Of a stretch of 64,000 nt of DNA, positions 1 through 64,000 are shown in pieces (within the stretch, counting starts at the first letter, position 1; each line of letters opens with the position of its first letter). Under the pieces are notes generated by a model. It saw nothing but the letters and a program-made list of their open reading frames with translations. It was not told the DNA's origin and did not search any database. This DNA is from Streptomyces iakyrus (GTDB taxonomy: Bacteria > Actinomycetota > Actinomycetes > Streptomycetales > Streptomycetaceae), in the NCBI RefSeq assembly GCF_000717055.1, contig NZ_JNXI01000004.1, positions 434,001 through 498,000 on the forward strand. Reading direction: 5' to 3'. A program made the translations under genes and the position numbers.

Positions 1-4057
<4,057 letters not shown>

Positions 4058-4285
4058 CGGCTGCTCCTCTGCGTCAGGCGGGGGCGCTCGGCCCGGCGCG
4101 GCGAAAGGTGGGCTTTCATGACCAACACCCTGCCGTGTCCAGGTCTTCCCGTCGTCGTCCCTGAGCACTCATTGGGTCCTACTGCCGGTGGAGTACGCGA
4201 GGAACCCCCTCATCCCCAGGGTGGGGGAGACCGGCCGGGGGCCACCGGGTCGCGTCCCTTAGGGGCCTTGGTACTACTGCTCTTC

Positions 4286-5023
4286 GTGGACCTCGACCCC
4301 GACCTCGCCGCGCTCCGCCCGCTCGCCGGCTTCTTCGTGCTGCGCACGGAACGAGCATCGGCCGGGTCCCTTCCCACTCTCGCACAGGCCTACGCCGAGA
4401 CGTCACCGGATGTGTCGGCAAATCCCCTGATTTTTCGCGTGCGGAAGGTCGCGACCGCCCTGCGTGCCCCGGAGTTGCGCGTCGCCGCGTCCGTGACCCA
4501 CCAGGGACTCGCGGCCCGGCTCTGGTCGATCGCCCTCGGCTGCGCCGCGCTCTACGGCTCCGTCCCCGACCTCCACGCCCGGCTGCTGCACTGGGACGCC
4601 GACGGCAGCGCCCCCGACGACCTGTGGCTGACGGACGTACGGCAGTTGCCGGGGGACGCGCCGTCCCTCGCGGACGTCGTCCTGCACGGCCACCTCGTCC
4701 CACTGGCGGCGGCCCTGCGCGCCCACCACGGCCTCGCCCCGGGCCTGCTGCGCGGCAACGCCGCCTCCGCCCTGGCCGGTGCCGCCCGGGAACTTGACCG
4801 CTGGGCCGCGCGGCACGGCCGTACGGACGTCGCCGCCCGGGCCCGGTCCCTGACCGCCGAACTCCTCGCGCACCCCCTGCTCACCGGCGCCGGGACCCTC
4901 ACCGGGACCGCGTTCCGGCGCCGCAGCTGCTGCCTGTACTACCGGGTGCCCGGCGGGGGCGTGTGCGGCGACTGCTGCTTCCCGCGGCCGCCCCGCTCTT
5001 CCCCACGCGCCCCTTCTGGGTGA
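4286..5023 (+). CDS. FhuF-like (2Fe-2S) ferric-siderophore reductase
   Basis: A protein of about 245 residues with the C-terminal signature of FhuF-type ferric reductases: RRSCCLYYRVPGGGVCGDCC, that is CC-x10-C-x2-C, which binds a [2Fe-2S] cluster. The family reduces Fe(III) in imported siderophores in the cytosol. The body has a typical FhuF stretch with HWDADGS, LWLTDV and HGHLVPL. The start is uncertain. GTG at 4286 is preferred because high third-position GC begins there. Upstream in-frame codons from ATG 4118, which has a fair AGGTGGG site, show poor third-position GC and include a rare TTA codon. No siderophore transport or biosynthesis gene is next to it. Confidence 0.75.
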   Translation: MDLDPDLAALRPLAGFFVLRTERASAGSLPTLAQAYAETSPDVSANPLIFRVRKVATALRAPELRVAASVTHQGLAARLWSIALGCAALYGSVPDLHARLLHWDADGSAPDDLWLTDVRQLPGDAPSLADVVLHGHLVPLAAALRAHHGLAPGLLRGNAASALAGAARELDRWAARHGRTDVAARARSLTAELLAHPLLTGAGTLTGTAFRRRSCCLYYRVPGGGVCGDCCFPRPPRSSPRAPSG

Positions 5024-5062
5024 CCATGAAAGGGAACGGCCGCTGAGAGCAGGGAGTTGCGG

Positions 5063-6214
5063 GTGCGCGTCGGACTGCTGACCCGGGAGTACCCGCCGGA
5101 TGTGTACGGCGGTGCGGGCGTCCATGTGGAGTTCCTCGCCCGCGAGCTCAGACCGCTCGTCGACCTGGACGTGCACTGCTGGGGGGAGGGCCGCGCCGAC
5201 GGCGTGCTGCGCCACCGGCCCTGGTCCGCACTCGACGGCGCCAACGACGCGCTGCGCACCTTCTCCGTCGACCTCGCGATGGCCGCCGCCCTCGAAGGCC
5301 GCGAGCTCGTCCACTCCCACACCTGGTACGCCAACCTCGGCGGCCACCTCGCCAAGCTCCTGTACGGCGTCCCGCACGTGATGACCGCGCACTCCCTGGA
5401 GCCCCTGCGCCCCTGGAAGGCCGAACAGCTCGGCGGCGGCTACGAGCTGTCCAGCTGGGCGGAACGCACCGCGATTGAGGCCGCCGACGCGGTGATCGCC
5501 GTCTCCGGAGCCATGCGCGAGGACATCCTCGGCTGCTACCCGGCGCTGGACCCGGAGCGGGTTCACGTCGTGCACAACGGCATCGACACGAGCCTGTACC
5601 GGCCCGACCACGGCACGGACGCCCTGGACCGGATCGGCCTGGACCGCTCCCGCCCGTACGTGCTGTTCGTCGGCCGGATCACCCGGCAGAAGGGCGTGCC
5701 CCACCTGCTGCGCGCGGTGCGGGACATCGACCCGGCCGCACAGGTCGTGCTGTGCGCGGGCGCACCGGACACGCCGGAGATCGACCAGGAGTTCCGCGAG
5801 CTGTTCGGGGAGCTGAGCGCGGTCCGCGACGGGGTGTTCTGGATCCCGAAGATGCTGCCGCGCCCGGAGGTGATCCAGCTCCTCACGCACGCCGCCCTCT
5901 TCGTCTGCCCGTCGGTGTACGAGCCGCTCGGCATCGTGAACCTGGAGGCGATGGCCTGCGGCACCCCCGTGGTGGCCTCGGCGGTCGGCGGCATTCCCGA
6001 GGTGGTGGACGACGGCACGACCGGGCTGCTCGTCCCGACCGGCGACGGCTTCGAGGCCGGGCTCGCCCGGGCCATGGACACCGTCCTGGCCGACCCGGCG
6101 GCCGCCGGGAGGATGGGCGAGGCCGGGCGGGAGCGCGCGGTCGGCGAGTTCGGCTGGGACGCGGTGGCCCGGCGCACGGTCCGGCTCTACGAGGAGATCG
6201 TCAAACAGGCTTAG
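5063..6214 (+). CDS. glgM: actinobacterial GT4 glycogen synthase / maltose-1-phosphate synthase (GlgA/GlgM type)
   Basis: 383 residues of a GT-B glycosyltransferase. The N-terminal acceptor half begins MRVGLLTREYPPDVYGGAGV. The C-terminal nucleotide-sugar half contains LFVGRITRQKGVPHLLRA and the E-x7-E motif, ESLGIV-like here YEPLGIVNLEAMACGTPVVAS. The short actinobacterial form uses ADP-glucose; in mycobacteria the orthologous type (GlgM) transfers glucose to glucose-1-phosphate to make maltose-1-phosphate for the GlgE pathway. GTG 5063 is chosen over TTG 5057 because gggag lies 6 bases before it. glgC follows about 50 bases downstream and supplies ADP-glucose. The symbol reflects family membership; classic glgA activity is the alternative. 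Confidence 0.8.
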   Translation: MRVGLLTREYPPDVYGGAGVHVEFLARELRPLVDLDVHCWGEGRADGVLRHRPWSALDGANDALRTFSVDLAMAAALEGRELVHSHTWYANLGGHLAKLLYGVPHVMTAHSLEPLRPWKAEQLGGGYELSSWAERTAIEAADAVIAVSGAMREDILGCYPALDPERVHVVHNGIDTSLYRPDHGTDALDRIGLDRSRPYVLFVGRITRQKGVPHLLRAVRDIDPAAQVVLCAGAPDTPEIDQEFRELFGELSAVRDGVFWIPKMLPRPEVIQLLTHAALFVCPSVYEPLGIVNLEAMACGTPVVASAVGGIPEVVDDGTTGLLVPTGDGFEAGLARAMDTVLADPAAAGRMGEAGRERAVGEFGWDAVARRTVRLYEEIVKQA

Positions 6215-6265
6215 TGGGTACTGCTCAGGGGCAGGCATCGGGAAATCGGCGTGAGGGGAGCGGCC

Positions 6266-7486
6266 ATGCGTGGTGGTGGTCCTTCGGTCCTGGGGATCGT
6301 GCTGGCGGGCGGCGAGGGCAAGCGGCTGATGCCCCTGACCGCGGACCGTGCCAAACCGGCGGTGACCTTCGGCGGCACGTACCGCCTGGTCGACTTCGTC
6401 CTGTCCAACCTCGTCAACGCCGATGTCCTGCGCATCTGCGTCCTGACGCAGTACAAGTCGCACTCGCTCGACCGGCACATCACGACCACCTGGCGGATGT
6501 CCAACCTGCTGGGCAACTACGTCACGCCCGTGCCCGCCCAGCAGCGCCTCGGCCCGCGCTGGTATCTGGGCAGCGCCGACGCGATCCTGCAGTCGCTGAA
6601 CCTCGTCTACGACGAGCAGCCCGAGTACGTCGCCGTATTCGGCGCCGACCACGTCTACCGCATGGACCCCCGCCAGATGCTCGCCCAGCACATCGAGAGC
6701 GGTGCGGGCGTGACCGTCGCCGGGATCCGGGTGCCGCGCACCGAGTCCTCGGCCTTCGGGGTGATCACCCCCGGCTCGGACGGGCAGACGGTGGAGCGCT
6801 TCCTGGAGAAGCCGTCGGCCCCGCCCGGCCTTGCGGACGACCCCGACTGCGTCTTCGCCTCGATGGGCAACTACATCTTCACCACCAAGGCCCTCATCGA
6901 GGCGCTCAAGCGGGACGCGGAGGACGGGGCCTCCGTGCACGACATGGGCGGGTCGATCCTGCCCCAGCTCACCGACCGGGGCGAGGCCGCGCTCTACGAC
7001 TTCAGCGCCAACCACGTGCCCGGCGAGACCACCCGCGACCAGGGCTACTGGCGGGACGTCGGGACACTGGACGCCTACTACGAGGCCCATATGGACCTCA
7101 TCGCCGAGCGCCCCGCGTTCAACCTGTACAATCGCAGCTGGCCGATCTACACCCACTCGTACCAGCTCTCGCCGGCCCGGTTCAACGCGGGCGGCATCGC
7201 CAGCGAGTCCATCATCAGCGCGGGCTGCCTGGTGCGCGGACAGGTCACGCGGTCCGTGCTGTCGCCGGGTGTGGTGGTCGACCCGGGGGCCGTGGTGCAG
7301 GGTTCGGTGCTGCACGACAACGTGCACATCGGCCGGGGCGCGGTGGTGCGCGGCGCCGTCCTCGACAAGAACGTCGAAGTGCCGCCGGGCGCGACCATCG
7401 GCGTCAACCCCGAGCGGGATGCGGAGCTCTACACGGTGTCCAAGGGCGGCGTGATCGCCCTGGGGAAGGGACAGTTGGTCACCTGA
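6266..7486 (+). CDS. glgC: glucose-1-phosphate adenylyltransferase (ADP-glucose pyrophosphorylase)
   Basis: 406 residues. Makes ADP-glucose and pyrophosphate from glucose-1-phosphate and ATP, the committed step of glycogen and alpha-glucan synthesis. The N-terminal nucleotidyltransferase fold shows the [11 protein letters not shown] loop, AKPAVTFGG, and [11 protein letters not shown] at the metal site. VERFLEKPS holds the lysine region for glucose-1-phosphate. The C-terminal left-handed beta-helix has hexapeptide repeats ([19 protein letters not shown]). The ATG at 6266 follows a ggggag site; GTG 6251 would add only five residues. It is probably cotranscribed with the upstream synthase. Confidence 0.95.
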
Positions 7487-7504
7487 GCCGCGCGGCGGTC
7501 CCGG

Positions 7505-7533
7505 GGACTTTGTCCTGCCTCTGGACGAAGTCC
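7505..7533 (+). terminator. putative terminator after glgC
   Basis: Arms 7505-7515 and 7523-7533 pair over 11 bases (one G-T pair) around a 7-base loop. No U-run follows, as is usual for high-GC actinomycete terminators. Confidence 0.55.
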
Positions 7534-7542
7534 GGGATCCGT

Positions 7543-7592
7543 GTTGTCATGCCTTCGTCTCTCCTCACCGTGTGCATGACAACGTTTTCATG
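7543..7592 (+). promoter_or_regulatory. LacI-type operator and inverted repeat before the PA14-GH2 gene
   Basis: 7576-7591 reads ATGACAACGTTTTCAT, a 16-base palindrome around a central CG with a single mismatched pair. This is the form bound by LacI-family sugar repressors (central AACGTT). A second symmetry pairs GTTGTCATGC (7543-7552) with GCATGACAAC (7574-7583), exactly 10 of 10, sharing its right arm with the operator. The start codon is at 7601, so a bound repressor would block initiation. No LacI-family gene is in this window. Confidence 0.7.
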
Positions 7593-7600
7593 GAGGTTCC

Positions 7601-10219
7601 GTGCGTCCCCGACGCCTCAGAAACCGCCTCGCGTTACTGCTCGCCGCGCTCCTCGCCCTCACGGGCCTGAGCGCGGTCCCCGCCCTCGCGGACGACCCGG
7701 CCGAGATCCACGGCCTCAAGGGCGAGTACTACACCCACTCAGCCCCGGGCGCCTTCGACTTCCACACCCTCAAGGCGACGGCCTTCGACCAGGACCTCGA
7801 CTTCGACACCCTGGAGCCGCGCCTGAACTTCACCACCGGACGGTCCGACGACGTCAGCGTCCGCTGGACCGGGAAGATCGTCCCGGACCGGACCGGGCCG
7901 CACGCCTTCTCGGTCAGCGCCGACAACGGCTTCCGCCTCTGGATCGACGGCCGGCTCGCCATCGACCACTGGGTCGACGACTGGGACCGCGAGCAGACCG
8001 CCGAGCCCGTCGACCTCACTGCCGGCCGGGCGTACGACATCAAGGTCGAGTACTTCGAGCACTACGGCGGGTCCAACCTCCACCTGCGCTGGACCCGGCC
8101 CGGCGCCGCCAAGGAGCCCGTACCGCAGTCGGCGTTCCGCCTTCCGGACGGCTTCGACTACGACGGGGCCCTCGCGGCCACCGTCCAGACCGACGGCCGC
8201 ACCCTGAAGCTCGACTTCGCCCAGCCCCTCACGGCGCCCCCGGCGGGCTTCACCGACCACCTCGACGCGGTGATCGGCGGCGCGGCGTGGCCGCTGGGCC
8301 CGGCCCGGCTCGACCCGTCCGAGCCCACCTCCCTCCTCGTCACCCTCGACGAGCCGGTCGTCGGCAACAGGACCGGCACCGCCCGCGGCACCGCCGACCT
8401 CCGCTACGACGGCGAGGGCGGCCTCTCCGGCACCGACGGCAACGTTGTCACGGCGTTCTGGACCAGCGGCCCCAACCGCTCGACCCACCAGCTGCGCACC
8501 CGCTGGGCCGACGAGGTGGGCCCCGGCAACGCCCACCCCGAGTACCCCCGCCCCCAGCTGACCCGGGACGCCTGGCGGAGCCTCAACGGCCGCTGGCAGT
8601 TCGCGGCCGCCGAGCCGGGCGAACAGCCGCCCGTCGGCCGGACGCTGAAGGAGCGCATCCTCGTCCCGTACCCGGTGGAGTCCCAGCTCTCCGGCATCGA
8701 ACGGCACGAGGACCGTATGTGGTACCGCCGCACCTTCACCGTCCCCGCCGACTGGGACATCGGCTCCGGCAAGCGGCTCAAGCTCAACTTCGGCGCCGTC
8801 GACTGGCGCTCCGAGGTCTACGTCAACGGCACGAAGGTCGTCACCCACGAGGGCGGCTACGACAAGTTCAGCGCGGACGTCACCGACGCGATCGGGCCGG
8901 GCCGCGCCCAGGAGCTGATCGTCGGCGTGTACGACCCGACCGACGCGGCCTCCGGCGAGAACCCGCCGCTGGGCAAGCAGCGCCTGGACCCCAGCGGCAT
9001 CTGGTACACCCCGTCCTCCGGCATCTGGCAGTCGGTCTGGATGGAGCCGGTGGCCCGCGACCACGTCGACTCCCTCAAACTCACCCCGGACGTGGCAGGC
9101 GAGACGCTGACCGTGGAGGCGCGGGGCGTCCGGGACGGCGTACCGGTCACGGCGACGGTGTACGAGGGCCGGCGCAAGGTGGCCACGGCGAGCGGCCGCA
9201 CCGGGACCCCCTTGACCCTGACCGTCCACGACCCCCGCCTCTGGTCGCCCGACGACCCGTTCCTCTATGACCTCAAGGTCAAGGTGGGCGCCGACCGGGT
9301 CGGCAGCTACTTCGGCATGCGCTCCATCGCCGTCGAGAAGACCGGCGGCGTGCCCCGTACGGTCCTCAACGGCGAGCCCGTCTTCATGATGGCCACCCTC
9401 GACCAGGGCTTCTGGCCCGACGGCCTCCACACGGCACCCACCGACGAGGCTCTGGCGTACGACCTGAAGGCGCACAAGCGGCTGGGGTTCAACTCGGTCC
9501 GCAAGCACATCAAGGTCGAGCCGGACCGCTGGTTCTACTGGGCCGACCGGCTCGGGCTGCTGGTGTGGCAGGACATGCCCGCGATGACGGCCGGGGTGAA
9601 CCCGTCCGCCGCCTCCCGCGCCCGGTACGAGCGTGAGCTGAAGGAGATGATCGACGAGCACATCAGCAGCCCGTCGGTCGTCATGTGGGTGACCTTCAAC
9701 GAGGGCTGGGGCCAGTACGACGTGGGTCGCATCGCCGCGCAGGCCAAGGCCTGGGACCCCACCCGCCTCGTCAACGGCCAGTCCGGGCTGAACCTGGGCG
9801 CCGACGGCGGCACCGGCGACGTCATGGACGAGCACGGCTACCCCAGCCCCGCCCTGCCGCCCCGCCCGGACGGCGAGCGCGCCCTGGTCAGCGGCGAGTA
9901 CGGCGGCCTGGGCCTGGCCGTGCCCGGCCACGCCTGGTCGGTGCAGCAGTCGTACGTCGACGTCGACCCGGCGACCTACACCGAGGACTACCTGGAGAAG
10001 CTGGACGAGGTCCGGGCGCTGGTCTGCAAGGGGAGCAACGGGGCCGTGTACACCCAGATCGCCGACGTCGAGGGTGAGCTGAACGGCTTCCTCACCTACG
10101 ACCGCGCGGTGCTGAAACCCGACACGGCCCGGCTGAAGGCCGCGCACGAGGCGCTGATCCGTGACGCCTCCCGGGTGACTCCCACCGGGTGCCCGGCGGC
10201 GCGACCTGTGCTGGACTGA
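7601..10219 (+). CDS. secreted PA14 + glycoside hydrolase family 2 protein
   Basis: 872 residues with an N-terminal signal peptide (RNRLALLLAALLALTGLSAVPALA). A PA14 carbohydrate-binding domain spans about 35-150 (LKGEYYTH, DNGFRLWIDGRLAIDHW). GH2 modules follow: a sugar-binding jelly roll near 330-480 (RRTFTVPADW, VDWRSEVYVNG), an immunoglobulin-like domain and a TIM barrel. The barrel shows TFNEGWGQYD, where the glutamate after Asn is the expected acid/base. SGEYGG is the likely nucleophile region. GH2 enzymes are beta-galactosidases, mannosidases or glucuronidases; specificity is not readable here. GTG 7601 follows a ggagg site. It stands alone, with an operator upstream and a strong terminator downstream. 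Confidence 0.85.
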   Translation: MRPRRLRNRLALLLAALLALTGLSAVPALADDPAEIHGLKGEYYTHSAPGAFDFHTLKATAFDQDLDFDTLEPRLNFTTGRSDDVSVRWTGKIVPDRTGPHAFSVSADNGFRLWIDGRLAIDHWVDDWDREQTAEPVDLTAGRAYDIKVEYFEHYGGSNLHLRWTRPGAAKEPVPQSAFRLPDGFDYDGALAATVQTDGRTLKLDFAQPLTAPPAGFTDHLDAVIGGAAWPLGPARLDPSEPTSLLVTLDEPVVGNRTGTARGTADLRYDGEGGLSGTDGNVVTAFWTSGPNRSTHQLRTRWADEVGPGNAHPEYPRPQLTRDAWRSLNGRWQFAAAEPGEQPPVGRTLKERILVPYPVESQLSGIERHEDRMWYRRTFTVPADWDIGSGKRLKLNFGAVDWRSEVYVNGTKVVTHEGGYDKFSADVTDAIGPGRAQELIVGVYDPTDAASGENPPLGKQRLDPSGIWYTPSSGIWQSVWMEPVARDHVDSLKLTPDVAGETLTVEARGVRDGVPVTATVYEGRRKVATASGRTGTPLTLTVHDPRLWSPDDPFLYDLKVKVGADRVGSYFGMRSIAVEKTGGVPRTVLNGEPVFMMATLDQGFWPDGLHTAPTDEALAYDLKAHKRLGFNSVRKHIKVEPDRWFYWADRLGLLVWQDMPAMTAGVNPSAASRARYERELKEMIDEHISSPSVVMWVTFNEGWGQYDVGRIAAQAKAWDPTRLVNGQSGLNLGADGGTGDVMDEHGYPSPALPPRPDGERALVSGEYGGLGLAVPGHAWSVQQSYVDVDPATYTEDYLEKLDEVRALVCKGSNGAVYTQIADVEGELNGFLTYDRAVLKPDTARLKAAHEALIRDASRVTPTGCPAARPVLD

Positions 10220-10233
10220 CCGCACATGCACCA

Positions 10234-10266
10234 TAAGTCCCGCCCCTCTCACCGGGGCGGGACTTA
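10234..10266 (+). terminator. strong hairpin terminator after the GH2 gene
   Basis: A perfect 13-bp stem (10234-10246 with 10254-10266) surrounds a 7-base loop, 15 bases after the stop codon. It isolates the GH2 gene from the acyltransferase gene. Confidence 0.85.
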
Positions 10267-10363
10267 ATCGGATGTTAACTGTACGTAGCCTGATCGTACT
10301 TGACCGTAATCGGGCGGGGGCGGTTGACTGCTGACCCACCCGTCGTCGACGCGAGGCAAGCCC

Positions 10364-11707
10364 TTGACTGCTGACCTGCTCGCTCCTCTCGACCTGGCGT
10401 TCTGGAACCTCGAGTCCGCGGAACACCCGATGCACCTCGGCGCGCTGGGAATCTTCTCGGCCCACTCGCCCGCCGCGGGCGCCCACGCCGCGGACCTGCT
10501 GGCGGCCCGGGCCGCCGGAGTCCCCGGGCTGCGGATGCGCATCCGCGACGTGTGGCAGCCGCTGCCCGCCGCCCTGCGCCGGCCGTTCGCCTTCGGCGGC
10601 GCGGCCCGGGAGGCGGACCCGGACTTCGACCCCCTGAACCACGTGCGGCTGCACGCCCCGACCGCCGACTTCCAGGCGGTCGCGGGCCGGCTCATGGGGC
10701 GCCCCCTGGAGCGCGACCGCCCGCCCTGGGAGGCCCATGTGCTGCCGGGCGAGGACGGCGTCTGCTTCGCCGTGCTGTTCAAGTTCCACCACGCCCTCGC
10801 CGACGGGCTGCGGGCGCTGACCCTCGCCGCGGGCGTCATGGACCCGATGGACATGCCCGCCCCCCGGCCCCGCCCGGCCGAGGCTCCGCGCGGCGTCCTG
10901 CCGGACGTGCGCGACCTGCCCGGGCTGATGCGCGGCGCCCTGTCGGACATGAGCCGCGCCCTGGACATCGGCGCCGCCGTCGCCCGCTCCTCCCTCGACG
11001 TGCGGTCCACCCCCGCGCTCACCTGCGAGCCGAGCGGCACCCGCCGCACCGCCGGAGTCGTGCTCGACCTCGACGACGTGCACCGTATCCGCAAGACCGT
11101 CGGCGGCACCGTCAACGACGTCCTCATCGCCGTCGTCGCCGGCGCCCTGCGCCGCTGGCTCGACGAGCGCGGCGACGGCAGCGAGGGCGTCGCGCCCCGC
11201 GCCCTGATCCCCGTCTCCAAGCGCCGCCCCCGGACCGCTTACCCGCAGGGCAACCGGCTCTCCGGGTACCTGATACGGCTTCCGGTGGACGACCCCGACC
11301 CGTTGGCCCGCCTCGCCTCGGTCCGGGACGCCATGGACCGCAACAAGGACGCCGGCCCCAACCGGGGCGCGGGTGCCGTCGCCCTGCTCGCCGACCACGT
11401 GCCCGCCCTCGCCCACCGGCTCGGCGGCCCCCTGGTCGGCCAGGCGGCCCGGATCTGGTTCGACCTCCTGGTGATCAGCGTGCCCCTGCCCAGCCTGGGC
11501 CTGAAGCTCGGCGGCCACCCGCTCACCGCCGTCTTCCCCTTCGCCCCGCTGGCCCCCGGCCACTCCCTGGCCGTCGCGGTCTCGACATACCGGGGGAGCG
11601 TCCACTACGGGCTCGTCGCCGACGCCGAGGCGGTCCCGGACCTGGACCTGTTCGCCGCGGCCGTCTCCAAGGAGGTGGCGACGCTGATCAAGGCCTGCCG
11701 GTCGTGA
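10364..11707 (+). CDS. wax ester synthase / diacylglycerol acyltransferase (WS/DGAT)
   Basis: 447 residues. Membrane- or lipid-droplet-associated enzyme that esterifies diacylglycerol or fatty alcohol with acyl-CoA, the last step of triacylglycerol or wax ester storage. The active-site motif is FKFHHALADG (HHxxxDG with the two catalytic histidines). The start region DLAFWNLESAEHPMHLGAL and the internal TVNDVLIAVVAGALRRWL are typical of the family. A TTG start at 10364 is likely, with gaggc upstream, since it places the conserved N-terminus correctly. Streptomycetes store triacylglycerol as development proceeds. The next gene has its own promoter, so the two are not clearly an operon. Confidence 0.88.
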   Translation: MTADLLAPLDLAFWNLESAEHPMHLGALGIFSAHSPAAGAHAADLLAARAAGVPGLRMRIRDVWQPLPAALRRPFAFGGAAREADPDFDPLNHVRLHAPTADFQAVAGRLMGRPLERDRPPWEAHVLPGEDGVCFAVLFKFHHALADGLRALTLAAGVMDPMDMPAPRPRPAEAPRGVLPDVRDLPGLMRGALSDMSRALDIGAAVARSSLDVRSTPALTCEPSGTRRTAGVVLDLDDVHRIRKTVGGTVNDVLIAVVAGALRRWLDERGDGSEGVAPRALIPVSKRRPRTAYPQGNRLSGYLIRLPVDDPDPLARLASVRDAMDRNKDAGPNRGAGAVALLADHVPALAHRLGGPLVGQAARIWFDLLVISVPLPSLGLKLGGHPLTAVFPFAPLAPGHSLAVAVSTYRGSVHYGLVADAEAVPDLDLFAAAVSKEVATLIKACRS

Positions 11708-11718
11708 TCAAGGCGACT

Positions 11719-11748
11719 TTGGCGGTGCGGCCCCGCGCTCCGTAGAAT
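11719..11748 (+). promoter_or_regulatory. sigma70/HrdB-like promoter for the zinc-ribbon SDR
   Basis: TTGGCG (11719-11724), an 18-base spacer and TAGAAT (11743-11748) match a housekeeping promoter. Transcription would start near 11755, leaving a leader of about 55 bases. Confidence 0.6.
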
Positions 11749-11811
11749 TCCCCCTTCGAAAGCGGGCGCGACCGGCGCGCCGCGACGGCAGAGCAGGGAA
11801 CGACAGCGGCG

Positions 11812-13314
11812 ATGACGGTGACAGAGGACGGCCCGCAGGCGATGGACGAGGCGAGCGGGCTCTCGTACGGACCCGGCATCGACCCGGAACGCCTGGCCGT
11901 CTGCCTCGGTGTGCTGGAGGAGCTCGACAAGCTGGACGTCGACCACCCGGACGCCATCGCCGTCCGCCGGGCCACGGCCGGGATCTACCGCACGGTCAAG
12001 CAGCGCCGCCGCCAGGAGCGCCGGGCCGCCAAGACCGCCCACGACAAGGCGGTCACGGAGGCCACGGCGACCGGCTCCGCCCAGCGCATCGACGACGAGA
12101 CCGAGGGTCTGCTGCCGTCGTCGAACACCGAGGAGGGCAGGATCGCGGGGATACTCCAGCGCCCCCGCTCCTGCTACACCTGCAAGACCCGGTACGTGGA
12201 AGTCGACTACTTCTACCACCAGCTCTGTCCGGACTGCGCCCGGGTGAACCGCGAGAAGCGCGACGTCCGCGCCGAGCTCACCGGCAAGCGCGCGCTGCTC
12301 ACCGGCGGCCGGGCCAAGATCGGCATGTACATCGCGCTGCGGCTGCTGCGCGACGGCGCGCACACCACGGTCACCACCCGCTTCCCCAAGGACGCCATCC
12401 GCCGCTTCAAGGCGATGGACGACTCCGCGGACTGGATGCACCGCCTGGAGGTCGTCGGCATCGACCTGCGCGATCCGGCCCAGGCCGTGGCCCTCGCCGA
12501 CCAGGTCGCCGAGGCGGGCCCGCTCGACATCCTCGTGAACAACGCGACGCAGACCGTGCGCCGCCTGCCCTCCGCCTACGCCGCGCTGGTCGAGGGCGAG
12601 AGCGCCCCGCTGCCCGCCGGGGAGCTCCCCGCCCATCACGTCATCGGCGCCTTCAACTCCGGTGCGGTCGACGGCATCGCCGCGCTGCCGCTGGGCACGA
12701 GCGGGCTCGACGCCCAGCAGGTCGCCGACCTCGCCCTGGTCGCGGGCAACGCCAGCGTCGAACGGCACCTGGACGGCACGGCGATCGACGCGGGCGGGCT
12801 GGTGCCCGACGTGGTCGACTCCAACACCTGGGTGCAGACGATCGAGCAGATCTCGCCCGTCGAGCTGCTGGAAACCCAGCTGTGCAATTACACGGCGCCG
12901 TTCATCCTGATCAGCAAGCTGCGGCCGGCCATGGCCGAGGCGGCGAAGAAGGCGGAGAGCGGGCGCGCCTACGTCGTGAACGTGTCCGCGATGGAGGGCG
13001 TCTTCGGACGTGGGTACAAGGGCGCCGGGCATCCGAACACCAACGCCGCGAAGGCCGCGATGAACATGGTCACGCGCACCAGCGCCCAGGAGATGTTCCA
13101 GACCGACGGCATCCTGATGACCTCGGTCGACACGGGCTGGATCACGGACGAGCGGCCGCACTACGACAAGCTGCGGCTCGCCGAGGCCGGGTTCCACGCG
13201 CCGCTGGACCTTGTCGACGGAGCGGCCCGCGTCTACGACCCCATCGTGCGGGGTGAGGCGGGAGAGGACCTCTACGGCGTCTTCCTGAAGGACTACGCGC
13301 CCGGCAAGTGGTAG
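11812..13314 (+). CDS. SDR-fold protein with internal CxxC zinc ribbon, catalytic Tyr absent
   Basis: 500 residues. The N-terminal about 115 residues are helical and charged (TVKQRRRQERRAAKTAHDKA). A four-cysteine ribbon follows: C121, C124, C139 and C142 (CYTCK ... CPDC), likely binding zinc. An SDR Rossmann domain starts at about 155 with LLTGGRAKIGMYIAL. It has VGIDLRDP, ILVNNATQTV and NVSAMEG (the catalytic serine position). The usual YxxxK reads TNAAK, so the catalytic tyrosine is replaced. A long insertion (about 255-345) separates the halves. It may therefore bind a nucleotide without ordinary reductase chemistry. Function unknown. ATG start; no partner gene is evident. Confidence 0.7.
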   Translation: MTVTEDGPQAMDEASGLSYGPGIDPERLAVCLGVLEELDKLDVDHPDAIAVRRATAGIYRTVKQRRRQERRAAKTAHDKAVTEATATGSAQRIDDETEGLLPSSNTEEGRIAGILQRPRSCYTCKTRYVEVDYFYHQLCPDCARVNREKRDVRAELTGKRALLTGGRAKIGMYIALRLLRDGAHTTVTTRFPKDAIRRFKAMDDSADWMHRLEVVGIDLRDPAQAVALADQVAEAGPLDILVNNATQTVRRLPSAYAALVEGESAPLPAGELPAHHVIGAFNSGAVDGIAALPLGTSGLDAQQVADLALVAGNASVERHLDGTAIDAGGLVPDVVDSNTWVQTIEQISPVELLETQLCNYTAPFILISKLRPAMAEAAKKAESGRAYVVNVSAMEGVFGRGYKGAGHPNTNAAKAAMNMVTRTSAQEMFQTDGILMTSVDTGWITDERPHYDKLRLAEAGFHAPLDLVDGAARVYDPIVRGEAGEDLYGVFLKDYAPGKW

Positions 13315-13714
13315 TCGCCCCTGTCCCGTGACGGGCTGTCAAGGACCGTCCGGAAAGCGCCGTCGTCGGCATACGCCGTTCGGGTGATCTGTAAAACGCC
13401 CGTCGGCGTACAAAACGGTACGTAAACCGGAGTTGAACGTTGCCTGACGCGCGATCGTTACCGGTTGTTTTCAGCCCCATCGAGCGGGGCCCCGCTCATT
13501 TGGTTAGTCTGATCCGGACGGACAGCAGCACGGGGTCCTACCCACACCCACGGTCCGTCATGGGACCAGCCGGTTCACCACGGCCTGCTCTCCCGTGAGT
13601 CGACCGGCGCCACCGCGTCCGAACTGCATGTGACATCTCAGGCCCGAGCGGGCGTCAGGCGCAGCAGGACCGGCGCGTACGTCCCGAGGGTGACCGACAC
13701 ATAAGGAGTGCGCG
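13315..13714. other. 400-base non-coding region upstream of the 57-residue peptide
   Basis: It contains a perfect 16-base palindrome, GAGCGGGGCCCCGCTC at 13482-13497. A TTAGTCT element near 13504 could be a -10 box, giving the peptide gene a leader of about 200 bases. GACGGAC near 13517 can pair with GTCCGTC near 13554. No known RNA family was recognised. Confidence 0.35.
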
Positions 13715-13888
13715 GTGACACCGGAGAAGACGAATCGAGAACAGCGCCCCAAGGAACGCGGCGAGCGCGCCGGCCGACGGGCCGACGAGCTCGGCAGCCT
13801 CGACGTGTGGGCCCGTTCGGCCCCGATCCGCCTCGCGGGCTACGAGGAAGACCTCGCGGAGCCCCACATCCTGCCCAGCGTCGACTGA
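13715..13888 (+). CDS. 57-residue peptide of unknown function
   Basis: A small gene with a near-perfect AAGGAG ribosome site 7 bases before the GTG start. The product begins MTPEKTNREQ and has a very charged Arg/Lys/Glu N-terminal half. Its C-terminal half contains ELGSLDVWARSAPIRLAGY, followed by an acidic stretch and ending in HILPSVD. It has no cysteine, no signal peptide and no membrane segment. The charged head plus distinctive tail recalls small regulatory or adaptor proteins, or a RiPP-type precursor, but no modifying enzyme adjoins it. Third-position GC fits real coding sequence. A leaderless GNAT gene begins 56 bases later. I do not recognise the family with certainty. Confidence 0.7.
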   Translation: MTPEKTNREQRPKERGERAGRRADELGSLDVWARSAPIRLAGYEEDLAEPHILPSVD

Positions 13889-13944
13889 CGGCGGGCAGCC
13901 CCCACCGCGTTCGCCGAGAGCATGGGCGTGCCAGACTCGCACCC

Positions 13945-14427
13945 ATGCTGATCAGGGAAGCAACGGCTGACGACTGGCCTTGTATCTGGCCGTTCTGGCA
14001 CCGCATCGTCGCCGCGGGCGAGACCTACGCATGGGACCCGGGCACCTCCGAGGAGGAGGCCCGGGTCCTGTGGATGAACCCGGCGAAACGCGTCTACGTC
14101 GTCGAGGACGACAGCGGAGCCGTCGTCGCCTCCGCCTATCTCACCCCCAACTACGGTGGCCCGGCCGCCCGCATCGCCAACGCCGGCTTCATGGTCGACC
14201 CGGACCGGGGCGGCCGGGGCCACGGACGCGCCCTGGCCGGCCACCTCCTGACCGAGGCCCGGGCCGCCGGCTACCGGGGCATGGTGTTCAACGCCGTCGT
14301 CGAGACCAACCCCGCCGTGAAACTGTGGACGTCCCTCGGCTTCACGATCCTGGGCACGGTCCCCGACGCCTTCGACCACCCCCGGCACGGCCCGGTGGGC
14401 CTGCACATCATGTACCGGGCGCTGTAG
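13945..14427 (+). CDS. GNAT family N-acetyltransferase (phosphinothricin acetyltransferase-like)
   Basis: 160 residues, acetyl-CoA-dependent. MLIREATADDW at the N-terminus is a standard GNAT opening. The acetyl-CoA loop is DRGGRGHGRALAGHL (R/Q-x-x-G-x-G/A form) and a typical beta-6/7 region reads NPAVKLWTSLGFTILGTVPDAF. The substrate may be an amine antibiotic or a metabolite; it cannot be set from sequence. There is no ribosome site. An AGACT -10-like element lies 7 bases before the ATG, consistent with a leaderless mRNA. Confidence 0.85.
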   Translation: MLIREATADDWPCIWPFWHRIVAAGETYAWDPGTSEEEARVLWMNPAKRVYVVEDDSGAVVASAYLTPNYGGPAARIANAGFMVDPDRGGRGHGRALAGHLLTEARAAGYRGMVFNAVVETNPAVKLWTSLGFTILGTVPDAFDHPRHGPVGLHIMYRAL

Positions 14428-14447
14428 AAGCACGGCGGGCGTGGCCG

Positions 14448-14861
14448 TCAGGGCCGGGCGTACGGACGGGTCATGATCTCCATGTTGTGGCCGTCCGGGT
14501 CGTCGAAGTAGGCGCCGCGCCCCCCGAAGAGGTCGTTGACCCGGCCCGGCATGGTGTGGCTGGGGTCGGCGTAGTAGGTGACGCCGAGCGCATCCAGCCG
14601 GGCGATCATGGCGTCGAACTGCTCCTCGGGTACCAGGAACGCGTAGTGCTGCGGCTGGATGGGCTCGTCGCGCATCTCGTAGTAGTCGAGGGTCACACCG
14701 TTGCCCAGGTCCACGGGCAGGAAGGGGCCGAAGGGGGCGCCGACCTCCAGACCGAGGACGGCCGCCAGGAACTCGGCGGACAACCGGCGGTCCGAGGCAT
14801 AGACGGCGGTGTGGTCGAGGCGGGCGACGGTGGCGGGCACGGCAGGCTGGGCAAGGGACAT
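14448..14861 (-). CDS. VOC superfamily (glyoxalase/dioxygenase-fold) protein
   Basis: 137 residues with paired beta-alpha-beta-beta-beta modules. The first metal-ligand histidine is in ARLDHTAVYASD. YAFLVPEEQFDAMIARL and GRGAYFDDPDGHNMEIMTRPY form the typical second half, ending with the glutamate ligand (HNMEIM). Such proteins include glyoxalases, fosfomycin-resistance enzymes and dioxygenases; this lineage is uncharacterised. Converges on the GNAT gene, 20 bases apart. ATG start. Confidence 0.8.
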   Translation of the reverse strand: MSLAQPAVPATVARLDHTAVYASDRRLSAEFLAAVLGLEVGAPFGPFLPVDLGNGVTLDYYEMRDEPIQPQHYAFLVPEEQFDAMIARLDALGVTYYADPSHTMPGRVNDLFGGRGAYFDDPDGHNMEIMTRPYARP

Positions 14862-15069
14862 GAGTGGATTCGTCTCCGGGTCGTGTGAGGTCCGTGGTGA
14901 AGCGCCGCTGAGGCGCCAGGGATGAAGACACGGAGACGAGAGGCGGGGCGCGTGCCCTCTCCGGCTCTCGGACGGGTCCGGGCGGGGTCACCCCCGCCGC
15001 GCTCACGCCGAGGCCGGGCGCCTCACTCGTGCATGGCCTACGGCCGACCCGGCAGTCACCCGGCCGACC

Positions 15070-16410
15070 TTAGTCCATCGGCGCCGTGCGCTGCCACGGA
15101 TTACGTTCCTCCAGCCGGCCTGCCAGATCGAGGAGTTGGGACTCCGAGCCGGGCCGCCCCACCAGCTGCACGGCGCAGGGGGCGCCGGAGGGCAGAGTTC
15201 CGCAGGGGACGGCCATGGCGGGCCAGCCGGTCAGGTTCCACGGGGGCGTCAAGGGCGAGTAGTTCGTGTTGGCCAGCAGGTTGCTCAGCCAGCTCCGCTC
15301 GTGCCAGGGTCCGGCCTTGGGGGAGCGGCGGGCCAGCGCCGGAGTGAGCAGCACGTCGTACTCGGTGAAGAACGGCTCCAGGCGTTCCCGGAGCTTGTCG
15401 CGGCTCGCCCCGGAGCGCACGGCGGTGATGAAGGGGCGGCCGATTCTCGCGTGGACGCGGGTGCGCCGGGTCAGCAGGCGGGGGTCGAGGGGCTGGGCGT
15501 CCGCGGCCGTGCCCGCCGTCCAGTGGATCAGCGAGGTCGTGGCGAGGGACACCGGGTAGGGCGGGTCGGCGCGCCGGACCTGGTACCCCGCCCGCATCAA
15601 CAGCCCGGCCGCGTCCCGGGCGGCCGCCGCGTACGGGCGGCTGACGGTGACGCCGGCCAGCGGGCTGCGCAGCGACACCGCGACCCGGAGCGTGCCGGGC
15701 TCGGAACGGGGTGCGGGCGCGGTACCGGCGAGGACCGAGAGCATCAGGCGGGCGTCCTCGACGGTCGTCGCGAGCGGGCCGTGCTCGGCCATGCCGAACC
15801 AGTTGCTGCCCGAGCCCGTCGGGACCACTCCCCGGCCCGGCTTGATGGTGACCAGGCCGCAGTTGGCGGCCGGGATGCGCAGGGAGCCCATGCCGTCGTT
15901 GCCGAGGGCGAGCGGCACCATCCCGGCGGCGACGGCGGCCGCGCTGCCCCCCGACGAACCGCCCGCAGAACGCGCCGGGTCCCAGGGGTTGCGGGCGATG
16001 CCCAGCACGCCGTCCGTCGTGCCGAAGACGCACAGTTCGGGCACGTGCGTCAGCCCCACGACCACCGCGCCCGCCGCCCGCAACCGGGCCACCGTCACAT
16101 GGTCCTGTGCCGCCGGGGTGTCCGGTGTCGCCGCCGAGCCGACGCGGGTGGACTCGCCGCGCACCGCGAGGTTGTCCTTGACGGCCACGGGCACCCCGGC
16201 CAGCGGCAGTTCGGCGAAGTCGCCGCGGGCGGCCACCTCGTCGGCCTCGGCCAGGGCCGCCTCGGCGCGCACCGCGCGGAAGGCACCCACACGGGCGTCG
16301 AGCCGCTCGATCCGGGCGAGGTGCTCGGCGACCACCTCGCGGGGCGTGACCCGCTTCTCGCGGACGGCGGCGGATATCTCGGCGGCGGTGCGGCCGGCCC
16401 AGGTGGTCAC
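15070..16410 (-). CDS. amidase signature family hydrolase
   Basis: 446 residues. Hydrolyses amide bonds with a Ser-cisSer-Lys triad. The lysine is in VAVKDN, the cis-serine in SAGGSSGGSAAAVA, and the nucleophile region reads GNDGMGSLRIPAANCG (usually GSDTGGS). This last variation is unusual, but the GS serine is retained. The C-terminal NLTGWPAMAVPCG is typical. It could act on small amides or peptides; it is not a GatA, because no gatC or gatB adjoins. GTG start with a gagga site 6 bases upstream. Confidence 0.88.
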   Translation of the reverse strand: MTTWAGRTAAEISAAVREKRVTPREVVAEHLARIERLDARVGAFRAVRAEAALAEADEVAARGDFAELPLAGVPVAVKDNLAVRGESTRVGSAATPDTPAAQDHVTVARLRAAGAVVVGLTHVPELCVFGTTDGVLGIARNPWDPARSAGGSSGGSAAAVAAGMVPLALGNDGMGSLRIPAANCGLVTIKPGRGVVPTGSGSNWFGMAEHGPLATTVEDARLMLSVLAGTAPAPRSEPGTLRVAVSLRSPLAGVTVSRPYAAAARDAAGLLMRAGYQVRRADPPYPVSLATTSLIHWTAGTAADAQPLDPRLLTRRTRVHARIGRPFITAVRSGASRDKLRERLEPFFTEYDVLLTPALARRSPKAGPWHERSWLSNLLANTNYSPLTPPWNLTGWPAMAVPCGTLPSGAPCAVQLVGRPGSESQLLDLAGRLEERNPWQRTAPMD

Positions 16411-16549
16411 AGCGGCTCCTCGAAGGGGAATGCGCGGACTTACTGACGAGTACGCAGAGAACTCTGCACCCGGTCCGGAGCGTGCGTCGAGGCCCCCGGC
16501 CGGTTCGATGCCGGATCAGTGCTGTGGATCCCGGTCCTGACGGGGCCCC

Positions 16550-17575
16550 TCAGCGCAGATGGCGCGCGAGAAAGGCCTCGGTGACGTCCATCTCGGCCGC
16601 CCACCGCGGCCCGAACGTGTGGCCCTCGCCCGGGACCGTACGGAGTTCGACGTCCTTGCCGGCTTCCCCGAACGCGGCGGCGGCCTCCCGCGACCAGGTG
16701 AGCGGGCAGGTGTCGTCCGCGGTGCCGTGCTGGATCAGCAGGGGTTCGCTGACGCGGTCGGCGTAGGTCAGCGGGGAGACGCCGCGCCAGAACGCCGGGT
16801 CCTGATCGGGCGTGCCGTGCTTCTCCTCGATCTTGGCCACGAGGGGGTCGCCGTCGGGCCGCTGGAAGTGGTCGATGTTCTCCTGCGGCCGGGCGCTCAC
16901 CGGCGCGTAGGCGACTGCCGCGTCGAACAGGCCGGGCGCCACGACCAGGGTGTTGTACACGACGCCGCCGCCCATCGACCGGCCGAACAGGCCGATCCGG
17001 TCGCCGTCGATCTCGGGGCGCCCGGAGTTCCGCAGGGCCAGGGCCGCGCCGATGACGTCCTCGGTGTAGCCGAGCCGCAGATTCACGTCGTTGTCCGGAT
17101 CCTTGTCGGAGCGGGCGTGGTTGCGGTAGTCGGTGTGCAGGACGACATGCCCGGCGCGGGCCAGCCGGTCCTGCTCGCGGGGCATGCCCTGGCCGCTGAA
17201 GTAGACGTCCGGGTCGATGTATCCGTGCGCCAGCACCAGCGCAGGGAAGGGGCCCTTGCCCTCGGGGATGTTCATGATCCCGGAGATGGTCAGGCCGTTC
17301 GCCTCGTAGGTGACGGCGTAGCGGGTGTAGGCGGAGTTCCGGTCGAGCACGTCGCCCAGACGCAGTCCCGAGCCGGTGTGCTCGCGCTGCATCAACGCCG
17401 GGAGGGAGACGGGGTCGGCCGGGGTGGGGGTGGGCGTGGCGCGGGGGCTCTCGCTGGTGGTCCGGGCCGGCGCCGGGGAGGGCGCGGGCGCGCCGTCCTC
17501 CGCACCGCCGGTGCAGCCCGTCGCTAGGGCCAGCAGCAGTCCGGCGGCCGCGCAGGCGGTGCCCCGGAGCCGCAT
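16550..17575 (-). CDS. alpha/beta-hydrolase lipoprotein (S9 peptidase / dienelactone hydrolase-like)
   Basis: 341 residues. A lipoprotein signal ends in LALATGCTGG, so the mature enzyme is tethered outside the membrane. After a Pro/Thr linker comes an alpha/beta-hydrolase domain: FPALVLAHGYI (oxyanion region), the nucleophile elbow GLFGRSMGGG, QHGTADDTCP with the acid, and GEGHTFG with the catalytic histidine. Likely a secreted esterase or peptidase. The start ATG at 17575 places the signal peptide. There is no clear ribosome site, and a CACACT element lies about 7 bases upstream, so it may be leaderless. Confidence 0.85.
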   Translation of the reverse strand: MRLRGTACAAAGLLLALATGCTGGAEDGAPAPSPAPARTTSESPRATPTPTPADPVSLPALMQREHTGSGLRLGDVLDRNSAYTRYAVTYEANGLTISGIMNIPEGKGPFPALVLAHGYIDPDVYFSGQGMPREQDRLARAGHVVLHTDYRNHARSDKDPDNDVNLRLGYTEDVIGAALALRNSGRPEIDGDRIGLFGRSMGGGVVYNTLVVAPGLFDAAVAYAPVSARPQENIDHFQRPDGDPLVAKIEEKHGTPDQDPAFWRGVSPLTYADRVSEPLLIQHGTADDTCPLTWSREAAAAFGEAGKDVELRTVPGEGHTFGPRWAAEMDVTEAFLARHLR

Positions 17576-17642
17576 ACGGTCCAGTGTGACCCCGACGCGT
17601 GCGGGAGGGTAGGTCCAGCCTGGTGCGGCTCGTGCCGCCCCC

Positions 17643-17826
17643 GTGCTGCCCCGCTCGGTCAGCCGCGGCACCGGCACCCGGACCGTCCGGGCCGGGCCGC
17701 CGTCCAGCAGGGCGGTCAGTTCCCGCGCCGACGCGGCGGCACCACGGGCGCAGGACGGCCGGATCGCCCTGCGGCTGCGCCCGTTCGAGCTGGTGACGCT
17801 CCGGCTGCGGCGCCCCTGGCGGCAGC
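17643..17826 (+). pseudogene. remnant of the C-terminal end of a GH38 alpha-mannosidase-like gene
   Basis: In the 340-base gap between two genes, one plus-strand frame encodes DGRIALRLRPFELVTLRLRR at about 17754-17813. LRPFE(L/I)VTLRL is a typical end of GH38 alpha-mannosidases. No start, ribosome site or upstream catalytic domain is present and the upstream residues do not match, so this is probably the tail of a deleted gene. The match is from recalled family sequence only. Confidence 0.4.
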
Positions 17827-17917
17827 GCGAGACGCAGGTCACATGCGTCCGTGTCACATCGCGGGGAGCCGCTGCCTCATAGGGGTGTACGCACCGACAA
17901 CGGCAGAGGAGCTCACC

Positions 17918-18391
17918 ATGAGCGCACGACTGGACGTCTTCGCCCTCCCCAGCGCGAGCAAGCTCATCAAGCAGTTCTACTCCCTGGGGCGGCTGGTCGT
18001 GGAGTCACCGCTGCCGGCCGCCACCCGGGAGCTGGTCTCGCTCCGCACGAGCCAGATCAACGGATGCGCGGTCTGCATCGACATGCACACCAAGGAGGCC
18101 ACCGCCGCGGGCGAGAGCGCCGTACGGCTCCACCTGGTCGCGGCGTGGCGGGAGGCCACGGTCTTCACCGACGCCGAGCGCGCCGCGCTGGAACTGGCCG
18201 AGCAGGGCACCCGGATCGCGGACGGCGCCGGCGGGGTCCCGGACGAGGTGTGGGAGCGGGCCGCCAAGCACTACGACGAGGAGCAGCTCATGGCGCTGGT
18301 CACCCTCATCGCGTTCATGAACACCGCGAACCGGCTGAACGTCATGCTGGAGCAGCCGGCGGGCGACTACCAGCCCGGCCAGTTCAATTAA
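17918..18391 (+). CDS. AhpD-like carboxymuconolactone decarboxylase family protein
   Basis: 157 residues with the redox motif INGCAVCIDMHTKEA (CxxC followed by the family histidine). It is related to alkylhydroperoxidase AhpD and likely reduces peroxides via cysteine thiols. In streptomycetes these genes often neighbour ECF sigma factors, but none adjoins here. The ATG follows gaggag. Converges with the FadR-type regulator gene. Confidence 0.88.
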   Translation: MSARLDVFALPSASKLIKQFYSLGRLVVESPLPAATRELVSLRTSQINGCAVCIDMHTKEATAAGESAVRLHLVAAWREATVFTDAERAALELAEQGTRIADGAGGVPDEVWERAAKHYDEEQLMALVTLIAFMNTANRLNVMLEQPAGDYQPGQFN

Positions 18392-18402
18392 GCAGTGAGC
18401 AC

Positions 18403-18429
18403 CGGGCCCTGGGCGTCGCCTAGGGCCCG
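18403..18429. terminator. bidirectional hairpin between ahpD-like and fadR-like genes
   Basis: Arms 18403-18415 and 18417-18429 are complementary except one position. In practice it forms an 8-9-bp stem with an internal loop. It lies between convergent genes and covers the regulator's stop codon. Confidence 0.6.
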
Positions 18430-19124
18430 AGCTGCGCTCGCAGCCATTCCTCCACCTCGCCGACGTGCGCGGCCGCCGCCGCGCGGGCCGCCTCCGGGTC
18501 ACGGGCCGCCAGGGCGCGGTGGATCGCCGCGTGCTCGCGGCGGGTGCGGGCGAAGGCGCCCTCCTCCTGGTAGCCGCGCCAGACGCGGGCGCGGAACGTC
18601 CGGGACGACAGGCCCTCCAGGATGGCGGCCATCGTCTCGTTGCCCGCGGCCGCCGCGATCTCCCGGTGGAACGCGAGGTCGTGGGCGAGGATCTCCTCCG
18701 GGTCGTCCGTGGCGTTCATCGCCGTCAGATGTTTCTCGACCTCGGCCAGCTGGTCCGCGGTGATCCGCGCGGCGGCCAGCGCCGTCGCCGTCGACTCCAG
18801 GACCCGCCGGATCTCCAGCAGCTCGACCAGCTGCGGGCCGCGGGACAGGTCCGCCACGACGCCGAAGGTCTCCAGCAGGTCGCCGGCCTCCAGCCGGGTG
18901 ACGTAGATGCCCGAGCCGTGCCGGGCCTCCAGCACGCCCATCACCGTGAGCGCGCGGATCGCCTCCCGCATCGAGCTGCGGGAGATGCCGAGCCGGGCGG
19001 CCAGATCGCGCTCGGTCGGCAGCCGCTGGCCCGGCTCCAGCCGGCCCTCGCCGATCATCGCCTTGATCCGCTCGATGGCGCGCTGCGTCACGGTGCCCTT
19101 CTGCGGGGCTGACTCGTCGTCCAC
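18420..19124 (-). CDS. GntR/FadR-subfamily (FCD) transcriptional regulator of the deoxysugar operon
   Basis: 234 residues. The N-terminal winged helix has LPTERDLAARLGISRSSMREA and GVLEARHGSGIYV. The C-terminal FCD ligand domain has conserved metal-site residues (HDLAFHREIAAAAGN and REHAAIHRAL). It is divergent from the ABC importer operon and shares its regulatory region, which carries a perfect FCD operator. It is most likely a repressor released by a sugar acid or lactone of the pathway. GTG start preceded by ggagg. Confidence 0.88.
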   Translation of the reverse strand: MDDESAPQKGTVTQRAIERIKAMIGEGRLEPGQRLPTERDLAARLGISRSSMREAIRALTVMGVLEARHGSGIYVTRLEAGDLLETFGVVADLSRGPQLVELLEIRRVLESTATALAAARITADQLAEVEKHLTAMNATDDPEEILAHDLAFHREIAAAAGNETMAAILEGLSSRTFRARVWRGYQEEGAFARTRREHAAIHRALAARDPEAARAAAAAHVGEVEEWLRAQLGP

Positions 19125-19170
19125 GCCACTCCTCCGATCACAGCGTTCCGGCGCAGTCTAACCAGCAGGG

Positions 19171-19245
19171 TGGTCAGACCACTATGGGTCAGGAGCGCGG
19201 AAAGTCGCCACCGGAGGGTGTTCTGGCGCGGGATTGGTCTGATAA
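19171..19245. promoter_or_regulatory. FCD-type operators between regulator and deoxysugar operon
   Basis: TGGTCAGACCA (19171-19181) is a perfect palindrome matching the FadR-subfamily TNGTNNNACNA pattern. A weaker copy, TTGGTCTGATAA, lies at 19234-19245. The two sites flank the likely promoters of both divergent units. Confidence 0.7.
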
Positions 19246-19291
19246 GTATGCGGGCAACTGCTGGACCACCGGTCGATGGGAGCCCCCTGAG

Positions 19292-20365
19292 ATGCCCGGA
19301 AGCACAGTGCGGAAGCGGAACACGTCCCGGATGCTCGGCGCGGTGGCCCTGGCCGCCGGAGCGTCCCTGGTGCTCGCCGCGTGCGGCAGCACCAAGGACA
19401 CCGGAGCCTCCGGGGCCGGAGGCGGTGACGGCACCGGCAAGGTCGGGGTGGTACTGCCCCTGCTGACTTCGCCGTTCTGGCAGTCGTACAACGACTACGT
19501 GCCGAAGATGGCGAAGTCCGAGGGCGTGGACGCGATGAAGACCGTCAACTCCAACAGCGATCCCTCGCAACAGATCACCGACATCAACAACCAGCTGAAC
19601 CAGGGCGTCAAGGGACTGGTCGTCGCCCCGCTGGACAGCGCCGCCATCGAAGCCGGACTCGACCAGGCCGAACGCAAGGGCGTGCCGGTGGTCGCCGTCG
19701 ACGTGGCGCCCGACAAGGGCAAGGTCGCCATGGTGGTCCGGGCGAACAACGTCGCGTACGGCGAGAAGGCCTGCCAGTACCTCGGCGAGCACATCACCTC
19801 CGGCAAGGTCGTGCAGATCATGGGCGACCTCGCCTCGGTCAACGGCCGGGACCGCTCCGAGGCGTTCCGCGCCTGCGTGAAGAAGAAGTTCCCGAAGCTG
19901 AAGGTCCTGGAGATCCCCGCAAAGTGGGAGTCCGACACGGCGGCCTCCAAACTCGACACGCTCCTCAACGCCAACCCCGACATCAAGGGCATCTACCTGC
20001 AGGCGGGCGGTGTCTACCTCGCCCCGACGCTCCAGACCCTCAAGTCCAAGGGCATGCTGAAGAAGGCCGGGCAGCAGGGCCACATCGCCATCGTCTCCAA
20101 CGACGGCATCCCGCAGGAGTTCGACGCGATCCGCAAGGGCGAGATCGACGCGACCGTCTCCCAGCCGGCCGACGCCTACGCCAAGTACGGCATGTACTAC
20201 ATCAAGGCGGCGATGCAGGGGAAGCAGTTCAAGCCGGGTCCGACGGACCACGACTCGACCATCGTCAAGCTGCCCAGCGGCATCCTGGAGGACCAGCTGC
20301 CCGCCCCGCTGGTCACCAAGGACAACGTCGACGACCCGAAGCTGTGGGGCAACACGGTCGAATGA
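19292..20365 (+). CDS. ABC sugar importer, substrate-binding lipoprotein
   Basis: 357 residues. The lipobox LVLAACGS makes it a membrane-anchored binding protein outside the cell. The fold is the type-1 periplasmic binding protein (ribose/autoinducer-2 class): VGVVLPLLTSPFWQSYNDYV opens lobe 1. QQITDINNQLNQGVKGLVVA and GVPVVAVDVAPDKG are typical hinge and ligand-site strands. The genetic context predicts L-fucose or a similar deoxyhexose. ATG 19292 is chosen for its gggag site 9 bases upstream; GTG 19307 is possible. The ATPase start overlaps its stop by 4 bases. Confidence 0.9.
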   Translation: MPGSTVRKRNTSRMLGAVALAAGASLVLAACGSTKDTGASGAGGGDGTGKVGVVLPLLTSPFWQSYNDYVPKMAKSEGVDAMKTVNSNSDPSQQITDINNQLNQGVKGLVVAPLDSAAIEAGLDQAERKGVPVVAVDVAPDKGKVAMVVRANNVAYGEKACQYLGEHITSGKVVQIMGDLASVNGRDRSEAFRACVKKKFPKLKVLEIPAKWESDTAASKLDTLLNANPDIKGIYLQAGGVYLAPTLQTLKSKGMLKKAGQQGHIAIVSNDGIPQEFDAIRKGEIDATVSQPADAYAKYGMYYIKAAMQGKQFKPGPTDHDSTIVKLPSGILEDQLPAPLVTKDNVDDPKLWGNTVE

Positions 20366-21852
20366 GCACCTCACTTGCCGAAGCACGGGGCGTCGTCAAG
20401 CGCTACGGCCCCACCACCGCCCTCGCCGATGGCCGGCTCACCGTCCTGCCCGGCGAGTCCCACGCCCTGGTCGGCCGCAACGGTGCGGGCAAGTCGACCC
20501 TCGTCCGCATCCTCACCGGCCTCCAGGCACCCGACGAGGGCACCGTCCGCTTCGACGGCGAGCCCGCGCCCCCGCTCGCCGACCGGGACGCCTGGCGCCG
20601 CAAGGTCGCCTGCGTCTACCAGCATCCGACGGTCGTCCCCGAACTGACCGTCGCCGAGAACCTGTTCATCAACCGGCAGCCGCTGCACCGGGGTTTCATC
20701 AGCTGGCGCCGCCTGAAGTCCGAGGCGGCCGCCCTCCTCGACACCTGGGACGTGCGCGTCGACCCCGGGGCCCGCACGGCCGGCCTCAAGGTCGAGGACC
20801 GGCAGATGGTGGAGATCGCCCGGGCGCTGAGCTTCGGCGCCCGCTTCATCGTCCTGGACGAACCCACCGCCCAGCTCGACAACCGCGAGATAGAACGCCT
20901 CTTCACCCGCATGCGAGCCCTCCAGGACTCGGGCGTCACCTTCCTGTTCATCTCCCACCACCTCCAGGAGGTGTACGAGGTCTGCCAGACCGTCACCGTC
21001 CTGCGTGACGCCCGCTGGATCACCACCGCGCCGGTCGCCGATCTCCCGCGCCAGGCGCTGGTGGAAGCCATGGCCGGGGAGACGATCGCCGAGACGGCCG
21101 AGCGGCAGCGGGCCGTCGACGCCGCGGGCCCCGTGCTCCTCGACGTCCGCGGCCTGCGTTCGGCGGCCTACGAGGACATCGACCTCACCGTCCGTCGCGG
21201 GGAGGTCGTCGGACTCGCCGGGTCCAGCGCCAGCGGCAAGATCGAGCTGGCCGAGACGTTCACCGGGCTGCACACCCCCACCGGCGGGACGGCCCGGCTG
21301 GACGGAGCGCCGCTCCCGTTCGGCGACGTCCGGGGAACCCTCGAAGCGGGGGTCGGCTTCGTGCCCCGCGACCGGCACGAACAGGGCCTGGTCTTCGGCA
21401 TGTCCATCGGCGACAACGCCACCCTCAGCGTCCTGGACCGGCTCGGCCGCTTCGGGTTCGTCGGCACCGAACGCAAACGAGGTGTCGCCGCCGGGCTGAT
21501 CGAACGGCTCGACATCCACGCCGAGGGCCCCGAGCAGCCCGTCTCGGACCTGTCCGGCGGCAACGCGCAGAAGGTCGTCATGGCCCGGGCCCTCGCCTCC
21601 GACCCCCGGCTTCTGGTCCTCGTCAACCCCACCGCGGGCGTCGACGTGAAGTCCAAGGAGGCCCTGCTCGTCCGCGTCGACGGCGCCCGCGAGGACGGCA
21701 CCGCCGTCCTTGTCGTCTCCGACGAACTCGACGACCTCAGGCGCTGCGACCGGGTCCTCGTCCTCTTCCACGGCCGTGTCGTCGCCGAACACCCGGCGGG
21801 CTGGCGCGACCACGAGCTCATCGCCTCCATCGAAGGAGTGGACCATGGCTGA
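20362..21852 (+). CDS. ABC sugar importer, tandem-cassette ATPase (RbsA/MglA type)
   Basis: 496 residues with two ABC cassettes. Cassette 1 has the intact Walker A GRNGAGKST and Walker B FIVLDEPTA but a weak signature (VEDRQMVEIARAL). Cassette 2 has the degenerate P-loop normal for this class (GSSASGKIEL) and an intact signature (LSGGNAQKVV). It energises import of the sugar captured by the preceding lipoprotein. The ATGA overlap with the upstream stop implies translational coupling. Confidence 0.92.
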   Translation: MSTSLAEARGVVKRYGPTTALADGRLTVLPGESHALVGRNGAGKSTLVRILTGLQAPDEGTVRFDGEPAPPLADRDAWRRKVACVYQHPTVVPELTVAENLFINRQPLHRGFISWRRLKSEAAALLDTWDVRVDPGARTAGLKVEDRQMVEIARALSFGARFIVLDEPTAQLDNREIERLFTRMRALQDSGVTFLFISHHLQEVYEVCQTVTVLRDARWITTAPVADLPRQALVEAMAGETIAETAERQRAVDAAGPVLLDVRGLRSAAYEDIDLTVRRGEVVGLAGSSASGKIELAETFTGLHTPTGGTARLDGAPLPFGDVRGTLEAGVGFVPRDRHEQGLVFGMSIGDNATLSVLDRLGRFGFVGTERKRGVAAGLIERLDIHAEGPEQPVSDLSGGNAQKVVMARALASDPRLLVLVNPTAGVDVKSKEALLVRVDGAREDGTAVLVVSDELDDLRRCDRVLVLFHGRVVAEHPAGWRDHELIASIEGVDHG

Positions 21853-22870
21853 CACCAAGGCCCCGCCGGTGAAGCCGGTGCTCGTGACCGGCACCGGCCA
21901 GGCGCGGACCGTGCTGTTGCGCAGGGCGCGCGAACTGGCCCTCGTACCGGCCCTGTTGCTGCTCATGGTGCTCGGCACGATCGTCAACGACTCGTTCCTC
22001 ACCGAACGGAACCTGATCTCGATCCTCGGCGCCTCCGCCGCCCTCGCCATGGTCGTGCTCGCCGAGTCGCTCGTCCTCATCACCGGCAAGTTCGATCTGT
22101 CCCTGGAGTCGGTCGTCGGTATCGCGCCCGCCGTCGGCGCGCTGCTCGTGCTGCCGGCCGCCCAGTCCGGCTGGGGCACCGAACTCCCCGCCGCCCTCGC
22201 CCTGTTCGCGGTCCTGGTCGCGGGCGCGGCCGTCGGCGCCTTCAACGGCATCCTGGTCGTGAAGTTCAAGCTCAACGCGTTCATCGTGACGCTGGCGATG
22301 CTGATCGTGCTGCGCGGCCTGCTGGTCGGGGCGACCAAGGGCAAGACACTGTTCGGCATGCCCGACAGCTTCTACGCGCTGGCCACCACCACCTTCCTCA
22401 CCGTGCCGCTGTCGGTGTGGCTCGCCGCGGTCGCCTTCGCGGTCGCCGGTCTCGTCCTGAAGTACCACCGGGTCGGACGCGCCCTGTACGCCATCGGCGG
22501 CAACGCGGACGCGGCCCGGGCGGCGGGCATCCGCGTGGAGCGCGTCATGCTCGGCGTGTTCGTCGTCGCGGGCGTCCTCGCGGCGGTCGGCGGCATCATG
22601 CAGACCGGCTACGTCGGAGCGATCAGCGCCAACCAGGGCCAGAACATGATCTTCACGGTGTTCGCGGCCGCGGTGATCGGCGGCATCGCCCTCGACGGCG
22701 GCAAGGGCACCATGTTCGGCGCTCTCACCGGCGTACTCCTTCTGGGTGTCGTACAGAACCTGCTCACCCTCGCGCAGGTGCCGTCGTTCTGGATCCAGGC
22801 CATCTACGGCGGGATCATCCTGGTCGCCCTCATGATCGCCCGGGTCACCACCGGCCGAGCCCAGGACTGA
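21845..22870 (+). CDS. ABC sugar importer, permease (RbsC type)
   Basis: 341 residues with about eight to ten hydrophobic helices. The sequence is typical of ribose-class permeases: ITGKFDLSLESVVGIAPAVG is the conserved periplasmic/loop region, GGNADAARAAGIRV is the ATPase-coupling EAA-like loop, and DGGKGTMFGALTGV follows. It begins 8 bases inside the ATPase gene. Only one permease gene is present, so it probably works as a homodimer. Confidence 0.92.
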   Translation: MADTKAPPVKPVLVTGTGQARTVLLRRARELALVPALLLLMVLGTIVNDSFLTERNLISILGASAALAMVVLAESLVLITGKFDLSLESVVGIAPAVGALLVLPAAQSGWGTELPAALALFAVLVAGAAVGAFNGILVVKFKLNAFIVTLAMLIVLRGLLVGATKGKTLFGMPDSFYALATTTFLTVPLSVWLAAVAFAVAGLVLKYHRVGRALYAIGGNADAARAAGIRVERVMLGVFVVAGVLAAVGGIMQTGYVGAISANQGQNMIFTVFAAAVIGGIALDGGKGTMFGALTGVLLLGVVQNLLTLAQVPSFWIQAIYGGIILVALMIARVTTGRAQD

Positions 22871-22906
22871 CCTCCCCGCCCCCAGCACCCGACCGAAAGG
22901 ACCTCC

Positions 22907-24250
22907 GTGTCCCCGACGCTCGCCCGCATCACCGCGGTCGACACCCACGACATCCGCTTCCCCACCTCACGCGAACTCGACGGCTCCGACGCGATGAACC
23001 CGGACCCCGACTACTCGGCGGCCTACGTCGTCCTGCGCACGGACGCGCCCGACGGGCACGAGGGGCACGGATTCGCCTTCACCATCGGGCGGGGCAACGA
23101 GGTGCAGGTCGCCGCGATCGAGGCACTGCGCGGGCACCTGGTCGGCCGGGACCTCGACGAGCTGTGCACCGACCCCTCCACCCTCAACCGCGACCTGATC
23201 GGCGACAGCCAGCTGCGCTGGCTCGGACCCGAGAAGGGCGTGATGCACATGGCGATCGGCGCCGTCGTCAACGCCGTGTGGGACCTGGCCGCCAAGCGCG
23301 CCGGCCTGCCACTGTGGCGGCTGCTCGCCGAGGCCGAACCCGAATGGATCGTCCGCCAGGTCGACTTCCGCTACCTCACCGACGCCCTCACCCCCGAGGA
23401 GGCCCTGGCCCTCCTGCGCCGGGGCCGGCAGGGCGCGAAGGAGCGCACGGCCCGCCTGCTGGAGCGCGGCTACCCCGCCTACACCACCTCGCCCGGCTGG
23501 CTCGGCTACGACGACGAGAAGCTCACCCGACTCGCGTCCCAGGCCGTCGCCGACGGCTTCCGGCAGATCAAACTCAAGGTCGGCGCCGACCTCGACGACG
23601 ACATCCGCCGCTGCCGCGTGGCCCGTTCGGTCATCGGGCCGGACGTCCGGATGGCCGTCGACGCCAATCAGCGCTGGGACGTCGACGAGGCGATCCGCTG
23701 GACCAAGGCCCTCGCCGAGTTCGACCCGTACTGGATCGAGGAGCCCACCAGTCCCGACGACGTCCTCGGCCACGCGGCGATCCGCCGGGCCGTCGCCCCC
23801 GTGAAGGTCGCCACGGGCGAACACGTGCAGAACCGGATCGTCTTCAAACAGCTCCTCCAGGCCGGCGCGCTCGACGTCGTCCAGATCGACGCGGCCCGCG
23901 TCGGCGGCGTCCCCGAGAACCTCGCCGTCCTGCTGCTCGCGGCCAAGTCCGGCGTGCCGGTCTGCCCGCACGCGGGCGGTGTCGGCCTGTGCGAACTCGT
24001 CCAGCACCTGTCGATGTTCGACTACGTGGCCCTCACCGGCACCACCGAGGACCGCGTCATCGAATACGTCGACCACCTGCACGACCACTTCCTCGATCCG
24101 GTGGTGCTCCGCGAAGGTCACTACACGGCACCCACCGCGCCCGGCTTCTCGGCGGCCATGCGGCCCGAGTCACTGGCGCGGTACACCTACCCGGGCGGCG
24201 CGTACTGGGCCGCCGACCTCGACGACACGAAGAGGGAGCAGGCCCAATGA
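22907..24250 (+). CDS. L-fuconate dehydratase (enolase superfamily)
   Basis: 447 residues. Dehydrates L-fuconate to 2-keto-3-deoxy-L-fuconate in the oxidative L-fucose pathway. Enolase-superfamily residues are present in order: the KxK base pair in IKLKVG, metal ligands in [13 protein letters not shown] and ATGEHV, and the catalytic histidine in [11 protein letters not shown]. The N-terminal cap has [20 protein letters not shown], a hallmark of FucD. Length matches the family. GTG start after aaagg. The assignment to fuconate is strong by motif, but related acid sugars remain possible. Confidence 0.88.
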
Positions 24251-25005
24251 GCGACTTCGAGGGTCTGAAGGCCCTGGTGACGGGCGGCGCCTCCGGCATC
24301 GGCCGGGCGACCGCCGAGCTCCTGGCCGAGCGCGGCGCCCAGGTCGCCGTCCTCGACCTGGACCCGTCGTCCGTCGACAAGCCGCTGCTCGCCCACCGCG
24401 CGGACGTCACCGACGACGCGTCCGTGCGCGAGGCCGTCACGGCCGCGGTCGCCGGCCTCGGCGGCGCCCTCGACGTCCTGGTGAACAACGCGGGCATCGG
24501 CGCCCGGGGGACCGTCGAGGACAACCCCGACGACGAGTGGCACCGCGTCTACGACGTCAACGTGCTCGGCATGGTGCGCACCACCCGCGCCTGCCTGCCC
24601 CACCTGCGCGCCTCCGGACACGCGGCGATCGTCAACACCTGCTCCATCGCCGCCACCGCGGGCCTGCCGCAGCGCGCCCTGTACAGCGCCACCAAGGGCG
24701 CGGTGTACTCCCTCACCCTCGCCATGGCCGCCGACCACGTCCGCGAGGGCATCCGCGTCAACTGCGTCAACCCGGGCACCGTCGACACCCCGTGGGTCGG
24801 CCGACTCCTCGACGCCGCGCCCGACCCGGCCGCCGAACGGGCCGCCCTGGAGGCCCGCCAGCCCACCGGCCGGCTGGTCTGTGCGGCCGAGGTCGCGGGC
24901 GCCATCGCCTACCTGGCGAGCCCCCTGTCCGGCGCCACCACCGGCACCGCCCTCGCCGTCGACGGCGGCATGCAGGGCCTGCGGCTGCGCCCGGGGGCCC
25001 GGTGA
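24247..25005 (+). CDS. SDR oxidoreductase, probable 2-keto-3-deoxy-L-fuconate (or fucose) dehydrogenase
   Basis: 252 residues of a classical [13 protein letters not shown] cofactor loop, NNAGIG, catalytic serine in [18 protein letters not shown] with Tyr/Lys, and a C-terminal AVDGGMQG. An aspartate after beta-2 ([10 protein letters not shown]) predicts NAD rather than NADP. In the fucose pathway an SDR of this kind oxidises 2-keto-3-deoxy-fuconate to the 2,4-diketo acid. ATGA overlap with the dehydratase gene. Confidence 0.85.
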
Positions 25006-25988
25006 ACCGGCTCGGCCGCAGCCGCGTCGAGGTCAGCGCCCTGTCCTTCGGCGCCGCCGCCATCGGCAACCTGTACACGGAGGTCGGCGAGGAGCAGGCG
25101 CACGAGGCCGTGGACGCCGCCTGGCAGCGCGGCATCCGCTACTTCGACACCGCCCCGCACTACGGCCTCGGCCTGTCCGAACGCCGCCTGGGCGCCGCCC
25201 TGCGCGAGCGCCCCCGCGACCGGTACACGGTCTCCACGAAGGTGGGCCGCCGCCTGGAGCCCTCGGACGGCACCGGCGACGACCTGGCGGGCGGCTTCGC
25301 CGTGCCCGCGACGCACCGCCGCGTGTGGGATTTCAGCGCCGACGGCGTACGCCGCACCCTGGAGGCCAGCCTGGCACGCCTCGGCCTCGACCGGGTCGAC
25401 GTCGTCTACCTCCACGACCCCGACGAGCACGCCGAACAGGCCTTCCGTGAGGGCTATCCGGCGCTGGAAAGACTCCGCTCCGAGGGCGTGGTGGGTGCGA
25501 TCGGTGCCGGGATGAACCAGGCGGGGATGCTCACCCGCTTCGTCCGCGACACCGACGTCGACGTGGTGCTGTGCGCCGGCCGCTACACCCTGCTCGACCA
25601 GAGCGCCCTCACCGGCCTGCTGCCCGCGGCCCAGGAACGCGGCACGTCCGTCGTCATCGGCGGCGCCTTCAACTCCGGCCTGCTGGCCAACCCCGAGCCC
25701 GGGGCGAGGTACAACTACACCGTCGCCCCCTCGGCACTGGTCGAGCGCGCCCTGCGTCTGAAGTCCGTCGCCGACCGGCACGGCACCACGCTGCGTGCCG
25801 CCGCCCTGGCCTTCTGCGCGGCCCACCCGGCCGTCGCCAGCGTCCTCGTCGGTGCCCGCTCCGCTCACGAAGTGCGCGACTGCGCGCACCAGTTCGCAGC
25901 CCGCGTGCCCGCAGGGTTCTGGCAGCAGCTGCGTGCCGAGGGCCTCCTGCCCGACGAGGCCCCGGTACCCCTTGAGGAGCCGTCATGA
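25002..25988 (+). CDS. aldo/keto reductase, probable L-fucose (D-threo-aldose) 1-dehydrogenase
   Basis: 328 residues. The AKR tetrad is present: Asp in YFDTAPHYG, Tyr in HYGLGLSE, Lys in VSTKVG and His in VVYLHDPDE. It resembles D-threo-aldose/L-fucose dehydrogenases, which oxidise L-fucose to L-fucono-1,5-lactone with NAD(P). This would be the first oxidative step before the lactonase at the operon's end. GTGA overlap with the SDR stop. Confidence 0.85.
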   Translation: MNRLGRSRVEVSALSFGAAAIGNLYTEVGEEQAHEAVDAAWQRGIRYFDTAPHYGLGLSERRLGAALRERPRDRYTVSTKVGRRLEPSDGTGDDLAGGFAVPATHRRVWDFSADGVRRTLEASLARLGLDRVDVVYLHDPDEHAEQAFREGYPALERLRSEGVVGAIGAGMNQAGMLTRFVRDTDVDVVLCAGRYTLLDQSALTGLLPAAQERGTSVVIGGAFNSGLLANPEPGARYNYTVAPSALVERALRLKSVADRHGTTLRAAALAFCAAHPAVASVLVGARSAHEVRDCAHQFAARVPAGFWQQLRAEGLLPDEAPVPLEEPS

Positions 25989-26302
25989 GGGTCGCCCTGC
26001 ACACCAGGGTCCGCGCCGACCGCGTCGCGGAGTACGAGGCGGCCCACCGCGAGGTGCCGGAGGAGCTCACCGACGCCATCCGCGCCGCCGGCGCCACCTC
26101 CTGGACGATCTGGCGCAGCGGGACGGACCTCTTCCACGTCCTGGACTGCGAGGACTACGCCCTGCTCCTCGCCGAACTGGCGAAGCTGCCGGTCAACGTC
26201 GCCTGGCAGGCCCGCATGGCCGAACTGCTGGACGTCGTGCACGACTACTCCGGCGACGGCGCGGACGCCGGCCTGCCCGTCGTCTGGGAGCTGCCGTCAT
26301 GA
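25985..26302 (+). CDS. L-rhamnose/L-fucose mutarotase (RhaM-like)
   Basis: 105 residues of the RhaM fold. It interconverts alpha and beta anomers of a 6-deoxyhexose, providing the dehydrogenase with its preferred anomer. Motifs include LHTRVRADRVAEYEAAHREV at the N-terminus, the TSWTIWRSG strand and a tryptophan-rich MAELLDVVHDY ending. The 4-base overlaps on both sides show tight operon packing. Confidence 0.85.
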   Translation: MRVALHTRVRADRVAEYEAAHREVPEELTDAIRAAGATSWTIWRSGTDLFHVLDCEDYALLLAELAKLPVNVAWQARMAELLDVVHDYSGDGADAGLPVVWELPS

Positions 26303-27132
26303 CCGTCGTCGACGCCCACCACCACGTGTGGGACCTGTCCGTACGGGACCAGGACTGGATCACCGGCCCCGAACTCGCCCCGCTCCGGCGCGACTTCACC
26401 ATGAACGACCTGGCATCCGAGGCGAGGGCCGCCGGAGTGGGCCGCACGGTCCTCGTCCAGACCGTCACCGTGCCCGAGGAGACCCCCGAGTTCCTGGCCC
26501 TGGCCGCCGAGCACGACCTGATCGCGGGGGTCGTCGGCTGGACCGACCTCACCCGCCCCGACGTCGCCGACGAACTCGCCCGGCTGCGCGAACTGCCGGG
26601 CGGGCGGTACCTCAAGGGCATCCGCCACCAGGTCCAGGGCGAGTCCGACCCGGCGTGGCTACTGCGCCCGGACGTCCGGCGCGGACTGGCCGCCGTGGCC
26701 GACGCCGGACTGGTCTACGACCTCGTCGTCCTGCCCCGCCAGCTCCCGGCCTGCGTCCGGGCCGCAGCCGACCTGGCCGGCCTCACCTTCGTCCTCGACC
26801 ACCTGGGCAAACCGCCCATCGCCTCCGGCGCCCTCGAACCCTGGGCGTCCGGCCTGCGCGCCCTCGCAGCCCTGCCGAACACGGCCGCCAAGCTGTCCGG
26901 CCTGGTCACCGAGGCCGACGTCGCCTCGTGGACCGTCGAGGACCTGCGCCCCTACGCCGACGTGGCCCTGGAGGCCTTCGGGCCCGGCAGGCTGATGTAC
27001 GGCTCGGACTGGCCGGTGTCCACCCTTGCGGCGGCCTACGGGGACATCCTCGACGCCACGCGCCGGCTGACCGACCCGCACGACCACCCGCAGATATTCG
27101 AGACCACCGCCACCCGCCTCTACGACCTGTGA
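26299..27132 (+). CDS. amidohydrolase, probable L-fuconolactonase
   Basis: 277 residues, amidohydrolase superfamily (COG3618 type). The metal motif VDAHHHVWD opens the barrel, followed by KGIRHQVQGE, LDHLGKPP and MYGSDWPVS (catalytic aspartate). Members hydrolyse L-fucono- or L-rhamnono-lactone to the acid, feeding the fuconate dehydratase in this operon. It is the last operon gene and overlaps the convergent lipase maturation factor gene by 13 bases. Confidence 0.85.
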   Translation: MTVVDAHHHVWDLSVRDQDWITGPELAPLRRDFTMNDLASEARAAGVGRTVLVQTVTVPEETPEFLALAAEHDLIAGVVGWTDLTRPDVADELARLRELPGGRYLKGIRHQVQGESDPAWLLRPDVRRGLAAVADAGLVYDLVVLPRQLPACVRAAADLAGLTFVLDHLGKPPIASGALEPWASGLRALAALPNTAAKLSGLVTEADVASWTVEDLRPYADVALEAFGPGRLMYGSDWPVSTLAAAYGDILDATRRLTDPHDHPQIFETTATRLYDL

Positions 27133-28541
27133 ACCGGTCCGGCCAGACGGGTCGGCGGCAGGTACTCCCGTACGAACGTCCGTTCCCAGCACGCGCCCGT
27201 CTCCCGCAGCTCGCGCCACGTCGTGTAGCGGTACCGGAACAGGCGGGCGCGCACGTACCGCGGGGGCTCGTCCTTCGGGAAAGGCGAGCGGCGCAGGAGT
27301 TTCAGGGTGTCCCGGTCGTTCTCCAGGAGCCGCTCCACCAGCGTGCCGAACCAGGCGTCGGCGTAGGCGGGGGAGAGGGCCGCGAACCACATCAGCCAGT
27401 CGAGCCGCAGGTGATAGGGCGCGAACTGGCGCGGCCAGCGCCGGGGATCGCCCGGCTTGCCCTTGAACTCGTACTCCCGCCAGTCCGAGTCCGCACGCGG
27501 TACGTCGTCCCTGGTGCCCTCCAGCACCACCTCGTACCGCACCCGGCTCACGCTGCCGAACGCTCCGTAGGTGTTGACCAGATGGAGCGGGTCGAAGGAG
27601 CGGTTCATGACCTGGCGGCGGGACAGCATGTTGCGCACCGGCCGGTAGCCGAGGCCCACCAGCAGCGCGGCCACCGCGAGGACCACCACCACGAACCACA
27701 GGGGCGCTTCGGGCACCTCGGGCGGATCGGCCGGGAAACGCACCGCCGCCAGCGCCAGCACGATCGTGATCCAGTTCAGCCAGGAGAAGTTGCCCGACAG
27801 CACCAGCCACAGCTGGGTGACGATCATCAGCGACGCGGCGGCCGTCGCGACGGGCTGCGGGGTGAACAGCAGGAACGGCACCACGAGCTGGGTGACGTGG
27901 TTCGCGGCCACCTCCACGCGGTGCAGGGGCCGGGGCAGATGGTGGAAGAACCAGCTCAGCGGACCCGGCATGGGCTGGGTCTCGTGATGGTGGTCCAGGC
28001 ACGTCAACTTCCGCCAGCACTCGTCGCCGCGCATCTTGATCAGCCCCGCGCCGAACTCCACCCGGAAGAGGATCCACCGCAGCAGGAACAGCACCACGAC
28101 CGGCGGCGCCACCTGGTCGTTGCCGAGGAACACGGCGAGGAAGCCGACCTCCAGGAGCAGTGACTCCCAGCCGAACGAGTACCAGGTCTGCCCCACGTTG
28201 ACGATCGACAGGTACAGCACCCACGGCACCAGCCACAGCAGCATGGCGCCCCACAACGGGAGCAGCGAGTCCAGCCCGGCCAGCAGCGCCGCCGCCACCG
28301 CGCAGCCCGCCCAGGCGCAGAGCGCGAAGAAGCGGTCCGAGTAGTGCCACTGGAACAGGCTCGGCGCCCGCCTGAACGGCACCCGCTCCACGAACCGCGG
28401 CACGGGCAGCATGCCGCGCCGCCCGATCAGCGGACGGAACTGGAGGGCCGCCGTCAGGAACGCCACCAGGTACACGGCGGCCAGCGCCTTCTGGAAGACC
28501 AGCCGGGTCAGCCAGTAGTCGGATGCGGTGAACCACTCCAC
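27120..28541 (-). CDS. lipase maturation factor family membrane protein
   Basis: 473 residues with about six to eight hydrophobic helices. The family is best known from vertebrate LMF1, which helps fold lipases in the ER; bacterial members are uncharacterised. It shows the hallmark regions QWHYSDRFF, FGWESLLLEVGFLAVFLG, RWILFRVEFGAGLIKMRGD, and HLPRPLHRVEVAANHVTQL. The C-terminal PRRWPRQFAPYHLRLDWLMW is also conserved in the family. GTG start after ggagg repeats. Confidence 0.85.
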   Translation of the reverse strand: MEWFTASDYWLTRLVFQKALAAVYLVAFLTAALQFRPLIGRRGMLPVPRFVERVPFRRAPSLFQWHYSDRFFALCAWAGCAVAAALLAGLDSLLPLWGAMLLWLVPWVLYLSIVNVGQTWYSFGWESLLLEVGFLAVFLGNDQVAPPVVVLFLLRWILFRVEFGAGLIKMRGDECWRKLTCLDHHHETQPMPGPLSWFFHHLPRPLHRVEVAANHVTQLVVPFLLFTPQPVATAAASLMIVTQLWLVLSGNFSWLNWITIVLALAAVRFPADPPEVPEAPLWFVVVVLAVAALLVGLGYRPVRNMLSRRQVMNRSFDPLHLVNTYGAFGSVSRVRYEVVLEGTRDDVPRADSDWREYEFKGKPGDPRRWPRQFAPYHLRLDWLMWFAALSPAYADAWFGTLVERLLENDRDTLKLLRRSPFPKDEPPRYVRARLFRYRYTTWRELRETGACWERTFVREYLPPTRLAGPVHRS

Positions 28542-28685
28542 GTCCGTGCGCTCCTCCTCCTCGTGCGGCGCATCAGCCCGCCGTCACGATCCGTGTAACG
28601 CCGCTCCGGTTGCGTAACCCGAGTGAGCGAAGCAAACAATAGTGACGAGCCGCCGGAAACGGGCCGAGGTGAGCGGGAGGGCGAG

Positions 28686-29837
28686 GTGCGGACACCCACC
28701 GGGACCTTCGCCCTGGCCTGCGTGCTCTCGGCGGCGCTCCTCCTCTCGGGCTGCGGCGGCACCACCGGTCGCGGCGGCACCCCCGGCCTCGGCGACGACG
28801 CGGGCACCGGCACCGGTGGTGAACTCCTCCTCCAGCCGGCAGCCGATCCGGGGCCCGACCCCTTCACGGATTCCACGGCCCTCACGGCGGCTACCCCGTC
28901 CCCCGCCCCGCGAACGCCGGGCGGGCCCCGCTCCCTCTCCGGGGCGACGCCCGGCCTGTACGGCGGCACCGAGCGGACCGGCAGCTGTGACATCGGCCGG
29001 CAGATCGGCCATCTGACCCGCGACCCCGCCCGGGGCCGCGCCTTCGCCGAGGCCACGGGCATCTCCCCGGCGTCCGTCCCCGACCACGTGCGCGCGCTGA
29101 CACCCGTCGTCCTGCGCGCCGACACCCGCGTCACCGGCCACGGCTTCCGGGCCGGACGGATCACCCGCCACCAGTCCGTCCTCCAGACCGGCACCGCCGT
29201 CCTCATCGACGACCGCGGCCTGCCGCGCCTGCGCTGCGCCTGCGGCAACCCGCTCGGCCCTCCGGTGGCGCCGCGCGGTACGCCGGTCACCACGGGCACG
29301 CCCTGGCCGGGCTACCGACCCGGCGAGGCGGTCGTCGTGACCCCCGCCCCGCGGGCCGTCACCCTCTTCACGATCATCGACAGCACCTCCCGGGCCTGGA
29401 TCGAACGCCGCACCGGCCACGACGTACGGCACGACCGGGCCCTGCCCCCGCCGGTCCGGGCGGCACACCCACCGCGGCCCTCCCGGACCCCGGCCCCGGA
29501 CCCGGGCCCCGGCACGCGCAGCGCATCCCCCTGGGACGCCCCGGCAGACGCGGGCCTCCCCGACACCGACACCGACCCGCCCGTCGACAGCGGCAGCGCG
29601 GACACGGACGTCGGCACGCCCGTGCCTCCCGCCGTGGAGGTCCCGCCTTCCGGCCGGCCGACCGACCCGGAGGACTCCGGAGGCCCGGACGAGGTCGGAC
29701 CCGACGCCGTCCCGGACAACCCCGATCCGCCCGACGGCGCCGGGCTCATCCCCGACGACCGGGCCGCCGAACGCATCCCCGGCAGCTCCGCAAACGTCTT
29801 CACCGACTGGGGGCCGGTCCGGCGGAGCGGCTCGTAG
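28686..29837 (+). CDS. secreted lipoprotein with DUF6777-like domain
   Basis: 383 residues. The signal ends with a lipobox, LLLSGCGG. After a Pro/Thr-rich linker a globular domain spans about 85-260. It has CDIGRQIGHLTRDPARGRAF, VLRADTRVTGHGF and a CAC motif in LPRLRCACGNPL (disulfide candidates). The C-terminal about 120 residues are Asp/Pro-rich and probably disordered in the wall. The architecture matches the streptomycete DUF6777 family as I recall it; no function is known. GTG 28686 is chosen over GTG 28623 because gggagg lies 5 bases before it and the signal follows directly. Confidence 0.75.
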   Translation: MRTPTGTFALACVLSAALLLSGCGGTTGRGGTPGLGDDAGTGTGGELLLQPAADPGPDPFTDSTALTAATPSPAPRTPGGPRSLSGATPGLYGGTERTGSCDIGRQIGHLTRDPARGRAFAEATGISPASVPDHVRALTPVVLRADTRVTGHGFRAGRITRHQSVLQTGTAVLIDDRGLPRLRCACGNPLGPPVAPRGTPVTTGTPWPGYRPGEAVVVTPAPRAVTLFTIIDSTSRAWIERRTGHDVRHDRALPPPVRAAHPPRPSRTPAPDPGPGTRSASPWDAPADAGLPDTDTDPPVDSGSADTDVGTPVPPAVEVPPSGRPTDPEDSGGPDEVGPDAVPDNPDPPDGAGLIPDDRAAERIPGSSANVFTDWGPVRRSGS

Positions 29838-29891
29838 ACTCGGCACATCCATCCGGTCGAAGAATCGGACGAATCCTGGCAAGGTGGGCCC

Positions 29892-31979
29892 ATGGCTGAT
29901 CGGGGAGCGAGTGCCCTGTCCCTCCCGGACGACTGGCCCGCCCACCCGGACCCGATCCTCGTGCTCAACCGGATGGGCAGCTTCGACTGGGATCTGGACA
30001 CCGGCCTGATGCAGATGGACGCCCAGGCCCACGAAGTCTTCGACGTGCGCCCCGACGAGTACGACGACCACCCCGAGACCCTCGCCAAACGCGTCCCGCC
30101 CGACGAGTCCCGGCGCCTGGACACCGCGGTCTCCCAGGCCCTGAAGGACGGCAGCGAGAACTACGGCGCCTACTTCCGCATCCGCCGCCGCGACGGCAGC
30201 CTGCGCTGGACCCACACCCAGGGCTACATCCGGCGTGACGACACCGGGCGCCCCCGCCGCATCATCGGCATCATCCGGGACGCCACCCAGGAACTCGGCG
30301 AGAGCGCCGCCCGTCGCGACCAGGCCGCCCAGGACGAGGCCCGCCGCTGGCAGACCAGCGTCGTCGAGCTCACCACGGCCGCCCTCGCCCACGCCCGCAC
30401 GGTCCAGGACGTCATCGACGTCCTCAAGGACACCCACGGCCTCACCCACCTGGGCGCCGCCAGCCTCGTCATGGGCCTGGTCGAGGCCGGCCGCATCCGT
30501 CTGGTCGCCGAGGGGCCCGCGGACAGCTTCGTGCCCGGCACCCGCGTCACCCGGATCGACGAGCCCTACCCGATGAGTGAGGCCGTCCGGACCCTCGGCC
30601 CGTGCTTCATCGAGTCCCCGCAGGAGTTCGCCGAGCGCTACCCCATCCTGTGGCCCCACATCACCGACCTCGAGATCACCTCGGCCGCCTATCTGCCGCT
30701 CATCGTCCAGGCCCGGCCGATTGGCGTGGTGGGGCTGCTCTACAGCGACCGCTACGGCTTCACGTCCGAGGAACGCAACATCCTCGTCGCCCTCGGCAGC
30801 AGCATCGCGCAGAGCCTGCAACGGGCCATGTTCTACGAGCAGGAGATGGACCTCGCGCAGGGCCTCCAGCAGGCCATGCTGCCCCGGACCATCCCGAGCG
30901 TGCCCGGCGCCGACGTCGCCGTGCGCTACCGCGCCGCCACCATCGGCGGCTCCTTCGGCCGGGACATCGGCGGCGACTGGTACGACCTGATCCCGCTGCC
31001 CGGCGGCCGGGTCGGCGCCGTCATCGGCGACGTCCAGGGCCACGACACGCACGCGGCCGCCGTCATGGGGCAGCTGCGCATCGTGCTGCGCGCCTACGCC
31101 GCCGAGGGGCACCCCCCGGCCACCGTCATGGCCCGGGCCTCCGTCTTCCTGCACGAACTCGACACCGACCGCTCCGCGACCTGCCTCTACGCCGAGGCCG
31201 ACCTGACCACCGGCGTGCTCCAGATGGTCCGGGCCGGGCACATCGATCCGCTGGTGCGGCACACCGACGGCACCTGCCGGCGCGTCACCGTCCCCGGCGG
31301 GCTGCCGCTCGGCCTGTCCGCCGAGTTCGGCCGCCTCGACTACCCCGTGGGCACCCTGGAGCTCGACCCCGGCGACACCCTGCTGCTGTGCACCGACGGC
31401 CTGGTGGAGCAGCCCGGCGCCGACCTCGACGACGGCATGCGCACCCTCACCGCGCTCGTCGACACCGGCCCCGAGGACGTACGGGACCTGGCCGACCGGC
31501 TCATCGACGTGGCAGCCGAGCGGGGCGGCGACGACGACGTGGCGCTGCTCCTGCTGCGCCGCCGCGACCCGGACGGCACGCGGTCCGGCCGCCGGCTCCA
31601 GCGGCATGTGGCCCCCGGCGACCCCGGCGCCCTCGCCGAGGCCCGGCGCATGATCCGCACCGCGGTCACCGGGTGGGGAGCGGGCGAGCGCGCCGACGAG
31701 ATCGAACTGGTCGCCGACGAGCTGATCACCAACGCCCTGATGCACACCGAGGGCTCCGCGGTCGTCACCCTGCGGGCCTTCAGCGGCTCGGAGCGCCGGC
31801 TGCGCGTCGAGGTCGAGGACTCCTCCAGCGCCCTGCCACGCCGCCGGGAGGCGGGCGACTCGGGCGTCTCCGGGCGGGGCCTGCTCCTGGTCGAGCTGCT
31901 CACCGACGTGTGGGGCGTGGAGGCCCGGGGCGGCGGCAAGGCGGTGTGGTGCGAGTTCGTGGTGCCCGGCTCCGGCTGA
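29892..31979 (+). CDS. PAS-GAF-SpoIIE phosphatase with HATPase domain (four-module regulator)
   Basis: 695 residues. PAS about 20-140 (LNRMGSFDWDLDTG, RRIIGIIRDATQE). GAF about 160-315. PP2C/SpoIIE phosphatase about 335-560 with metal residues in DIGGDWYD, IGDVQGHD, LLLCTDGLVE and GGDDDVALLLL. C-terminal RsbW-like histidine-kinase ATPase about 575-695 with VADELITNALMHT and GVSGRGLLLVELL. Such proteins toggle anti-sigma-antagonist phosphorylation, with sensing, phosphatase and kinase in one chain. Streptomycetes carry dozens. ATG after aggtggg; a TAGACT -10 box lies near 29837. A second SpoIIE phosphatase is 0.9 kb downstream. Confidence 0.92.
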   Translation: MADRGASALSLPDDWPAHPDPILVLNRMGSFDWDLDTGLMQMDAQAHEVFDVRPDEYDDHPETLAKRVPPDESRRLDTAVSQALKDGSENYGAYFRIRRRDGSLRWTHTQGYIRRDDTGRPRRIIGIIRDATQELGESAARRDQAAQDEARRWQTSVVELTTAALAHARTVQDVIDVLKDTHGLTHLGAASLVMGLVEAGRIRLVAEGPADSFVPGTRVTRIDEPYPMSEAVRTLGPCFIESPQEFAERYPILWPHITDLEITSAAYLPLIVQARPIGVVGLLYSDRYGFTSEERNILVALGSSIAQSLQRAMFYEQEMDLAQGLQQAMLPRTIPSVPGADVAVRYRAATIGGSFGRDIGGDWYDLIPLPGGRVGAVIGDVQGHDTHAAAVMGQLRIVLRAYAAEGHPPATVMARASVFLHELDTDRSATCLYAEADLTTGVLQMVRAGHIDPLVRHTDGTCRRVTVPGGLPLGLSAEFGRLDYPVGTLELDPGDTLLLCTDGLVEQPGADLDDGMRTLTALVDTGPEDVRDLADRLIDVAAERGGDDDVALLLLRRRDPDGTRSGRRLQRHVAPGDPGALAEARRMIRTAVTGWGAGERADEIELVADELITNALMHTEGSAVVTLRAFSGSERRLRVEVEDSSSALPRRREAGDSGVSGRGLLLVELLTDVWGVEARGGGKAVWCEFVVPGSG

Positions 31980-32001
31980 CCGGGCGTGGCACTCTGGACC
32001 C

Positions 32002-32865
32002 ATGCCGGAACTCCCCGAGGTCGAGGCGCTCAAGGACTTCCTGACCGAGCACCTCGTCGGCCACGAGATCGTACGGGTGCTGCCCGTGGCGATCAGCGTC
32101 CTGAAGACGTACGACCCGCCCCTGTCCGTGCTGGAGGGCCGCGAGGTCACCGCCGTGCGCCGGTACGGCAAGTTCCTCGACCTCGCGACCGCGGACGGCC
32201 CGCACCTCGTGACGCACCTGGCCCGCGCCGGCTGGCTGCACTGGAAGGACCGCCTCCCCGACGGCCCGCCCCGCCCCGGCAAGGGCCCCCTCGCGCTGCG
32301 CGTGGCCCTGGAGACCGGCGCGGGGTTCGACCTCACCGAGGCCGGCACGCAGAAGCGGCTCGCGGTGTACGTCGTGGCCGACCCGCAGGAGGTCCCGGGC
32401 GTGGCCCGGCTCGGCCCCGATCCGCTCGCGGACGACTTCGGCGAGCGGCGCCTCGCGGAGCTCCTGGCCGGGGAACGACGGCAGCTCAAGGGCGCGTTGC
32501 GCGACCAGAGCCTGATCGCGGGTGTCGGCAACGCTTACAGCGACGAGATCCTGCACGCGGCGAGGATGTCGCCGTTCAAGCTGGCGGCGTCCCTGAGCGA
32601 GGAGGAGACCGGACGGCTGTACGCGGCCCTGCGCGACACGCTCACCGAGGCGGTCGAACGGTCCCGGGGCGTGGCGGCGGGGCGGCTCAAGGCCGAGAAG
32701 AAGAGCGGACTGCGCGTCCACGGCCGTACCGGCGAGCCCTGCCCGGTGTGCGGCGACACCATCCGCGAGGTGTCCTTCGCCGACTCCTCGCTCCAGTACT
32801 GCCCGACCTGCCAGACGGGCGGCAAGCCGCTCGCGGACCGCAGGATGTCCCGCCTGCTCAAGTGA
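32002..32865 (+). CDS. Fpg/Nei family DNA glycosylase
   Basis: 287 residues. The N-terminal PELPEVE loop supplies the catalytic proline. The helix-two-turn-helix has GVGNAYSDEIL, and the zinc finger is CPVCGDTIREV ... CPTCQTGG. It excises oxidised bases (8-oxoguanine, formamidopyrimidines or oxidised pyrimidines) and nicks the abasic site. Streptomycetes have several paralogues. The lysine of the substrate-entry region and an unusual PVAISVLKTYDPPLSVL segment suggest a divergent member rather than housekeeping MutM. It starts 22 bases after the phosphatase gene and may be cotranscribed or leaderless. Confidence 0.88.
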   Translation: MPELPEVEALKDFLTEHLVGHEIVRVLPVAISVLKTYDPPLSVLEGREVTAVRRYGKFLDLATADGPHLVTHLARAGWLHWKDRLPDGPPRPGKGPLALRVALETGAGFDLTEAGTQKRLAVYVVADPQEVPGVARLGPDPLADDFGERRLAELLAGERRQLKGALRDQSLIAGVGNAYSDEILHAARMSPFKLAASLSEEETGRLYAALRDTLTEAVERSRGVAAGRLKAEKKSGLRVHGRTGEPCPVCGDTIREVSFADSSLQYCPTCQTGGKPLADRRMSRLLK

Positions 32866-32877
32866 GACGGTGCCGCG

Positions 32878-34059
32878 TCAGCGCGGCGGCGGAGTCCACT
32901 CGAACATCAGGATGGTCGCGTCGTCGCGTAGCCGGCCGGCGGGCGAGTCGAGGATGGAGTGGATGAGCCGCCGCAGCGTCTCGGGCGCCAGCTCGCCCGC
33001 GGCCATCGTGCGGATGATGTAGTCGGCGAACTGTTCGAGGCCGAACTCGGCGCCGTCGCCGGTGCGGGCCTCGGTCACCCCGTCGGTGTACATCAGGACC
33101 CGGTCGCCGGGCTTCAGCGCGATCTCGTGCGTCTGCCGCTGCCGCCCGGCGAGCAGGGACGGCTGCCCCATCGGCGGTTCGGGATCGCGCAGCATGGCGT
33201 CGGTGCGCAGCCGCCCGTCGCGGATGAGCAGCGGGGTGGGGTGCCCGCAGTTGCTCCACCGCAGCACTCCGGACGCCAGGTCCAGCTGGGCCATCACGCC
33301 CGTGCAGAACTGGTCGGGGAGCCAGTGCGCCAGGGCGTCGTCGACGCACTCGACCAGTTCGGGCAGGTCCGCCCCGGTCCGCCGGGCGTTGCGGCACGCG
33401 GCCAGCGCCACGGCCGTGGTGAGCCCGGAGGCCAGGTTGTGCCCCATGGCGTCGAGGACCGTGGCGTGCAGGGCCGTCTCCGTGAGGGAGTGGTCGAAGG
33501 CGTCGCCGCCGAGGTCGTAGGCCGGTTCCAGAACAGCCGTGGACACCACGTGGGCGGTGCCGATCGTGCGCGGCGGCAGGAAGGCCCGCAGCATCTCGGC
33601 GGGCAGCCGCATCGGCTCGGTGCGCGTACGCCGGACGAAGGAGTCCTTGTACGCCCGCTTCGACGTGATCATCATGGCGAGCAGCGTGGCGAGGGCCCGG
33701 CCGCGGCGCAGCACCGCCGGGGTCAGCGACGGGGACAGCACCGCGAGGACGCCGAGCCGCTCGGCGCCGTCCAGGAGGGGGATCCAGGCCGTCATGCCGC
33801 CCGTCCCGGACTCCTCGACCCGCAGCGACTGGGTGCGGTAGGTCCAGCCGGCGAGCGAGTCGTCGACGGGCAGGGACCGGGTCACGTCGGTGAGCGGCAC
33901 GAGCCGGCGCTGCTGGAGGTCGGCCAGGTACACCACGGAGTGCTGGAGGCCGAGGGCCGCGGTGCAGCGGGCGACCGCGGCGGGCAGTTCCAGCGCCGAG
34001 GTCTCCGGGTCGGCGAGGAACTCCTCCAGGCGACCGCCGCCGGTCTCTGCCGTCGTCAC
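32878..34059 (-). CDS. GAF-SpoIIE (PP2C) serine phosphatase
   Basis: 393 residues. A GAF domain spans about 10-150 and the phosphatase about 180-390. Metal-site motifs are YDLGGDAFD, VLDAMGHNLASG, LMYTDGVTEAR and LRDDATILMFEW. It has no kinase domain. It likely dephosphorylates an anti-anti-sigma protein in a partner-switch cascade. GTG 34059 is chosen over an upstream GTG (34125) because ggaggga lies about 6 bases before it. It converges with the glycosylase gene and lies next to an anti-sigma gene. Confidence 0.88.
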   Translation of the reverse strand: MTTAETGGGRLEEFLADPETSALELPAAVARCTAALGLQHSVVYLADLQQRRLVPLTDVTRSLPVDDSLAGWTYRTQSLRVEESGTGGMTAWIPLLDGAERLGVLAVLSPSLTPAVLRRGRALATLLAMMITSKRAYKDSFVRRTRTEPMRLPAEMLRAFLPPRTIGTAHVVSTAVLEPAYDLGGDAFDHSLTETALHATVLDAMGHNLASGLTTAVALAACRNARRTGADLPELVECVDDALAHWLPDQFCTGVMAQLDLASGVLRWSNCGHPTPLLIRDGRLRTDAMLRDPEPPMGQPSLLAGRQRQTHEIALKPGDRVLMYTDGVTEARTGDGAEFGLEQFADYIIRTMAAGELAPETLRRLIHSILDSPAGRLRDDATILMFEWTPPPR

Positions 34060-34168
34060 CTCGTCTCCCTCCGCCGGGACCGCGGGCACCCGGTGATCTC
34101 CCGGGTGCGTCGCCAGCAGTCTCACACCGGGGCGGGGGGAGCGCCCGGCGGCCGGGGCGGACGGATGG

Positions 34169-34825
34169 TCAGCTCGGCTGGAGTCTCCACAGGACCTCGC
34201 CGGAGGCCGAGCGGATCTCGTAGCGTGCGATCTGCCCCGGATGCATGGAGGTGCTGGCCATCATCGTGTCGGGGTCGGCGTCGTGCCCCGGGCCGTGCCA
34301 GCTGGTCGCGGTCTCCTCGGTGCCGTCGCGTCCAATGATGACCAGGTGGCAGGCGCGCGGCCCGGCGGCGTCCTTCACCTTCAGCTCGACCTGGCTGCCC
34401 GAGGCCTCGTCCGCCGTCGTCACCTGCGCCCACACCCCCGTCCGCGTGTCGGTCGCCGCGACCGTCCGGGGCTCCTCGGCGCTGCTGCCCTGGGCCATCA
34501 TCGCGATGCCCGGTACGGACGCCGCGAAGACCACCGAGGCGGCCAGGGCGAACAGCAGGCGTCTGCGTCCGGCCCGGCGCCGGGTCGCCACCTCGGCGAG
34601 CAGCGCGTCCAGCATGCGCGGACCGGGCTGCGCCATCGGGTGCACGAACCGGGGCGTGGAGCGCCGGTACAGCATCAACTGCCGTGTGGTGGCGCCGAAT
34701 TCCGTCACCTCTGCAGCGCACCGAGGGCACTCCATGAGGTGGTCCTCGAAGCGGAAGGCCTCCGCCTCGTCCAGCACGCCGAGCGCGTAGGCCGCGACGT
34801 CGCGATGCCTCTCCAGGGACCTCAT
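34169..34825 (-). CDS. zinc anti-sigma factor (ZAS family)
   Basis: 218 residues. The N-terminal zinc-binding domain contains H-x3-C-x2-C (HLMECPRC) preceded by HRDVAAYALG, the ZAS signature. One transmembrane helix spans about 104-126 (LLFALAASVVFAASVPGIAMM). The C-terminal part is extracytoplasmic and resembles the RskA C-terminal domain, with YEIRSASGEVLWRLQPS at the end. It would hold the ECF sigma factor inactive until an envelope signal. The sigma gene is the next-but-one gene upstream on the same strand. Confidence 0.88.
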   Translation of the reverse strand: MRSLERHRDVAAYALGVLDEAEAFRFEDHLMECPRCAAEVTEFGATTRQLMLYRRSTPRFVHPMAQPGPRMLDALLAEVATRRRAGRRRLLFALAASVVFAASVPGIAMMAQGSSAEEPRTVAATDTRTGVWAQVTTADEASGSQVELKVKDAAGPRACHLVIIGRDGTEETATSWHGPGHDADPDTMMASTSMHPGQIARYEIRSASGEVLWRLQPS

Positions 34826-34976
34826 GCCGAATCCTCGTGCCGTTGGGTGCGGGTGGGGTTACTCCTTGCTCCCACCGGTACGGACCAGGCAGCGGAATCA
34901 CTCAAGCCGGTGACACAATCGCAACCAAAGGATTCGGAGCCCTCCGGCTCCCGGATTGGTCCGGGGCCGCAGAAAT

Positions 34977-35489
34977 TCAAAAAAGATGGATGGCGAGGTG
35001 TCCCAGGGGCAGTCCGAGCTGCCAGGCGGGCGTCCAGACCTTCGGCCCGTCGTCCTCCCCGGCCACGGGAGCACCGCCCGGAACCGCGTTCAGATCGGGC
35101 GCGAGCAGCTCCGTCTCCTGGAGCCAGCGCCAGGCCTCCTCCGCGAGGTCCAGGTCCGGTGCGGGGCCGCCCGTCCGCGCTGCGCCCGCGGCGAGCTCGG
35201 CCAGCCGTTCGCGCACCCACTCCTGCCACGGCTGGTCGTACGCCGTCAGCGACAGCCACGTCTCCAGCTGCGTGACGACCCGGATGCCGGACAGCTCCCC
35301 GTCGGTGTCGGACAGGAAGATGGTCAGCGCCAGGGCGTCCCGCCCGGCGCGGAACTCGAAGGACGTCGGCGGCATCAGATCGCCCGTCCGCAGCAGCTCG
35401 TCGGCGATGTACTCGGCGTACAACCACGCCATGGGAACGGTCAGTTCGCCGTCGGCGCCGTCCGTGCTCCCCTGCTCTTCGTCCAGCAT
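34977..35489 (-). CDS. hypothetical protein between sigma and anti-sigma genes
   Basis: 170 residues of unknown function, acidic and soluble, with no signal peptide. It has an MAWLYAEYIADELLRTGDLMPP opening and a tryptophan-rich core (LETWLSLTAYDQPWQEWVRERL). No cysteine motif or enzyme signature is visible. Lying between the ECF sigma gene and its anti-sigma gene on one strand, it could be a third component of the switch or a target. A small hairpin (34936-34951) follows its stop. ATG start with a ggaagg site. Confidence 0.7.
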   Translation of the reverse strand: MLDEEQGSTDGADGELTVPMAWLYAEYIADELLRTGDLMPPTSFEFRAGRDALALTIFLSDTDGELSGIRVVTQLETWLSLTAYDQPWQEWVRERLAELAAGAARTGGPAPDLDLAEEAWRWLQETELLAPDLNAVPGGAPVAGEDDGPKVWTPAWQLGLPLGHLAIHLF

Positions 35490-35643
35490 CCCTTCCTGCC
35501 TTCCTCCGGTACGTGCGCGTTGCCCGACACCGGGCCCCCGGGGACGCTCGCGGCCCCCCTCCGGAACACGGATGAGAACAGCCGATTACTCAACCGGGGT
35601 CATCGGCAAGGCGCTTTACGGAGGCTTGACCCATCCATTGGTT

Positions 35644-36189
35644 TCACCGCAGGTCGGCGGCGTAACCCGGTAGCACCCTGCGCAGGGCGCGCAGCGCGTA
35701 GTACGCGCGGGACTTCACCGTACCGGGCGGGATCCCGAGGGTCGCCGCTGCTTCCGCCACACTCGCCCCCTGGAAATACACGAGCACCAGGACTTCACGG
35801 TGCTGTGGAGTGAGTGTCTTCACAGCCTGGCGGACATCGAGCATCGCCGCGGCCCGCTCGGCGTGGTCGGAGATGACCCGCGCGTTCTCCAGCACCGCGT
35901 CCCCGACCTCGGGCGGACGGGCCTGGCGGGCTCGCCGGGCGTCGATCGCGAGCCGCCGCGCGACGGTCATCAGCCAGGGCCGTACGGAGTCGAAATCGTC
36001 GGCGCGCAGGGCCTCGGGGTGCTGCCAGGCACGCACCAGCGTCTCCTGGACCAGGTCCTCCGCGCGCTGCCGGTCGCCGTCGCACAGCCGCAGCAGCAAC
36101 GCGAAGAGGGGCCGGCCGTGCTCCCGCTGCAGTGCGGCGAGCTCGTGCTCGGCGGTCGTTCCGTTCGTGAGAGTGGATCCGGCCGTCAT
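35644..36189 (-). CDS. ECF-type RNA polymerase sigma factor
   Basis: 181 residues with region 2 (RAEDLVQETLVRAWQHP, WLMTVARRLAIDARR) and region 4 (LTPQHREVLVLVYFQGASVAEAA, GIPPGTVKSRAYYALRALR). There is no C-terminal extension. SigK/SigL-like ECF class by its pairing with a ZAS/RskA-type anti-sigma. The chosen ATG has a weak ribosome site, so the exact start is uncertain. A 12-base tandem direct repeat (36263-36286) sits about 75 bases upstream. Confidence 0.9.
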   Translation of the reverse strand: MTAGSTLTNGTTAEHELAALQREHGRPLFALLLRLCDGDRQRAEDLVQETLVRAWQHPEALRADDFDSVRPWLMTVARRLAIDARRARQARPPEVGDAVLENARVISDHAERAAAMLDVRQAVKTLTPQHREVLVLVYFQGASVAEAAATLGIPPGTVKSRAYYALRALRRVLPGYAADLR

Positions 36190-36262
36190 GGCCGTATGCC
36201 ACCGCAGGGTGTGGCCCCGGCACAGGGCACGTACCCGGCTGTGCGGCGGACGGTCGATCGCG

Positions 36263-36286
36263 TCGACGAACGGTTCGACGAACGGT
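36263..36286. repeat. 12-bp tandem direct repeat upstream of the ECF sigma gene
   Basis: TCGACGAACGGT occurs twice head to tail, with a similar GGTCG block on either side. It lies in the 221-base region between the sigma and CapA genes and could be a regulator site. Confidence 0.5.
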
Positions 36287-36410
36287 CGGGTGCCCGGCCA
36301 TGTGGGTGCCGGACGGGCTGATGAGCGTGTCGGAGCAGCGTGGGGCGTCGAGAGCCTTCTTTCCTGATTGTGCGTAAATACGACCACAACGCCCACAGTG
36401 GGGTGAATGC

Positions 36411-37565
36411 ATGCTCGCGCGCAGTCGACAGATCGCCCTGGCCCTGACCGTCGTCCTCGCCGCAGGCGCCGCCTGCCAGGCCCGCGGCCACGACAAGCCC
36501 GACCGCGGACGCCCGGCACCGGCCGCCGCCGGACCCCGCGGCTTCACACTCGTCGCCTCCGGTGACGTCCTCCCGCACGACACGATCATCGACCGGGCCC
36601 GCTTCGACGCCGACGGCACCGGCTACGACTTCCGGCCGATGCTCGCCGGGATCCGCTCCGTCGTCTCCCGCGCCGACCTGTCCCTGTGCCACATGGAGAC
36701 CGTCTACGGCGCGGACGGCGTCTACACCGGCTACCCGACCTTCAAGTCCCCGCCCGAGGTGGCCCGGGCGCTCGCCGTCACCGGCTACGACGGCTGCTCC
36801 ACCGCCTCCAACCACACCCTGGACGACGGCGCCGACGGCATCCGCCGCACCCTCGACACCCTCGACCGGGCAGGGGTCCGGCACGCCGGATCGGCCCGCA
36901 CCGAGCAGGAGGCACGCACGACGACGGTCCTGCGGGCCGGCACGGCCACGGTCGCCCACCTCGCCTACACCTACGACACCAACGGCTTCCCCCTCCCGGC
37001 CGGACAGCCGTGGGCCGTCAACCTCATCGACGAGGCCAGGATCATCGAGGACGCCCGGGCCGCGCGCCGGGCGGGCGCCGACGTCGTCGCGGTCTCCCTG
37101 CACTGGGGCACCGAGTGGCAGGACGCCCCCGACGACCGGCAGCTGACCCTGGCCCGGACCCTCACCGCCGCACGCACCGGGAACCGCCCCGACATCGACC
37201 TGATCCTCGGCACCCACGCACACGTCCCGCAGGCCTACGAGAAGGTCAACGGCACCTGGGTGATCTACGGCATGGGCGACCAGATCGCCGGCGAGATGAC
37301 CAACTACCAGGGCGCCAAGGACCCGCGGGGCAACCAGTCCACCCTGGGCCGCTTCACCTTCGCCCCGCCCGCACGGCCCGGCGAGCGCTGGAAGGTGACG
37401 AAGGCGGAGTTCGTCCCGCAGCTGTTCGACGTCGACGCGGGCCGGGTCGTCAACCTCAACCGGGCGATCGCGCAGGGCGCCGACGTCCGGGCCGTCCGCG
37501 ACCGCATCCGTGACGTCGTCCTCAGCCGCGGCGCGGCCGGGGACGGCCTGGTGATGGGGGAGTAG
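36411..37565 (+). CDS. CapA-family secreted protein (metallophosphatase fold)
   Basis: 384 residues. The N-terminal export signal ends in a lipobox-like LAAGAACQA. The CapA/PGA_cap domain follows: LVASGDVLPHDTI, LSLCHMETVYG, STASNHTLDDG, SLHWGTEWQD, LILGTHAHVPQ, and a final VIYGMGDQIAG. These carry the Asp/His/Asn metal ligands of calcineurin-type phosphoesterases. CapA acts in poly-gamma-glutamate capsule synthesis, but solitary actinobacterial members have no known substrate and no capBC is here. ATG with ggggtga 5 bases upstream. Divergent from the ECF sigma gene. Confidence 0.85.
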   Translation: MLARSRQIALALTVVLAAGAACQARGHDKPDRGRPAPAAAGPRGFTLVASGDVLPHDTIIDRARFDADGTGYDFRPMLAGIRSVVSRADLSLCHMETVYGADGVYTGYPTFKSPPEVARALAVTGYDGCSTASNHTLDDGADGIRRTLDTLDRAGVRHAGSARTEQEARTTTVLRAGTATVAHLAYTYDTNGFPLPAGQPWAVNLIDEARIIEDARAARRAGADVVAVSLHWGTEWQDAPDDRQLTLARTLTAARTGNRPDIDLILGTHAHVPQAYEKVNGTWVIYGMGDQIAGEMTNYQGAKDPRGNQSTLGRFTFAPPARPGERWKVTKAEFVPQLFDVDAGRVVNLNRAIAQGADVRAVRDRIRDVVLSRGAAGDGLVMGE

Positions 37566-37693
37566 GCCCGCTGCGGCTGCCCTAAGCCCCGCGGACACCT
37601 GACGGCGGTTCATGAAGGACCGGCCGCACAACAGCGGCCGCCGGCACGGCCCCGGGCGGTCACCTCCCGCACCGCCCGCCCGGGCGTCACCCG

Positions 37694-38155
37694 CTACGGC
37701 ACCACCGTCACCGGCCACCGCCCCGCCTTCACCAGGCGGACCGCCACCGAGCCGACGATGCGGTGGCCCGCCTGCTCCGAGGCGCCCACGACCACCGCGT
37801 CCGCCTTGAGTTCGTCGGCCGCCGTCACCAGGCCGTTGTAGGGATCGCCGCGGAACGTGTGGAACTCCCAGCGGACCTCGAATATCCCCTTGAGCCGCTC
37901 GGCCGCCTCCCGGATCTGCGCCACCAGGTCCTCGGCTATCTCGTCCGTCGTCTCCGCCACCGGCGCCCCCAGCGCCGCGCCCGCCGCCAGCACCGGCTGC
38001 ACGTACACCACCGCGAGCAGTGCGTGCTGCCGGCGGGCCAGCCCGGCGGCGTAAGCCGCGGCCCGCAGGGAGGACTCGGAGCCGTCCACCCCGGCCACGA
38101 TCACCTTGGGCCCGTCCGTGCCCCGCTCGAACCGATGGGCGTGCTGTTCCGTCAC
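37694..38155 (-). CDS. universal stress protein (UspA fold)
   Basis: 153 residues, one Usp domain. The ATP-binding G-2x-G-9x-G(S/T) motif appears as VVVGASEQAGHRIVGSVAVRL. The N-terminus has IVAGVDGSESSLRAA with the conserved Asp. A cytosolic stress or dormancy-linked protein. The GTG start lacks a ribosome site; a TAGCCT element lies about 7 bases upstream, so it is probably leaderless. The lysX gene is divergent, with both starts separated by only 89 bases. Confidence 0.9.
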   Translation of the reverse strand: MTEQHAHRFERGTDGPKVIVAGVDGSESSLRAAAYAAGLARRQHALLAVVYVQPVLAAGAALGAPVAETTDEIAEDLVAQIREAAERLKGIFEVRWEFHTFRGDPYNGLVTAADELKADAVVVGASEQAGHRIVGSVAVRLVKAGRWPVTVVP

Positions 38156-38228
38156 GCCGCGAGGCTATCGGAACACCGAGGTCCGCCCGCCGGGCGGGAG
38201 CGCTCGACGGGCGGGGAGGCGCGGGTGT

Positions 38229-38245
38229 TCCTAGAGTCGGAAGCA
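38229..38245 (+). promoter_or_regulatory. leaderless-type promoter of lysX
   Basis: TAGAGT (38232-38237) is followed by 7 bases and then the ATG. That is the -10 to start spacing of leaderless streptomycete mRNAs. No ribosome site precedes the ATG. Confidence 0.55.
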
Positions 38246-41200
38246 TGAGCGTCATCGCGGACACCGGGACGGCCGGGGGCACCTCAGGCGCCATACGGCC
38301 GCCCCGCCGGGCGCACGGCTTCCTGAGCCGGGTACCCGAGGGCTTCGCGGTCTTCTTCGGCGCCCTCGGTCTGCTCTGCGCCCTGCTGGCGCTGATCCCC
38401 CCGCTGCGCACCGGGCTGCGCCCCCTCGTCCGCTTCCTGGACCTGCTGCTCGTCCCGGTCAGCGCCAACCTCGCCTACGCGGTCTTCCTGTTCCTGCTCG
38501 CCGCCGCGACCGGCGCCCGCAAGAAGATCGCCTGGTGGCTGGTCGTCGTCTACCTGGGCCTGCTGGTCCTGACCGACATCCTCGGCATGGCCGTCGGCGA
38601 GTTCGCCGAGTCCGTCCCGTCCTTCGTCGTGTGCGGCCTCGCCCTGATCCTGCTGATCTACGCCCGCAAGGAGTTCTACGCCGCCTCCCGCCGCGCCGCC
38701 GTCCGCCGGGCCCTGGCCGTCCTGGTGGCGGGCCTGGTCGTGGCGATCCTGGTCGGCTGGGCCCTGGTCGAGGCGTTCCCGGGCAGCCTGCCGAGGGGCG
38801 AGCGCCTGGCCTGGGCCGCGAACCGGGTCTGCGGCGGCCTGGTGCCCGCGGGCTCCTTCGACGGCCGCCCGCCGCACGCCCTGTACTTCCTGCTCGGCCT
38901 GTTCGGTGCGCTCGCCCTGCTGAACGCCGCCGCCACCCTGTTCCGCTCCCAGCGCCTGGAAGCCGCCCTGCACGACGACGAGGAGACCCGCATCCGCGCC
39001 CTCCTCGGCCGCTACGGCGACCAGGACTCCCTCAGCTACTTCGCCACCCGCCGCGACAAGGCCGTCGTCTTCTCACCCAGCGGCAAGGCCGCCGTCACAT
39101 ACCGCGTCGAGGCCGGGGTGTGCCTGGCCGGCGGCGACCCGGTGGGCGACCGGGAGGCCTGGCCGCACGCGATCGCCGCCTGGCAGGACGTGGCCCGCCG
39201 CTACGCCTGGGTCCCGGCCGTGATGGGGGCCTCCGAGGAGGGCGCCCGGGCCTTCGTCCGCGCCGGGCTCGGCGCGCTCCAGCTCGGTGACGAGGCGATC
39301 CTGCACGTCCTCGACTTCGACCTCGACGGCCGCGACATGCGCGTCACCCGCCAGGCCGTCAACCGGATCCGCCGCAGCGGAGTCACCTGCCGGGTCCGCC
39401 GCCACTCCACGCTCTCCGAGGAGGAGATGCGCCGGCTCGTCGAACGGGCCGACGCCTGGCGCGACACCGAGACCGAACGCGGCTTCTCCATGGCCCTGGA
39501 CCGCCTCGGCGACCCCGCCGACGGCGACTGCCTCCTCGCCGAGGCCCTCGACCAGGACGGCCGGCTGCTCGCCATCCAGTCCTTCGTGCCCTGGGGCAAG
39601 GACGGCGTCTCCCTGGACCTGATGCGCCGTCACCGCACCGCCCCCAACGGCGTCATGGAGTTCATGGTCGCCGAACTGTGCGCCGCCGCCCCGAAACTCG
39701 GCGTGCGCAAGGTGTCCCTGAACTTCGCCGTGTTCCGCTCCGTGTTCGAGGAGGGCGCCCGCATCGGCGCGGGACCCGTGCTCCGCCTCTGGCGCCGCCT
39801 GCTGCTGTTCTTCTCCAAGTGGTGGCAGCTGGAGGCCCTGTACCGCTCCAACGCCAAGTACCACCCCGAGTGGTACCCCCGCTTCCTCTGCTACGCGGAG
39901 GCCGCCTCCCTCGCCCGGGTCGGCCTCGCCTCCGGCATCGCCGAGGGTTTCGTCTCCGTACCGTCCATGCGCAAACTCTGGGGAAAAGGGCACCCGAAGG
40001 GCGGGCAGCGGCCCGCCACCACGGAGGGGCTGCCGTCGTTGGCGGCGCTCGGCCTCGCCGGAGGGGACGGGACCGAGCCCGCCGACCCCCTCTCCGGCCT
40101 GTCCGACCAGGTCCGCGTCCGGCACCGCACACTCGACCGGCTGCGTGCCGACGGGACCGACCCCTACCCGGTGGCCGTCCCGGCCCGCACCCACACCCTC
40201 GCCGAGGTCCGGCCGGGCGAGCAGGTCACCGTCGCCGGCCGGATCATGCTGGTCCGCGACTTCGGCGGCATCGTCTTCGTCGTCCTGCGCGACTGGTCGG
40301 GCGACCACCAACTCGCCCTCACCCGCGACCGCTCCGGCCCCGCCCTGGACCGCTTCACCGCCGACACCGACATCGGCGACCACATCACCGTCACCGGCGA
40401 GGCGGGCGTCAGCGACAAGGGCGAGCCGACCGTCTTCGTCACCTCCTGGCAGCTCACCGGCAAGTGCCTGCGCCCGCTGCCCGACAAACGCCGCGGGCTG
40501 GCCGACCCGGAGGCCAAGGTCCGCCGCCGCTACCTCGACCTGGTCGCGAGCCCCGACGCCCGCCAGGTGGTCCGCGCCCGCTCCACCGCCGTCCAGGCCC
40601 TGCGCCAGGGCCTGCTGGAACGCGGCTACCTGGAGGTCGAGACCCCGATGCTCCAGCAGATCCACGGGGGCGCCAACGCCCGCCCCTTCACCACCCACAT
40701 CAACGCCTACGACCTCGACCTCTACCTGCGCATCGCCCCCGAGCTGTACCTGAAGCGACTGTGCGTCGGCGGCCTGGAAAAGGTCTTCGAGATGGGCCGC
40801 ACCTTCCGCAACGAGGGCGTCTCCTACAAGCACAACCCCGAGTTCACGATGCTGGAGGCCTACCAGGCCTTCGCCGACTACGACGTGATGCTCGACCTCG
40901 TCCGTGAACTGATCCAGGGCGCCGCGACCGCCGCCTTCGGCACCCCCGTCGCCCACAAGGACGGCAAGGAGTACGACATCTCCGGCCAGTGGCCCGTCAA
41001 GACCGTCTACGGCGCCATCGGCGAGGCCCTCGGCGAGGAGATCCGCCCCGGCACGGAACTGCCGGAACTGCTGCGGCTCTGCGACCGCGCCGGCGTGCCG
41101 TACACCGCCGACGACGGCCACGGCGACGTCGTCCTGGAGATGTACGAGCGGCTCGTCGAGGAGAAGACCCGGCTGCCCACCTTCTACAAGGACTTCCCCA

Positions 41201-41529
41201 CCGACGTCTCCCCGCTGACCCGGCAGCACCGCACCGACCCGCGCCTGGCCGAACGCTGGGACCTCGTCGCCTTCGGCACCGAACTCGGCACCGCCTACTC
41301 CGAACTCACCGACCCCGTCGAGCAGCGCCGCCGCCTCACCGCCCAGTCCCTGCTCGCCGCCGGGGGCGATCCCGAGGCGATGGAGCTCGACGAGGACTTC
41401 CTCGACGCCCTCGAATACGCCATGCCGCCCACCGGCGGCCTCGGCATCGGCGTGGACCGGCTCGTCATGTTCCTCACCGGACTGACGATCCGCGAGACCC
41501 TGCCCTTCCCCCTGGTGCGCCGCCGCTGA
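38245..41529 (+). CDS. lysX: bifunctional lysylphosphatidylglycerol synthetase / lysyl-tRNA synthetase LysX
   Basis: 1094 residues. N-terminal MprF-like part: about six or seven helices (1-240), then the DUF2156 transferase domain (to about 590) with [17 protein letters not shown] text, [13 protein letters not shown] and [10 protein letters not shown]-terminal class II lysyl-tRNA synthetase from about 620: an OB-fold anticodon domain ([18 protein letters not shown]), motif 2 in [22 protein letters not shown] and motif 3 in [12 protein letters not shown]. The synthetase charges tRNA-Lys and the membrane part transfers lysine to phosphatidylglycerol, lowering surface negative charge and resisting cationic peptides. 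The fusion is known in mycobacteria. Confidence 0.95.
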
Positions 41530-41618
41530 CCCATCTGCGTGGGCCGAACGGGTGAAACTGTGCCGCCGCACCGGTGTTGCTCGCGTGCGTCGGCCTCCCG
41601 CCGGGCGACTGATGAGTC

Positions 41619-42464
41619 ATGAAGAAGGATCAGTTGCTCTCCCGGCTGCTCACCCGGCGCCGGGCGTTGATCGCGGGGGCCGGCGCCGTGGGAGCGGCCG
41701 CCACGGCCGGAGTGGTCACGGCTGTCACCGGGGACGGCTCCGTCGCCTCCGCCCCGGCGGCGGGCCCCCGGGCCCGCAGCCTCGTCAAGTCCTCCGCGTA
41801 CCGGTTGCAGCCCCTGACGGGCTACGGCCCGCCGCGCGCCGCTCCCCGGCGGACCCTGGTGCGCCGCGAACCGCTGCTGCGCGTGTCCGGCCGGGGCCGC
41901 ACCATGGTGCTGACCTTCGACGACGGCCCCGATCCCCGCTACACCCCGGACATCCTGGACACCCTGGCCGAGTACGACGTGCGCGCGATGTTCTTCGTGT
42001 GCGGCGAGATGGTCGCCGGTGGCCGGAGGATGCTGGCCCGGATGGCCGACGAGGGCCACGTCGTGGGGAACCACACCTGGTCCCACCCGTTGCTCACCCG
42101 CCTCACCCGCCGGCAGATCCGCTCCGAGATGGAACGCACCTCCGACGTCATCGAGGACGCCTACGGAGAGCGCCCCGAGTGGTTCCGCGCACCCTACGGA
42201 GCCTGGAACCGCGCCGCCTTCCAGATCGGCGCCGAACTGGGCATGGAGCCGCTCGCCTGGACGGTCGACACCCTCGACTGGACCACCCCCGGGGCCCGGT
42301 CCATCGCGAACCGGGTCGAACGCGGCGCCGCCCCCGGCGTCGTGGTGCTCGCGCACGACGCCGGGGGCGACCGCTCGCAGAGTGTGCGGGCCCTGCGGCG
42401 CTACCTCCCCGAACTGCTGGACTCCGGCTACCACGTCACGGTGCCCCGGCGGGATTACGCGTAA
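41619..42464 (+). CDS. exported polysaccharide deacetylase (NodB/CE4)
   Basis: 281 residues. The N-terminus has a twin-arginine-like RRRALIAGAGAVGAAATAG signal. The NodB domain (about 92-270) has motif 1 TFDDGPD (catalytic Asp and metal Asp), motif 2 HTWSHPLL (two histidine ligands), motif 3 RAPYGAWN, motif 4 DTLDW and motif 5 VVLAHD. The substrate may be peptidoglycan or a secreted glycan. ATG start; the upstream ATG four codons earlier is out of frame. It sits between lysX and the sortase gene, in an envelope block. Confidence 0.9.
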   Translation: MKKDQLLSRLLTRRRALIAGAGAVGAAATAGVVTAVTGDGSVASAPAAGPRARSLVKSSAYRLQPLTGYGPPRAAPRRTLVRREPLLRVSGRGRTMVLTFDDGPDPRYTPDILDTLAEYDVRAMFFVCGEMVAGGRRMLARMADEGHVVGNHTWSHPLLTRLTRRQIRSEMERTSDVIEDAYGERPEWFRAPYGAWNRAAFQIGAELGMEPLAWTVDTLDWTTPGARSIANRVERGAAPGVVVLAHDAGGDRSQSVRALRRYLPELLDSGYHVTVPRRDYA

Positions 42465-42500
42465 GGACACCGGGGCTTTCGCCCGCCCGGCCGGGAACGC

Positions 42501-43169
42501 TCAGCGCACCTCGACCAGGCGGGCGAACGCGACGACGTTCCCCGCATATCCGTCCTGCTTGGAGAAACCGCCGCCGCAGGTGATGACCCGCAGTTCCGCG
42601 GCGCCCTTGGACGCGTAGACACGGTCGCCGGGGAAATTGTCCTTCTCGAACACCTCGACGCCGTAGATCTCGAATACGGCGGTCTTTCCGTCCTGCCGGG
42701 CGACCTCGACGCGATGTCCCTGCTTCAGGGCCCCGAGCCCGTAGAACACGGCAGGACCCTGCTGGTTGTCGACATGGCCGACCACGACCGCGGTGCCCTT
42801 CTCGCCGGGGGTGACGGCACCGGTGAACCAGCCGGCCAGGTTGGGGTCCTCCGGCGGCGGTGCGCCGACCCAGCCGTCCGCGTCCAGCCCGACGGGGATG
42901 ATCGGCGCGTCGACCTGGATCGCCGGGATCCGGACCCGGTCCGGGAGGGCGTAGGACAAGGGCCGCACGGTCCCGGCGAAGGTGCCGCCCGGTACCCGGC
43001 TGTCCGCCGCGGCCGCGGTCGCCGGCTGCGGCGGGCCCTCGTCGAACTCACCCGAACCGTTCCGGATGAGCGCGAGGCCGGTCAGCAGAACCAGCGCTAT
43101 CACACCCCATGGGGCGCGCTTCCTGGGCCGGGCCTCCTCTTCCGCCTGGGCCAGCTCGGACGCAGACAT
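42501..43169 (-). CDS. class F-like sortase
   Basis: 222 residues. A single N-terminal membrane anchor (WGVIALVLLTGLALI) precedes an extracellular sortase domain. The catalytic triad reads His in VVVGHVDNQQG, Cys in LRVITCGGGF and Arg in VVAFARLVEV. ITCGG and the short length match class F sortases of actinobacteria, whose substrate motifs are poorly defined. The gene is divergent from a surface-protein gene that has a membrane anchor and basic tail but no LPxTG. ATG 43169 with aggggat 4-5 bases upstream. Confidence 0.88.
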   Translation of the reverse strand: MSASELAQAEEEARPRKRAPWGVIALVLLTGLALIRNGSGEFDEGPPQPATAAAADSRVPGGTFAGTVRPLSYALPDRVRIPAIQVDAPIIPVGLDADGWVGAPPPEDPNLAGWFTGAVTPGEKGTAVVVGHVDNQQGPAVFYGLGALKQGHRVEVARQDGKTAVFEIYGVEVFEKDNFPGDRVYASKGAAELRVITCGGGFSKQDGYAGNVVAFARLVEVR

Positions 43170-43520
43170 TCGCCATCCCCTCTCGACGCGGCCGTCGCCG
43201 TGTCCATCGCGCATAGCGACACGCTAAGTGGCGTGCGGGAAACCGGCGACGGGGCGGCGGCGAACGGGTGGCCGCGGGAGGTGCGGGGCGGTGCGGCGAC
43301 ATGTGGTGCGCCATCCGAGTTGCCGCCGCGAGGAAATTTCTGACGGCCCGTGACCTGCGGGGATATCCGGTTGCGCGGTTTTCCCCCACCGCCTTCTCTC
43401 ACCAGGACGGACCATTCCCGAAATGCGGCTTGGGGCACGGCAACTGACTGTCTTTCTGGGAGGCGCTTTCTCGCCGATCGACCGGGGACGGGTCCCGGGG
43501 CGTCTTCCGCGGAGGTTCAC
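43170..43520. other. divergent regulatory region between sortase and surface-protein genes
   Basis: About 350 non-coding bases that must carry promoters in both directions. AT-richer islands lie near 43330-43345 and 43420-43430. No operator or RNA element was recognised. Confidence 0.4.
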
Positions 43521-44174
43521 ATGCGTAACACTCGTGCCCTGGCGGTCGCCGGCGCAGCGGTCGCCGCCCTCGGCCTCTCCGCCCCCGCGGCCGTCGCGTG
43601 GGACACGCCCAGCAACATCACCGCCCTGCCCAGCGTGATCGCCCGCGGCGGCCAGCTGACCATCACGGTCGACGGCTGCCGCCACGGCGGCACGGCGACG
43701 TCCAACGCGTTCTCGCCGACGCGGCTCTCGCCGGTCGGCGGCGATGGCGGCAGGGGCCACGAGGGCAACCGGGGCGGCGACGGCAACGGTGGCGGCGATG
43801 GCGGCAACGGCGGCGGCCATGGCGGTGGCAACGGCGGTGGCAACGGCGGTGGCAACGGCGGCGGCAACGGAGGCGGCAATGGCGGCGGCAATGGCGGTGG
43901 CAACGGCGGCGGCAGCGGGACCGCGCGGGGCACCGCCATCATCAACAGCAACGCCCGCCCGGGGCCGTACGACATCACGGTCGACTGCAACGGCAGGCGG
44001 ATGACCAAGCCGCAGGCCTTCACCGTCATCGGTGGTGTCCGCGGCGGTATCGGCGGCAGCAGCACCACCGGTGCGACGCCGACCGACGTGGCCATCGGCG
44101 GCGGTCTCGTGGCCGCGGCCGTGGTCGGCGGCGGTGTGTTCTGGATGCGCCGCCGGGCCGAGCGGAACATCTGA
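43521..44174 (+). CDS. secreted Gly/Asn-repeat surface protein with C-terminal anchor
   Basis: 217 residues. A signal peptide ends near AAVAWDT. A small beta domain with two cysteines (VDGC, VDCNG) is split by a low-complexity Gly/Asn insert of about 55 residues built on GGGN. The C-terminal helix VAIGGGLVAAAVVGGGVFWM and RRRAERNI form a membrane anchor with positive tail; no LPxTG is evident. The domain repeats an (A)INSNARPGPYDITVDCNGR pattern that also occurs, in altered form, in the downstream reverse-strand protein. ATG after ggagg. It may be a sortase substrate of a non-canonical type. Confidence 0.75.
   Translation: MRNTRALAVAGAAVAALGLSAPAAVAWDTPSNITALPSVIARGGQLTITVDGCRHGGTATSNAFSPTRLSPVGGDGGRGHEGNRGGDGNGGGDGGNGGGHGGGNGGGNGGGNGGGNGGGNGGGNGGGNGGGSGTARGTAIINSNARPGPYDITVDCNGRRMTKPQAFTVIGGVRGGIGGSSTTGATPTDVAIGGGLVAAAVVGGGVFWMRRRAERNI
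43790..43918. repeat. GGCGGTGGCAAC 12-bp tandem repeat
   Basis: Units of GGCGGTGGCAAC and close variants repeat about ten times, encoding GGGN tetrapeptides in frame. Such an array is prone to length change by slippage or recombination. Confidence 0.85.
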
Positions 44175-44284
44175 CACCATCGCCGCACCCTTCCTGGACG
44201 CGCCGTCACCTCGCACGTGAACGGTCCTCGCTCCGGCTCTCCCTCGTCGGCGAGCCGGGGCGAGGACCTGCGGTGCGGGAGGGG

Positions 44285-44809
44285 TCAGCCGGCGTCCTCG
44301 TCGGGGCGGCGGCGCGCGAAGTGGCAGGCGACACCGAGCGACCCGGCGATGAGCGCGGCGCCGAGGCCGATCTCCTTGAGGTCGAAGCCGGCGATGGTGC
44401 CGCCCTCCCCGGCGTGCACCCCCCTGTGGGGGTGGCGCGTCGGGTGAGGGGTGGGGTGGTGGGTCGGGCGGCCGCGCGCGATCGTCAGGTGCGCGGTGCC
44501 GCTCGACCCGTCACACTCGAACTCCACGATGTACACGGCACCGGGCTTGGCGTCCCAGTCGACGCTGGCCCTCGCCCAGGACTCGTACGGCCGGATGGTG
44601 ACCAGGTCGAAGACCGGTGAGTTGACCGCCGCCTCACCCCGGCACGCCTCATTGCGCACCACCCGCAGGGTGACGTCGCCCCCGGCCCTGACGGTGGAGG
44701 GCTCGACGCTGAAACCGAAGTCGGTCCGGACCGCCGCGTCGGCGGGCACGCAGGAGGTGAGGGCGACGGTGCCCAGCACTACGGCCGAAGCGAGACATAT
44801 CGCGCGCAT
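44285..44809 (-). CDS. secreted His/Pro-rich protein with C-terminal membrane anchor
   Basis: 174 residues. The signal (VVLGTVALTSC) may be a lipobox. A beta domain (about 25-115) holds cysteines in NEACRGEAAVNSPVF and VEFECDGSSG, and begins FSVEPSTVRAGGDVTLRV. It parallels the fold of the Gly/Asn protein across the gap, suggesting paralogy. A His/Pro stretch (PTHHPTPHPTRHPHRG) precedes a C-terminal helix (IGLGAALIAGSLGVACHF) and a charged end. The histidines may bind metal. Clear ggagg ribosome site. Function unknown. Confidence 0.75.
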   Translation of the reverse strand: MRAICLASAVVLGTVALTSCVPADAAVRTDFGFSVEPSTVRAGGDVTLRVVRNEACRGEAAVNSPVFDLVTIRPYESWARASVDWDAKPGAVYIVEFECDGSSGTAHLTIARGRPTHHPTPHPTRHPHRGVHAGEGGTIAGFDLKEIGLGAALIAGSLGVACHFARRRPDEDAG

Positions 44810-45033
44810 GGTGGATCCTCCGGTCCCCGAGGAGCAATCGCGGACCTGTTCCGCTCACGTCACCAATGCACCTCGATGCCCGAAACGCTAGAAAAGCACG
44901 TGGGGCGGCGCGATCGCTGTAGTGCGAATGGGGCACGGGTGTGGACCGACCGGGGGACCATCCGCCACGCGGCCGGGGGACGGCGACGGTGTGTCGCACG
45001 CCCCCCGGCCGGGCTGTGTGGTGCGAGGCGTCG

Positions 45034-45798
45034 TCAGTCCCCGACGCCCGGGAAGAGGTTCAGGAACGGGTCGGCCGAGGCGGTCACGCCCCTGCTGTAG
45101 GGAGAGTCGAAGTCCCAGATCAGGAACAGCAGGAAGGCGATCAGCGCCGAGAACAGCCCCGCCAGGACCAGCTCGCGGGTGGTTCTGCGGATCTGCAGCG
45201 CGAAGATCATCCCGATGGTGACGACGGCCCCGGCGATCAGCCCGAACCACACCACACCCGGCATGGTCTCCCCGGTCGACTCCGCCCGGGCGATCCGGGC
45301 CTGGCTCGCCGCGGTCACCTGGTCCATCAAGGGCTGGTAGGCCTGGGCCTCGAAGTCCGTCGCCGGCTCGTAGTCGGTGACGTCCTGGCGGATCCGCTCG
45401 AAGAGCCGGGCACCGCGCTCGGTGACCTCGCTCTCGTCGGCCATCGTGTCCCACTCGGTGGTCACGACATGGCTGACATACGTGCGGATGTCGTCCCGGA
45501 TGCGGTCGCGTTCCTCCGCCGGATAGACCCGTACCCGCTCCGAGATCTCGTGCAGCGCGGTCGCCTCGGCCTGGACATGGTCCTGCGCGGCGCTGCGCCC
45601 TTCCCAGACACCGGCGATCGCCAGGCCCAGGACGATGGCGTAGACCACGCCGATCCACATCGTCATGTACTCGATGACGTCCGGAGTCTCACTGGGGTCC
45701 TCGTCCTCGGGCGCCGCGCGGTGGCGTACGAAGGTGATGACGACCACCACGGCACAGGCGGCCAGCATCGCGAGGGTGAGAACAAGCCATTCCGGCAA
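45034..45798 (-). CDS. DUF4239-type (bestrophin-like) membrane protein
   Basis: 254 residues. Four hydrophobic segments: about 4-24, 45-66, 179-199 and 209-227, with a long soluble helical section between. That section contains AEATALHEISERVRVYP, as in DUF4239/bestrophin-like proteins. Function unknown; possibly a channel or envelope sensor. TTG start at 45798 supported by ggaggt 6 bases upstream. Confidence 0.8.
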   Translation of the reverse strand: MPEWLVLTLAMLAACAVVVVITFVRHRAAPEDEDPSETPDVIEYMTMWIGVVYAIVLGLAIAGVWEGRSAAQDHVQAEATALHEISERVRVYPAEERDRIRDDIRTYVSHVVTTEWDTMADESEVTERGARLFERIRQDVTDYEPATDFEAQAYQPLMDQVTAASQARIARAESTGETMPGVVWFGLIAGAVVTIGMIFALQIRRTTRELVLAGLFSALIAFLLFLIWDFDSPYSRGVTASADPFLNLFPGVGD

Positions 45799-45822
45799 GG
45801 GGTACCTCCAGGGCTTCAGGGA

Positions 45823-46455
45823 TCAGCGCGCGCGCAGCGCGGCGACGGCCACCACCGCGGGCACCGTGACGAGCAGGACGAAGGTGAGCGGCGACAGCGT
45901 GCCGTTCGCCGGCCGTGGCCGGGGCGGGGCGGCGCGATAGCGCGGGTAGTGCACGGGTGTCGCGGACGGACGCGGCGCGGGGGTGGCCGGCGGAGCCGGT
46001 GCCCGGGGAGCGGGCGTCGGCGGCACGGGCTCCGGGACCGGCCGGGGCGGGGCCGGCGCCGGTCGCCGCGCGGGCGGTGGTTCTGGCGGCGGTGGCGCGG
46101 GTCTGGCCGTGGTGGGGGCCGGTTTCGGGGGCGCAGGCTTCGGTGGTGGCGGCTCGGGCGTCGGGGTGGGCTTCGGCGGGGGCGGCTTCGGCGGCGGGGA
46201 CGGGGGCGCGCTCGGCGTGGGGGAGGGGCTCGGCGTGGGTGCCGGGCACGGCGGCTTGGTCGGCCAGGTCTTCTTGCTCCCGGCGTACGCCACCGCCTCC
46301 GTGCCGTCCGGCCCCGTCGAGGCGTACGCGCACGCGTCGGCCACCGCGACCCCGGCCGGTGCGCCGACGAGCGCCCAGGTCAGCGTCGCCGCCGCCAAGG
46401 CCCGTGCCGCAAGGGCGGGTTGAGTCGAGAGGGGTCCATGCACGACGAAGATCAT
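45823..46455 (-). CDS. proline-rich secreted protein with C-terminal membrane helix
   Basis: 210 residues. An N-terminal signal (AALAARALAAATLTWALVGAPAG region) is followed by a short globular patch with DACAYASTGPDGTEAVAYAG. A Pro/Lys/Thr-rich linker of about 110 residues can span the wall. The final helix LTFVLLVTVPAVVAVAALRAR is a membrane anchor. No enzyme motif. It lies next to the DUF4239 gene on the same strand, 24 bases upstream, so the two are likely cotranscribed. The ATG has a weak ribosome site. Confidence 0.7.
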   Translation of the reverse strand: MIFVVHGPLSTQPALAARALAAATLTWALVGAPAGVAVADACAYASTGPDGTEAVAYAGSKKTWPTKPPCPAPTPSPSPTPSAPPSPPPKPPPPKPTPTPEPPPPKPAPPKPAPTTARPAPPPPEPPPARRPAPAPPRPVPEPVPPTPAPRAPAPPATPAPRPSATPVHYPRYRAAPPRPRPANGTLSPLTFVLLVTVPAVVAVAALRAR

Positions 46456-46713
46456 GAGCCCTGTGCCGCCAGGACGTGCCGGAGCGCAAGGGGATTGGCC
46501 CGAAAGAGGGATCTTCGGTGCCGCCGGTTTGATCAGCGGTCGCCCGCGGGGGGCTCGGGTGTACGTGCGTACGAGTCCGTCGGGGGCTCGTCGGAGATTC
46601 GGGAAAGAAATTTGGCCGACGGTTGAACACAAGCGCTGCCCCCGTGCGTACTCATGACCGTGCGGCGGCGCAGCAGGGCGCTGCAACACCCTTGCGATTA
46701 TGGGGAGTTGACG

Positions 46714-47700
46714 ATGAAGACCTCCTGGCGGAGCGCCTCACTCGTGGCGAGCGCCGCGGCGGTCCTGGCGCTGACGACGGCGTGCGGTCAGGACAGCCCA
46801 CCGGCGGCCAGCCAGAACGTGGGCGCCACGGCCGCGCCCGGGGACTACGGCAGCATCGGCTCGGGTACCGCGGGCGCTGCGGGCGGCGCCGCGACCGGTC
46901 AGCCGGCCGCGCCCAGTGCCTCCAGCCCGTCCAACCCCGCCGGCAAGCTGTCCGTCTCCACCGCCGAGAAGGTCGGCAAGGTGGTCACCGACAGCCTCGG
47001 ACTCACCCTGTACCGGTTCGACCAGGACACCGAGCAGCCGCCCAAGTCGAACTGCGACGGCGACTGCGCCAAGACCTGGCCGCCGGTGCCCGCGGACGAC
47101 GCCGAGGCCGGCGAGGGCATCGACAAGGCGCTGCTCGGCTCCGTCACCCGGGCCGACGGCACCAAGCAGCTCACGGTCGGCGGCTGGCCCGCCTACCGCT
47201 ACGCCAAGGACGTCAACGCCGGTGACGTCAAGGGCCAGGGGGTGGGCGGCAAGTGGTACGCGCTCGCCCCCGACGGCAAGAAGGCGCAGGGCGGTGCGGA
47301 GGGCGGTGCGGAGGGCGGCGGCGAAGCGGTCCAGGCCGGGCTGTCCACCCGCAACGACCCCAAGCTCGGCGAGATCGTCGTCGACAAGAACGGCATGACC
47401 GTCTACCGGTTCAAGAAGGACGAGGCCTGGCCCAAGCCGGTCTCCAACTGCACCGGTGAGTGCCTCGAGAAGTGGCCGCTCGTGGAGCCCGTCGACTTCG
47501 CCGACACCAAGGGCATCCAGAAGAAGGGCTACATGATCTTCGACCGGACCGACGGCAAGGGCAAGCAGCAGACGATCAACTGCTCGCCCATCTACACCTT
47601 CGCCAACGACAAGGCCCCGGGCGACACCAACGGCCAGGGCGTCGGCGGCACCTGGTTCGCCGTCCGGCCCGACGGAAAGCTGGTCGGCGCGTCGGAGTAG
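46714..47700 (+). CDS. lipoprotein with two Y-x4-D repeat (PF03640-type) domains
   Basis: 328 residues. Lipobox LALTTACGQ. Each of two copies of the secreted-repeat domain has LYRFDQDTEQPPKSNCDGDC and VYRFKKDEAWPKPVSNCTGEC-type sequence followed by KTWPPV or EKWPLV, with paired cysteines. A third partial copy is degenerate. The domains are thought to bind or handle electrons or ligands at the wall, but function is unproven. It closely resembles the lipoprotein SCO0930 as I recall it. ATG with ggggag 6 bases upstream, and a strong terminator follows. Confidence 0.85.
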   Translation: MKTSWRSASLVASAAAVLALTTACGQDSPPAASQNVGATAAPGDYGSIGSGTAGAAGGAATGQPAAPSASSPSNPAGKLSVSTAEKVGKVVTDSLGLTLYRFDQDTEQPPKSNCDGDCAKTWPPVPADDAEAGEGIDKALLGSVTRADGTKQLTVGGWPAYRYAKDVNAGDVKGQGVGGKWYALAPDGKKAQGGAEGGAEGGGEAVQAGLSTRNDPKLGEIVVDKNGMTVYRFKKDEAWPKPVSNCTGECLEKWPLVEPVDFADTKGIQKKGYMIFDRTDGKGKQQTINCSPIYTFANDKAPGDTNGQGVGGTWFAVRPDGKLVGASE

Positions 47701-47750
47701 TGGAGAAACCTCCCCAGGGTTGATCAGCTCGTCCAACCGAAGCGCAGACC

Positions 47751-47787
47751 CGGTCCGCCCCTCCGTGACCCACGGAGGGGCGGACCG
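47751..47787 (+). terminator. strong terminator after the repeat lipoprotein gene
   Basis: A perfect 17-bp stem (47751-47767 with 47771-47787) closes a 3-base loop and is followed by TTTT, giving a canonical intrinsic terminator. Confidence 0.92.
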
Positions 47788-47863
47788 TTTTGCCGTTCTT
47801 CACCTGAAGTCATCGAATTGCCAACACCTTTACCCTTCCGGGGCGGAACCCTCCGGAATGCCT

Positions 47864-48005
47864 CGAACACTGTTCGTCATATGTTCGAGGGGCATGCGGA
47901 GGGGTATCAATTCGGCACGTGCCGCAGGCAGTGACCGGGAACGGATGGTCAATTTCCGTTTCAGGTCGCTCCATTGGCGGGCGATCAGTAGCCTCTGCTC
48001 GAACA
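47864..48005. promoter_or_regulatory. CGAACA/TGTTCG repeat cluster before the methyltransferase-rmdA operon
   Basis: CGAACACTGTTCG (47864-47876) is a perfect palindrome. TGTTCGAG follows at 47882-47889 and pairs with CTCGAACA over 8 bases; another CGAACA lies at 48000-48005. A possible -10 box, TAGCCT, sits near 47989. The repeats suggest a dimeric regulator. They resemble but do not match the spacing of a LexA box. Confidence 0.5.
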
Positions 48006-48033
48006 CCGGATCGCCTACGCCTTGGAGAGATAG

Positions 48034-48846
48034 ATGGAGCGTCCCGCCTGGGCCCCACGGAGCATCGACATATCGGTGCCCAGCGTCTCCCGGATGTACG
48101 ACTACTACCTGGGCGGATCGCACAACTTCGAGGTCGACCGCGAAGCGGCCCGCAGGGCCATGGAGTTCATGCCGGGGCTCCCCAAGATCATGCAGGCGAA
48201 CCGTGCGTTCATGCGCCGCGCCGTGCGCTACGCGGCCGGCCAGGGCGTCACCCAGTTCCTGGACATCGGCTCCGGGATCCCCACCTTCGGCAATGTGCAC
48301 GAGGTGGCGCAGGCCGCCCGCCCCGGCGCGCGCGTGGTGTACGTCGACCACGACCCGGTGGCCGTGGCGCACAGCCAGGCGGTACTGGAGGCCAACGACG
48401 ACGCGGGCGTCGTCGCCGCGGATCTGCGCAAGCCCCAGGAAATCCTGCGCAGTCCCGAGGTGGAGCGGCTGATCGACCTGAATCAGCCAGTGGCGCTGCT
48501 CCTCGTTGCCATACTGCACTTCGTGGAAGACGAGGACGACCCGTACGGGGCCGTGGCGGAACTGCGCGAGGCGCTCGCGCCCGGCAGCCTGCTCGTGCTC
48601 ACCCACGCCTCCTACGAGGGGATCCCGCTGCCGCCGGAGCGGGCCGGGGGTGCGGTGGACGTGTACGAGGACATCCGCAACCCGCTGATCATGCGTTCGC
48701 GCGACGAGATCGCGCGGTTCTTCGAGGGGTACGACATGGTGGAACCCGGACTGGTGGCGATGCCGCGCTGGCGCCCCGACACCGCACCGGAGGACGAGGA
48801 TCCCTACGCGTTCTCCGGGTTCGCGGGCGTGGGGCGTACCGCGTGA
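48034..48846 (+). CDS. SAM-dependent methyltransferase (DUF574 type), coupled to rmdA
   Basis: 270 residues of the actinobacterial SAM methyltransferase family formerly DUF574. It shows SRMYDYYLGGSHNFEVDREA at the N-terminus, a TQFLDIGSGIPTFGNVHEVA SAM-binding turn, VYVDHDPVAVAHS and HFVEDEDDPYGAV. Substrates are unknown for the family, which is very expanded in streptomycetes and sometimes linked to regulators. Its stop overlaps the next start (GTGA), so translation is coupled to rmdA. ATG after ggaga. Confidence 0.88.
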   Translation: MERPAWAPRSIDISVPSVSRMYDYYLGGSHNFEVDREAARRAMEFMPGLPKIMQANRAFMRRAVRYAAGQGVTQFLDIGSGIPTFGNVHEVAQAARPGARVVYVDHDPVAVAHSQAVLEANDDAGVVAADLRKPQEILRSPEVERLIDLNQPVALLLVAILHFVEDEDDPYGAVAELREALAPGSLLVLTHASYEGIPLPPERAGGAVDVYEDIRNPLIMRSRDEIARFFEGYDMVEPGLVAMPRWRPDTAPEDEDPYAFSGFAGVGRTA

Positions 48847-50987
48847 CCGCGGAACCGGACGGGCCGGAGGACAGACTGCGCAGATTCGCGACGATCTGGA
48901 GCCGGGCCGTCTTCCCGGTGACTTCGACGTCGTCGACCCGCACCGAGTTCGAGGCGCACCTGCTGCCCCTGGCCCGGCGGCTGAGCGAGGCACTGCTGGC
49001 CCGGGCCTTCGACTCCGACGCGGGCAGGGCCGTCGGCGCCGCCCTCGTGGACGCGCACTGCACCGACCCGGAGGCGCTCAGCCGCACCCTGGACTGCGTC
49101 GACGCGTACCTGGTCCTGTACTGCGGCGACGGCGGGGACCAGGAGGACCTGCGGGCCCGGTGCGCGCGGCTCCAGCACGCCATGGCCGCCGGCTTCGCCC
49201 GGGCGCTGCGCGAGCGGACCCTGGCAGAGCAAGAGGCCATCGCACAGGCCGCCCTCCAGGCGCAGGGTGTGGTGGCCCAGGCTCTGCACGCCAGCGAGGC
49301 GCGCTTTCGGGCCGTGTTCGAGGGCGCGGCCATAGGCATCGGCATGGCCGACCTCGACGGCAACATACTGCAGGTCAACGGCGCGCTGCTGCGCATGTTC
49401 GGGGTGTCCGACCAGACGCTGCGCAGCCGCAACGTCCGCGAGTGGACCCACCCCGACGACGCTCCGCAGACCTGGCGGCTCTACGACGAACTCGTGCGGG
49501 GCGACCGGGAGCACTACCACCTGGAGAAGGCGTTCTACCGCCCCGACGGAACCGTCCTGTGGACCAATCTGACGGTCTCCCTGCTGCGGGACGCCGACGG
49601 TGAACCCCAGTACCAGCTTGCCCTCATGGAGGACACCACCGAGCGGCGGCTGCTCAATCTGCGGCTGCGCTACGAGGCCACGCACGACGCCCTGACCGGC
49701 CTGCCCAACCGCACGTTCTTCTTCGAGCGTCTGGAGAAGGCACTGGGCGCCGGGGAAGGCCAGCGGTTCGGGCTGTGCTACCTGGACCTCGACGGTTTCA
49801 AGACCATCAACGACAGCCTCGGCCACGCCGCCGGCGACCGGCTGCTGGTGGAGGTCGCCGACCGGCTGCAGTCCTGCGCCACCGCGCCCGGCGAGATGGT
49901 CGCCCGGCTCGGCGGCGACGAGTTCGTGGCGCTGACCACCGGCCCCGACACCCAGGGTGACGTCGACGAGCTCGCCGGGCGCATCATGAACGCGCTGCTC
50001 GCGCCGATCAGCGTCGACGGCCGGGAGCTGACCGTGCGCGGCAGCATCGGCATCGTCGAGGGCCCGGCCGGGGAACGCAGCCCGGCGGAGGTGCTGCGCA
50101 GCGCCGACATCACCATGTACCGGGCCAAGTCGGCGGGGGGCAACCGCTTCGAGCTCGCCGACCCGGAGGCGGACGCCCGGGCCATCACCCGGCACGGGCT
50201 GACCACGGCGCTCCCGACGGCGCTGGAACGCGGCGAGTTCTTCATCGAGTACCAGCCGCTGGTCCACCTCGGCGACGGCAGCGTCCGGGGCGCCGAGGCC
50301 CTGGTGCGCTGGCTGCATCCGCAGCACGGCGTGCTCGGGCCGGACCGCTTCATCCCGCTCGCGGAGCACACGGGCCTGATCGTGCCGCTGGGCCGTTGGG
50401 TGCTGGAGCAGTCGGTGCGTCAGGCCCGCGAGTGGCGGGAACTGCACGGCGGCGCCGAGGCGATGGGGCCGCTGCGGATCAACGTCAATCTCTCGCCGTG
50501 CCAGCTGACGCATCCCGGTCTGGTCCAGGACACGGTCGACATCCTGGAGCGCACGGGCGTCGCGCCCGACGCGCTGTGCCTGGAGGTCACGGAGTCGGCG
50601 CTGATCGGCGCGGACGACGACCTGCTCAAGCCGCTGCGGCGGCTGGCGGAGATGGGCGTCGACATCGCCCTGGACGACTTCGGAACGGGCTACTCCAACC
50701 TCGCCAACCTGCGCCGGCTGCCCGTCAGCATCCTGAAGCTGGACCGGTCCTTCACCCAGAGCATGCAGCAGTTCCCGGCCGACCCCGTCGACCTCAAGAT
50801 CGTCGAGGGGATCGTCTCCCTGGCCCACAGCCTGGACCTGGCGGTGACGGTGGAGGGCGTGGAGACGGGTGCCCAGGCCGAACAGCTGCGCATACTCGGC
50901 TGCGACACGGCCCAGGGCTGGTACTACGCCCGCCCGGGCCCCCCGGACAGGCTCCACGAACTGGCTTTGGTGGACGCGACGGGCTGA
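48843..50987 (+). CDS. rmdA: PAS-GGDEF-EAL c-di-GMP enzyme RmdA
   Basis: 714 residues. An N-terminal sensory/helical part (1-145) is followed by a PAS domain (about 149-270). The GGDEF domain holds the intact GGDEF at 357-361. The EAL domain has EALVRW at 485 and DDFGTGYSNL with the metal-binding aspartates. It can in principle make and degrade c-di-GMP. S. coelicolor RmdA (SCO0928) is a characterised phosphodiesterase controlling colony morphology and development; the domain order and position match. GTG start overlaps the methyltransferase stop by 4 bases. Confidence 0.9.
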   Translation: MTAEPDGPEDRLRRFATIWSRAVFPVTSTSSTRTEFEAHLLPLARRLSEALLARAFDSDAGRAVGAALVDAHCTDPEALSRTLDCVDAYLVLYCGDGGDQEDLRARCARLQHAMAAGFARALRERTLAEQEAIAQAALQAQGVVAQALHASEARFRAVFEGAAIGIGMADLDGNILQVNGALLRMFGVSDQTLRSRNVREWTHPDDAPQTWRLYDELVRGDREHYHLEKAFYRPDGTVLWTNLTVSLLRDADGEPQYQLALMEDTTERRLLNLRLRYEATHDALTGLPNRTFFFERLEKALGAGEGQRFGLCYLDLDGFKTINDSLGHAAGDRLLVEVADRLQSCATAPGEMVARLGGDEFVALTTGPDTQGDVDELAGRIMNALLAPISVDGRELTVRGSIGIVEGPAGERSPAEVLRSADITMYRAKSAGGNRFELADPEADARAITRHGLTTALPTALERGEFFIEYQPLVHLGDGSVRGAEALVRWLHPQHGVLGPDRFIPLAEHTGLIVPLGRWVLEQSVRQAREWRELHGGAEAMGPLRINVNLSPCQLTHPGLVQDTVDILERTGVAPDALCLEVTESALIGADDDLLKPLRRLAEMGVDIALDDFGTGYSNLANLRRLPVSILKLDRSFTQSMQQFPADPVDLKIVEGIVSLAHSLDLAVTVEGVETGAQAEQLRILGCDTAQGWYYARPGPPDRLHELALVDATG

Positions 50988-51014
50988 CGCCCCCGGCCGC
51001 TGCGCGCGGCCGGG

Positions 51015-51542
51015 TCAGGCCCCCAGCCCGCGCAGCAGCAGCGCGAGACCGCCCAGAAACTCCCCGTCGGCACTGACCTTCCGGGCGTCCCGGGCGGTCT
51101 CGGTCATGTAGGGGAAGGCGTCGGGGGGCAGCTCGGTGATGGCGACCGTGCCCTCGCCGGACAGGGGCCCGAGCTGCTCCAGCTGGATCGCGCCGATGAC
51201 GTAGCCGAGCAGGCCCCGCAGTGCGACCACGCGCTGGGCGCCGTCGAATCCGGCCTCCGCGAGCACGCCGAGCACGGACTCCGACCAGCGCAGCCCGACG
51301 AGCGAGCGGTGCCGATGGGCGACGGTCAGGGGCACGACCTCCGGATGGGCCGCCATGGCGTCCCGCAGCCGCCGCACCAGCACCTCGATGCGGTCGTGCC
51401 AGTGGCCTCCCGGGCCGGGCGCTTCCGTGTCCACCGTTTCGAGCACGAGGTCGACGACCAGCCTTTCCAGCTCTGCGCGGTCGTCGACGTACCGGTACAG
51501 CGCCATGGTGCTCATGCCGAGTTCTTTCGCGACCGAGCGCAT
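51015..51542 (-). pseudogene. tetR-family regulator truncated at its N-terminus
   Basis: 175 residues remain, starting at MRSVAKELGMSTMALYRYVDDRAEL. This is the end of the TetR DNA-binding domain; helix 1 and most of helix 2 are missing. The C-terminal domain resembles the TetR_C tetracyclin-repressor-like group. In-frame codons just upstream read WALPLS and then do not look like a TetR N-terminus. There is no room for a promoter before the divergent gene 17 bases away. DNA binding is probably lost. Confidence 0.65.
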
Positions 51543-51559
51543 GGACAGCGGAAGCGCCC

Positions 51560-52165
51560 ATGCTGATGCGCAGGCCCGCCCGGCCGTTACGGCCCGGCTC
51601 CACCGTCACCGGCCGCCGGATCGACACCGTCTCGGGCGGCCCGGTCGGCGTCCCCGACCCCGACCGCCTGGTCCACCTCCAGTTCCGGCGGTTCGCCGGA
51701 TGTCCCGTGTGTCATCTGCACCTGCGGTCGGTGGTCCGCAGGCACGCGGAGATCGAGGCCGCAGGCGTCCGTGAGGTCGTGGTCTTCCACTCGCCCGCCG
51801 AGGAACTGCTCCGGCATACCGCCGACCTGCCCTTCGCGGTCGTCGCCGATCCCGGCAAGCGGCTGTACGCCGAGTTCGGCGTCGAGTCGGCTCCCCGGGC
51901 GCTGCTCAGCCCGCGCGCATGGGGGCCGGTCGTCCGGGCGGTGCTGCGCGGCGGACGGGAGGTCCTCCGCGGCCGCGAGCGGCTCCCTGCGACCCGTCAG
52001 GCCGGCGGCAGGCTCGGCCTGCCCGCCGACTTCCTGATCGGCACCGACGGCCGGATCCTCGCGGCCAAGTACGGTGAGCACGTATACGACCAGTGGCCCG
52101 TCGATGAACTCCTGCTCCTGGCGTCCTCCCACCGGCCGGCCGCCGGCCGTCTCCCGGCGGGGTAG
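51560..52165 (+). CDS. peroxiredoxin-like (AhpC/TSA) thioredoxin-fold protein
   Basis: 201 residues. The thioredoxin-fold domain has FRRFAGCPVCHLHLRSVVRR, where the first cysteine is the peroxidatic/resolving candidate of AhpC/TSA-like proteins. VVVFHSPAEELLRH and FAVVADPGKRLYAEFGVE are also typical. A cytosolic thiol peroxidase is most likely. The ribosome site before ATG 51560 is weak and the promoter region appears lost with the adjacent TetR 5' end, so its present expression is doubtful. Confidence 0.75.
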   Translation: MLMRRPARPLRPGSTVTGRRIDTVSGGPVGVPDPDRLVHLQFRRFAGCPVCHLHLRSVVRRHAEIEAAGVREVVVFHSPAEELLRHTADLPFAVVADPGKRLYAEFGVESAPRALLSPRAWGPVVRAVLRGGREVLRGRERLPATRQAGGRLGLPADFLIGTDGRILAAKYGEHVYDQWPVDELLLLASSHRPAAGRLPAG

Positions 52166-52172
52166 CAGCGGC

Positions 52173-52195
52173 CTCTGCGGCAAGGCGCCGCGGAG
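52173..52195. terminator. hairpin between peroxiredoxin-like and lysR genes
   Basis: Arms 52173-52181 and 52187-52195 pair over 9 bases (one G-T) with a 5-base loop, between convergent genes. Confidence 0.5.
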
Positions 52196-52250
52196 TGGGA
52201 TCTCGGGCGTGGGGCGGCGGGTGCCGGATCCTCCACAGGGACGGGCCGTG

Positions 52251-53147
52251 TCACCGCTCCAGCAGCATCCGCTGCAGCATCCGCTGCAGCTCCCGGGCGG
52301 CCCGAGGCGGCGCCACATCACTGCGATGCGCCAGCGCGATCACGCGATGCAGTCCGGGCCGGGCCAGCGGAGTGACCCGCAGCCCGCGCCCGGACCTCGC
52401 CGCCACCATCCGCGGCACCACGGCCACCCCCAGCCCGGCCCGCACGAAACCCAGCACCGCGTCCATTTCCCCGCCCTCCACGGCGAAGTCGGGCTCGAAC
52501 CCCTCGGCACGGCAGGCGGCCACGGTCAGCTCCCGCAGGTCGTACCCGTGCCGGAACATCACCAGCCGCTCACCCTCCAGGTCGGAGACGCGCACCGTAC
52601 GCCGCCCCTGGCCGGGCCTCGGCGCGTCCGGAGACGAGACCACGACCAGATCCTCCCGCAGCAGCTCCACCGTGGTCAGCGCCGGCGCCGGCGTCGGCAG
52701 CGGCAGCACGACCAGGGCCAGATCCAGCGCGCCGCGTGCCAGCTCCCGCACCAGGTCGTGCGACCCGCCCTCCTCGATCAGCAGGCGGATTCCCGGATAG
52801 CGGTCGTGAAAGGCCCGCAGCACATCCGGCAGCAGTCCTGTACACACACTCGGCGTCGCCCCCAGCCGCACCCGGCCGCTGCGCAACTGCGCCAGCTCCT
52901 GCACCTCGTGCCGCGCCGTGTCCGCGTCGGCCAGGATCCGCCGGGCCAGCGGGAGGAGCGCCTCCCCGGCGTCCGTGAGCGTGATGTTGCCGCGGGCGCG
53001 CAGGAAGAGGTCCGCTCCCAACTCCCGCTCCAGCGCCTTGATCTGCTGCGACAGCGACGGCTGCGCGACATGGACCAGATCGGCGGCCCGGGTGAAGTGC
53101 CGGGTCTCGGCGACGGCCACGAAGTACTGGAGCTGCTGGAACTGCAT
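52251..53147 (-). CDS. LysR-family regulator divergent from sdhCAB
   Basis: 298 residues. The N-terminal winged helix begins MQFQQLQYFVAVAETRHFT with VAQPSLSQQIKALERELGADLF. The C-terminal effector domain has the usual RVRLGATPSVCTGLLP opening. It diverges from the succinate dehydrogenase operon and a T-N11-A site lies between, so it probably regulates sdhCAB and itself. The co-inducer could be a dicarboxylate (inference). ATG start, no clear ribosome site. Confidence 0.85.
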   Translation of the reverse strand: MQFQQLQYFVAVAETRHFTRAADLVHVAQPSLSQQIKALERELGADLFLRARGNITLTDAGEALLPLARRILADADTARHEVQELAQLRSGRVRLGATPSVCTGLLPDVLRAFHDRYPGIRLLIEEGGSHDLVRELARGALDLALVVLPLPTPAPALTTVELLREDLVVVSSPDAPRPGQGRRTVRVSDLEGERLVMFRHGYDLRELTVAACRAEGFEPDFAVEGGEMDAVLGFVRAGLGVAVVPRMVAARSGRGLRVTPLARPGLHRVIALAHRSDVAPPRAARELQRMLQRMLLER

Positions 53148-53156
53148 ACTCCTACG

Positions 53157-53175
53157 ATAGCTCCAGCCTATGGAA
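53157..53175. promoter_or_regulatory. LysR-type T-N11-A operator
   Basis: The interrupted dyad ATAG-N7-CTAT lies in the lysR-sdhC gap. This is the T-N11-A half-site symmetry of LysR-family binding sites. Confidence 0.55.
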
Positions 53176-53192
53176 TCAAGCCGGACCATGTC

Positions 53193-53222
53193 TTGGACCG
53201 ATCGGCCGCACGTCCGTAGCGT
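53193..53222 (+). promoter_or_regulatory. sdhC promoter, leaderless
   Basis: TTGGAC (53193-53198), an 18-base spacer and TAGCGT (53217-53222) precede the sdhC ATG at 53230 by exactly 7 bases, so transcription is likely to start at the initiation codon. Confidence 0.65.
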
Positions 53223-53229
53223 GCTGCGC

Positions 53230-53937
53230 ATGGCTCTGGCAACGCGGACGGACCGACGGCCGTCCTTCGCACGCACCGTGTGGGACTCCACCGTCGGCAA
53301 GAAGACCGTGATGGCGGTCAGTGGTCTGATCATGCTGCTGTACCTGGTCGTCCATATGATCGGAAACCTGAAGATCTTCTTCGGGGCGGGCGAGTTCAAC
53401 CACTACGCGCACTGGCTGCGCACCGTCGGGGAGCCGTTCATGCACTACGAGTGGACGCTCTGGCTCGTCCGGATCGTGCTGGTCGTCGCCGTCGTCGCGC
53501 ACGCCACCTCGGCGTACCAGCTCAGCCGGCGCGACATCAGGGCACGGCCGAGCAAGTACGTCCACAAGAAGGCCCGGGCCTCCTACGCCACGCGCACCAT
53601 GCGGTGGGGCGGCATCATCCTCGGCCTGTTCATCGTCTGGCACATCCTCGACCTGACGACCGGCACCGTGCACACCGGCGGCTTCCAGGAGGGCCACCCG
53701 TACCAGAACGTCGTGGACACCTTCTCCACCTGGTACGGCAACGTCATCTACATCGTCGCGATGCTCGCCCTCGGCCTGCACATCCGGCACGGCTTCTGGA
53801 GCGCGGCCCAGACCCTCGGTGTGGGCAGCCGCACCCGCGACCGCTTCCTCAAGACCTTCGCCGACGTCCTCGCGCTGCTGCTCACGGCCGGCTTCATCGC
53901 CGTACCCGTGGGCGTCATGACCGGAGTGGTGAGCTGA
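53230..53937 (+). CDS. sdhC: succinate dehydrogenase cytochrome b subunit (SdhC type)
   Basis: 235 residues with five hydrophobic helices, including [20 protein letters not shown] and [17 protein letters not shown]. Histidines in the helices ([18 protein letters not shown]) are candidate haem b ligands. It is the single-polypeptide type B anchor, joining SdhA/SdhB to the membrane and the menaquinone site. A leaderless start at ATG 53230 is chosen; the upstream in-frame ATG 53170 would overlap the promoter. sdhA starts two bases after its stop. Confidence 0.92.
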
Positions 53938-53939
53938 AC

Positions 53940-55885
<1,946 letters not shown>

Positions 55886-55889
<4 letters not shown>

Positions 55890-56632
55890 AGCTCACCCTG
55901 CGCGTCTGGCGGCAGCAGAACGCCGACGCCGACGGCACGATGTCCACGTACGAGGTGGACGGCATCTCGCCCGACATGTCGTTCCTGGAGATGCTCGACA
56001 CGCTCAACGAGGAACTCATCGTCAAGGGCGACGACCCGGTCGCCTTCGACCACGACTGCCGCGAAGGCATCTGCGGCGCGTGCTCGCTCGTCATCAACGG
56101 CGACGCGCACGGTCCCGAGCGCACGACGACCTGCCAGCTGCACATGCGGTCGTTCCAGGACGGCGACACGATCGACGTCGAGCCGTGGCGGGCGTCGGCG
56201 TTCCCGGTGATCAAGGATCTCGTCGTGGACCGGTCGGCCTTCGACCGGATCATCCAGGCCGGCGGGTACATCACCGCGCCGACGGGGGCGGCTCCCGAGG
56301 CGCACGCCACGCCGGTGCCGAAGCCGGACGCCGACCTCGCCTTCGAGCACGCCGAGTGCATCGGGTGCGGGGCGTGCGTGGCGGCCTGCCCGAACGGGGC
56401 GGCGATGCTGTTCACGTCCGCCAAGATCAACCACCTCAACGTGCTGCCGCAGGGGGCGCCCGAGCGGGAGACGCGGGTGCTGGACATGGTGGAGCAGATG
56501 GACGAGGAGGGGTTCGGCGGGTGCACGCTCGCGGGCGAGTGCGCCACCGCCTGCCCGAAGGGCATCCCGTTGATGTCCATCACGAACATGAACAAGGAGT
56601 GGCTGCGAGCCGCGCGGAGGGCCAAGCGGTAG
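55886..56632 (+). CDS. sdhB: succinate dehydrogenase iron-sulfur subunit
   Basis: 248 residues. The N-terminal ferredoxin domain has [16 protein letters not shown] and a later C for the [2Fe-2S] cluster. The C-terminal domain has [16 protein letters not shown] and [10 protein letters not shown] for the [4Fe-4S] and [3Fe-4S] clusters. It carries electrons from SdhA flavin to the membrane subunit. Unlike many SdhB, the second cluster motif sits in a short C-terminal arm typical of type B enzymes. Confidence 0.95.
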
Positions 56633-56640
56633 CGCCGCAG

Positions 56641-56720
56641 GGGCTTCGGTGCTGCGGCGGCTGCGGATGCGTCGTGGTCGATCGCGCAGTTCCCCGCGCC
56701 CCCAGGGGGTTGCAGTGAAC
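56641..56720. repeat. Streptomyces intergenic repeat element after sdhB
   Basis: The stretch containing CGCGCAGTTCCCCGCGCCC, flanked by GCTGCGG words, resembles an imperfect hairpin element repeated in streptomycete intergenic DNA (from memory). It could end the sdh transcript. Confidence 0.5.
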
Positions 56721-56844
56721 GTTCGCCGGCAGGTGCGGACGGGCGGGGCCGGGAGTGGTGCTCTCCGGCCCCGTCTCGCGCCTATCCGTCACGGGCCCGG
56801 ATCGGCCAGGACACGGTCAGTACCAGGGCCGCCAAATCGTTCGT

Positions 56845-57061
56845 GACCGCTCGGGACCGAGGTCCAGGGCGTGGGTGCGCGGCGCGGTCACGAAGCTGTA
56901 GCACGGCAGCGGACCGGTCACGCCGAGCGCCAGTCTGTCCCGACGTCGTGTGCCTGCGCGGCCACGGCCTGCCGGAAGCGCTGTTCGTCGACGCGTCGCA
57001 CCAGGAACGACGTGCTGAGCACCTGCTCGTGGGCCGCCTCCGCGGGCGCGAGCCGTTCAAC
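56845..57061 (-). pseudogene. frameshifted remnant of a gas-vesicle GvpF/GvpL gene
   Basis: On the minus strand one frame encodes RLAPAEAAHEQVLSTSFLVR and VDEQRFRQAVAAQAHDVG, then stops at 56918-56920. An adjacent frame continues with LALGVTGPLPCYSFVTAPRT. Together they match the C-terminal end of GvpF/L proteins, which carry an FLV...(T/N)GPLPPYSFV pattern. The 5' part and any start are gone and no other gvp gene is near. It lies in the 565-base gap between sdhB and olsB; the remainder of the gap has no gene I can support. Confidence 0.6.
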
Positions 57062-57197
57062 AACCCCACACCCGCTCTCTCTGCACATGACACGCGCAGG
57101 TCAGTCGGCATCGGAAGAACAGAGGCGCAGGACCTGTACGACACCGCTCAGCGCCCCGCCCCGCCTCGCCGAACCGGCCCGTGACCAGGAGAGAGCC

Positions 57198-57965
57198 ATG
57201 ACCGGCGTACTGACCGTCGACCGCCCCGCGCAGCCCACGGCCCCCACCCGCTACACCGTCGCCCTCGCCCGGAACGAGGAGGACGTGCGTGCCGCCCAGC
57301 GCCTGCGGCACGACGTCTTCGCCGGGGAGATGGGCGCCCTGCTGGCCGGCCCGCAGCCGGGCCTCGACGCCGACGCGTTCGACGCGTACTGCGACCACCT
57401 GCTCGTCCGGGAGGAGACGACCGGCCAGGTCGTCGGCACCTACCGGCTGCTGCCGCCCGAGCGCGCCGCGGTCGCGGGGCGGCTGTACTCCGAAGGCGAG
57501 TTCGACCTGGCCGCGCTCGACGGGATCCGGCCGCAGCTCGTCGAGGTCGGCCGCTCCTGTGTGCACCCCGACCACCGCGACGGTGCTGTCATCAGCCTCA
57601 TCTGGGCCGGCATCGCCCGCTACATGGTCGACCACGGCCACGAATGGCTCGCCGGCTGCTGCTCCGTCCCGCTCGCCGACGGCGGCACCCTCGCGTCCGC
57701 CACCTGGGACCGGGTGCGCGACAAGCACCTCTCCCCGGAGGAGTTCCGGGTGCGGCCGCTGCTGCCGTGGACGCCGGGTCCCGCGCCCGCCGCCCGCGTC
57801 GAACTGCCCGCCCTGCTGCGGGGCTACCTCCGGCTGGGTGCGTGGGTGTGCGGCGAACCGGCCCACGACCCGGACTTCGGCGTGGCCGACCTGTACGTGC
57901 TGCTGCCGATGAGCCGCGTCAACGCCCGGTACCTGCGTCACTTCCTCTCCCTCGTACCGGCCTGA
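57198..57965 (+). CDS. olsB: ornithine-acyl-ACP N-acyltransferase (OlsB)
   Basis: 255 residues, GNAT-related PF13444-type acyltransferase. It adds a 3-hydroxyacyl chain to the alpha-amino group of ornithine to make lyso-ornithine lipid. Motifs: AAQRLRHDVFAGEMGA, LDADAFDAYCDHLLV, VVGTYRLLPPERA and VEVGRSCVHPDHRDGAVI. The pair with OlsA is the standard phosphate-free lipid pathway, and the S. coelicolor pair SCO0921-0920 (memory) matches. ATG after aggagag; the stop overlaps the olsA start by one base (TGATG). Confidence 0.9.
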   Translation: MTGVLTVDRPAQPTAPTRYTVALARNEEDVRAAQRLRHDVFAGEMGALLAGPQPGLDADAFDAYCDHLLVREETTGQVVGTYRLLPPERAAVAGRLYSEGEFDLAALDGIRPQLVEVGRSCVHPDHRDGAVISLIWAGIARYMVDHGHEWLAGCCSVPLADGGTLASATWDRVRDKHLSPEEFRVRPLLPWTPGPAPAARVELPALLRGYLRLGAWVCGEPAHDPDFGVADLYVLLPMSRVNARYLRHFLSLVPA

Positions 57966-58780
57966 TGAGCGCCTGGCTGCCCACCGCGCCCTGCACGCCG
58001 CAGAGCTGCGTCGAGGCGCCGGCGGCCGTGCGGGCACGGACCGTGCCGCGGGCCGTGCTGCGGCTCACCGCGGTCCTGCTGCTCCTGCTCGCGGGGATCG
58101 CGCTGACGCCCTTCGGCGGGCGGATACCGGTGTCGCTGGTCCGGCGGTGGTGCCGGTGGATCGTGCGGGCCGCAGGCGTCCGGGTCCGCATCACCGGCGC
58201 CGCCGCCCCCACCGGCGGACTGCTGCTGGTCGCCAACCACATCTCCTGGCTGGACATCCCGCTGCTCGCCGCCGTCCGACCCGCCCGGATGCTGGCCAAG
58301 ACCGAGGTGCGGCACTGGCCGGTCGCCGGTGCGCTGGCCGCCCGCGGCGGAACCCTGTTCATCGACCGGGACCGGCTGCGGGCCCTGCCCGACACGGTCG
58401 CCCGGATCGCCGGCGCCCTGCGCGAGGGCGCCGCGGTCGCGGCCTTCCCCGAGGGCAGCACTTGGTGCGGCCGGGCCCAGGGCACCTTCCGGCGTGCCGT
58501 CTTCCAGGCGGCCCTGGACGCCGGGGTGCCGGTCCAGCCGGTGCGGATCGGCTACCGGCTCAGCGGCGGCAGGGCCACCACGGCCCCCGCGTACGTCGGC
58601 GACGACACGCTGCTCGCCTCTCTTTGGCGGGTGGCGACGGCCCACGGCCTGATCGCGGAGGTCGAGGTCCGCGCCCCCCTCCCACCGGGCGCCGGCCCCG
58701 ACCGCCGCACCCTCGCCCGCGCGGCCCAGCCCCCGGACACGACGGCGCCGACGTGGACGCACACGGTGCTGGTCGCGTAG
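57965..58780 (+). CDS. olsA: lyso-ornithine lipid O-acyltransferase (PlsC family, OlsA)
   Basis: 271 residues. After a membrane helix (AVLRLTAVLLLLLAGIALTP) comes the PlsC acyltransferase domain. It has the HxxxxD motif as NHISWLDIP and block III as FPEGSTWCG; LFIDRDRL is block II. It esterifies the 3-hydroxyl of lyso-ornithine lipid to finish ornithine lipid. Immediately preceded by olsB with a one-base overlap. The 3' end is followed by a degraded partial copy of its own last bases (next entry). Confidence 0.88.
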   Translation: MSAWLPTAPCTPQSCVEAPAAVRARTVPRAVLRLTAVLLLLLAGIALTPFGGRIPVSLVRRWCRWIVRAAGVRVRITGAAAPTGGLLLVANHISWLDIPLLAAVRPARMLAKTEVRHWPVAGALAARGGTLFIDRDRLRALPDTVARIAGALREGAAVAAFPEGSTWCGRAQGTFRRAVFQAALDAGVPVQPVRIGYRLSGGRATTAPAYVGDDTLLASLWRVATAHGLIAEVEVRAPLPPGAGPDRRTLARAAQPPDTTAPTWTHTVLVA

Positions 58781-59235
58781 ACGCGCCCCGGCCGGGCGGC
58801 GACCCGGCATCGAACGCGGCGTGTCCGGCCCCGCCCGCGGGCTCGGTCCGGCTGCGCAACGCGTTCGGGACGATGCGGGCCGTCGGGCCCGTGGCGCGGC
58901 CCGGCCGCCGCACGGGGCGCGTTTGCGGGTCGGCGGCAGTCGACCGCCGGGGCGGGACGTCGGCAGGGGCGGCTGCGGGTGCGTACTGGTGCGCTGCGTA
59001 CCGGCGCGCACGGTGTTGGTGGCGTAGGTGCGCGCCGGTTGGGCTGTGGCCCGGCAGCGAACCCGGCGCGTCCCGTCCGCCCGCCGCTGAATGCCCCGGC
59101 TGCGGGCCCCCCGGCCCGAGACGCGCCCCGGTAGCCGGACGAAGATGCCTCCACGCGGATGGCGGCAGTCGGTCGCCGGGGCGTGACGCCGGAAGCGGCG
59201 GCCCGGCGCGCTGCGTCCCCCGAGGCCGGGCGCCC
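58768..59235. repeat. degenerate tandem duplication of the olsA 3' end and its flank
   Basis: Two units of about 230-240 bases, 58768-59006 and 59007-59235, align with substitutions. The first begins with the last 13 bases of olsA. The pairs CACGGTGCTGGTCGCGTAG / CACGGTGTTGGTGGCGTAG and GCGGCAGTCGACCGCCGGGGC / GCGGCAGTCGGTCGCCGGGGC show it. The stretch up to 59304 holds no supported gene. Confidence 0.6.
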
Positions 59236-59304
59236 GCAGTGCCTGCCGCGGGCGCGTCCCCGCGCGCTGCCCGCCACGCCCCCGCCCGTCCCACCGGATG
59301 TGTC

Positions 59305-61650
59305 TCAGCGGCTGTCGGACAGCGTGCGTGCCAGGTAGGGGGCCGTGCGGCTCGTCCGGGACCGGGCGATCTCTCGCGGTGGGCCCGCCGCCACGATGTG
59401 GCCGCCCGCGTCGCCGCCGCCGGGGCCGAGGTCGATCACCCAGTCCGCGCGTGCGACGACGGACATGTCGTGCTCGACGACGACCACGGTGTGCCCGGCG
59501 TCGACGAGGCCGTGCAACTGGCGCATCAGGACGTCCACATCGGCCGGGTGGAGGCCGGTCGTGGGTTCGTCGAGGAGGTAGAGCGTGTGGCCGCGCCGGC
59601 CGCGCTGCAGTTCGCTCGCCAGCTTGATGCGCTGGGCCTCGCCGCCGGAGAGCTCGGTCGCGGGCTGGCCGAGGCGGAGGTAACCAAGGCCGACGTCGAG
59701 CAGGGCGGCAAGGCTGCGGGCCACGGCCGGGGTGTCCGCGAAGAACTCCGCCGCGCTCTCCACCGTCAGATCCAGCACCTGCGCGATGTTCCGCCCCCGG
59801 TACGTCACCTCCAGCGTCGACGGGTTGTAGCGGGCCCCGCCGCAGTCCGGGCAGGGCGCGTACGTGCTGGGCAGGAACAGCAGCTCCACGCTGACGAACC
59901 CCTCGCCCTGGCAGGTCTCGCAGCGCCCGCCCGCCACGTTGAAGGAGAACCGCCCTACGCCGAAACCGCGTTCGCGGGCCCCGTCGGTGGCCGCGAACAC
60001 CTTGCGTACGACGTCGAAGAGGCCCGTGTACGTGGCGAGGTTCGAGCGCGGCGTGCGGCCGATCGGCTTCTGGTCGACCGAGACCAGCCGGCCCACGCCG
60101 GCCGAGTCCTGCGTGATCTCGCCGATGAGCGTGGACTTGCCGGAGCCGGACACCCCGGTCACCGCGGTGAACACGCCGAGCGGGAACTCCGCTGTCACAC
60201 CGCGCAGGTTGTGCCGGGTGACCGGGCCGGTCTTCAGCCACCCGGTCGCCTCGCGCACGTCCCGGGCCGGGGCGGGGGAGTCATGGAAGAGGTAGCGGGC
60301 CGTCGCCGATTCCGCGACCCCCGCCAGCCCGGCCACGGGGCCGCTGTGCAGCACGCGCCCGCCGTGTTCGCCCGCTGCCGGCCCCACGTCGACCAGCCAG
60401 TCGGCGCCCCGCATGACGTCGAGGTGGTGCTCCACCACGAACACCGAGTTCCCGGACGTCTTCAGCCGATCCAGCACCGTGAGCAGCGCCTCGGTGTCCG
60501 CCGGGTGCAGTCCGGCCGACGGCTCGTCGAGGACGTAGACCACCCCGAAGAGACCGGAGCGCAGCTGGGTGGCGAGGCGCAGGCGTTGCAGCTCGCCCGG
60601 GGAGAGGGTGGGAGCGGGCCGGTCGAGGCTGAGGTAGCCGAGGCCCAGCTCGACGACCGGCGCGATCCGGGACCGCAGGTCGTCGGTGAGGACCCGGGCG
60701 GCCTCCGAGGTCCCGTCGAGACCGGCGGCCAGCTCCGTCAGCGGCACCGCGGCCAGCTCGGCGATGGTCCGGCCGCCGAACGTCACCGCCAGGGCCTCGG
60801 GACGCAGCCGGCTGCCGCCGCACGCCGGGCAGGGCGCACTGGTGAGGAACCGCTCGGCCCTCGCCCGCAGGGCCGGGCTCTTGGAGTCCGAGAACGTCTT
60901 CATCACGTACCGGTGGGCGCTCATGTACGTGCCCTGGTAGGGCCGTTGGATGCGGTCGGCGTCCCGTACCGGATGCACCGTGACCACCGGCTGCTCGTCC
61001 GTGAACAGGATCCACTCCCGCTCGCGGGCGGGCAGCTCCCGCCACGGCCGGTCCACGTCGTGTCCGAGCGCGTCGAGGATGTCCCGGAGGTTCTTGCCCT
61101 GCCAGGCGCCCGGCCACGCGGCGATCGCCCCGTCGCGGACCGACAGCGAGGGGTCGGGGACCAGCAGCTCCTCGCTCGTACGGTGCACCTGCCCGAGCCC
61201 GTGGCACGCCGGGCAGGCCCCCACCGCCGTATTGGGTGAGAAGGCGTCGGAGTCCAGCCGCTCAGCACCCGGCGGATGGGTGCCGGCCCGGGAGAACAGC
61301 ATCCGCAGGGAGTTGGAGAGGTTGGTGACCGTGCCGACGGAGGAGCGCGAGGTCGGGGCGGCACGGCGCTGCTGGAGCGACACGGCCGGCGGCAGACCGG
61401 TGATCTCCCCGACCTTCGGCGCGCCGACCTGGTGGATCAGCCGGCGCGCGTACGGCGCGACCGACTCGAAGTAGCGGCGCTGCGCCTCCGCGTAGATCGT
61501 GCCGAACGCCAGCGACGACTTCCCCGAGCCGGACACGCCGGTGAACACGGCCAGCACGTCCCGGGGGATGTCGACGTCGATGCCCCGGAGGTTGTGCTCG
61601 CGGGCTCCGCGGACACGGACGAACGGGTCACGGGGGTCGCGGTCGTGCAT
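59305..61650 (-). CDS. UvrA-like excinuclease ABC protein (UvrA2 / drug-resistance type)
   Basis: 781 residues with two ABC modules. Walker A motifs are GVSGSGKSS (N-terminal) and GVSGSGKST (C-terminal). Signatures are [16 protein letters not shown] and [16 protein letters not shown], and zinc-ribbon cysteines occur as CPACHG, CPACGG and CETCQGEG ... CPDCGG. It is shorter than housekeeping UvrA (about 950 residues) and lacks its UvrB-binding insertion. Such UvrA2 proteins protect against DNA-intercalating drugs. ATG start, 20 bases from the LLM gene. Confidence 0.88.
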
Positions 61651-61671
61651 GGGAGACGACTCTAACCGGAT

Positions 61672-62658
61672 CTAACCGGAGGCGATCGCGGCCAGCCGCG
61701 TGTAGGAGTCCAGCAGGGCCTCACGGTCGTACGTGCTGGTCGTGACCAGGACCTCCTGGGCGCCCGTCTCCTTCACCACCGTCGCCAGTTCGTGCGCCAC
61801 CTGCTCCTCGGTCCCGGCGATGTGACCGGTCAGGCCCGACTCGTAGAAGTCCCGCTCCTTGCCGGTCATCGTGAGGGCCTCCACGCGCTCGGCGGGCGGC
61901 AGCGGCGGGAAGGTGCCGCGGGTGCGGGAGTGGGCCATCGACCAGGCCTCGGGGATCAGCAGCCGCCGGGCCTCCTCGGGGGTGCCGGCCACGGCGATCG
62001 TGCCCGAGATGACGACGTAGGGCTCCGGTGCCCAGACGGAGGGGCGGAAACGGTCGCGGTAGTGGTCGATGCCGCGCCGCATCTTCTCCCGGTTCCTGAG
62101 GTCGCCGATGACCATGGGCAGGCCCGCGCGGGCGGCGATGCCGGCGCCCGCGCCCATGGCCAGGACGAACGGTGGCACGGTCAGACCCTCGGCGGGGCGG
62201 GCGCGCACCCCGGTGGGGGAGGTGCCCCGGAACCAGCCGAGCAGCTCCGCGAGCTGGGCCTCGAAGTCCTCGGCGTCACCCTTGTCGCGGCCCAGGGCCC
62301 GGCGCACGCCGTCCGTGAAGCCGACCGACCGGCCGAGGCCCATGTCGATCCGACCGGGGAACAGCGACTCCAGCACCCCGAACTGCTCGGCCACGACCAG
62401 CGGCCGGTGGTTGGGCAGCATCACCCCGCCGGTGCCGACCCGGATCGTCCGGGTGGCGCCCGCGACGGCGGCGGCCAGCACGGTCGGCGCGGAACCGGCC
62501 ACCCCGGGCACACCGTGATGCTCCGAGACCCAGAGCCGGTGGTAGCCGAGCCGCTCCAGCTCTTGCGCCAGCCGCACGGTGTCGCGCAGCGCCTCGGGGT
62601 GGGTGTGCCCCTCGCGAGTGCGGGAGCGGTCGAGGACGGACAGGCGCACGGGATCCAT
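61672..62658 (-). CDS. LLM class flavin-dependent oxidoreductase (luciferase-like)
   Basis: 328 residues. TIM-barrel luciferase-like fold using F420 or [68 protein letters not shown] and [12 protein letters not shown] are the typical group motifs. The substrate is unknown. The ATG is preceded by TAGAAC about 5 bases upstream rather than a ribosome site. Confidence 0.88.
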
Positions 62659-62789
62659 ACCAGGTTCTACGCCCGGCGGGGCCGCCGGTATTCCATCGCC
62701 CCTAGGGAACCACCGCCGGAAAACCGCGTGACCGCGTCCCGGCACGTCAGCACAATGTGCCGGTATCCAGAAGCGAAAGGCGGCCGACC

Positions 62790-63500
62790 GTGACCGTCCC
62801 CAACATCCTGCTCTCCGGCATCGTGGGATCGACCGCATACGGTCTCGCCCGCCCGGGTTCGGACATCGACCGCCTCGGCCTGTTCGCCGTGCCCACCGAC
62901 GAGCTGCACGGTCTGCGCATGCCGAAGGAGTCACACGTCAGCACGGCGCCGGACCGCACCCTGCACGAGGCGGCCAAGTGGTGCCGGCTGGCGCTGGGCG
63001 GCAACCCGACCGCGATGGAGCTGGTGTGGCTCCCCGACGACCTGTACGAGGTGCGCACCCCGCTCGGCGACGAGCTCATCGGCATCCGTACCGCGTTCCT
63101 GAGCGCCAAGCGGGTCAGGGACGCCTACCTCGGATACGCCACGCAGCAGTTCCGGCGGCTGGAGGCACGCGGCGACGGTTCGTTCTCCGCCGACACCCGC
63201 AAGCGGACCGCGAAGCACGCCCGGCATCTGAAACGGCTGTGCGCGCAGGGCCTGGAGCTGTACACCACCGGGCGGCTGACGATCCGCGTCGAGAACCCGG
63301 ACGAGTACCACGCCTTCGGCGAGCGCGTCGCCGCCGACCCGTCGGAGGCCCTGCCCCTGCTCCGGCACTACGAGGAGGCCTTCGGCGCAGGGCCCACGGC
63401 GCTGCCGGACGAGCCCGACGAGGCGCCGGTGGAAGCCTGGCTGCGCCGGGTCCGGGAGCACTTCTGGGCCCAGACGGCGAGCTCAGCCGTCGGGGCGTAG
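62790..63500 (+). CDS. predicted nucleotidyltransferase (Pol beta superfamily, YcgL/RlaP-type)
   Basis: 236 residues. The catalytic pattern [15 protein letters not shown] is the GS...DxD of nucleotidyltransferases, where the aspartates bind metal. [14 protein letters not shown] and [22 protein letters not shown] follow the family. Members modify tRNA-like or protein substrates; the target here is unknown. GTG start with aaagg at about 10 bases. Its 3' end overlaps rpmF by 18 bases. Confidence 0.8.
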
Positions 63501-63653
63501 CAGGCCGCGCTCGTAGGCCCTCACCAGGTTCTGCGGGACGAGGTGACGCACGCCGTCGACGGTGACGGGGACCAGGGTCGGCGTGGCCGCCTTCCACTGG
63601 GCGCGGCGGTGACGGGTGTTGCTGCGGGACATCTTCCGCTTCGGGACGGCCAT
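63483..63653 (-). CDS. rpmF: ribosomal protein L32, cysteine-free paralogue
   Basis: 56 residues starting [20 protein letters not shown], a perfect L32 N-terminus. The four zinc-binding cysteines of normal streptomycete L32 are absent, replaced by [16 protein letters not shown]. Such C-minus paralogues replace the zinc form under zinc starvation, releasing zinc. ATG after ggaggag. A Zur-like palindrome lies 40 bases upstream. Overlaps the nucleotidyltransferase gene's end by 18 bases. Confidence 0.92.
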
Positions 63654-63692
63654 GGGACTCCTCCTCGGTGGACGGGCACCGAGGACGCTACA

Positions 63693-63713
63693 TGAAAATG
63701 GATCCCATTAACA
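63693..63713 (-). promoter_or_regulatory. Zur-box-like palindrome upstream of rpmF paralogue
   Basis: TGAAAATGGATCCCATTAACA is a 21-base imperfect palindrome with AATGG/CCATT arms. It resembles streptomycete Zur sites (TGAAAATG...). It fits repression of a zinc-free L32 when zinc is plentiful. Confidence 0.6.
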
Positions 63714-63756
63714 ATGTGCGTCCCAGCGCCCGGCCGCCGCTGTCCCGGGGTGCGGG

Positions 63757-64000
63757 TCAGTCGTCCGCGCCCACGAGCATCCGCACCTCGAACTTCTCGT
63801 GGGCGGAGGGCTCTTCGGCCGGCCCCTTGTCCAGCACGGTGCCGAGCCAGCCCAGGAGGAAGCCCACCGGGATCGAGACGATGCCGGGGTTCTGGAGCGG
63901 GAACCAGGCGAAGTCGGCCTCGGGGTAGAACGAGCCCGGGGCCGAGGAGACGACCGGGGAGAACGCGGCCAGCAGGACGGAGCAGAGCAGACCGCCGTAG
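63757..64000 (-). CDS. sodium/solute symporter, probable acetate permease ActP (C-terminal end only)
   Basis: The last about 80 residues of an integral membrane symporter; the 5' part is beyond the window. Visible are helix GGLLCSVLLAAFSPVVSS, a PEADFAWFPLQNPGIVSIPV loop, helix GFLLGWLGTVL and a charged cytoplasmic end (EEPSAHEKFEVRMLVGADD). FAWFPLQNPGIVSIP and the final tail are typical of the SSS cation-acetate symporter ActP. Confidence in the family is moderate because only the end is seen. Confidence 0.75.
   Translation of the reverse strand, partial: YGGLLCSVLLAAFSPVVSSAPGSFYPEADFAWFPLQNPGIVSIPVGFLLGWLGTVLDKGPAEEPSAHEKFEVRMLVGADD

Follow-up and report, generated by a model that had tools for sequence, protein, structure and literature searches.

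Introduction

Many pathway-specific regulators govern specialised metabolism in Streptomyces, and little is understood of how it connects to primary metabolism. AfsS, a protein of about 60 residues, is conserved in Streptomyces and linked to specialised metabolism. MbtH-like proteins are tiny, cluster-borne, folded domains that are bound to adenylation domains. The FxSxx-COOH precursor peptides of actinobacteria are short proteins that are conserved at their very C-terminus. DUF6059/OvmZ-type accessory proteins are likewise small and recur in Streptomyces gene clusters. DUF6059 is listed for a coprisidin cluster (PMC10100984), and ovmZ orthologues are reported from clusters for prenylated compounds (PMC3326630).

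The window analysed here, a stretch of 64,000 nucleotides from Streptomyces iakyrus, contains a 57-codon gene for a protein with a conserved C-terminal tail. This protein is like AfsS in size, conservation and a probable link to specialised metabolism, but its sequence is probably different. Many of its relatives are tiny and cluster-borne, as MbtH-like proteins are, whereas the tail protein has no Pfam match and its structural model is mostly unstructured, at low confidence. A conserved extreme C-terminus is common to the tail protein and the FxSxx-COOH precursors, with a different motif in each; the NCBIfam model of the latter matched none of 30 family members at E ≤ 5, and no radical-SAM gene was annotated near tail peptides in the plasmid contexts examined. 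DUF6059/OvmZ sequences are unrelated to the tail family by annotation, and the tail family also has an autonomous member in the core genome.

Results

The gene and its distribution

The features of the locus are collected in Table 1. The coordinates given in the preliminary description, the frame and the GTG start were all correct in the window sequence, and the AAGGAG ribosome-binding site was present. The ribosome-site and start region, ACACATAAGGAGTGCGCG-GTGACA, was unchanged in 92 of 159 homologous loci. The same description considered the gene too short for routine gene calling. This did not hold, since many database records list it as a 'hypothetical protein', and it is therefore not generally overlooked by annotation. 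The annotated starts of some homologues extend into the leader (P0048, P0061). Because the distances between the conserved leader block and the start differ among leaders by non-multiples of three, longer annotated N-termini such as that of P0061 are probably start-site errors.

Table 1. Features of the tail-protein locus, in positions of the window
Feature	Position	Strand	Basis
SDR gene (500 residues)	11812..13314		
GAGC-N8-GCTC inverted repeat together with the -10-like element directly after it	13479..13511		recurs in several Streptomyces homologues
GAGCGGGGCCCCGCTC palindrome just 5' of the -10-like element, possible operator	13482..13497	+	homologue comparison; terminator-like in scan too
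TTAGTCTG, a conserved element resembling TTANNCTG and probably the -10 region of a promoter, 211 nt 5' of the start codon	13504..13511	+	homologue comparison
GGCGCCACCGCGTCC, leader block that hardly varies; its CACCGCG is the complement of CGCGGTG at the start codon	13606..13620	+	leader comparison
AAGGAG ribosome-binding site	13703..13708	+	read in the window and homologous loci
Small tail-protein gene, 57 codons, GTG start (13715), TGA stop (13886-13888)	13715..13888	+	conserved family, purifying selection
Conserved tail SLDVWARSAPIRLAGYEEDLAEPHILPSVD, codons 28-57	13796..13885	+	dN/dS about 0.09
Part common to cluster-borne members, codons 36-57, AP-x-RLAG-x-acidic-EPHI-xx-(S/G)(V/I)D-COOH	13820..13885	+	motif/profile comparison
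GNAT gene	from 13945		

A first search with the window protein matched 946 protein clusters at E ≤ 1e-3, and the best 120 of these were all from Streptomyces wherever an organism was named. Matches were found in 176 of 199 Streptomyces genomes (E ≤ 1e-5) and, with a divergent query, in 331 of 392 (E ≤ 1e-6). In a family-level sample of Streptomycetaceae, 66 of 150 genomes had a match, in 3 of 17 genera (Streptomyces and two others), and a phylum-level sample gave 11 of 396 genomes, every one Streptomyces. The gene is normally single-copy, with more than one match in 4 of the 392 Streptomyces genomes (G108, G196, G728 and G879). A conserved family with a characteristic tail had been proposed, together with a tblastn-type check for homologues elsewhere; the searches found tail-conserved homologues in most Streptomyces genomes. 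The reading frame is a real gene. Its short length would suit a chance or non-coding reading frame, but the probability of this is practically negligible in view of the distribution above and a dN/dS of 0.09 in the tail, and selection at the codon level already refutes it.

The window protein matched no family in Pfam, NCBIfam or PHROG. When 30 family members were compared with Pfam, two chance matches to unrelated families were obtained (E 0.16); NCBIfam gave isolated chance matches and no precursor family at E ≤ 5, and for nine cluster-type peptides (see below) nothing beyond one chance match. The sole match in the PDB, at E 0.94, was taken as chance. The family was absent from phage records, viral contigs and PHROGs, and a phage protein was rejected on this ground. 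Full-text literature searches with tail strings found nothing, the search listings on small conserved or cluster-borne proteins showed no description of the tail family, and searches with locus tags around SCO0958 returned no paper naming any of them except SCO0958 itself. The tail family is thus apparently undescribed as a protein family.

Constraint on the tail

Sequence comparison indicates strong constraint on the tail and not on the head. dN/dS was 0.09 for the tail (codons 28–57) and 0.41 for the head (codons 2–27), calculated as mean dN over mean dS with NG86 counting and the window copy as reference, from 125 comparisons for the head and 121 of these for the tail, as pairs without usable dS were dropped. 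In a divergent alignment of 30 members, the head was variable in sequence and length whereas the tail was nearly fixed, and W32, P37, A41, G42, E49, I52 and the C-terminal D57 were invariant. The terminal Asp lies at a nearly constant distance from the motif. It was present in every one of 118 distinct sequences taken from 159 homologous loci, in 37/37 cluster-type members and in 10/10 listed plasmid or cluster members, counts for which the search patterns favoured this end. An AF2 model built from the 30-member alignment had a mean pLDDT of 59.7, a pTM of 0.20 and a single short helix at residues 28–34. Such a poor model is what a disordered protein with a linear motif would be expected to give, and is no proof of one.

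Mimicry of the FtsZ C-terminal peptide, by which the tail would bind the partners of the FtsZ tail, was considered because the end of FtsZ from the same genome, EELDVPDFLK, loosely resembles EDDLAEPHIL. Few residues correspond, and nothing in FtsZ matches the strict ID or VD end or the LAG part, so that this seems extremely improbable.

The promoter-like region and leader

A gap of about 400 bases had been noted upstream of the gene and was confirmed between the stop of the SDR gene and the GTG start. The promoter-like region and a leader of about 200 nt persist while the neighbouring genes change. The inverted repeat recurs before TTANNCTG in several Streptomyces homologues, and a sigma-70 consensus scan gave no promoter at the position of the -10-like element. 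The wider promoter element had one exact copy and one match with three mismatches in the genome (controls 0), on account of which a common operator or regulon was rejected.

The core of the leader block, GCGCCACCGCG, was found in 137 of 159 leaders; a single copy of the 15-base block was found in the genome, close to the chance expectation (control also 1). Ensemble folding predicted pairing of the block with the start (more than four expected pairs) in 21 of 58 leaders, a count without a shuffled control behind it that covers 59 chosen leaders less one lacking the block. The window's own leader gave 9.2 expected pairs and the tested leaders of a second genus gave pairing in 0 of 12; in one lineage the block is retained but the start region has ceased to be complementary to it. 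Consensus folding of the leader gave no clear-cut structure. A function mainly at the RNA level, in which a regulatory leader would mask the start codon and the peptide would be incidental, would account for a near-invariant block complementary to the start codon and for the strong pairing predicted in the window. However, the pairing is confined to part of the leaders and lost in the lineage just mentioned, the block is missing from the two plasmid copies whose upstream DNA was read, and an Rfam search of the leader found no family, with only a weak microRNA-model match on the opposite strand (E 0.5). Furthermore, the amino-acid sequence is under strong selection, and we regard the RNA reading as very unlikely.

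The chromosomal neighbours

The GNAT gene reported on the other flank was present; there is no obvious ribosome site before its ATG, and the sequence is compatible with a leaderless start. The 72 canonical loci from Streptomyces that exceeded 9 kb had SDR genes in 67 cases, WS/DGAT in 63, amidase in 64 and GNAT in 53. None of these four families was found at 16 loci of the two other genera; this comparison also covered three divergent Streptomyces loci, two of which retained the SDR gene. The conserved neighbours that had been hoped for therefore exist among close relatives but not across genera, and a conserved operon partner at the chromosomal locus was rejected as the neighbours differ between genera. 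The proposed neighbour check was informative in another place, namely at paralogues elsewhere and not at the window locus. The SDR protein has an extra, cysteine-containing N-terminal part (CYTCKTRYVEVDYFYHQLCPDC), and its gene stays beside a WS/DGAT gene in many Streptomyces loci.

A wider family of tail peptides

The tail motif was also found on short proteins with unrelated heads, approximately as PPxRLAGx(D/E)3..EPH(I/V)xRGID-COOH. A 43-residue protein, found as a weak match and encoded behind a SAM synthetase gene, with a DUF6059 gene and a halogenase-like gene adjoining, shares only its last 20 or so residues, and a plasmid search with its tail gave more short proteins with unrelated heads and an identical end. 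The window protein carries the family motif LAG-x-acidic-...-E-x-H-(I/V)-...-D-COOH at its extreme end. A single hhalign comparison of a mostly chromosomal profile with a gene-cluster profile gave 97.9 % and E 5e-13, over 24 C-terminal columns only. With a profile of ten cluster-type peptides and a threshold of E ≤ 1e-3, matches were obtained in 193 of the 392 Streptomyces genomes, with both types mixed. Against the window's own genome it gave no match at this threshold, the window copy included; this genome therefore lacks any additional member of the cluster type, and it is hhalign and intermediate sequences that connect the two sets. By its sequence, the window gene is a stand-alone member of a family of tiny proteins with a common C-terminal tail.

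From the matches of the cluster-type profile, 40 loci were fetched, of which 37 were not of the chromosomal type. Their 37 peptides were 33–68 residues long (with starts chosen by script) and ended in Asp in 37/37 and in Ile-Asp in 36/37, under an extraction pattern that required Arg, Gly/Ser/Asn, Ile/Val/Met and Asp at the end. With a looser pattern that left most end positions free, Arg-(Gly/Ser)-(Ile/Met)-Asp was found in all 30 loci recovered, and the remaining ten loci, read without a pattern, had the identical kind of end. Tail proteins were also present in at least four genomes without a chromosomal-type match (G035, G043, G060 and G089). Six peptides have Cys at position -5 and end in HICRGID or HICRSID (L339, L345, L347, L357, L358 and L362); L339 and L347 adjoin a sortase gene, and L339 and L357 belong to small Streptomyces genomes (G043 and G089) that lack a chromosomal-type match. 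This Cys-bearing subgroup may be a lineage-specific replacement.

Additional chromosomal-type copies were found in a few genomes. That on contig 30 of G196 resembles a duplicate of the canonical locus, and the others have surroundings that resemble gene clusters. In G108, at both chromosome ends, and in G879 the extra copy lies directly 3' of an AMP-ligase gene; a cluster with two MFS genes, flavodoxin, SnoaL and AMP-ligase genes holds it in both genomes (L169, in the terminal inverted repeats of G108, and L276 in G879). Linkage to the ligase was rejected, as such ligases occur in 64 of 199 genomes (E ≤ 1e-60) and only one of 30 fetched ligase loci, that of G108, had the tail; G879 lies outside this sample and carries both. 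The extra copy of G728 keeps part of the canonical leader; it is flanked on one side by genes of methylmalonyl-CoA-mutase type, for B12 binding and for a P450, and on the opposite side by an AAA-domain gene that looks LuxR-LAL-like on inspection. One plasmid copy stands between a thioesterase gene and a gene annotated with a ParB N-terminal domain (StrR-like by reading, HTH by Pfam). Linkage to StrR-like genes was likewise rejected, since such genes occur in 82 plasmid records and a chromosomal-type peptide in 4.

Gene-cluster surroundings

Plasmid contexts were read in 14 of 15 records of a first set (H33 left out; 3 of the 14 without usable annotation), in four more of 16 in a second (H43, H45, H47 and H50, the last of which looks like chance; Mesorhizobium and Rhizobium matches were left out of the context reading) and in two new ones among four in a third. 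The arrangements included metF–peptide–DAHP synthase, metF–peptide inside a phenazine cluster, metK–peptide, and metK–adoK–metH–metF–(ahcY)–peptide–DUF6059–KASIII–mevalonate genes (two cases cut by the stretch examined; H40, of the metK–adoK–metH–metF type, was read from sequence with Pfam). Further arrangements were PPTase–peptide in PKS clusters and condensation domain–peptide in a type II PKS cluster. Tail peptides occurred in type II PKS, NRPS-like, phenazine and meroterpenoid clusters.

DUF6059 genes lie near tail peptides in several of the plasmid clusters, and an 'OvmZ protein' gene lies near one plasmid tail peptide. The repeated proximity of DUF6059 genes (L283 and L284, both 7145–7489; L288, 7289–7615; L289, 7177–7455; L363, 5324–5647; L364, 5083–5406; L277, 9417–9743, confirmed there as PF19534) could reflect a functional pair.

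The location in gene clusters, the small size and the fixed C-terminus would suit the precursor of a ribosomally made, modified peptide, as the preliminary description had suggested, in which the constant tail would be either the core or the recognition site of an enzyme. This suggestion was not supported and appears quite unlikely: the would-be core is nearly constant across very different clusters, the heads are variable and unrelated, at E ≤ 5 NCBIfam precursor families matched none of the 30 members, and the annotation of the plasmid contexts examined showed no enzyme of the radical-SAM, YcaO or lanthionine type, where some neighbours are named just 'ATP-binding protein' or 'hypothetical'.

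Neighbouring genes were counted in the 40 fetched loci with queries for SAM-cycle, PKS, condensation, PPTase, acyl-CoA carboxylase and related markers at E ≤ 1e-30. SAM-cycle genes were found in 6 loci and other biosynthetic markers in 17, with a union of 20. The other 20 loci had no cluster marker at this threshold; three of these 20 were of the chromosomal type, and two of the 20 lay behind a sortase gene. The 72 canonical loci serve as a control for place rather than for random genome positions; there, a single match to the non-canonical queries was obtained (KASIII), and SAM-cycle genes were found in 0/72. Biosynthetic surroundings were seen at many paralogues and not at the window's chromosomal locus.

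The gene immediately upstream was tabulated by hand for 41 loci, a table that leaves out chromosomal-type loci and 17 loci without a classified same-strand upstream gene and includes several near-identical plasmids, so that its rows are not independent and it is a description and not a test. SAM-cycle genes stood upstream in 20 of the 41 (metF 10, ahcY 6, metK 4), and the other 21 had condensation domain genes (5), PPTase genes (3) and various others (13), among the varied ones StrR-like, SARP, aldehyde dehydrogenase, FMN reductase, AMP ligase and transposase genes. With upstream genes so varied, no one enzyme stands out as the partner.

For strain Je 1-369, the published furaquinocin K/L cluster has Orf8–Orf12 assigned to SAM recycling and, directly after them, Orf13, named 'surface protein' (PMC9686526). 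Two tail-family members, P0228 and one on NZ_CP107868, bear the same annotation. By this name and its position, Orf13 is very probably a member of the tail family. In the passages found of an endophenazine mutational study (PMC3326630) and of the mfq cluster paper (PMC12814520), a tail-type gene is not mentioned.

The tail proteins could be dedicated modulators of a SAM or methionine-cycle enzyme, as a small subunit, stabiliser or inhibitor, with the chromosomal copy acting on a housekeeping enzyme and the cluster copies on the cluster-encoded metF, metK, metH or ahcY products. The SAM-cycle genes upstream in about half of the tabulated loci, operons such as metK–adoK–metH–metF–(ahcY)–peptide and the position of furaquinocin Orf13 behind Orf8–12 (PMC9686526) all agree with such a role. 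However, the remaining 21 upstream genes encode other functions (PPTase, condensation, SARP, AMP ligase, biotin carboxylase and others), and SAM-cycle genes were present at only 6 of the 40 fetched loci and at none of the canonical ones, which makes this role unlikely.

Discussion

We favour a reading in which the protein is a mostly disordered docking protein whose C-terminus binds a common partner of Streptomycetaceae in specialised metabolism, and we put the chance that it is right at about even. The C-terminal 22–30 or so residues would act as the docking peptide, and its partner would be conserved in Streptomycetaceae. Since many relatives lie inside antibiotic-type clusters, the tail probably binds a common partner that is involved in making such compounds; this partner is perhaps on the supply side, because SAM-cycle and PPTase genes are frequent immediate neighbours. 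All tail peptides may address one shared partner, the chromosomal copy being the input of the core genome and the cluster-borne copies the inputs dedicated to pathways. Binding would then adjust the supply of precursors or cofactors, or the general control, of specialised metabolism. A peptide regulator or an enzyme-targeting tail, also named in the preliminary description, comes close to the docking reading.

A more far-reaching version, which is tentative and rather doubtful, is that this one motif is a genus-wide 'plug' for a single, conserved receptor. The core copy would report the state of the cell through its regulated leader, and the plugs of unrelated gene clusters would join the same hub that allocates precursors and cofactors.

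If the docking reading is true, a tag common to otherwise unrelated tiny proteins of diverse gene clusters, together with a core copy in most species, would point to an unknown common factor, for which the peptide of about 22 residues would be a concrete bait. The tail family could likewise account for ORFs that have stayed unassigned in published clusters, and could aid heterologous expression.
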